A DNA stretch of 33,204 nt from contig NZ_JALVTW010000021.1 in assembly GCF_027023985.1 (NCBI RefSeq), positions 1-33,204 of the forward strand, written 5' to 3'. Below are positions 1-33,204 of the stretch, piece after piece. Source of the stretch: Persephonella sp. Its GTDB lineage: Bacteria; Aquificota; Aquificia; Aquificales; Hydrogenothermaceae. The position numbers and the translations under genes are program-made. The notes under the pieces were generated by a model. The model worked only from the letters and a program-made list of their open reading frames with translations, searched no databases and was not told the DNA's origin. Position 1 is the first letter of the stretch; every line of letters begins with the position of its first letter.

Positions 1-641
1 GGGGATGGGAAGTTAATTTTATTGAATTGCTCTAATTGTTGTTTAAGTTCTTTCTCAAATTCTAAAATATGGTTGTTTTCTTCATATATTTTTAAACTTT
101 TCAAAATTTCATTTATTTTTCTTTGAAGTTCTCCTAGGTTTACATTTGCAAATTTTACCTCTGTTATTATTGTGTTAAATTCAGATATATCTATTCCTAT
201 ACTGTGAATATTCATTTCATTCGCTTGTATTAATGTGGTTCCACTTCCAACAAATGGGTCTAAAACTATATCTCCTTCTTTAAAATACCTCTTTAGGAAA
301 TATTCAACTAATTGGGGAATAAATTTCCCTTTATAAGAATGTAGTCTATGAACATGTTTTGTTCTTTCTCTTTCTGGTATCCAATCAAATGATAATTCCC
401 AATTAATATCTTTACCTAATTTTTCTTTTATTTCCTTTTCCTTGTTTAGAACATTTTTTTCATAATATTTTTTTAATTCATCCAAAGAGATGAGAGTTTT
501 TCCGTCTTTCTCATATCTATTTATTTTTCCATAATTTACTAAATATGATATGTTGCTTTCTGTTATTTCTCTATTCAAAAATTCACTCGCCCATTGAGAT
601 GCCTCTTTAAAAGTTAACAATTTTTTTTCTAATACTTTCAT
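1..641 (-). CDS. Site-specific DNA methyltransferase, partial (C-terminus outside window)
   Basis: Reading the minus strand from the ATG at 641 gives an open frame to the window edge (about 213 codons), so the C-terminal part is missing. Residues about 8-62 look like an excisionase/MerR-like helix-turn-helix (LTFKEA...ISLDELKKYY). Residues 98-110 carry the HRLHSYKGKFIPQ block often seen before the SAM-binding core in N6-adenine/N4-cytosine methylases. Residues 128-136 are DPFVGSGTT, the classic motif I, followed by GIDIS. The catalytic (D/N/S)PPY motif is not visible and should lie beyond position 1. The ATG sits two bases after the stop of the dehydrogenase gene, with a purine-rich stretch (AAGGGTAAG) ahead. 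Whether a restriction partner exists cannot be seen. The family call is strong; target base and specificity are unknown. Confidence 0.85.
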   Translation of the reverse strand, partial: MKVLEKKLLTFKEASQWASEFLNREITESNISYLVNYGKINRYEKDGKTLISLDELKKYYEKNVLNKEKEIKEKLGKDINWELSFDWIPERERTKHVHRLHSYKGKFIPQLVEYFLKRYFKEGDIVLDPFVGSGTTLIQANEMNIHSIGIDISEFNTIITEVKFANVNLGELQRKINEILKSLKIYEENNHILEFEKELKQQLEQFNKINFPS

Positions 642-643
642 TT

Positions 644-1672
644 TTATCTTACCCTTACCACTATTTTTCCAAAAAACTGTCTGCTGAGGAGTTTTTTATA
701 TGCATCTTTTATATTTTTAAACTCGAAAACGCTATCAATTACAGGTTTTAGTTTGTCCGGGAAAAATTTAAGATAATGTGCAACTTCTCCTTTGGTTCCC
801 ATATAAACTCCGTGTATTGTTAAATTTTTACCGAATATTTTCCTCAGATTTATTTGCGGTTCTCCTCCTGTTGTTGCCCCAAAAGTAACCACTTGACCAC
901 CTTTTTTTGTTGCTTCTATAGAGTTTGGAAATGTTTCCTGCCCAATATGGTCTATAACAATATCACACATTTTGCCATTTGTGATTTCCCTTACTTTCTC
1001 AACAAAATCTTCTTTCTTATAATTTATGACAAAATCTGTTCCTATCTCTTCTGCTTTTTTTGCTTTCCAGTCATCTCCTACAGTTGTTATTACTTTGGCT
1101 CCATATAATTTTGCTATCTGGATGCCTGCTGTCCCAACCCCACTACCGCCGCCGTGGATAAGAACAGTATCCCCCGGCTTTACTCCGGCTCTTGACACAA
1201 GGGAATGCCACATTGTTGTGTATGTAATACCTATTGATGCTGCTTCTTCAAAAGAAAGTCCTTCAGGAATTTTAAATGCATTTACAGCCGGAATTTTTAC
1301 ATATTCTGCAGATACACCATTTTGGATAACCCCAAGAATATTATATTTATCACATTGGTTATCTTTCCCTGATAAGCAGTTTTCACAATAACCACAGGAT
1401 AGACCAGGATAGACTATAACCTTATCTCCTTCTTTTATATGCTTAACTGCCTTTCCTACTTTTACGACAACACCTGCACCATCTGAGGCAAAAATATGTG
1501 GCAGTGGTATCTGAACAGGATATTTACCTTCCATTATCCATATATCCAGATGATTTAAAGAAAAAGCTTTAATATTGACTAAAATTTCATCCTCGTTTAT
1601 TTCAGGAATAGGAAAATCCCCTATCTTAATATTTTCATAGCTGCCATGTTTATCGTAATATGCTGCTTTCAT
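644..1672 (-). CDS. Zinc-binding alcohol dehydrogenase / quinone oxidoreductase family protein (MDR superfamily)
   Basis: A 342-residue medium-chain dehydrogenase/reductase expected to be a soluble NAD(P)H-dependent oxidoreductase. The structural zinc lobe is present (C93, C96, C99, C107). The Rossmann dinucleotide site is HGGGSGVG at 173-180. The usual catalytic-zinc Cys-His-x-Asp is replaced by NHLD at 40-43, and the GHE motif by ASDGAG at 62-67. This places it in the subgroup of MDR proteins resembling quinone oxidoreductases that keep only the structural zinc. The start ATG has an AGGAGG ribosome site just upstream. It is divergent from secD, and the methyltransferase follows directly in the same direction. 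The substrate cannot be deduced from the sequence. Confidence 0.88.
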   Translation of the reverse strand: MKAAYYDKHGSYENIKIGDFPIPEINEDEILVNIKAFSLNHLDIWIMEGKYPVQIPLPHIFASDGAGVVVKVGKAVKHIKEGDKVIVYPGLSCGYCENCLSGKDNQCDKYNILGVIQNGVSAEYVKIPAVNAFKIPEGLSFEEAASIGITYTTMWHSLVSRAGVKPGDTVLIHGGGSGVGTAGIQIAKLYGAKVITTVGDDWKAKKAEEIGTDFVINYKKEDFVEKVREITNGKMCDIVIDHIGQETFPNSIEATKKGGQVVTFGATTGGEPQINLRKIFGKNLTIHGVYMGTKGEVAHYLKFFPDKLKPVIDSVFEFKNIKDAYKKLLSRQFFGKIVVRVR

Positions 1673-1726
1673 TTTAACCTCCTTAATTTTTTCAGGATTA
1701 TAACCATTTTACATTGAAATTTAAGG

Positions 1727-1732
1727 TATAAT
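1727..1732 (+). promoter_or_regulatory. Probable -10 box of the secDF promoter
   Basis: A perfect TATAAT lies 30 bases before the secD TTG start, placing transcription initiation near 1740 and leaving a short leader that contains the AAGGGG ribosome site at 1750-1755. No good -35 hexamer is seen at the usual distance, so the call rests on the -10 match and position. Confidence 0.4.
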
Positions 1733-1761
1733 AACCATAAAAAAGTTTTAAGGGGACGCTA

Positions 1762-3297
1762 TTGAAAGCAGATTTAAAGTGGAAATTGTTACTCACATTC
1801 GGAGTTTTGGTAGTTTCAATCTATTTTATTTTTTCAAAACCTGTAAAGCTGGGACTTGACCTTCAAGGTGGCATGAGTATTGTTCTTGAGGTTGATGTAG
1901 ACCATGTAATACAAACCCAGTATAAACAACTGGCCGCAGACATAAAGAAAAAACTGAAAGAAGCAAATATAGATGTTCTTAATATAAAAGTCTCCAAAGA
2001 CAAAATAATTATTTCCCTTCTTGACCCTACCCAGATAGATAAGGCATACAAAATAATTTCTGATAATTTTCCGCAGATAAAAGCAGAAACTTCCGATGGA
2101 ACAATTACAGTTGCATTTGCTCCATGGGAATTAAAAAGAATTAAGAAACTTACTATTCAACAGGCTGTTGAAACAATCAGAAACAGGATAGATGAATTTG
2201 GAACTTTAAATGCAAATGTTTCTAAACTTGGGGAAAAAAGAATTCTTGTTGAAATTCCCGGGGTTGTTGACCCTGAAAGAGCTAAAGCTATTATCGGTAA
2301 AACAGCCCAGCTTGAACTTCTTGAAGTTGTTGATAGTGCATTTAGCAAAGAAGAATTATTGAAACGTTATCCAAAATTACCTCCAGGAACAAAAATATTA
2401 GAAGGGGTTCCAGAAAAAATAAACGGTAAAGAAGTCAAAGAATGGTTCCTTGTAAAAGACACTCCTATTGTTACAGGTTCACAGTTAAAAGATGCAAGGG
2501 CTGGAGTTGATAGTAGAGGAAAACCTGCTGTTAATTTTGAGCTTACAGATGAAGGGGCTGCAATTTTCGGTGAAGCTACTGCTAAAATGATAGGTAAAAG
2601 ACTAGCAATAGTATTAGATAACAAGGTTGTTTCTGCACCAGTTGTCCGTTCCCGTATATCAAAATCCGGACAGATCACCGGAAACTTTACCCCTGAAGAA
2701 GCTGCAGACCTTGCTGTAGTTCTTAGAGCCGGTGCATTACCTGCTCCTGTTAAAATTCTTGAAGAAAGGGTGATAGGACCAACCCTTGGTAAAGATTCTA
2801 TACAAAAAACATTAAGAGCAGGTATAGTTGCCTTAATTCTAGTTGGATTATTTATGATATGGAGATATGCAATTTCCGGATTTATCTCTGTAATGGCATT
2901 ACTGTTTAACGGAATTCTTCTGTGGGCAGCAATGGTTTTCTTAGATGTTACACTTACCCTCCCTGGTATAGCAGGTATTATTCTAAATATTGGTATGGCT
3001 GTTGATGGTAATGTAATTATATTTGAAAGAATTAAAGAAGAACTTAAACGGGGTAGAACCCTCCGTGTTGCCATAGAAGAAGGTTTCAAAAGGGCATGGG
3101 ATGCTATTCTTGACGCCCAGATTACTACGTTAATTGCAGCATTTGTTTTATTCCAGTTTGGAACAGGGCCACTTAAAGGATTTGCAGCTACATTATCTAT
3201 AGGGACAATTACTTCCATCTTTACAGCTGTATTTGTTACTAAATTGTTCCTTGATATAGTTCTTGGCGGTAAAAAATCCCTTAAATATGCATTTTAG
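1762..3297 (+). CDS. secD: Protein translocase subunit SecD
   Basis: A 511-residue inner-membrane protein that works with SecF to complete proton-motive-force-driven export through SecYEG. Residue 1 starts a first membrane span. The signature GLDLQGG follows at about 31-37, then a large periplasmic domain (P1 and base), then five spans near the C-terminus. The RND/SecD motif is LNIGMAVDGNVIIFERIKEE, in which the common VDANV is VDGNV. The length fits compact SecD proteins. The start is TTG at 1762 with AAGGGG six bases upstream; no nearby in-frame ATG fits better. secF follows after ten bases, so the two genes form an operon. yajC is not next to them. Confidence 0.97.
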   Translation: MKADLKWKLLLTFGVLVVSIYFIFSKPVKLGLDLQGGMSIVLEVDVDHVIQTQYKQLAADIKKKLKEANIDVLNIKVSKDKIIISLLDPTQIDKAYKIISDNFPQIKAETSDGTITVAFAPWELKRIKKLTIQQAVETIRNRIDEFGTLNANVSKLGEKRILVEIPGVVDPERAKAIIGKTAQLELLEVVDSAFSKEELLKRYPKLPPGTKILEGVPEKINGKEVKEWFLVKDTPIVTGSQLKDARAGVDSRGKPAVNFELTDEGAAIFGEATAKMIGKRLAIVLDNKVVSAPVVRSRISKSGQITGNFTPEEAADLAVVLRAGALPAPVKILEERVIGPTLGKDSIQKTLRAGIVALILVGLFMIWRYAISGFISVMALLFNGILLWAAMVFLDVTLTLPGIAGIILNIGMAVDGNVIIFERIKEELKRGRTLRVAIEEGFKRAWDAILDAQITTLIAAFVLFQFGTGPLKGFAATLSIGTITSIFTAVFVTKLFLDIVLGGKKSLKYAF

Positions 3298-3307
3298 GAG
3301 TGAGTAA

Positions 3308-4240
3308 ATGAGGAACTTTTTAAATGAACCACCAAAAATAGATTTTATGAAAATAAAAAAGCAGGGATATATAGTTTCTACCCTACTTGTTATTGCCAGT
3401 CTTGTATTAATTTTTACAAAAGGTTTTAATCTTGGTCTTGATTTTACAGGAGGAACGTCTATTCAAGTTAAGTTTTTAGACAAAGTATCATCTGCTCAAA
3501 TAAGAGAAGCCCTTCGTCTTGTAAATCTTCAGGACTCAATGATTCAAGAAATTGGGACAGAAGGAAATGAATATGAAATAAGAGTTTCTTTAAAAAAAGG
3601 AAAATCTTCAGAGATAGTCAAAAAAGTAAAAAAAGCTCTCAAAGAAAAGTTTGGAGATAAATTTGAGATTAGGAAAATAGATTATATTGGTGCTGTAGTT
3701 GGAGAAGAGCTACGGAAAGCCAGTGTTTATTCTATTATTGCTGTTATGATAGCTATTCTTATATATGTTGGATTTAGATTTGAACCAGTATTCGCGATTG
3801 GTGCTGTAGTTCCACTATTCCACGATGCAATAATAACTCTTGGCTTTTTCTCTCTATTGGGTGAGGAAGTTAATCTGTCTGTTATAGCAGCAATTTTAAC
3901 AGTGTTAGGTTATTCTCTTAACGACACAATCATTATATTTGACAGAATAAGGGAAAATATAAAAATCAGAGGTAAGAAAAATCTGCTGCAACTGGTTAAT
4001 CAAAGTATAAATGAAAACCTTTCCAGAACGATTATAACTTCTGGAACAACCCTGTTCTCAGTTCTGGCTCTTTATCTATTTGGTGGGGAATCACTAAAAG
4101 GCTTTTCACTGGCACTCCTTATCGGTATAATGTTTGGAACATATTCTTCCATATATGTGGCATCCCCAATTGTTGTTGACCTTGAAAGATTCCTTAAGAA
4201 AAAAGGAGGAGAAAGCAAAAAAGCTGCAAAACCTGCCTGA
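3308..4240 (+). CDS. secF: Protein translocase subunit SecF
   Basis: A 310-residue partner of SecD in the export accessory complex, located in the inner membrane. It has one N-terminal span, the signature GLDFTGGTSIQVKF at about 41-54, a short periplasmic domain and five further spans. The motif LGYSLNDTIIIFDRIREN is the SecF form of the conserved fourth-transmembrane segment. The tail is Lys-rich and cytoplasmic. The start ATG is preceded by AGGAG overlapping the secD stop region, and the ten-base spacing supports co-transcription. No terminator is visible directly downstream; the next stretch holds a decayed gene. Confidence 0.97.
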   Translation: MRNFLNEPPKIDFMKIKKQGYIVSTLLVIASLVLIFTKGFNLGLDFTGGTSIQVKFLDKVSSAQIREALRLVNLQDSMIQEIGTEGNEYEIRVSLKKGKSSEIVKKVKKALKEKFGDKFEIRKIDYIGAVVGEELRKASVYSIIAVMIAILIYVGFRFEPVFAIGAVVPLFHDAIITLGFFSLLGEEVNLSVIAAILTVLGYSLNDTIIIFDRIRENIKIRGKKNLLQLVNQSINENLSRTIITSGTTLFSVLALYLFGGESLKGFSLALLIGIMFGTYSSIYVASPIVVDLERFLKKKGGESKKAAKPA

Positions 4241-4277
4241 TTTTAAATATAACAGTTTATTTATGGAAATATAAAAT

Positions 4278-4682
4278 ATGGCAAAATTTGATAAAACCTT
4301 AAGGAATATAATCCAAAATATCCCCAAAAGTTTATAAGCATTCTAACAGGAAAAAAAGGTTCTAAAATTCTTGATAATACCTTCCTATATGCTACAGAAA
4401 AAGTGGCAGATTTAGTCTTAGAAATAGAAGATTGTTATATTTTCCACCTGGAAGTGCAAACACAAAACGATAAAAATATGTCCTTTAGAATGTGTGAATA
4501 AAAGCGAATAGATGTTTGGATATTTCTATAGAAATTGTTGAAAAGTAAAAAAAATTTTATCAAACAGGCATATGTGTATATGATAGTATCAACAAATCTA
4601 AACTATTTAAGGGTGGAATTCAGATTATAGTAGAATTACATAAGTTATATAGATATCTTTTTAAGGATATATTAATTGAATG
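4278..4682 (+). pseudogene. Decayed Rpn/YhgA-like PD-(D/E)XK nuclease (transposase-like) gene
   Basis: An ATG at 4278 opens MAKFDKTLRNIIQNIPKSL and then stops at 4335. Shifting one frame from 4334 continues without a break as ISILTGKKGSKILDNT...EKVADLVLEIED, then a stretch ending in FHLEVQTQNDKNMSFRM, which stops at 4499. A third frame past about 4545 gives more residues (FIKQAYVYM) that resemble the next conserved block. The D...ExQ arrangement (ADLVLEIED, HLEVQ) is the active-site pattern of Rpn/PDDEXK_2 nucleases. At least two frameshifts, and probably further losses, show that the gene is dead. It fills the secF-petC gap. The family is recognised from memory of the sequence pattern. Confidence 0.65.
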
Positions 4683-4686
4683 AAAA

Positions 4687-4710
4687 GAAGGGGGGAGATT
4701 ATCCCCCTTC
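4687..4710 (-). terminator. Intrinsic terminator of the petABC operon
   Basis: A perfect 8-bp stem GAAGGGGG/CCCCCTTC surrounds an 8-base loop, beginning five bases past the petC stop. On the minus strand the stem is followed by TTTTC and further Ts, as expected for a Rho-independent terminator of the cytochrome bc genes. Confidence 0.8.
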
Positions 4711-4714
4711 TATA

Positions 4715-5566
4715 TTAGTGAAGGTTTTTCCAGATTTTTCTTTTCCAAGCATAAGTAAGACCAATCATAACGAGCATATAAGCCAGAACAATGATACCAA
4801 CTTTCTTTCTTTGCTCTCTGTGAGGGTCAGATATCTTATCAAGATAAGCAAGTAAATTTTCTTCAGCTTCTTCTTTTAATCCAACCCTTGGCATAGAAGT
4901 TCCCGGAATTATAACCTGAGGTCTGTTTATAAACGCTTCAAGATATTCTTTTCCTTTAGCTCTCATTATGACAGAAAGGTCAGGAGGAACTTTACCGAGG
5001 TATTTTTTCAGATTTTGTGTTGGAGTTTCAGCATAAATTTTTTGATACTTTACGCTGTGACATCTTCCACATGCCTGTTTAACAAGCTCTTTTCCTTCTA
5101 CTTTTTTAGCCGTTGATTTGAGATAAGCAATAATATCAGCTATTTGTTGGTCATTAAGACCCATTGCGGGCATTGCTATTTTTTTGAATTCTGTTGCTTT
5201 TGCAGGATTTTTAATAAAGTGATACAGGAATTTTTCATCTACAAAAGATGCAATGTTTGAAAGATCAGGAGGCACCACGCCAAATGAAGCAGCTGCAGTT
5301 TTTGGGTCCATAGGTGCTTTTATTCCATCAGCTTTAAGTCCGTGACAAGAAGCACAGAACATTTGGAAGTTTTGCTTTCCTTGTTGTGCATTTCCATTTA
5401 AAGAAGGTGCAGGACCGAGGTCAGAAAATTTATAGTCAGGTAAGTGATTTTTTTCAATAGCTTCTTCGATATGTTTGTGCATAATACTGTGTGCAAGAGG
5501 CTCAATTCCCCAGTAAGTAATACCTACTATAATAGCTACTATTATAAGTATTTTTAAGTCCTTCAT
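4715..5566 (-). CDS. petC: Cytochrome bc complex diheme cytochrome c subunit
   Basis: A 283-residue c-type cytochrome subunit of the quinol:cytochrome c oxidoreductase. It has an N-terminal membrane anchor (about 5-20) and two haem c sites, CASCH at 71-75 and CGRCH at 166-170. Candidate axial Met residues lie in AMPAMG (about 131-136) and GTSMPRVG (M225). A C-terminal span lies at about 257-274. Two c domains in one chain, instead of a classical mono-haem cytochrome c1, matches the petC type known from epsilonproteobacteria and Aquificota. Its start overlaps the petB stop by one base (TAATG), indicating translational coupling. The hairpin at 4687-4710 ends the operon. Confidence 0.93.
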   Translation of the reverse strand: MKDLKILIIVAIIVGITYWGIEPLAHSIMHKHIEEAIEKNHLPDYKFSDLGPAPSLNGNAQQGKQNFQMFCASCHGLKADGIKAPMDPKTAAASFGVVPPDLSNIASFVDEKFLYHFIKNPAKATEFKKIAMPAMGLNDQQIADIIAYLKSTAKKVEGKELVKQACGRCHSVKYQKIYAETPTQNLKKYLGKVPPDLSVIMRAKGKEYLEAFINRPQVIIPGTSMPRVGLKEEAEENLLAYLDKISDPHREQRKKVGIIVLAYMLVMIGLTYAWKRKIWKNLH

Positions 5567-6774
5567 TATTGCCCACCTCCAGAAGCTGCCTTTCTTTTCT
5601 CAATGGCTGAGATAATTGGGAGTGAAAAGAAGAATAGGAAGTAAATAATAGATGTTATAAATCCAAGCCATGCGAACATACCTGTTGGTGGCAGCTTACC
5701 AAGAATTGTTAATGCTACAAAATCTGCAACAAAAATCCACCACATAATTTTAAACAGTGGTCTATGCTTTCCACTTACATAAGGATATGGAGATGTATCA
5801 AGCCATGGTAAGAAAAGTGGAATAAACATAGATAATACGAAAGCAATAAGACCAAGGTTTTGGCTAAAGAAGAATCCTCTCAATACTTCATAGAAGGAAA
5901 GGAAATACCATTCAGGATAGATATGAGGAGGTGTCTGTAAGTAGTTTGCAGGCTGGAAGTTAATTGGATCCATTGCAAATTCGTAATTAAAGAATACCAG
6001 ATAGAAGAAGAAGAATAGGAATAAAGACATTACAAAATATTCTTTTGACATAAATACAGGCCAGAAAGGAATTCCTTTTTCTTTCTTCTCTTCTTTTGTC
6101 ATTGGAATTCCATCTTCATTGTTGGAACCTACAATTCTAAGAGCATACATATGAACTGCAGAGAAAACTGCTACAAGGGCAGGTAACAATGTTACGTGTA
6201 ATGCAAAAAATCTTGTTAGTGTCGCATCAGCAACGATATAGTTACCTCTTATCCATATAACAAGGTCAGAACCAATAAATGGTATTTTTGAGAAAAGAGT
6301 TGTAATTGTTTGAGCAGCCCAGTATGACATCTGTCCCCAAGGAAGTAGATATCCTGTAAACGCTGTAGCTGACATTAAAACAAACAGGATAAAACCTGTA
6401 ACCCAGAGAACTTCTCTTGGAGCTTTATACGAACCGTAATAGATACCTCTGCCCATATGAATAAATAAAACAAGGAACATTATGGAGGCTGCAACAGCAT
6501 GTGTATGCCTAAACACCCATCCAAAAGAAACATCCATCATTATTGTTTTATTAACACTATCAAAGGCAAGTTTTGCATCAGGTTTATAATACATAAGAAC
6601 AAATATTCCAGAAACAACAAGGATAGCAAAAACAAGTATTGTTAAAACACCTGAACTCCAGAGCCAGTTAATGTTTTTAGGGATGTAATATTCTGACATT
6701 AGCACTCGCCATAAAGCATTAATGGCGAGCCTTTTATCAAGCCACTCCATAAATCCGCCTTTTTTCTCCATCAC
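5566..6774 (-). CDS. petB: Cytochrome b of the bc complex
   Basis: A 402-residue, full-length (not split b6/subunit IV) multi-pass membrane cytochrome b carrying the two b haems and the quinol sites. Haem-ligand histidines are H92 and H106 in the second helix, and H193 and H208 in the fourth. The Qo-site motif PEWYF is at 287-291. The second His pair is 15 apart, as in b6-type proteins, although the chain is fused like mitochondrial-type cytochrome b. petA lies eight bases upstream and petC overlaps downstream by one base. The ATG pair at the start is preceded by AGGATAGG-like purines. Confidence 0.96.
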   Translation of the reverse strand: MMEKKGGFMEWLDKRLAINALWRVLMSEYYIPKNINWLWSSGVLTILVFAILVVSGIFVLMYYKPDAKLAFDSVNKTIMMDVSFGWVFRHTHAVAASIMFLVLFIHMGRGIYYGSYKAPREVLWVTGFILFVLMSATAFTGYLLPWGQMSYWAAQTITTLFSKIPFIGSDLVIWIRGNYIVADATLTRFFALHVTLLPALVAVFSAVHMYALRIVGSNNEDGIPMTKEEKKEKGIPFWPVFMSKEYFVMSLFLFFFFYLVFFNYEFAMDPINFQPANYLQTPPHIYPEWYFLSFYEVLRGFFFSQNLGLIAFVLSMFIPLFLPWLDTSPYPYVSGKHRPLFKIMWWIFVADFVALTILGKLPPTGMFAWLGFITSIIYFLFFFSLPIISAIEKRKAASGGGQ

Positions 6775-6782
6775 CTATCCTC

Positions 6783-7277
6783 CTAACCTTTCATCATTTT
6801 TTCATATTCGGGACCAGTTTCCCCTAAAACAATAATGTTTCCTTCTAATTTAAATGGAGGAATATCAAGAGGTCTTGGAGGAGGACCAAAAGTATTTACA
6901 CCACATGCATCATATTCACCACCGTGACAAGGACATTTAAATATTTGTTTATCTGCCTCCCAGTTTGGAATACAACCAAGGTGTGTGCAAATACCAAGAA
7001 CAACCACATATTCCCCTTTGATGGCTCTATTGTTGCATTTTTTCATCTCAGGTGTAAGTCTGAGAACAAATACAGGTTTACCTCTCCACTGAACAACCTT
7101 AAGCTGACCCGGTTTGACCTTTGAAAGGTCAAATTTTACCGTTCCAGCAGCTTTTACTTCTGGTAAAGGCTCCCAGGTCTTATACATGGCATATAAAACG
7201 CCACCAAGCCCTACAGCAGCCCATCCTCCCATTGCATACAGGAGGAAATCCCGTCTGCTAACTTTTTCTTCAGCCAT
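6783..7277 (-). CDS. petA: Rieske iron-sulfur protein of the cytochrome bc complex
   Basis: A 164-residue subunit that takes electrons from quinol at the Qo site. A twin-arginine signal-anchor is visible (SRRDFL at 7-12, followed by a hydrophobic stretch to about 31). The [2Fe-2S] ligands are in CTHLGC (97-102) and CPCHGG (115-120): C97 and H99, C115 and H118, with C102 and C117 as the likely disulfide. The Gly-Pro-Pro-Pro-Arg-Pro-Leu proline loop follows at about 131-137. It is the first gene of petABC. GAGGAGG lies just ahead of the ATG. Confidence 0.97.
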   Translation of the reverse strand: MAEEKVSRRDFLLYAMGGWAAVGLGGVLYAMYKTWEPLPEVKAAGTVKFDLSKVKPGQLKVVQWRGKPVFVLRLTPEMKKCNNRAIKGEYVVVLGICTHLGCIPNWEADKQIFKCPCHGGEYDACGVNTFGPPPRPLDIPPFKLEGNIIVLGETGPEYEKMMKG

Positions 7278-7302
7278 TTTATACCTCCTCTTTAATATGT
7301 GC

Positions 7303-7318
7303 GTTAGTTATTTCTAAC
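7303..7318. promoter_or_regulatory. Inverted repeat GTTAG-N6-CTAAC upstream of petA
   Basis: A 5-bp inverted repeat with a 6-base centre lies between the petA ribosome site and its likely promoter. The core form TTAG-N6-CTAA also occurs in the 32956-33019 intergenic region. It may be an operator or chance; no known regulator is recognised. Confidence 0.25.
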
Positions 7319-7384
7319 AAACTCATATCTTATTTATTTTGCATCATCTTTATTACAAAATCAAAATTTTTATGACTTAAATCA

Positions 7385-8119
7385 TTACTCTATCCAATGT
7401 TGCTTTGCCACTTCCCAAAGGGCTATCGCCGTAGCAGATGATACATTTAAGGAAGTAACTTTTCCTTTCATAGGTATAGTTGCTACAAGGTCAGCTGTGT
7501 CCATTACAGATTTAGAAACTCCTTTACCTTCTGAACCTAAAACTACTGCTAGAGGAAATGGGAAGCTGAGTTTATGTATTGGTTTTCCTCCTTTTTCCAC
7601 GGCCATCACCCAGCCGCCTTTTTTCTTAAATCTTTCTAAGAATTGTCTAAGACTACCCACTTTTGTTATTGGAATATGAAATACGGCTCCTGTGGATGCT
7701 TTGACGACAACCTCGTTTATAGGAGAACTTCTTTCCCTTGGAATAACGATACCGTTAACACCGAAAACCTCAGCTGTTCTTATCATATTTCCTACGTTTT
7801 GAGGGTCTGTTATGTGATCCATAACCAGCAAAACCCCTTCTTTTTCAATGACCTCATCTATAAGGTCAGTGTCATTCCAGTATTGAATGGGGCTTAGCAG
7901 CGCTACTACCCCTTGGGTTTTTTTAGTCCCTGCTATTTCTTCGACCTTTTTTCTTGGAACTTTTTGAATTTTTACCTTATTCTTTTCTGCAAGTCTTATC
8001 AGTTCTTTTGGCAGGTGAGTATCATGTGCCATTAAAATCTTTTCAATACTTTTACCTGCCTTTAAAGCTTCTATAATAGGGTTTCTACCCCAGATAACAA
8101 ATCTGTTTTTTTCTTCCAT
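7385..8119 (-). CDS. rlmB: 23S rRNA (guanosine-2'-O-)-methyltransferase RlmB-like, SpoU/TrmH family
   Basis: A 244-residue SPOUT (SpoU/TrmH) RNA 2'-O-ribose methyltransferase. An N-terminal substrate-binding L30e-like domain spans about 5-80 (WGRNPIIEALKAG). The catalytic knot domain follows with motif 1 DPQNVGNMIRTA (105-116, catalytic Arg/Asn), motif 2 AVVLGSEGKGVS and motif 3 SLNVSSATAIALWE near the C-terminus. The GRNPIIEAL opening is typical of the RlmB branch, which methylates G2251 of 23S rRNA, but a TrmH-like tRNA target cannot be fully excluded. The ATG at 8119 has AAGGG upstream. It lies 68 bases downstream of fmt on the same strand. Confidence 0.9.
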   Translation of the reverse strand: MEEKNRFVIWGRNPIIEALKAGKSIEKILMAHDTHLPKELIRLAEKNKVKIQKVPRKKVEEIAGTKKTQGVVALLSPIQYWNDTDLIDEVIEKEGVLLVMDHITDPQNVGNMIRTAEVFGVNGIVIPRERSSPINEVVVKASTGAVFHIPITKVGSLRQFLERFKKKGGWVMAVEKGGKPIHKLSFPFPLAVVLGSEGKGVSKSVMDTADLVATIPMKGKVTSLNVSSATAIALWEVAKQHWIE

Positions 8120-8169
8120 TTATAAACCCTTATATGATATTAAGATATGTTGTTAGATATATTTTATAA

Positions 8170-8183
8170 TTGATTTTAATCAA
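8170..8183. promoter_or_regulatory. FNR/CRP-family-like box TTGAT-N4-ATCAA
   Basis: A perfect match to the TTGAT-N4-ATCAA half-site arrangement used by FNR/Dnr-type regulators, in the gap between the fmt stop and rlmB. It lies about 50 bases ahead of the rlmB ATG, with only a poor -10 at a suitable distance. It could equally be a weak hairpin after fmt in AT-rich DNA. Confidence 0.3.
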
Positions 8184-8187
8184 AAAT

Positions 8188-9123
8188 TTAGCCAAGAATT
8201 TCTCCCTCTTTTATGTGATATCCTCTAACTGCTTCATCGGCTGTTATTGCTTTGCTGTTTGGAAATTGGACTTTAGTAATAAGTAATTGACCTTTTCCTG
8301 TCTGGACGATGAACCCTTTGCCTTTGATTATTTTGACTATTTCACCGGCTTTTCCTGTGGAATTTTCATCTATTATTTGGGCATCAAGGATTTTGATTTC
8401 TTTATCTCTAAATTTTGTAAATGCTTTAGGCCAGACCTTCAGTGCTCTAATTTGATTAAATATTTCTTTTGCAGGTCTGTTCCAGTCTATTTTTCCTTCT
8501 TCTTTTTTTATGGGTTTTGCATATGTAGCCTTGCTATGTTCTTGAGGAGTTTTTGTTATCTCCCCTTTTTCTATTTTATCCAGAACTTTAACAAGCAGTT
8601 TTGCTCCTTTCAATGCCAGTTTGTCGTGCAGGGAAACAATATCATCTTCAGGAGTTATTGGAACTTCAACACATTCATATATATCACCAGCATCCAATTC
8701 TTCTGTTATTTCCATTATACAAACACCTGTTCTTTCTTTTCCTTCCATTATTGCCCTGTGTATAGGTGCTGCCCCCCTGTATTCTGGTAGTAAAGAGGCA
8801 TGAACATTAATTGTTTTGTATTTTGGAAGTTCTATAATTTCTTTAGGTAATATTTTTCCATAAGCAACAACTACGAATATATCAGGATTTAATTCCTTAA
8901 GCTGTTTGTATAGCTCTTCATTGTTTTTAACTTTTTCAGGTTGAAAAACAGGAATACCTGCTTCCTGTGCAATAACTTTTACAGGTGGTGGAGTAAGTTT
9001 TTTACCTCTTCCTTTTGGTTTATCCGGTTGTGTAACAACACCTACAACTTTGTGCTTTGAACTTAAAAGGGCTTTCAGACTTTCGGCTGCAAAATCCGGT
9101 GTTCCCCAGAAAACTATTCTCAA
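8188..9123 (-). CDS. fmt: Methionyl-tRNA formyltransferase
   Basis: A 311-residue cytoplasmic enzyme that formylates initiator Met-tRNA from 10-formyl-THF. The N-terminal Rossmann start reads [12 protein letters not shown]. The catalytic triad N106, H108, D144 is present, with the hallmark [14 protein letters not shown] block (108-121). The C-terminal OB-like tRNA-binding domain spans about 208-311. Length is as expected. The start codon is TTG at 9121-9123, well supported by AGGAGG five bases upstream. It is followed by rlmB on the same strand and is divergent from the SafE-like gene. Confidence 0.97.
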
Positions 9124-9213
9124 TTTGTCCTCCTTTTTCTTTTTATTTTATTACATTGCATAGCCGGGAATATAGTTATATTATTATTTTTGAACTTGAA
9201 TAGGAGGAAGTAA

Positions 9214-9846
9214 TTGCTAAAGTATCTCCTGATAACACTGGCCGGTTTTCTTGGCTCATATCACTGTATCGGAATGTGCGGTTTTATCCCTCCTTTGATA
9301 CAACATCGTTCATGGCTAATCGGAAATATCCTTTATAATGCAGGAAGGATCTTTTCTTATATGTTTCTTGGTTTTGTTGCAGGATATGCCGGAATGTTTT
9401 TCCATAAAATTGGATTTCAGCTTTTTCAAAAATCCCTTTCTGTTTTTCTCGGTGTTGCAATGATCATATTTGGTCTCCAGATAACCGGAAATATAAAAGA
9501 AAAAGGAGTTCCAGGATTAGATCTTATTTTTATAACAATTAGTGAGATTTTAGCTAAATTTAGAAGAAACCCTTTTTTCCTTGGGATGTTTAACGGATTT
9601 TTACCATGCCCGCTGGTTTATGCATTTTTGATGCAAGCTATTTTTGAAGGCTCTCCTTTTAGAGGAATGCTTGTAATGTTTTCATTTGGATTGGGAACTG
9701 TGCCTGCTATGCTTTTTGCCAGTAAGCTGTTTCAGGTTCTCAGTCCAAAACTGAGGAAAAGATTGGCATCATTTTCAGGTGTAATAGTTATACTTCTTGG
9801 AGTATGGTTAATCCTCAGAGGCTTAGGCGTAATCCATCATCATTAG
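9214..9846 (+). CDS. SafE/UreH-like membrane protein (sulfite exporter TauE/SafE family, COG2836 type)
   Basis: A 210-residue integral membrane protein with about six hydrophobic spans. It shows the hallmark of the COG2836 branch: HCIGMCG at about 17-23 in the first span and FLPCPLVYA near mid-protein. The C-terminus ends in three histidines. Relatives have been linked to metal handling or cytochrome oxidase maturation and to urease accessory roles, but the name sulfite exporter is only a family label. The start is TTG at 9214 with AGGAGG six bases upstream (9202-9207). The beta-CASP nuclease gene follows after ten bases, suggesting co-transcription. The transported ligand is unknown. Confidence 0.8.
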   Translation: MLKYLLITLAGFLGSYHCIGMCGFIPPLIQHRSWLIGNILYNAGRIFSYMFLGFVAGYAGMFFHKIGFQLFQKSLSVFLGVAMIIFGLQITGNIKEKGVPGLDLIFITISEILAKFRRNPFFLGMFNGFLPCPLVYAFLMQAIFEGSPFRGMLVMFSFGLGTVPAMLFASKLFQVLSPKLRKRLASFSGVIVILLGVWLILRGLGVIHHH

Positions 9847-9856
9847 GAGGAATAAA

Positions 9857-11263
9857 ATGATTGACAAAGTGGTTGTTCGCTCTTTTGGTGCAGCTGAAAC
9901 TGTAACAGGCTCATGTCATCTTCTTGAGATAGGAAAGCTTAAAATACTTGTTGACTGTGGTATGTTTCAAGGTCGTGATGAAAAACATAACTATGAAGAT
10001 TTCGGTTTTAATCCGAGAGATGTAGACTATCTTATAGTAACCCATGCCCATATTGACCATATAGGTAGAATTCCTCTTCTGGTGAGAAGAGGCTTTAGAG
10101 GAAAAATTGTTTCTACTGCTCCTACGCGGAATATAACCCGTATAATGCTTCTTGATGCTGCCAAAGTAATGGAAGAAGAATATAGAACCAGATATAAAAA
10201 AGCTTTGAGACGAGGCCATCCTGAAGATGTCCCTCCACCTTTGTATGATGAAGATGATGTTTATGATGCCATGGAACATTTCAAAATAACTCTGGATTAT
10301 CATCAACCTTTGGAACTTACAGATTACCTGAAAATAACCTTTAAAAATGCTGGGCATATCCTAGGGTCTGCATATGTCCAGATAGATGTAAAAATCAATA
10401 ATAAATGGAAAAGTTTAATCTTTTCCGGTGATCTTGGTATGAAAGAAAGGCTTATTATTAAGCCCCTTGAATTTTCTAAAGATGGTCAGGTTATTTTTAC
10501 AGAATCCACTTATGGAAATAGATTACATAAAAACCTAAAAGAAACCCTGAAAGAATTTAAACAAGCTGTTATAGATAGTTTTAATCGGGGTGGAAATATA
10601 ATAATTCCGACGTTTGCTTTAGAAAGGTCACAAGAAATACTTTATGTTTTAAGACATATGTATGATAGAGGAGAACTTCCAAAATGCAAGGTATTTTTAG
10701 ACAGTCCCCTTGCAATATCGGCAACAAAAATATTTTTACAATTCCCTGAATATTTCAATGAAGCTACACGTAAAATGGTAGAAAGAGGAAAAAATCCATT
10801 TATATTTCCTTACGTTCATTTTACAACTACCGTTGAGGAGTCAAAAGCAATAAATGCAATAGACAGTGGTGCAATTATCCTTGCAGGAAGTGGTATGTGC
10901 ACAGGGGGAAGGATAAAACATCATCTTAAACATAATTTATGGCGTCCTGAATGTTCAGTTATATTTGTTGGTTACCAGGCAAAGGGAACCCTTGGAAGAC
11001 AGATCGTAGATGGTGCAAAAATGGTAAAAATCTATGGGGAAGAAATAGCAGTAAAAGCTAAAATTTATACGATTAACGGTTTTTCTTCTCATGCAGACCA
11101 ATCTGTTTTGCTTGAATGGCTTTCTAACTTTGAGAATACAGAACTAATAAATATTATTCATGGAGAACCTGAAATAATGCAGGTATTTAAAGATAAAATA
11201 GACCAGACATTAAAAGTAAAAACACATATTATGAAAAAAGGCGAACCCCTTTACATAACATAG
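9857..11263 (+). CDS. Metallo-beta-lactamase/beta-CASP RNA nuclease (CPSF/Ysh1-like)
   Basis: A 468-residue predicted zinc-dependent RNase. MBL motif 2 is HAHIDH at 63-68, and motif 3 is in AGHILGSA. Motif 4 is FSGDLG. The beta-CASP segment starts at TESTYG and includes AGSGMCTGGR. The C-terminal RNA-specificity part ends with the conserved GFSSHADQ histidine motif. This architecture is the COG1236 group (bacterial homologues of archaeal/eukaryotic CPSF nucleases), not RNase J, which is longer and has an extra C-terminal domain. The start has AGGAGG immediately upstream. It sits ten bases after the SafE-like gene. Confidence 0.92.
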   Translation: MIDKVVVRSFGAAETVTGSCHLLEIGKLKILVDCGMFQGRDEKHNYEDFGFNPRDVDYLIVTHAHIDHIGRIPLLVRRGFRGKIVSTAPTRNITRIMLLDAAKVMEEEYRTRYKKALRRGHPEDVPPPLYDEDDVYDAMEHFKITLDYHQPLELTDYLKITFKNAGHILGSAYVQIDVKINNKWKSLIFSGDLGMKERLIIKPLEFSKDGQVIFTESTYGNRLHKNLKETLKEFKQAVIDSFNRGGNIIIPTFALERSQEILYVLRHMYDRGELPKCKVFLDSPLAISATKIFLQFPEYFNEATRKMVERGKNPFIFPYVHFTTTVEESKAINAIDSGAIILAGSGMCTGGRIKHHLKHNLWRPECSVIFVGYQAKGTLGRQIVDGAKMVKIYGEEIAVKAKIYTINGFSSHADQSVLLEWLSNFENTELINIIHGEPEIMQVFKDKIDQTLKVKTHIMKKGEPLYIT

Positions 11264-11297
11264 ACATATCTCATAAATTGTTGAAAATGTTATGTAT

Positions 11298-11303
11298 TAT
11301 AAT
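11298..11303 (+). promoter_or_regulatory. Possible -10 box for thiG-kdsB
   Basis: TATAAT is found 39 bases before the thiG ATG. The best -35-like hexamers (TTGAAA at 11281 or TTGTTG at 11278) are spaced too closely, so only the -10 is supported. Confidence 0.3.
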
Positions 11304-11341
11304 TAAATTGTCTCAACCAAAGCTAAAATGGAGGTCTTTAA

Positions 11342-12142
11342 ATGTTTGATTTGGAAAAATTTCTACAAGAAGACAAACTTATAATCGGTGACAGAGAATT
11401 CACATCAAGGCTTATTGTTGGTTCAGGTAAATATAAAGATTTTGAGGAAACAGCAAAGGCAACAGAAGCCTCCGGTGCACAGATGATAACTGTTGCAGTC
11501 AGAAGGGTAAATATAACAGACCCTAATAAGCCAAATCTTCTTGATTACATAGATACATCAAAAGTAATGATACTTCCAAATACAGCCGGTTGTTATACAG
11601 CTGAGGAAGCTGTTTTAACTGCTAAACTTGCCAGAGAAGCCCTTGGACATGGATTTGTCAAACTTGAAGTTATCGGAGACCAGAAAACACTTTATCCGGA
11701 TATGATAGAAACCTTAAAAGCGGCAGAAATCCTTGTTAAAGAAGGATTTACTGTTCTTCCTTATATAACAGATGATCCTGTGATGGCAAAAAGATTTGAA
11801 GAAATAGGTTGTGCTGCTGTTATGCCTCTTGCAGCACCAATTGGCTCAGGACTTGGACTTCAAAACCCATACAACATTCTTTTCATAAAAGAGGCTGTTA
11901 ATGTTCCTGTTATTGTTGATGCAGGTATAGGAACAGCTTCAGATGCTGCTATTGTTATGGAACTTGGAGTTGATGGTGTTCTGATGAATACAGCTATCGC
12001 ACAGGCAAAAGACCCTATAAAAATGGCTGTTGCGATGAAACATGCGGTAATTGCAGGAAGACTTGCCTACCTTGCAGGTAGAATACCAAAGAAAATGTAT
12101 GCTTCAGCCTCATCTCCAATGGAAGGGGTAATCGGAAGATAA
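11342..12142 (+). CDS. thiG: Thiazole synthase ThiG
   Basis: A 266-residue TIM-barrel enzyme that builds the thiazole phosphate moiety of thiamine from DXP, dehydroglycine and ThiS thiocarboxylate. Recognisable blocks are [13 protein letters not shown] at the first strand, VAVRRVNI, the Schiff-base lysine region FVKLEVIGD (K107), [11 protein letters not shown] and [11 protein letters not shown] for phosphate binding. ThiS and ThiF are not nearby. GGAGG lies upstream of the ATG. kdsB starts one base after the stop codon, so the two are probably translationally coupled although their pathways are unrelated. Confidence 0.97.
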
Positions 12143-12143
12143 A

Positions 12144-12878
12144 TTGGCTGTAATAATCATCCCTGCAAGAAAAGGCTCAACAAGACTAAAAAATAAGCTT
12201 CTCCTTCAGGTGAAGGGGAAGCCTGTTATCCAATGGACGGCAGAGAACTGTCTAAGGGTAAAAAATGCCAGTCGTGTTATTGTGGCGACAGACAGTCAGG
12301 AAATAGCCGATATATTCAAAAACTCTGAAGTAGAAGCAATTTTAACTCTATCTGACTTTAATAGCGGAAGTGATAGGGTTGCCTATGTGGCTAAAGAACT
12401 TAATGAAGATAAAATCATAAATGTCCAAGGGGATGAGCCTCTTCTTGAGCCTTCAGATATAGAAAAAGTAATATACGCACTGGATAAAGCCCAGATTTCA
12501 ACCCTTGCCTATCCTATTCAGGATGAGGAGGACTATCTAAACCCTAATATTGTTAAAGTAGTCATTGATAAAAACGGATATGCCCTGTATTTTTCCCGTA
12601 GTCCTATCCCTTTTTATCGGGATATAGATTTTTCCCAGATGGTTAAAAATTTTGAAACTCCTGTTTTAAAGCATATTGGAGTTTACGGATATAGAAAAGA
12701 GGCGCTTATGGATTTTGCCTTTAAACTATCTCAGACAACCTATGAACAGATAGAGAAATTAGAACAGCTGAGACTTCTTGAAAATGGTTATCGTATCAAG
12801 GTGATAAAAGCTTCAAAAGATACCCTTGGAATAGACACAAAAGAAGATTTTGAGAAATTCTGCCAGATAGTTAGCTAA
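12144..12878 (+). CDS. kdsB: 3-deoxy-manno-octulosonate cytidylyltransferase (CMP-Kdo synthetase)
   Basis: A 244-residue cytoplasmic nucleotidyltransferase that activates Kdo with CTP for lipopolysaccharide inner core synthesis, so the cell has an LPS outer membrane. The start of the fold is IIIPARKGSTRLKNKLL, with NVQGDEPLL supplying the metal-binding Asp, then YFSRSPIPF and HIGVYGYRKEAL typical of KdsB. The start codon is TTG at 12144, one base after the thiG stop; GGAAG in the thiG end can serve as the ribosome site. The 3' end overlaps the convergent small membrane protein gene by four bases. Confidence 0.95.
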   Translation: MAVIIIPARKGSTRLKNKLLLQVKGKPVIQWTAENCLRVKNASRVIVATDSQEIADIFKNSEVEAILTLSDFNSGSDRVAYVAKELNEDKIINVQGDEPLLEPSDIEKVIYALDKAQISTLAYPIQDEEDYLNPNIVKVVIDKNGYALYFSRSPIPFYRDIDFSQMVKNFETPVLKHIGVYGYRKEALMDFAFKLSQTTYEQIEKLEQLRLLENGYRIKVIKASKDTLGIDTKEDFEKFCQIVS

Positions 12879-13231
12879 CTTTCTGCTTTTTTCATAAAGA
12901 AAATCTCACCTATACCACCAATAACCAGGTATATCCAAACAATTGTGTCCATATAAAGCCTGTCCTGGAAAGTAAGGATAATCAAAACAACAAGCAGTAA
13001 AAATGCATAAATCAAGAATGGAACAGCCTCAGATGGTTTATTAAATAATGTTTCATAACTATAATTTCCATTTTTCATCTCTTTTAGAATAAATACTGTA
13101 GCACCAACACCTATCCCTAGGGAAACCAGAAAAACATACTCATTTTGATACTCAGGGTAAACACTCATAATAATAGCAACCCATAATGGTAAGTCCTGAA
13201 GAAGCTCAGCTATAAATACTTTGTTGCTCAT
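12875..13231 (-). CDS. Small multi-pass membrane protein of unknown function
   Basis: A 118-residue protein with about four hydrophobic segments (around 11-25, 30-48, 68-88 and 94-112) separated by short charged loops. I do not recognise the family. Its ATG overlaps the stop of the upstream MFS transporter gene by one base (TAATG), so it belongs to the same operon and is likely made in proportion to it. Its 3' end overlaps kdsB (convergent) by four bases. An accessory role for the transporter is only a guess from context. Confidence 0.75.
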   Translation of the reverse strand: MSNKVFIAELLQDLPLWVAIIMSVYPEYQNEYVFLVSLGIGVGATVFILKEMKNGNYSYETLFNKPSEAVPFLIYAFLLLVVLIILTFQDRLYMDTIVWIYLVIGGIGEIFFMKKAES

Positions 13232-14493
13232 TATTTCAGTGGCTCTTTTGCTGTTTCTTTTAGTGTGATTCCTGCCAGAAAGGCAATTGTGGCAGCAAAT
13301 ATTAGATAAAAGGCTGGGGAATTAATATTTCCGGTAACTTTAATAAGATATGTAGCGATTAAAGGTGCTGTTCCTCCGAATATTGCAAAAGGTAGATTAT
13401 ATCCGATTGAATAACCACTGTTTCTAATCTGTGTTGGGAATATCTCAACAAGTGTTGTCGGCAGTATAGACATAAATCCTGCTACAACTATTGCGAATAA
13501 TATCTGTCCTATTAGTGCATTCTCAACACTACCGGAAGAAATAAACTTAAATAACGGATATGCCAGAATAATAGTTAGACCTGTGGAAACAAGTATTATA
13601 GGTTTTCTACCAATCTTGTCTGAAAGCCAGCCGAAAAAAGGGATTAAAACGGCAAGAATAATCATGCTAATCGTGTTAATGGTTAATGCCGTTGATTTGG
13701 GAAATTTAACAAACACAGCAAGATGATTTGCTATATAAACAAATATTGTATAAAATCCAACGGCCTGAAATGTGCTTAGTGCAAATGTTTTCATAAATTC
13801 CTTGTATGCTTTTTTAAACACATCTAAAACAGGATTTTTATCTATAAGCTCTTCATATTCCAGTTCCATAAACTTTGGGGTTTCATCTATATTTTTTCTA
13901 ACGTAATATCCTACTATTCCCAATAAAACTCCCGTAAAGAAAAGAATTCTCCAGCCCCAAGCATATAGAGCCTGTTCCGATAATATTTTTGTAACTATAG
14001 CCCCTGAAGCTGAACCAAGAAGAATACCAACAACAGCTCCCAAAATCCCAACACTTCCGAACAATCCCCTTTTATCTTGAGGTGCGTGTTCCACAATAAA
14101 AGAAACAGACGTTGTATATTCACCACCTACAGATAAACCCTGTAATAACTTTAGAAGAACTAAAAGGGTGGGCGCAAGAATTCCTATCTGTGCGTAAGTA
14201 GGGAGTAGTCCAATGGCTGTTGTAGATAAAGCCATCATTATTATTGATATGGTTAAGGCCTTTTTTCTGCCATATTTATCCCCGATATGACCAAATAAAA
14301 TTGCCCCTACCGGACGCATAACGAACCCAACGGCAAAAACACCGAAGGATTTAAGCAAAGAAACCATAGGGTCTGAAGAAGGGAAAAATAATTCACCAAT
14401 AATAACAGCAAGAAAACCGTAAACAACAAAATCATACCACTCTAAAACATTACCTATCATTCCTGCAAATAATGTTTTAGAATGCTTTTTCAT
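13231..14493 (-). CDS. MFS transporter, metabolite:H+ symporter (MHS/ProP-like) family
   Basis: A 420-residue inner-membrane carrier with about twelve spans. The opening GNVLEWYDFVVYGF and the block VMRPVGAILFGHIGDKYGRK (about 58-77) are hallmarks of the MHS group (ProP, KgtP, ShiA), which import osmolytes, dicarboxylates or aromatic acids with protons. A second sugar-porter-like DKIGRK motif follows in the C-half. Unlike ProP it has no C-terminal coiled coil. Substrate is not predictable. It starts directly after the stop of a 65-residue gene and ends one base into the next gene, so the cluster is tightly coupled. Confidence 0.92.
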   Translation of the reverse strand: MKKHSKTLFAGMIGNVLEWYDFVVYGFLAVIIGELFFPSSDPMVSLLKSFGVFAVGFVMRPVGAILFGHIGDKYGRKKALTISIIMMALSTTAIGLLPTYAQIGILAPTLLVLLKLLQGLSVGGEYTTSVSFIVEHAPQDKRGLFGSVGILGAVVGILLGSASGAIVTKILSEQALYAWGWRILFFTGVLLGIVGYYVRKNIDETPKFMELEYEELIDKNPVLDVFKKAYKEFMKTFALSTFQAVGFYTIFVYIANHLAVFVKFPKSTALTINTISMIILAVLIPFFGWLSDKIGRKPIILVSTGLTIILAYPLFKFISSGSVENALIGQILFAIVVAGFMSILPTTLVEIFPTQIRNSGYSIGYNLPFAIFGGTAPLIATYLIKVTGNINSPAFYLIFAATIAFLAGITLKETAKEPLK

Positions 14494-14691
14494 TTATGCA
14501 TCCACCCTGAAGTCTTCTTCATCAAGGAGAAGGTTTTCGAGAATAAGGTCAGGAACTAATTCATCATCTTCAAAATTTTCTAAAACTTCCAGATAAATCT
14601 CTGCAACCTGTTTGTTAGGGTATTTTTCTTTTAAAAATTTTCTAAGCTGTTTTACCTTTACTGTTTTATTATTTTTTGCCAGGTCTGACAT
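14494..14691 (-). CDS. Small acidic protein of unknown function
   Basis: A 65-residue soluble-looking protein with a basic N-terminal third (KTVKVKQLRKFLKEKYP) and a strongly acidic C-terminal half rich in Leu, Glu and Asp (residues about 34-65). The family is not recognised. Its stop is immediately followed by the transporter ATG, and its own ATG overlaps the stop of the preceding small membrane protein gene by one base. That spacing, in a four-gene chain, supports it as a real gene. Confidence 0.7.
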   Translation of the reverse strand: MSDLAKNNKTVKVKQLRKFLKEKYPNKQVAEIYLEVLENFEDDELVPDLILENLLLDEEDFRVDA

Positions 14692-14975
14692 TATCCTATT
14701 TTTCCTTTGAGGTTTTTGATCATTTTGTCACCGGCTATTTTGTATCTAATATCCCTTTTGGCCAGTTTTTCCATCTCTGATTTTATATATTTTTCTGCTT
14801 CATCAGTTGCCATTTTGTATCCGAGGACATAAGCAGTAAGGGCAAGTATAGCAAATCCTGTAAATTCTACTATCTTTGATGCTATTTCATTTGGAATAAA
14901 TAAACCACCTACGGCAAGTAAAATTCCCACTGCCAGAAAAATCTTCCAGTATTTCAGCAATACATTTGCAACCAT
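14691..14975 (-). CDS. Small two-span membrane protein of unknown function
   Basis: A 94-residue protein starting MVANVLLKYW. Two hydrophobic spans (about 6-27 and 33-53) are followed by a charged Lys/Glu-rich C-terminal helix of about 40 residues. A longer reading from 15032 adds 19 residues, but the ATG at 14975 has AAGGGAG at the right distance, so I chose it. It is the first gene of the run leading to the MHS transporter. The function is not recognised. Confidence 0.75.
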   Translation of the reverse strand: MVANVLLKYWKIFLAVGILLAVGGLFIPNEIASKIVEFTGFAILALTAYVLGYKMATDEAEKYIKSEMEKLAKRDIRYKIAGDKMIKNLKGKIG

Positions 14976-14995
14976 TTTCTCTCCCTTGAAATAAT

Positions 14996-15020
14996 TGGTA
15001 TAGAAATATATATGATACCA
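14996..15020. promoter_or_regulatory. Inverted repeat TGGTAT-N13-ATACCA upstream of the transporter operon
   Basis: Six-base perfect arms separated by 13 AT-rich bases lie about 20 bases ahead of the first gene (14975) of the four-gene transporter operon. The position suits an operator overlapping the promoter, but AT-rich DNA produces such matches by chance. Confidence 0.25.
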
Positions 15021-15069
15021 TTTGTGGAACAAAATTTAAAAGGACAGATAAACACTGATTTAAAAGGAT

Positions 15070-16353
15070 TTATATCTGTAATCTATACTCTTTTATTTTT
15101 CTCCATAAGGTTGTCCTGTGTATTCCAAGAATTTTTGCAGCGAGGGATTTGTTTCCATTTGTTGATATTAAAACTTGACGTATTTTTTCCTTTTCTGATG
15201 GTTCTTTTTTTATTGTTTTTTCCGGCAGTTTGGTATGTTTTTTTGTGATTAAATCTTCAGGCAGTTCTTTTTCTGTGATAGTTTTATTGTTACAAACTAT
15301 AACCGCCCTTTCTATCATATTCTCCAGTTCTCTAATATTCCCTGGATAGTCATACTCAAGGAGCAGTTTCATTGCTTTTGGGGAAATACCTTTTATGGTT
15401 CTTCTATATATCTCTGAATATTTATCAATAAAATAGTTTACCAGTGCAGGAATATCTTCTTTTCTTTCCCGCAGCGGTGGGATTTTAAGGGATATTACCT
15501 TTAACCTGTAATATAAATCTTCTCTGAATTCTCCTTTTTCAATTAACTCCCGTAAATCTTTGTTTGTTGCCGCAATTACCCTTATATTCGCCTTTCTTGT
15601 TTTTATATCCCCCAGCCTTTCAAATTCTTTATCCTGCAAGAGCTGCAGGAGTTTAGATTGTAGATAAATCGGCATATCCCCTATCTCATCTAAAAATAGT
15701 GTTCCACCTTCTGCAAGTTCTATTTTTCCAGGTTTATCTTTATTGGCACCTGTAAAAGCCCCTTTCATATATCCAAAAAGTTCACTTTCAAGGAGATTTT
15801 CAGGGATTGCAGCGCAATTTATTTTTATAAATGGTTTATCCCTTCTTGAAGAAAGGGTATGTATATACTTTGCAAGAATACTTTTGCCTGTTCCTGTTTC
15901 ACCTTCTATAAGGATGGTGGCAGTTGTATCTGCCACCGTTTTTGCCATTTCTATAACAGACACAAACTCTGGATTTTTTGAAATGATTCTTCCTTTAACT
16001 TCCTGATTTATCATACATTCTGGAAGCATATAAAAAGATATAACCTTGCCTTCCCCTTCTTTCAGAGATGTTATCATCAGGGACACTTTTATTCTGCCGT
16101 ATGCAGGGGTTTCTATGTGGATATCTTCCCTTTCACCTTCAGGTGGTAAATTTTTCAATGAAAGCCCAATTAGATTTTCAATATTAAAACCTTTTATATC
16201 GGATATCTCTCTGCATAAGATTTGTCTTGCAACTTCATTATAATGGATAATCTCTCCATTACTGTTGATTACAACTATCGCATCTACAATTGAGTCCAGA
16301 ATTACTTCTGTAAACTCTTTTTGTTTCTTTAACTCTTTTATATAATCTGTCAT
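15070..16353 (-). CDS. Sigma-54 dependent transcriptional activator (PAS - AAA+ - Fis HTH)
   Basis: A 427-residue reading from the first canonical start. A PAS domain at about 13-112 (DAIVVINSNGEIIHYNEVA) is followed by a sigma-54-activating AAA+ domain. The AAA+ domain has Walker A GETGTGKS at 151-158, the sigma-54-contacting GAFTGA loop at 198-203, Walker B in TLFLDEIGD (about 218-226) and a sensor/arginine-finger region FREDLYYRLKV. A Fis-type helix-turn-helix closes the C-terminus (SLAAKILGIHRTTLWRKIKEY). It lacks a response-regulator receiver, so it should sense a ligand or redox state directly. The reading frame stays open about 100 codons upstream through another PAS-like segment (see 16354-16652). 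A sigma-54 promoter and enhancer-like repeats lie at the head of the same gene run. Confidence 0.95.
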   Translation of the reverse strand: MTDYIKELKKQKEFTEVILDSIVDAIVVINSNGEIIHYNEVARQILCREISDIKGFNIENLIGLSLKNLPPEGEREDIHIETPAYGRIKVSLMITSLKEGEGKVISFYMLPECMINQEVKGRIISKNPEFVSVIEMAKTVADTTATILIEGETGTGKSILAKYIHTLSSRRDKPFIKINCAAIPENLLESELFGYMKGAFTGANKDKPGKIELAEGGTLFLDEIGDMPIYLQSKLLQLLQDKEFERLGDIKTRKANIRVIAATNKDLRELIEKGEFREDLYYRLKVISLKIPPLRERKEDIPALVNYFIDKYSEIYRRTIKGISPKAMKLLLEYDYPGNIRELENMIERAVIVCNNKTITEKELPEDLITKKHTKLPEKTIKKEPSEKEKIRQVLISTNGNKSLAAKILGIHRTTLWRKIKEYRLQI

Positions 16354-16652
16354 TTTTGAAGAGTCTTTGAACTCTTCAAGAAGACCTATAAATTCACCGT
16401 TATCAAAAACAGGGGTGATACTGTGGCATACAGTTTTTTCATTGCAGCAGGAAAGCTTAACATCAAAGGCATCAACTTTCTTTAGGTCTTTTTCAAGTGG
16501 GCAGCTTTTCTCACAGATTGAAAATAGCCCGTAACAATCCTCCCCTACTTTACGGTTGACAACTTTCTGGGCAACTTTATTGATATATCCAATTTTTCTT
16601 TCTTTGGTAACGAAGATAATCCCCTCCGTTACACTATCAAGAGTAAGTCCAT
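16354..16652 (-). other. In-frame Cys-rich PAS extension of the sigma-54 activator, without a canonical start
   Basis: The codons just upstream of the ATG at 16353 remain open and encode a clear PAS-like sequence: LDSVTEGIIFVTKERKIGYI, then segments with CYGLFSICEKSCPLEK and SCCNEKTVC. The C...C...CPL pattern is common at the N-termini of such regulators. The frame stops at 16657-16659 and contains no ATG, GTG or TTG. An ATG at 16652 lies one frame off and reaches a stop after seven codons. The simplest explanation is a one-base indel within the first codons, by mutation or sequencing error, so the true gene probably starts at 16652. Confidence 0.7.
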
Positions 16653-16715
16653 GACTTTAACCAAAATATATTTTTTTATCCTTTTATAACTAAATATAAT
16701 AACTTTTAAATGAAT

Positions 16716-17096
16716 TTACCACTCTGTTGGGATTTTACCCATCATTCTCAAACTTTCCTCAAATGGCCCCATATATTTCATTGCAGTTATCATTGAACCT
16801 TTAAATTTTAGTTTTTTTGTAAGCATCGCTGCTTTAGGACCCATCTTTCCTGTTGCAAGAGTTTTCCAGTCTTCAGGTGTTGCCCACATCTCAAAATCAT
16901 ATTTCATGTCCGGTGCAAGTCCTGATTCAACCACTTCCCCTTTTTCTACCTTTACATATACAGGAGGCTGGTCTGAACCTTCTATGTAGTATTTAATTGT
17001 TGCATTAAATTTTTTGAGACCATCTTTAAGCTTTTCATTCTTGTTCCATTCTTCAGCATAGGCCTTTATCCATTCTTCTGATAAAAACTTTGGCAT
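16716..17096 (-). CDS. SCP2 sterol-binding-like domain protein
   Basis: A 126-residue soluble protein made almost entirely of an SCP2/sterol-carrier-like fold. It has a helical N-terminus, a beta-rich middle (ATIKYYIEGSDQPPVYVKVEK...), the PEDW segment and the KLKFKGSMITAMKYMGPFEE C-terminal helix typical of SCP2-domain proteins. Bacterial members are thought to bind hydrophobic ligands, but the ligand here is unknown. AAAGGAG precedes the ATG. It lies 43 bases after the DUF2173 gene, with a GC hairpin in the gap, and upstream of the sigma-54 activator, so it likely belongs to the same regulated unit. Confidence 0.82.
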   Translation of the reverse strand: MPKFLSEEWIKAYAEEWNKNEKLKDGLKKFNATIKYYIEGSDQPPVYVKVEKGEVVESGLAPDMKYDFEMWATPEDWKTLATGKMGPKAAMLTKKLKFKGSMITAMKYMGPFEESLRMMGKIPTEW

Positions 17097-17115
17097 CTTA
17101 AAACTCCTTTAAAGA

Positions 17116-17130
17116 GGGGCTAAAAGCCCC
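17116..17130 (-). terminator. Intercistronic GC hairpin (attenuator or partial terminator)
   Basis: GGGGC-TAAAA-GCCCC forms a 5-bp all-GC stem with a 5-base loop between the DUF2173 gene and the SCP2 gene. On the minus strand it is followed by TCTTT and then by the SCP2 ribosome site. It resembles the terminator at 19869-19885 but has a weaker T tract, so partial termination or mRNA 3'-end protection is likely. Confidence 0.5.
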
Positions 17131-17139
17131 ATAGATTTT

Positions 17140-17466
17140 TTATTGGGAAAGTAATGCTTGGAATACTTCGTTAAATGAAACTTCATCATTTTTTACGAAA
17201 ACACCTACATTACCTGCAACACATACAGAATATTTTGGTCCTGCAAGTGCCCATCCTTTAAGTGGTGTCCATTCCTGCCCTGAAAATGCTGTGTATCCAT
17301 CTGTTTGCATTTTTGCCATTGCGTTATTAGCAGCACACATTTCAGCTGCCATTGCTGCTTCTTCCTCGGAAATATCTCCTTCAAATGCTGCAAGTGTCCC
17401 ATCATCATTAAACTGTCCTGCAGCAAAAACACCTTTTATTCCTAATAATTTTTTTAAGTCTGCCAT
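17140..17466 (-). CDS. DUF2173 (Roadblock/LC7-like) family protein, copy 2
   Basis: A 108-residue small soluble protein with the style of DUF2173: LLGIKGVFAAGQFNDDG...GDISEEEAAMAAEMCAANNAM, EWTPLKGWALAGPKYSVCVAGNVGVFV. It aligns along its whole length with the gene just upstream (17489-17815) with a one-residue offset, about 47 identical positions by hand count, so the two arose by tandem duplication. The conserved AGNVGVFV block is shared. The family is predicted to have a Roadblock/profilin-like fold and has no established function that I know of. The ATG has GGAGG upstream; the gap to the first copy is 22 bases. Confidence 0.8.
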   Translation of the reverse strand: MADLKKLLGIKGVFAAGQFNDDGTLAAFEGDISEEEAAMAAEMCAANNAMAKMQTDGYTAFSGQEWTPLKGWALAGPKYSVCVAGNVGVFVKNDEVSFNEVFQALLSQ

Positions 17467-17488
17467 GATAATTACCTCCTTTTTTGAT

Positions 17489-17815
17489 TTATGGCATTAT
17501 TGTTTCCCAGATTTTGTCAAAATTTGCCTTGTCTAACTCCACAAAAACTCCAACATTGCCTGCTATACATGCTGCATATTTCCCTGCTGCAACTGCGAAT
17601 CCCTGAACAGGGAAAAATCCTTCTTTTCCTGTATACTCTGTCCATCCTTTTGCCTGCATGTTTGCTACAGCTTTGTTGGCTGATGCCATCAGTGCTGCAA
17701 TTTCAGCGGCTTTTTCTGAAATATCTCCGGCATATGCAACAAGATTTCCATGATCATCATAAATACCTGCTGCAACAGCTCCTGGTAATTGCATAAGTTC
17801 TCTTAGTGTTGCCAT
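17489..17815 (-). CDS. DUF2173 (Roadblock/LC7-like) family protein, copy 1
   Basis: A 108-residue small protein, paralogue of the next gene, opening MATLRELMQLPGAVAAGIYD and containing GDISEKAAEIAALMASANKA and CIAGNVGVFVELDKANF. It is the promoter-proximal gene of the run that includes its paralogue, the SCP2 protein and the sigma-54 activator. GGGAGG at 17824-17829 precedes the ATG. A strong sigma-54 promoter lies 40 bases upstream, so expression is expected to be switch-like and dependent on an enhancer-binding protein. The biochemical role is unknown; a scaffold or ligand-sensing role is only an analogy to Roadblock folds. Confidence 0.8.
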   Translation of the reverse strand: MATLRELMQLPGAVAAGIYDDHGNLVAYAGDISEKAAEIAALMASANKAVANMQAKGWTEYTGKEGFFPVQGFAVAAGKYAACIAGNVGVFVELDKANFDKIWETIMP

Positions 17816-17854
17816 AATTAAAACCTCCCAGTTTGATGTTGTATTTTATTAAGA

Positions 17855-17869
17855 GCAACAACTGTGCCA
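17855..17869 (-). promoter_or_regulatory. Sigma-54 (RpoN) promoter for the DUF2173 operon
   Basis: On the minus strand the sequence reads TGGCAC-AGTTG-TTGC followed by T, an exact match to the -24/-12 consensus TGGCAC-N5-TTGC with correct GG-to-GC spacing. The predicted start is near 17843, leaving a leader of about 28 bases that contains the GGGAGG site. Confidence 0.88.
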
Positions 17870-17923
17870 AAGAGAAATTCTTATAAAAATCAATAACTTA
17901 TAAAAATTAGATAGAATTTTGCA

Positions 17924-17972
17924 TGTTGCACATCGATTAAATGTTGCAACAGTGTTGCAACATTCCTGCAAC
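17924..17972. promoter_or_regulatory. Enhancer-like (UAS) cluster with two TGTTGCAACA palindromes
   Basis: Two identical 10-bp perfect palindromes TGTTGCAACA lie at 17942-17951 and 17953-17962, centres 11 bp apart (one helical turn). They are flanked by half sites TGTTGCA at 17924-17930 and TGCAAC at 17967-17972. The palindromes centre about 104 and 115 bp upstream of the predicted sigma-54 start, a usual distance for an activator-bound enhancer. The Fis-type HTH activator at 15070-16652 is the obvious candidate binder (inference). Confidence 0.75.
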
Positions 17973-17985
17973 CTGTGGATTGTTA

Positions 17986-17991
17986 TATAAT
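17986..17991 (+). promoter_or_regulatory. Probable -10 box of trpS
   Basis: TATAAT lies 32 bases before the trpS ATG and would start transcription near 17998, just ahead of GGAGG at 18006-18010. The -35 region is poor and abuts the TGTTGCAACA cluster. Confidence 0.4.
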
Positions 17992-18017
17992 TTTTCCAAA
18001 CATACGGAGGTTGAGGA

Positions 18018-19274
18018 ATGAAAAAGATTGTTAGCGGAATGAGACCCACAGGAAAACTACATCTGGGGCATTATCTTGGTGTTATAAAAAACTGGTTAAA
18101 ACTTCAGGATGAACATGATTGTTATTTCTTTGTTGCAGACTGGCATGCTTTGACAAATAAATACAAAAATACAGAAGATTTAAAAGAAAATATAAAACAG
18201 ATGATTATAGATTGGCTTGCCTGTGGAATAGACCCTAAAAAAGCAACTTTGTTTGTCCAGTCCGGAGTAAAACAACACTCAGAACTGGCCTTGCTATTTT
18301 CTATGATTACACCAAAAAGTTGGCTTGAATTAAACCCTTCTTATAAAGACTTGAAGTTTAATCTTTTCTATCAGTATTTAAGGGATTTCTTACTTGGGAA
18401 ACAGGTAAAGATTAATCAGGCTCCACCTCCTGAAAGTTTTGATGAAGCTCTGGAGAAAGCAACAGGAAAACAGAAAAATAAAATATTTGAGGAATACCTG
18501 AGAGAAGCTTTTCACAGGGCTTTTTATAACCAGAAAGGTATTAATTTTGAATATTTAAAAGAAGTATTAATTAAATTTGGGATAAATAAAAAAATTGTGG
18601 AAGAAGCCATTGACAATCTTGAAAAAGGAGATGTGGGTAAAGATATAGATACCCTCGGTTTTTTGGCTTATCCGGTTCTGCAAGCTGCTGATATTCTTAT
18701 TTATAAAGCGGAAGGTGTGCCTGTCGGTGAAGACCAACTTCCTCATATCGAACTGACAAGGGAAATAGCCAGAAGATTTAATAATCTGTATGACGAAATA
18801 TTCCCTGAACCTGAGGCTATACTTACAGAAGCAGCAAAGCTACCGGGAATAGATGGCAGAAAAATGTCTAAATCCTATAACAACGCTATCTATCTTTCTG
18901 ATAGTGAAGAAGAAGTAAATAAAAAAACAATGCAGATGAAAACAGACCCGCAAAGAATAAGAAGAACAGACCCAGGAAATCCAGATGTTTGTATAGTCTA
19001 TGACTACCACAAGATTTTTACTAAAGATGAAAATCTACTTAAAGATATAGACCAAAAATGTAGAACAGCAGAAATCGGTTGCACAGATTGTAAAAAAATA
19101 CTGGCAGAGAACCTTAACAAATTTTTAGAACCTATCAGAGATAAAAGAAAAGAAATTGAAAAAGATTATGAAAAGTATGAAAAATTCTTCATTGAAGGAA
19201 CTTTGAGATGTAGAGAAATAGCAGAAAGCAATATGAAAGAAGTTAGAAAGGCTATGAGACTTTATGAGATTTAA
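18018..19274 (+). CDS. trpS: Tryptophanyl-tRNA synthetase with predicted [4Fe-4S] motif
   Basis: A 418-residue class I aminoacyl-tRNA synthetase charging tRNA-Trp. HLGH at 15-18 and KMSKS at 282-286 are the ATP-site signatures, and LQAADILIYKAEGVPVGEDQ (221-240) is the TrpRS-specific core. It is longer than the usual ~330 residues because of an insertion at about 111-208, rich in charged helices, between the first and second halves of the Rossmann fold. The C-terminal domain has C325, C348, C355 and C358 with spacing C-x22-C-x6-C-x2-C. This is identical to the iron-sulfur motif described for Thermotoga maritima TrpRS. GGAGG precedes the ATG. Confidence 0.96.
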   Translation: MKKIVSGMRPTGKLHLGHYLGVIKNWLKLQDEHDCYFFVADWHALTNKYKNTEDLKENIKQMIIDWLACGIDPKKATLFVQSGVKQHSELALLFSMITPKSWLELNPSYKDLKFNLFYQYLRDFLLGKQVKINQAPPPESFDEALEKATGKQKNKIFEEYLREAFHRAFYNQKGINFEYLKEVLIKFGINKKIVEEAIDNLEKGDVGKDIDTLGFLAYPVLQAADILIYKAEGVPVGEDQLPHIELTREIARRFNNLYDEIFPEPEAILTEAAKLPGIDGRKMSKSYNNAIYLSDSEEEVNKKTMQMKTDPQRIRRTDPGNPDVCIVYDYHKIFTKDENLLKDIDQKCRTAEIGCTDCKKILAENLNKFLEPIRDKRKEIEKDYEKYEKFFIEGTLRCREIAESNMKEVRKAMRLYEI

Positions 19275-19281
19275 AACTTGT

Positions 19282-19287
19282 TTGACA
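19282..19287 (+). promoter_or_regulatory. Possible -35 box for the Uma2 gene
   Basis: A perfect TTGACA lies 45 bases before the Uma2 ATG, but the -10 at proper spacing (CATAGA or ATAGAA) is weak. Confidence 0.25.
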
Positions 19288-19331
19288 AAGGAATTACAAA
19301 ATACATAGAAATTATTTGAGTATAAAAAGCA

Positions 19332-19868
19332 ATGTTAGCTGAGAAATACTTACCCCATTACACTTACGAAAATTATAAAAACTGGGAAGGCAGGTGGGAA
19401 TTAATAGAGGGAATTCCATTTGCTATGTATCAGGCCTATCCTGTTAATAATCAGCTTTTAAGTAATAATATCGCCTGGCAGCTGGAAGAACTTTTAAAAA
19501 GCTGCGAAGAATGTAAGGCTCTTTTACCTGTTGACTGGAAAATTAGCGAGGATACCGTTGTTCAGCCTGATAATTTGGTGATTTGTTATCCTATTGATGA
19601 TAAGCCATATATAACAAAGGCCCCATCTATAATTTTTGAAGTAATTTCAAAATCAACACAGGAAAAGGATGAGAAACTGAAATTTGAAATTTATCAGAGG
19701 GAAAGGGTTAAATACTACATTCTGATATATCCTGATGAAAAATTTGCAAAGGTTTATGAACTTATTAATGGAAAATACACAAAACTAATAGATGCAACAG
19801 ACGAAGTAGTGAAATTAAATCTGAAAAACTGCTCAATTGACTTTGATTTTTCAAAAATATGGCAATAA
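19332..19868 (+). CDS. Uma2 family (DUF820) PD-(D/E)XK nuclease-like protein
   Basis: A 178-residue protein with the pattern of the Uma2 family. The N-terminal YTYENYKNWEGRWELIEGIP opening is followed by NNIAWQLEELL. The putative nuclease residues lie in VVQPDNLVIC (Asp) and IIFEVISKST (Glu and Lys in ExxSxS context), then YYILIYP and AKVYELINGKY. The family is widespread in multiple copies in cyanobacteria and some thermophiles, often near mobile DNA; its role is not established. No clear ribosome site precedes the ATG. The gene lies between trpS and the bidirectional terminator at 19869. Confidence 0.88.
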   Translation: MLAEKYLPHYTYENYKNWEGRWELIEGIPFAMYQAYPVNNQLLSNNIAWQLEELLKSCEECKALLPVDWKISEDTVVQPDNLVICYPIDDKPYITKAPSIIFEVISKSTQEKDEKLKFEIYQRERVKYYILIYPDEKFAKVYELINGKYTKLIDATDEVVKLNLKNCSIDFDFSKIWQ

Positions 19869-19885
19869 AGGGGCATAAAGCCCCT
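19869..19885. terminator. Bidirectional intrinsic terminator between the Uma2 gene and gapA
   Basis: A 6-bp stem AGGGGC/GCCCCT with a 5-base loop ATAAA lies in the 22-base gap between two convergent genes. Ts follow on both strands (CTGTTTTAT on plus, TTATT on minus). Confidence 0.8.
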
Positions 19886-19890
19886 CTGTT

Positions 19891-20898
<1,008 letters not shown>

Positions 20899-21006
20899 TT
20901 ACTTCCTCCATTTTTTTGTTTTACCTAAAAATTTTAACATTTTCTAATGATTGCTCTATACAAGAATTAATTTAATGACTTTTGTGGAATAATGGAAGTT
21001 AAAGTT

Positions 21007-22317
21007 TCAAAAGATATTTTTAAGAATTTCAATAACTTCTTCCATTTTCATGCCACGGGAACCCTTTATAAGCACTATAGGATTTTTATCTTTATGTTTT
21101 AAAATTTTTTCTGCTATCGCTGTTTTATCTTCAAAATAAAATGCAGGTATGTATTTTTTTGCCCTTTCATAAGCCCATTTCATCTCTTCTCCATAAAAAA
21201 TTGCAAGGTCTATATTTTTCTGACCAATATATTCTCCTATTTCTGCATGTAATTTTTGGGATTTTTTGCCCAGCTCCAGCATATCCCCTAAGACAGCAAT
21301 CTTAAATCCTTGAAGGCTGGATATAGTATCAATTGCATTTTTTACAGATAACGGGTTTGCGTTATAGGTATCATCAATGACTTGAATATTTCTGATTTTT
21401 ATTAATTTTCCCCTTCCTTCAGGCATCTGGAATTCAGACAGATTTTCTAAAGCTCTTTCAATATCCATTTCCAGATATTTCAAAACAGCTGCTCCTATGG
21501 CAGTATTATAAACAATAGCTCTATTAATAGCAGGAATTTTTATTTTGAAAAACTTATTATCTATTTTCAGAATACCTTCTGTTCCTTCAAAATCTATTTT
21601 TATACCTTTTATATGGATATCTGCATTTTCCTCAAAACCAAAGGTGATTTTTTTGCCAAGATTATAATACTTCAACAAGGAATAAGGCAAAATTGCAATT
21701 TCTCCACCTTCAAAAATTTCCCCTTTACCTTTTATAACTTCTTCCAATGAACCAAAGACTTCAGTATGACCGTGTCCTATTGCTGTTAATATTCTGATTT
21801 CCGGTGTGGAAATCTCAATCAATTTTTTTATATCTCCTTTTTTCCTTGCTCCAAACTCAAAAATTCCAATCTCGGTATTTTCAGGGATATTGGCAAGAGT
21901 AAGAGGAACTCCTATCTCGTTATTATAATTTCCCGGAGTGCTGTATGTATTGAAAAACTGAGACAATAAAAATCTCAAAATTTCTTTAGTAGTTGTTTTT
22001 CCACTGGTTCCTGTTATGCCTATAGCAATTTTTAGCCTTTCCTTTTTGTAAACACCAACTTTTGTAAGGGCTTTTAGGGTGTCATCTACCAGAATTCCTC
22101 CATCAATATTTTTAGCTATCTGGGTAAAATATCCTGTAGCACCTTTTTTAATAGCATCTTCAATAAACTGGTGCCCATCAAACCTTTCACCTTTAATAGG
22201 AACAAAAAACATATTTTGGTTTATTTTTCTGCTATCTATACAGAACTTGTCTACTTTTCCTTTAGGGTTTCCTATTAACTTTCCATTTACAACTTTTGCA
22301 ATTTCTTTTATTTCCAT
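21007..22317 (-). CDS. murF: UDP-N-acetylmuramoyl-tripeptide--D-alanyl-D-alanine ligase
   Basis: A 436-residue cytoplasmic Mur ligase adding D-Ala-D-Ala to the peptidoglycan precursor. The ATP loop GTSGKTT is at about 103-109, followed by NYNNEIGVPLTL and EFGARKKGDI, both typical of MurF, and the C-terminal block DDTYNANPLSVKNAI. A reading from TTG at 22326 is three residues longer, but a TATAAT box lies immediately before that TTG. The ATG at 22317 preceded by GGGTGA is preferred. The rest of the mur/fts cluster is not nearby, as is common in Aquificota where operons are dispersed. Confidence 0.95.
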   Translation of the reverse strand: MEIKEIAKVVNGKLIGNPKGKVDKFCIDSRKINQNMFFVPIKGERFDGHQFIEDAIKKGATGYFTQIAKNIDGGILVDDTLKALTKVGVYKKERLKIAIGITGTSGKTTTKEILRFLLSQFFNTYSTPGNYNNEIGVPLTLANIPENTEIGIFEFGARKKGDIKKLIEISTPEIRILTAIGHGHTEVFGSLEEVIKGKGEIFEGGEIAILPYSLLKYYNLGKKITFGFEENADIHIKGIKIDFEGTEGILKIDNKFFKIKIPAINRAIVYNTAIGAAVLKYLEMDIERALENLSEFQMPEGRGKLIKIRNIQVIDDTYNANPLSVKNAIDTISSLQGFKIAVLGDMLELGKKSQKLHAEIGEYIGQKNIDLAIFYGEEMKWAYERAKKYIPAFYFEDKTAIAEKILKHKDKNPIVLIKGSRGMKMEEVIEILKNIF

Positions 22318-22326
22318 ATCACCCAA

Positions 22327-22355
22327 ATTATAAATTGATTTTCACTGGCAGTGAA
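22327..22355 (-). promoter_or_regulatory. Promoter of murF
   Basis: On the minus strand TTCACT (22355-22350) is followed after exactly 17 bases by a perfect TATAAT (22332-22327). Transcription would start close to the ATG at 22317, giving an almost leaderless mRNA. Confidence 0.5.
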
Positions 22356-22356
22356 A
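22340..22356. promoter_or_regulatory. Inverted repeat TTTCACT-GGC-AGTGAAA in divergent promoter region
   Basis: Two perfect 7-bp arms with a 3-base centre sit midway between murF and the site-2 protease gene. They overlap the -35 and spacer of the murF promoter and the spacer of a possible plus-strand promoter (TTGATT at 22335, TAATAT at 22357, 16 apart). The position is right for a repressor acting on both genes; no known regulator is recognised. Confidence 0.45.
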
Positions 22357-22395
22357 TAATATAAAATATCTGAATAAAATTTGAAGGTAGAAGAA

Positions 22396-23076
22396 ATGGA
22401 TTTTAACATATTAGAACTTATTTTTATGGTTCCTGCACTGCTATTTGCAGTTATAATACATGAATTAGGGCATGGAATTATAGCCTATAGACTTGGAGAC
22501 CCTACCCCAAAAATCTCAGGAAGATTAACATTCAATCCAATTCCACATATAGACCCCCTTGGTTCAATAATACTACCTGCATTACTACTTCTTATAAAAG
22601 CACCGTTTTTGTTTGGATGGGCTAAACCTGTTCCTATTAATCCTCTAAACTTCAAAAAATTAGGATATCGCAAAGGTATGGCAATAACTGCCTTTGCAGG
22701 ACCCGGAATAAATTTTGTAGCTGCTGTTTTTTTCGGTGTTTTGTATCAGCTTTTATCTTCACAGTCTGTTTTGGTTTCAATGGCTTCTATTTTCGGAGTG
22801 GGATTTATAAGGTCAATTATCTTCCCTATTTTAATCTTTCTTAAATATTCTGTAAGTATTAATGTAATCCTTGCTATTTTTAATCTTATTCCTATTCCAC
22901 CACTTGATGGTGGAAGAATATTGATGAGCCTTTTGCCTCCTCATCTTGAGAGGAAAATGGAACCCCTTGAACAATGGGGCTTTTACATAGTGATAATATT
23001 GCTTGCTGTTGGGGCTTTGAATTTTATTATTATTGCCCCTTATAGATTTTTTACAACAATTTTACTGGGAAGTTGA
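22396..23076 (+). CDS. Site-2 protease family (M50) intramembrane metalloprotease
   Basis: A 226-residue inner-membrane protein with about five to six spans. The zinc site HELGH is at 22-26 in the first span and the second ligand motif is PPLDGGRI at about 168-175. Compact size and lack of a PDZ domain place it with the Rv/YwhC-like group of M50 proteases rather than RseP. Substrate is unknown. A TTG at 22381 would add five residues, but only the ATG at 22396 has a ribosome site (AAGGTAG) at proper distance. It is divergent from murF, and feoA follows 92 bases later. Confidence 0.9.
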   Translation: MDFNILELIFMVPALLFAVIIHELGHGIIAYRLGDPTPKISGRLTFNPIPHIDPLGSIILPALLLLIKAPFLFGWAKPVPINPLNFKKLGYRKGMAITAFAGPGINFVAAVFFGVLYQLLSSQSVLVSMASIFGVGFIRSIIFPILIFLKYSVSINVILAIFNLIPIPPLDGGRILMSLLPPHLERKMEPLEQWGFYIVIILLAVGALNFIIIAPYRFFTTILLGS

Positions 23077-23168
23077 TTTAAATCATTTGAGAGTCGTTTT
23101 TTCTGTTTTATCATAGGCTTTAGTAATTGAGATTGAATATAAATTAAAATTGGACAGGGTAAAGGAAA

Positions 23169-23402
23169 ATGAAGCTGGCACAGATGAAAGAAGGAACAAG
23201 ATGCAGAATAAAGGAACTGAAATTCCCACCTGAGATGAAGAAAAAGCTTCTTGAACTTGGACTTTTTCCAGGACAAATTGTTGAAGTAGTTCAGGACGCA
23301 CCTTTTGGCGGACCTGTAAAAATAAAGGTAAAGGATTACTGCCTCGCTTTACGAAGAAATGAAGCGGAACTAATAGAAGTAGAGGATTGCAATGGAGAAT
23401 AA
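23169..23402 (+). CDS. feoA: Ferrous iron transport protein FeoA
   Basis: A 77-residue SH3-like cytoplasmic accessory protein of ferrous iron uptake. It shows the pattern MKEGTRCRIKEL, then LLELGLFPGQIVEVVQ and the closing LALRRNEAELIEVE typical of FeoA. AAAGGA precedes the ATG. Its 3' end overlaps feoB by 11 bases, so translation of the two is probably coupled. No clear Fur box was recognised in the 92 bases upstream. Confidence 0.93.
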   Translation: MKLAQMKEGTRCRIKELKFPPEMKKKLLELGLFPGQIVEVVQDAPFGGPVKIKVKDYCLALRRNEAELIEVEDCNGE

Positions 23403-25560
23403 AATTATAAAGGTTGCTGTTGCAGGTAACCCGAATACAGGAAAAACAACACTGATTAATGCAATAGCAGGGACAAACTTACATGTTGGAAACTGGCCGG
23501 GGGTAACAATTGAGAAAAAAGAGGCAGAATTTGAGTATAAAGGTTATAAGATTCATTTAATAGACTTACCCGGGACTTATAGTCTCAGTAATGATACAGC
23601 TGAGGAAAAAGTAGCTGTAGAATTTCTGATTAAAGAAAAGCCAGATGTTGTTATAGATGTTGTTGATTCAACAAATCTGGAGAGAAATCTTTATTTAACT
23701 GTTCAACTACTTGAACTGGAACTTCCACTTGTAATTGCCCTCAATATGTGGGATGAAGCAGTTTCAAAAGGTATAGAGATTGATTATAAAAAACTGGAAA
23801 AATTACTCTGTTCAAAGGCTATTCCGACCATCGCAGCTAAAGGAGAAGGTGTTCAAGAGATATTAGATGCAGTTATACAAACTTATGAAAATAAAGAAAA
23901 GCTAAAATGTATTCTGCATTTTGAAGATCAGCTTGAAGAAGAACTAAAAAAAATAGCCAAAGTAATAGAAGAAAAACAGCCTGTTTTATTTGACCTTTAT
24001 CCTAAGCGTTTTCTTATTCTTTCTTTAATAGAAGGGAATACATCATTTATTGAGGCAAATATAAATGAAGAAGTTTTGAAAGCGATAGAAAGGTTTAAGA
24101 CAGAAATAAAAAAACTATACCATAAAGATGCAACAACAATAATAGTGGAAGAAAGATACTCAATAATTATCAGTATCTATGAACAATGTGTTAAAAAGCA
24201 TCCTGTTAAAGAAGTTGATATAACATTAATCTTAGACAAAATTTTCCTTCATAAAGTTTTTGGACTTCCTATTTTCTTTGTTTTAATGTGGCTTTTGTTT
24301 GAGTTTACCTTTGAACTTTCATCTCCTTATGTAGATTGGCTGGATAATACTTTGGGTTCATTTGTCGCTCCCCTTGTGGCACAACTACTTGATTCTGCAG
24401 GTGCTTCTCCATGGTTCAGGTCTTTTGTTACAGATGGAATAATAGGTGGGGTTGGGTTTGTTCTTGTTTTTGTGCCTGTTTTATTTTTCCTGTATATGTT
24501 TATGGCATTTCTAGAAGGTAGCGGTTATATGGCAAGGGCTGCCTTTCTTATGGATAGATTTATGTCTATTATTGGTCTCAGCGGGAAATCCTTTATCCCT
24601 ATGATTATTGGTTTTGGTTGTAATGTGCCTGCTGTTTATGCAACAAGAACCCTTGAAAATCCTAAAGAGAAAATTCTTACAGTTTTAATGATACCTTTTA
24701 TGTCTTGTGGTGCCCGTCTGACTGTTTATGCATTTTTCATAACTATATTTTTTACACATCATAGGGCTTTTGTCCTTATGTTTTTGTATCTTTTAGGTGT
24801 GTTTGTAGCGATAATTGTTGCTTTAATCTATAACAAATTTGTCTTTAAATCTGAATCTTATCCTTTTATCCTTGAACTTCCGCCATATAGACTCCCAACA
24901 TTTAGATATCTGATAAAAAACTCCTGGATAAAAACAAAGGCATTTTTATATGAGGCAGGAACTTTTATACTTGCCACCTCTATTGTTATATGGTTTTTGC
25001 TTCATTTTCCTGTAGGAGTAAAAAACACAGAGGATTCCTTGTTTGGAAAAATTAGTAAAACCATTGCACCTGCTTTTGAACCTCTGGGGTTCGGAACATG
25101 GCAAGCTGCCGGTGCTTTGATGTCCGGTTTTGTAGCTAAGGAAGTTGTTATATCAACAATGGGGAATATATATGCTGAAGAGGCTTTTCAGGAAGAAAGG
25201 GTTGAGAAGATAAATATAAAAGAGAAATTGATAGAAACAGGAAAAGGCTTTATTGATGCAAATATAGAAGCAGCCAAAAAGATTATTTCTGTATTTGGTT
25301 TAATATCTATTGAAAAAGAAGAAGAGGAAAAGGCAGATACTTCATTAATTGAAGCTGTTAGGAATGCTTTTACCCCGTTAACCGCATTTTCATTTTTAGT
25401 ATTCTTACTTCTCTATACACCATGTATGGCCACAGTTTTTGCTATAAAACAAGAGTTAAATAGCTGGAAATGGGCAGGTATCTCAGTGCTTACAAATCTA
25501 ACTTCTGCATGGATAGTTACATTTATTATCTACAATATCGGAAAGCTTTTAGTTAGCTAA
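23392..25560 (+). CDS. feoB: Ferrous iron transport protein FeoB
   Basis: A 722-residue inner-membrane Fe(II) transporter with an N-terminal G domain. G1 is GNPNTGKT (12-19), G2 lies in NWPGVT, G3 is DLPG (58-61) and G4 is NMWD (118-121). A helical spacer domain precedes the membrane part, which has two gate modules: GSGYMARAAFLMDRF with GFGCNVPAVYATR, and a second gate near the C-terminus around LLYTPCMATVFAIKQEL. An extra charged cytoplasmic stretch at about 610-650 (EEAFQEERVEKI...EKEEEEKAD) is typical of longer FeoB. No feoC follows. The 3' end overlaps the convergent gph by eight bases. Confidence 0.97.
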   Translation: MENKIIKVAVAGNPNTGKTTLINAIAGTNLHVGNWPGVTIEKKEAEFEYKGYKIHLIDLPGTYSLSNDTAEEKVAVEFLIKEKPDVVIDVVDSTNLERNLYLTVQLLELELPLVIALNMWDEAVSKGIEIDYKKLEKLLCSKAIPTIAAKGEGVQEILDAVIQTYENKEKLKCILHFEDQLEEELKKIAKVIEEKQPVLFDLYPKRFLILSLIEGNTSFIEANINEEVLKAIERFKTEIKKLYHKDATTIIVEERYSIIISIYEQCVKKHPVKEVDITLILDKIFLHKVFGLPIFFVLMWLLFEFTFELSSPYVDWLDNTLGSFVAPLVAQLLDSAGASPWFRSFVTDGIIGGVGFVLVFVPVLFFLYMFMAFLEGSGYMARAAFLMDRFMSIIGLSGKSFIPMIIGFGCNVPAVYATRTLENPKEKILTVLMIPFMSCGARLTVYAFFITIFFTHHRAFVLMFLYLLGVFVAIIVALIYNKFVFKSESYPFILELPPYRLPTFRYLIKNSWIKTKAFLYEAGTFILATSIVIWFLLHFPVGVKNTEDSLFGKISKTIAPAFEPLGFGTWQAAGALMSGFVAKEVVISTMGNIYAEEAFQEERVEKINIKEKLIETGKGFIDANIEAAKKIISVFGLISIEKEEEEKADTSLIEAVRNAFTPLTAFSFLVFLLLYTPCMATVFAIKQELNSWKWAGISVLTNLTSAWIVTFIIYNIGKLLVS

Positions 25561-25567
25561 AAAGTTT

Positions 25568-25589
25568 AAAAAGTTCTTCTGAACTTTTT
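25568..25589 (+). terminator. Possible terminator of feoB inside the 3' end of gph
   Basis: AAAAAGTTC-TTCT-GAACTTTTT forms a perfect 9-bp stem eight bases after the feoB stop, with the U run built into the 3' arm. GC content is low, so strength is uncertain. Confidence 0.45.
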
Positions 25590-26190
25590 ATAACAATATC
25601 TGGGTTATAGGAAAGGGCTATTTCTTTCTTACCGAACCCATAAAGAACAAGGGCTGTTTTTGTTCCGGCTTGTTTTCCAGCCTGAATGTCTGCTTCGCTA
25701 TCCCCTATCATAACGGTATTTTCAGGTTTTGAACCTAATTTAGTTAGGGCATATAATATCGGCTCTGGTCTGGGTTTTTTGTATGAGGTTGTATCTCCTC
25801 CAATTAGAATATCTATCCTATCCATCACCCCTAATTTTTCTAAAATCTGTCTTGATATATCCTCATATTTATTTGTTATTACTCCTATAGTCTTTCCTTG
25901 TTCCTTTAAAGCTGTTAATAGCCGATCTATATACGGATACAGTGTTGTGTGCACTGCAGGATTTGAGAAATAATACTCCCTAAATATTTTTACTCCCTTA
26001 GAAATAAGATCTTTATTGTTTGTATTTAATATGCCCTGTATTAATTTTTCTCCGCCGTAGCCAACATGTTTAATTATTTCTTCTTCAGGTAAAGGGGAAA
26101 ATCCCAGATTTTGTAGTGCATAATTTGCTGCAACAGCTATATCTTTTGAGGAATTTATAAGGGTACCGTCAAGGTCAAACAGGAAAGTGT

Positions 26191-27859
<1,669 letters not shown>

Positions 27860-27878
27860 TTATACAACCTCCTTAGTT

Positions 27879-29312
27879 TTATAGTCTATGGTATGCTGCT
27901 ATTGCTGCTGCAATCACTGTGGCAAGGTCTTCAGGGTCACCTTCTTCAGGTTTAAGTTTGAATTTAGGTAGTTTTTTATCTATATATCCTGTATCAAATT
28001 TTCCTGCCAAGAAATCTTTATCTCTGACTATCTGTCTTAGCAAAGGCAGATTTGTTGGAACTCCTCTAACCTGAAATTCATCAAGGGCTCTCTTTGCTCT
28101 GTTTACTGTCTGTTCCCAATTTAAAGCCCATACTGTAAGTTTAGCAATCATAGAGTCATAATATGGTGGAATTATATAATCTTTGTAAACTGCTGCATCA
28201 ATTCTAACACCGGGACCGCCAGGAGAATAGTAAGAAGTAATTCTTCCTGGAGAAGGTGCAAAATTCTTGTTAGGGTCTTCTGCATTTATTCTAAATTCTA
28301 TTGCGTATCCCCTGAACTTAATGTCTTCCTGCAGGAATGGTAATTTCTCTCCTTCTGCAATTTTTATCATTCTTTGAACCAGGTCAACACCTGTGATTGT
28401 TTCTGTAACTGTATGTTCAACCTGTAGCCTTGTGTTCATTTCTATAAAGTAAAAATTATCTTCTTCGTCAACAAGAAATTCCAAAGTTCCTACACTTTCA
28501 TATCCCAGTTTGAACATTGATTTAACGGCTACTCTGTATAGCTCTCTTCTTACCTCTTCATTTAAACGTGGGGATGGAGCTATTTCAACAACTTTTTGGT
28601 GTCTTCTCTGGATAGAACAATCCCTTTCCCCAAGATGAATAACATTTCCGTATTTATCTGCCATTATTTGAACTTCTATATGTCTTGGATTTTTAACATA
28701 TTTTTCTATGAAGACATCACCTTTTCCGAAAAACTTTTCTGCTTCGCTGGTGGCAGATTTGAACAACTCCTCAAAATCTTCTTCTTTTTCAACAATTCTC
28801 ATACCTCTACCGCCGCCACCGTAAGCAGCTTTGATAATGACAGGGAATCCTATCTCTTTTGCAACTTTTTTGGCTTCATTAAGGTCTGTGATAGGTTCAT
28901 CTGTTCCCGGTAAAACAGGAACACCAACTTCACGCATTGCGATTTTTGATTTTATTTTGTCTCCAAAAAGCTCTATATGTTCAGGCTTAGGACCAATAAA
29001 GATTATGTTCCTTTTCTCACAATACCTTGCAAAATCTGCATTTTCAGATAGAAATCCATAACCGGGATGTATAGCATCACACCTTGTTTGTCTCGCAAGA
29101 TCGACAATTTTGTAAAAGTTCAGATATGCTTTTAGAGGGTCGCCGGGTATCATATAGGCTTCATCTGCCTTTTTAACCCAGATACCGTTATGGTCAGCTT
29201 CCGAATATATAGCAACAGTTCTTATCCCAAGCTCTTTACATGCCCTGATTATACGGGTTGCAACTTCACCTCTGTTTGCAACCAGTACTTTTTTTATTTT
29301 TTTCTTTCTCAT
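27879..29312 (-). CDS. Biotin carboxylase subunit (PycA / 2-oxoglutarate carboxylase CfiB type)
   Basis: A 477-residue ATP-grasp biotin carboxylase that carboxylates biotin on a partner subunit. The N-terminal KVLVANRGEVATRIIRACKE, the glycine-rich lid AAYGGGGRGMR, the HLGERDCSIQRRHQKVVEIAPS block and the EMNTRLQVEHTVTE active-site loop are all present. It is longer than AccC and ends in a Lys/Glu linker plus an Ala-rich helix (DLATVIAAAIAAYHRL). That tail is seen in the small subunits of two-subunit pyruvate or 2-oxoglutarate carboxylases of Aquificota. The biotin-carrier/transferase subunit is not in the window, so pyruvate versus 2-oxoglutarate (reductive TCA) cannot be settled; AccC is less likely. 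Confidence 0.93.
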   Translation of the reverse strand: MRKKKIKKVLVANRGEVATRIIRACKELGIRTVAIYSEADHNGIWVKKADEAYMIPGDPLKAYLNFYKIVDLARQTRCDAIHPGYGFLSENADFARYCEKRNIIFIGPKPEHIELFGDKIKSKIAMREVGVPVLPGTDEPITDLNEAKKVAKEIGFPVIIKAAYGGGGRGMRIVEKEEDFEELFKSATSEAEKFFGKGDVFIEKYVKNPRHIEVQIMADKYGNVIHLGERDCSIQRRHQKVVEIAPSPRLNEEVRRELYRVAVKSMFKLGYESVGTLEFLVDEEDNFYFIEMNTRLQVEHTVTETITGVDLVQRMIKIAEGEKLPFLQEDIKFRGYAIEFRINAEDPNKNFAPSPGRITSYYSPGGPGVRIDAAVYKDYIIPPYYDSMIAKLTVWALNWEQTVNRAKRALDEFQVRGVPTNLPLLRQIVRDKDFLAGKFDTGYIDKKLPKFKLKPEEGDPEDLATVIAAAIAAYHRL

Positions 29313-29321
29313 AATTGACTC

Positions 29322-30554
29322 CTAATCAATAACAATTGTTTCCTGATTTTCTATAAATGCTTCATGTAAAGCCCTTACTGCAAGTTCTGCATATTTTTCA
29401 TCTATCAGGCAGGATATTTTGATTTCTGAAGTTGAGATTGCATAAATATTAATTCCTTCCCTATATAGAACTTCAAACATCTTTCCTGCAGTTCCTGCAT
29501 GGGTTTTCATTCCTAAACCAACCACAGATATTTTTGCTATTCTGTCGTTTCTTTCTACTCCTGCTGCACCTACTTCTTCAGCGACTTCTTTCGCTATTTC
29601 CTCTGCAAAATCAGCATCAGTTTTATTCACTGTAAAAGATATATCTGTGTATCCTTCATGGGATACATTCTGGACGATCATATCAACTACTATATTGTTA
29701 TCTCCCAGTGCTTTGAACAGCTTTGCAGCAATACCCGGTTTATCTGGAACTTTAACAACTGTTATTTTGGACTCTTTTAATTCATGACTTATTCCTCTAA
29801 CTGCTACCCTTTCCATTTCTTCATTTTCCTCCACAATCCATGTTCCATCCTCATCAACAAATGAGGACTTCACGTGTATTTTAACGCCATATTTGGCGGC
29901 AAATTCTACAGACCTGATTTGCATAACTTTAGAACCTAATGAGGCCATTTCCATCATTTCTTCATAAGAAATCACAGGAATTTTCCTTGCATTCTCAACA
30001 ATTCTCGGGTCTGCTGTAAATACCCCTGTAACATCTGTGTATATCTCACATACATCTGCTTTTAAAGCAGCAGCCAGTGCAACTGCCGTTGTATCTGAGC
30101 CTCCTCTACCGAGGGTTGTTATATCTCCATACTCATCAATTCCTTGAAAACCTGCAACAATAACAACTCTTCCTTTATCAAGCTCTGCATGTATTCTGTT
30201 TGTGTCTATCCTTCTAATTCTTGCTTTTGTATGGGCATCATCTGTAATAATAGGCACCTGCCATCCTGTCAGGCTTATGGCATCTATCCCAAGCTCTTTT
30301 AATGCTATTGCGAGAAGACCAATAGCAACCTGTTCCCCTGTGGAAACAACCATATCCTGTTCCCTTGGGTCAGGTCTGGAGGAAAGTTCCCTTGTAAGCC
30401 CAAGTAATCTGTCTGTTTCCCCTGACATTGCAGAAGAAACAACAACTACCTTATTACCTGCATCAACTGCTCTTTTTACTTTATTTGCAACATTTTTAAT
30501 TCTTTCTATACTTCCTACAGAAGTTCCGCCGTATTTCTGGACTATTAAAGGCAA
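29322..30554 (-). CDS. lysC: Aspartate kinase (monofunctional)
   Basis: A 410-residue cytoplasmic enzyme for the first step of the Lys/Met/Thr branch. It has KYGGTSVGS at the start, the kinase core [16 protein letters not shown] and the FTADPRIV block. Two C-terminal ACT domains (about 265-335 and 342-410; [38 protein letters not shown]) usually mediate feedback inhibition by Lys and/or Thr. Length matches the monofunctional enzyme; there is no fused homoserine dehydrogenase. It is followed after nine bases by the biotin carboxylase gene and preceded by the aminotransferase gene. Confidence 0.97.
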
Positions 30555-30571
30555 TTAGACCTTCCTCCTTA

Positions 30572-31321
30572 TCAGTAAATAAAATTAAATTTTTCCACTC
30601 TAATTATACCATTTAGGGCATTGGTAACGAATATATAGTCTGCTTTTTTCAGGTCATCAAGATAAAATCTTCCTTCAACTACTGTCCAGCCATCCTTTTT
30701 TGCTTCATTAATCACAGCTTCTCTTGTAATACCTGGCAAAATTCCACAATCAAGCGATGGGGTGTATAAAAATCTTCCTTTGATCCAGAATATATTTGCA
30801 GATGATGTTTCTGTAATTTCATCATTTTCATTTAAGAAAACAACATCATCAAACCCATTTTCCCTTGCATATCTTTTTCCTAATACATTTCTCATATAGT
30901 TTGTGGATTTTATTTTCAGTAGTGGGTCTGAACTGTGAACCTTAAACGGTGCAAGAGTAAGAGATATTTTTTCTTTTTGCATAGGTTTAAATGGTCTTAC
31001 AATAACAAGTAGTTTACTTGCAACAGGTAATACCGAAAATTCAGAATTTCCTTCTGAAACAAGTATTGTCTTTACATACAAATCATTTCCTTCTGCTTGT
31101 TTGATTGTTTCCTCAATGTAGTAAATATAATCTTCCTCTGTTATAGAAGGAATTCCAAGTGTTTTTGCTCCTTTTATGAGCCTTTGATAATGTTTTTTAA
31201 TAAACTTTGGTAATCCATTGTTATACCGGAATGTTTCAAAAACACCTTCCCCATACATAAGGGTTCTGTTGAAATTTTCTACGGAAGTTTCCCTTCCGTT
31301 AAGTGTAATAATTTCGCTCAT
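30572..31321 (-). CDS. Class IV PLP aminotransferase / aminodeoxychorismate lyase-like (PabC/IlvE family)
   Basis: A 249-residue fold type IV PLP enzyme. Landmarks are FNRTLMYGEGVFETFRY with the phosphate-contacting Arg, the Schiff-base lysine region KIKSTNYMRNVL, NDEITETSSANIFWIKG and GILPGITREAVI, with FVTNALNGI near the end as in PabC. It could make p-aminobenzoate for folate, or act on branched-chain or D-amino acids. The family cannot be narrowed from motifs alone, though short length and FVTNALNGI lean to PabC. The start is the ATG at 31321, which overlaps the glycosyltransferase stop as ATGA and has AGAGG upstream. A GTG at 31330 is less well supported. Confidence 0.88.
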   Translation of the reverse strand: MSEIITLNGRETSVENFNRTLMYGEGVFETFRYNNGLPKFIKKHYQRLIKGAKTLGIPSITEEDYIYYIEETIKQAEGNDLYVKTILVSEGNSEFSVLPVASKLLVIVRPFKPMQKEKISLTLAPFKVHSSDPLLKIKSTNYMRNVLGKRYARENGFDDVVFLNENDEITETSSANIFWIKGRFLYTPSLDCGILPGITREAVINEAKKDGWTVVEGRFYLDDLKKADYIFVTNALNGIIRVEKFNFIY

Positions 31322-32955
31322 CTTTCCCACCTCTTGTATATTAGATATCTTTTTTCAAATCCTGAAAAATCACCGTGTAAAGCCTTGAATACATATTTTA
31401 ATAAAATTGCGAATCTGGATTCGCTTCCTTTTTTGTATAAATACCCATTCCATAAAACCATAGCTCCATTAATTTTTCTATAGGTTTCTGGTTTAACCAA
31501 AGCCAGAAGCGGTTTTTTTTCTGATAGCTTTATAATCTGTGCAGTTGGTATATCCCTATAGACTTTTCTCCGGGCATAAAAAGGTAGATTGTGCCAGAAA
31601 CGGTTTTCTATATATAGGGGAATATTTTTCTCCGGAACATTATCATTTATAGCTATCCCTATTCTGTCATAAGGTCTGAATTTTTCCACGATAGGTAAAA
31701 CTGAAACGACAAACATATAAAACAACACAAGCATTGATATAAATGGAAGTAGTCTAATCTCTCTGTATCTGACCAGATAAAGAACGGGGAAAATAGCTGC
31801 AATGTAATACATATAATCCAGTCTAAAAAGATATACCATACCTGCTATAGCAGCGACAGCAATAATAACAGGAATTAAGAGGGATACCCCATAAAAAACT
31901 TTATCAATCTGATTTTTAGGTGAATATCTAACCAGATAATAGGCAACTATAATGGACATTGCACCATGCGCCTGAATAATATAAACAGGAATTTTTCCTT
32001 TGGCTATGGTGAATATAGCAAGCATTGTCAAAAGCCACACCATAGGAAACATGAGTTCTTTTGTTCTGTCCTTTATAGCTCTAAAAACGCCGTAATAAAC
32101 CATCAACGAATAAGGTAAAAATCCCCATAGAATAACTACGAAATAGAAAAATAGACTGGAAATTCCTCCTGATTTTTTACCAATAGCCCTTTTTATTGTT
32201 TCTTCCAGTGTTATCTGAATAAACTCCTGACCAAATTTCATATAAGCATAGACATACCAGCTAAAACCAATGACAATAGCAATAGGTAGCCCTATTTCCA
32301 GATGAATAAATTTTAAATTTGTGAAAAATGCCCTCAGTCTAAAACTGTTTTCAAAAAGTAGATAAATAATAACAATTGCCCCGATTATGATTAAATACGG
32401 ATATCCTTTAGTCAAAATGGTAAATCCAAGGGCAATATAAGAAAAAAGGATATATAAAAACTTTCTTCTTTTATATCCGGCAATAAAAAGATACAGGGTT
32501 AGCGTGAAAAAAAATGTAAGGGGCACTTCAGGGGAGGCATATCTTGAATTTATAATAAATTGGAAACTGAAGGCCATTACAGCAGCAGCAACAATGCCGA
32601 TTTTCCTATCAAACAGTTCTTTACCTATCAGATAAACCAAAATATTTGAGCCTAACGCTGTCAAAACGATAGGGAGCCTTGTTGCAAACTCATTAATTCC
32701 AAAAATTAGATAGGAAATAGCCACCAGCCAATATGTCATAGGAGGTTTATTCAGGCGGGGCTCATAGTTATAAAAAATATCAAGGAAGTCCTTTTTCTCT
32801 AACATTTCCCGTGCAGCTTCTGCATAAAAAGCCTCATTGGGAATCCATATATCATTGAGCCATATGTTCCAGAAATAAACAAAAACAGTAAAAAACAAAA
32901 ATAAAGACACAAACCATTTATTATTTAAAAGCTTTTCCAGATTTTCCTGCGACAT
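31318..32955 (-). CDS. Glycosyltransferase family 39/83-like (ArnT/PMT) membrane protein
   Basis: A 545-residue polytopic inner-membrane protein with a first span at about 14-32, then the loop IPNEAFYAEAAREMLEKKD followed by LNKPPMTYWLVA. These are the landmarks of GT39/ArnT-type enzymes that move sugars from polyprenyl-phosphate carriers in the periplasm. Some ten further spans follow, then a soluble C-terminal part from about 430. The usual Asp of the (P)DEA motif is Asn at residue 40, with E41 kept. Acceptor is unknown; lipid A, other lipids or proteins are possible. GAGGTGAT precedes the ATG. The next gene starts in its stop codon. Confidence 0.88.
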   Translation of the reverse strand: MSQENLEKLLNNKWFVSLFLFFTVFVYFWNIWLNDIWIPNEAFYAEAAREMLEKKDFLDIFYNYEPRLNKPPMTYWLVAISYLIFGINEFATRLPIVLTALGSNILVYLIGKELFDRKIGIVAAAVMAFSFQFIINSRYASPEVPLTFFFTLTLYLFIAGYKRRKFLYILFSYIALGFTILTKGYPYLIIIGAIVIIYLLFENSFRLRAFFTNLKFIHLEIGLPIAIVIGFSWYVYAYMKFGQEFIQITLEETIKRAIGKKSGGISSLFFYFVVILWGFLPYSLMVYYGVFRAIKDRTKELMFPMVWLLTMLAIFTIAKGKIPVYIIQAHGAMSIIVAYYLVRYSPKNQIDKVFYGVSLLIPVIIAVAAIAGMVYLFRLDYMYYIAAIFPVLYLVRYREIRLLPFISMLVLFYMFVVSVLPIVEKFRPYDRIGIAINDNVPEKNIPLYIENRFWHNLPFYARRKVYRDIPTAQIIKLSEKKPLLALVKPETYRKINGAMVLWNGYLYKKGSESRFAILLKYVFKALHGDFSGFEKRYLIYKRWER

Positions 32956-32981
32956 ATCACCTCTCTGTAGCTGTTTTTCCG

Positions 32982-32995
32982 TTAGAATATTCTAA
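32982..32995. promoter_or_regulatory. 14-bp perfect palindrome TTAGAATATTCTAA between divergent genes
   Basis: This exact palindrome lies midway between the divergent glycosyltransferase and TauE/SafE genes, 26 bases from each start region. It has the form TTAG-N6-CTAA, as does the repeat ahead of petA. A dimeric repressor site is plausible but not proven. Confidence 0.4.
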
Positions 32996-33019
32996 TATAT
33001 TAAATGGAAGGAGGTTTAA

Positions 33020-33204
33020 TTGGAAATATATCTTCCTGTTGCAGATGTCACAGTTAATATCTTTGTAATTATTGCCCTTGGTGTTGTGGTTGGATTTTTC
33101 TCTGGTCTTCTTGGCATTGGTGGCGGAATTATACTTAACCCTGCTTTAATCAAGTTGGGTATTCCTCCAATTGTCACCGTGGGAACCTCAGTTGCCCAGA
33201 TGGT
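33020..33204 (+). CDS. TauE/SafE (DUF81) family permease, partial (N-terminus only)
   Basis: About 61 codons are visible before the window ends. The start is TTG at 33020, with AAGGAGG at 33008-33014. The N-terminal hydrophobic segment and the motif GFFSGLLGIGGGIILNPAL are the hallmark of the COG0730 TauE/SafE/DUF81 transporters, which export sulfite or organosulfur anions. A second block, PPIVTVGTSVAQM, agrees. The substrate is unknown; sulfur oxidisers often carry several copies. It is divergent from the GT39-like gene with the 14-bp palindrome in between. Confidence 0.9.
   Translation, partial: MEIYLPVADVTVNIFVIIALGVVVGFFSGLLGIGGGIILNPALIKLGIPPIVTVGTSVAQM

Follow-up and report, generated by a model that had tools for sequence, protein, structure and literature searches.

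FisR, described in Cupriavidus and Acinetobacter, is a sigma-54 activator that responds to sulfide and persulfide, and in the Cupriavidus protein cysteines have a part in expression that depends on sulfide (PMC7315123). In two Sulfolobaceae, Acidianus brierleyi and S. ohwakuensis, a DUF2173 protein is upregulated 99-fold and 32-fold on S0; this protein is described as multi-transmembrane (PMC11323534). The locus studied here brings together components related to these systems: a sigma-54 activator (EBP), two DUF2173 proteins (D1 and D2) and a stand-alone SCP2-fold protein (SCP2). Our literature search, which covered few subscription papers, found no published work on this cassette or naming COG4831; the parts are known, and their arrangement is undescribed in the literature searched.

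The window, i.e., the whole stretch of DNA analysed, is one contig (C21) of 33,204 bases from Persephonella (Hydrogenothermaceae). Comparison with relatives shows the four genes D1-D2-SCP2-EBP oriented in one direction behind a predicted sigma-54 promoter and a predicted, cassette-specific activator site. The preliminary description of this DNA located the three ORFs (two of 108 residues, and SCP2) correctly, and all of them lie on the minus strand; its span did not extend to EBP, the fourth gene, or to the activator site at 17940-17964. The features are as follows:

17489..17815, minus strand: D1, DUF2173/roadblock-like protein of 108 aa, first gene of the operon (ORF; PF09941 at E 5e-34; weak Robl_LC7 match; D1 clade support 100/99)
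17140..17466, minus strand: D2, DUF2173/roadblock-like protein of 108 aa (ORF; PF09941 at E 3e-40; AF2 model with pLDDT 92, roadblock fold)
16716..17096, minus strand: SCP2, stand-alone SCP2-fold carrier of 126 aa (PF02036 at E 6e-18; AF2 model with pLDDT 91.5; TM 0.84 to Thermus SCP2 2cx7)
15070..~16652, minus strand: EBP, sigma-54 activator with PAS1 (four invariant Cys), PAS2, AAA+ and Fis-type HTH domains (Pfam, translation and alignment with relatives)
17854..17869, minus strand: predicted sigma-54 -24/-12 promoter TGGCACAGTTGTTGCT, 38 nt before the D1 ATG (motif match and conservation)
17940..17964, no strand assigned: candidate activator-site palindrome AATGTTGCAACA-g-TGTTGCAACATT with 12-bp arms and a 1-bp spacer, ~70 bp upstream of the -24 box (cassette-specific in the phylum)
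17923..17930, no strand assigned: extra half site ATGTTGCA, inverted relative to TGCAACAT at 17956-17963

Downstream of EBP, at 12875-15032 on the minus strand, the window holds two small uncharacterised ORFs and a metabolite/H+ symporter-like MFS gene; a small ORF in the same stretch has a sub-threshold match to DUF4010. No Rfam element was found in the window between 13000 and 21500.

DUF2173 was detected in 56 of the 136 Aquificota genomes (in 53 of them above the cut-off), mostly as a tandem pair. According to tblastn across the phylum, D1 and D2 are adjacent in all 41 loci, SCP2 follows them in 38, and the complete D1-D2-SCP2-EBP order is collinear in 36, the gaps being typically ~30, ~60 and ~330 nt (the last one measured to the EBP match). 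The genes had been claimed to form one regulated module, and a check of co-conservation was set beforehand as its refutation test; these 36 of 41 collinear loci and the co-encoded PAS-type sigma-54 activator leave the module standing, as a block of genes passed on together in thermophilic bacteria that live on sulfur and hydrogen. When all ORFs within ~10 kb were clustered, no further gene family was conserved in more than seven loci, and the flanks otherwise differ. D2 is the most conserved member (71-100% identity among canonical cassettes), and dN/dS between the window and its relatives lies from ~0 to 0.09 for all four genes. RpoN was found in most cassette-bearing genomes. In two genomes, a diverged second triple, D1'-D2'-SCP2', stands in front of a normal cassette; thus, D1 and D2 duplicate together with SCP2. 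Several further copies are split or decayed, which, together with the EBP defects described below, indicates that some lineages can do without the cassette, as expected of a conditional response.

The cassette is also present in a second phylum (that of genome G136), where DUF2173 was found in 3 of 347 genomes, each time as D1-D2-SCP2 without EBP, although the G136 contig may be a binning error. At one locus of this phylum (L135), the trio is followed by two more genes, one of them with a DUF302 match.

A single sigma-54 promoter had been proposed, and TGGCACAGTTGTTGCT is indeed the sole zero-mismatch match within the window. Among the 43 copies of D1, 31 are preceded by a promoter with at most one mismatch from the consensus, usually 35-53 nt before the ATG, while shuffled upstream regions reach this level in 0.3%. 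The palindrome GTTGCAACANTGTTGCAAC, searched with up to two mismatches, occurs in 32 of the 136 genomes, against one genome for the reversed-pattern control. It precedes the cassette in 29 genomes, including both cassettes of G028. Two other occurrences are deletion relics: in G011 (L139:1060-1260) what follows the palindrome is the sigma-54 promoter and a D1 gene cut off after its first ten codons; in G026 (L138:1790-1900) it is an EBP remnant. The remaining occurrence, in G068, is at the end of a contig. At this threshold, the 136 genomes showed no further type of target for the palindrome. Since the site is restricted to the cassette, its two relics and one contig end, the regulon of the activator appears to be its own operon, to which the predicted EBP would be dedicated.

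Profile matches to PF00158 (E 2e-72) and PF02954 (E 4e-14) place EBP among the sigma-54 activators. Its PAS1 domain carries four cysteines present in all 34 aligned EBPs, mostly spaced as C-x6-C-x2/3-CP-x(23-29)-C, and a PAS2 cysteine is present in 33 of 34. The four invariant cysteines suggest sensing by thiol/persulfide chemistry or by a metal cluster. Of the ligand- or redox-sensing activator that had been postulated, the PAS-type sigma-54 activator is thus found in the cassette, and its sensing of a redox or ligand cue is plausible. The window copy of EBP differs from those of L053, L054 and L057 by a 4-nt deletion directly after the ATG (16560-16725, minus strand). Its ATG at 16652-16650 is out of frame and the first in-frame ATG lies at 16353, hence the gene has no intact start. 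The deletion represents either real decay or an assembly error, and with a frameshifted EBP start the window copy may be uninducible. The EBP gene of G001 (L033:10773-12400) has an in-frame stop within the AAA+ domain.

The same cysteines would also fit a response to O2, NO or redox stress, in which O2 or NO would react with a metal or Fe-S centre of the PAS domain, and the cassette would serve to protect or repair quinones or membrane lipids. A second cassette of G028 (L067:473-4156) is in favour of this explanation: it is arranged as D1'-D2'-multihaem cytochrome c-hemerythrin-EBP', has no SCP2 and stands under a perfect palindrome. The Aquificota families f3-f5, in which both DUF2173 and SoxZ are absent, agree with it as well. 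However, the hemerythrin variant is limited to one genome, the metal centre is putative, and the sequence search with PAS1 gave no convincing solved relative. We consider the O2/NO response possible, although rather doubtful.

D1 and D2 belong to DUF2173 (PF09941), scoring 117 and 137 bits where the cut-off is 26.1, the matches covering positions 2-104 of 106. They fall outside Robl_LC7 (PF03259) in the narrow sense: D1 reaches 19.9 bits against 23 and D2 has no match, while 11 of 34 members match this profile, only at E <= 0.01. Nevertheless, the AF2 model of D2 (pLDDT 92) has the alpha-beta-beta-alpha-beta-beta-beta-alpha order of the roadblock/LC7 fold, and its best Foldseek matches in the PDB are Ragulator/MP1-p14, a Streptomyces roadblock protein and MglB (E ~1e-5, TM 0.6-0.66); a sequence search of the PDB with D1 and D2 found nothing. 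Both folds named in the preliminary description, roadblock-like and SCP2, are therefore seen in the AF2 models. Its estimate of about 47 identities between D1 and D2 is close to our count of 48 of 107 positions (45%). The AGNVGVFV motif, given there as invariant, is identical in both window copies, but family-wide only G85, G88 and F90 are invariant. A cysteine corresponding to C82 of D2 (alignment A2 position) is kept by all 34 aligned D1 and D2 proteins, but the diverged duplicates have lost it.

In the phylogeny, the D1s and the D2s make up two clades with 100/99 support, each including the copies from the second phylum, which means that the D1-D2 pair either is older than the split of the two phyla or was transferred as a pair. 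Some Persephonella-type genomes devoid of the cassette encode a fused DUF2173 protein of 212-213 aa, whose C-terminal half is DUF2173 by Pfam and whose N-terminal half aligns to the family profile in hhalign (E 1e-5, probability 81%):

L141:6433-7074, minus strand: fused two-domain DUF2173-like protein
L142:5733-6371, plus strand: fused two-domain DUF2173-like protein

The existence of this two-domain pair supports a D1-D2 dimer. Together with the co-duplication and the conserved pairing of the genes, the fusion suggests that D1 and D2 likely form a heterodimer. The fused-protein genes adjoin those for a glutamate-synthase-like flavoprotein and a biotin-dependent carboxylase-type subunit. On plasmids, the search for DUF2173 returned only a 28%-identical Methylocystis protein with uninformative neighbours. 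A DUF2173-like ORF on prophage contigs (37% over 70 aa) was rejected, having no HMM match.

The roadblock fold and the Foldseek matches to MglB could mean that D1 and D2 control a small Ras-like GTPase as MglB does MglA. However, the cassette has no GTPase, and no MglA-type GTPase gene is adjacent to it. Genes for canonical Robl_LC7 proteins lying no more than ~1 kb from a PF00025 GTPase gene are located elsewhere, e.g., in G000 (contig C18) and G001, and the cassette genomes G030 and G033 have no canonical Robl_LC7 at all. Control of a GTPase by D1 and D2 is therefore highly unlikely.

SCP2 scores 65 bits against 21.3 for PF02036, and its model (pLDDT 91.5) is closest in fold to the Thermus protein 2cx7 (TM 0.84). 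In two genera, four genomes (G074-G077, loci L143-L146) carry an orthologous SCP2 gene unaccompanied by D1, D2 or EBP, which means that SCP2 does not always need D1 and D2. Most genomes of both cassette-holding families encode, elsewhere, a separate SCP2-domain protein of ~168 aa, and a housekeeping role of the cassette SCP2 is therefore improbable. At L148:8083-8565 (plus strand), an SCP2-domain protein has an apparent signal peptide and is possibly periplasmic.

Perhaps the cassette is a quinone- or lipid-carrier module resembling the SCP2 proteins UbiJ and UbiT, in which D1-D2 would scaffold an enzyme whose gene lies at another locus. The ability of SCP2 to stand alone and the match of its model to UbiJ-SCP2 (TM ~0.6) are consistent with this. 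Yet UbiJ is not the best match in fold and shares ~9-11% identity, the separate ~168-aa protein speaks against a housekeeping role of the cassette SCP2, and the patchy distribution and relics of the cassette show its dispensability. We regard such a module as improbable.

The proposal that the cassette serves sulfur or lipid metabolism is not established. In phylogenetic profiling across Aquificota, the cassette does not track SoxZ, SOR or CCG. SoxZ is common in genomes without the cassette and missing from the near-complete cassette genomes G030 and G104. SOR was above the cut-off in one genome only, with no association with the cassette, and CCG (HdrB-like) is near universal and likewise shows no clean association. 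The search for SCP2 on plasmids revealed Rhodococcus genes, of which one lies in a region for aromatic degradation, and a homologue on a plasmid of the cyanobacterium Pseudanabaena (L095:2618-7349). The latter is an indirect pointer to sulfur: it stands in a same-strand row with genes for an FAD/NAD(P) oxidoreductase, which we read as SQR-like, ArsR regulators, DUF3122, a rhodanese and RND efflux. The DUF302 gene at L135 is another such pointer, as DUF302 occurs in sox clusters (PMC5037610). Together with the S0 induction in Sulfolobaceae, the Pseudanabaena gene row and this DUF302 gene support a sulfur connection with moderate confidence. We infer a substrate or stress response, and the cassette appears to encode a response under sensor control, most likely one linked to sulfur or redox chemistry.

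The reading we prefer, to which we give an even chance, is that of a self-contained inducible response cassette with a D1-D2 heterodimer and an SCP2 carrier, linked to sulfur handling. In such a system, EBP would likely bind the palindrome and switch on only its own operon, creating a positive loop; the trigger is likely a signal altering the four-cysteine PAS domain via persulfidation/disulfide chemistry or a metal cluster. D1 and D2 would likely pair as an obligate heterodimer of roadblock proteins, much like the p14-MP1 scaffold but working with no GTPase. It is plausible that this heterodimer, together with SCP2 holding a hydrophobic ligand, would act as a cytoplasmic binding or hand-over unit. 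With moderate confidence, the signal and the cargo may be linked to the handling of zero-valent or reactive sulfur in chemolithotrophic sulfur oxidisers. We would go further only with much reserve and suppose, as an attractive but unlikely case, that the GTPase-free roadblock heterodimer and SCP2 represent a dedicated cytoplasmic carrier of S8 or long polysulfides in sulfur-oxidising thermophiles, and that their induction runs through a four-cysteine PAS activator, reactive to persulfide, which has no target but the cassette.

The presented analysis turns DUF2173 and the bacterial stand-alone SCP2, both of unknown role, into a defined and testable unit with its own switch. As the activator site is apparently operon-specific, knowing the inducer would reveal the process at once. 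With zero-valent sulfur as its cargo, the cassette would bear on the cytoplasmic handling of insoluble sulfur; if it responds to O2 or NO, it would be a new stress module in Aquificota.

Among the known systems, FisR is the nearest sigma-54 activator answering to sulfide, persulfide sensing by the cassette EBP being putative. Both are sigma-54 EBPs whose sensory domain is N-terminal and whose DNA-binding domain is C-terminal, and both have a sigma-54 operon next to them. However, FisR is divergently transcribed and controls SQR/PDO, whereas the gene for the cassette EBP closes its own operon, and the protein has a four-Cys PAS domain and, as predicted targets, roadblock and SCP2 proteins. The Sulfolobaceae protein induced on S0 belongs to the same Pfam family, DUF2173, but it is reported to be a membrane protein with several transmembrane segments (PMC11323534), while D1 and D2 are single 108-aa domains with none in the model. 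With the p14-MP1 heterodimers of Ragulator and with MglB, D1 and D2 share the fold, and they likewise are two paralogous subunits; they differ in having no GTPase partner in the cassette, in scoring below the Robl_LC7 gathering cut-off and in being partnered with an SCP2 protein. Finally, Thermus SCP2 (2cx7/1wfr), archaeal AF1534 (3cnu) and UbiJ/UbiT have the same stand-alone SCP2 fold, but the cassette SCP2, with ~16% identity to 2cx7, is distinguished from them by its operon partners and its regulation.
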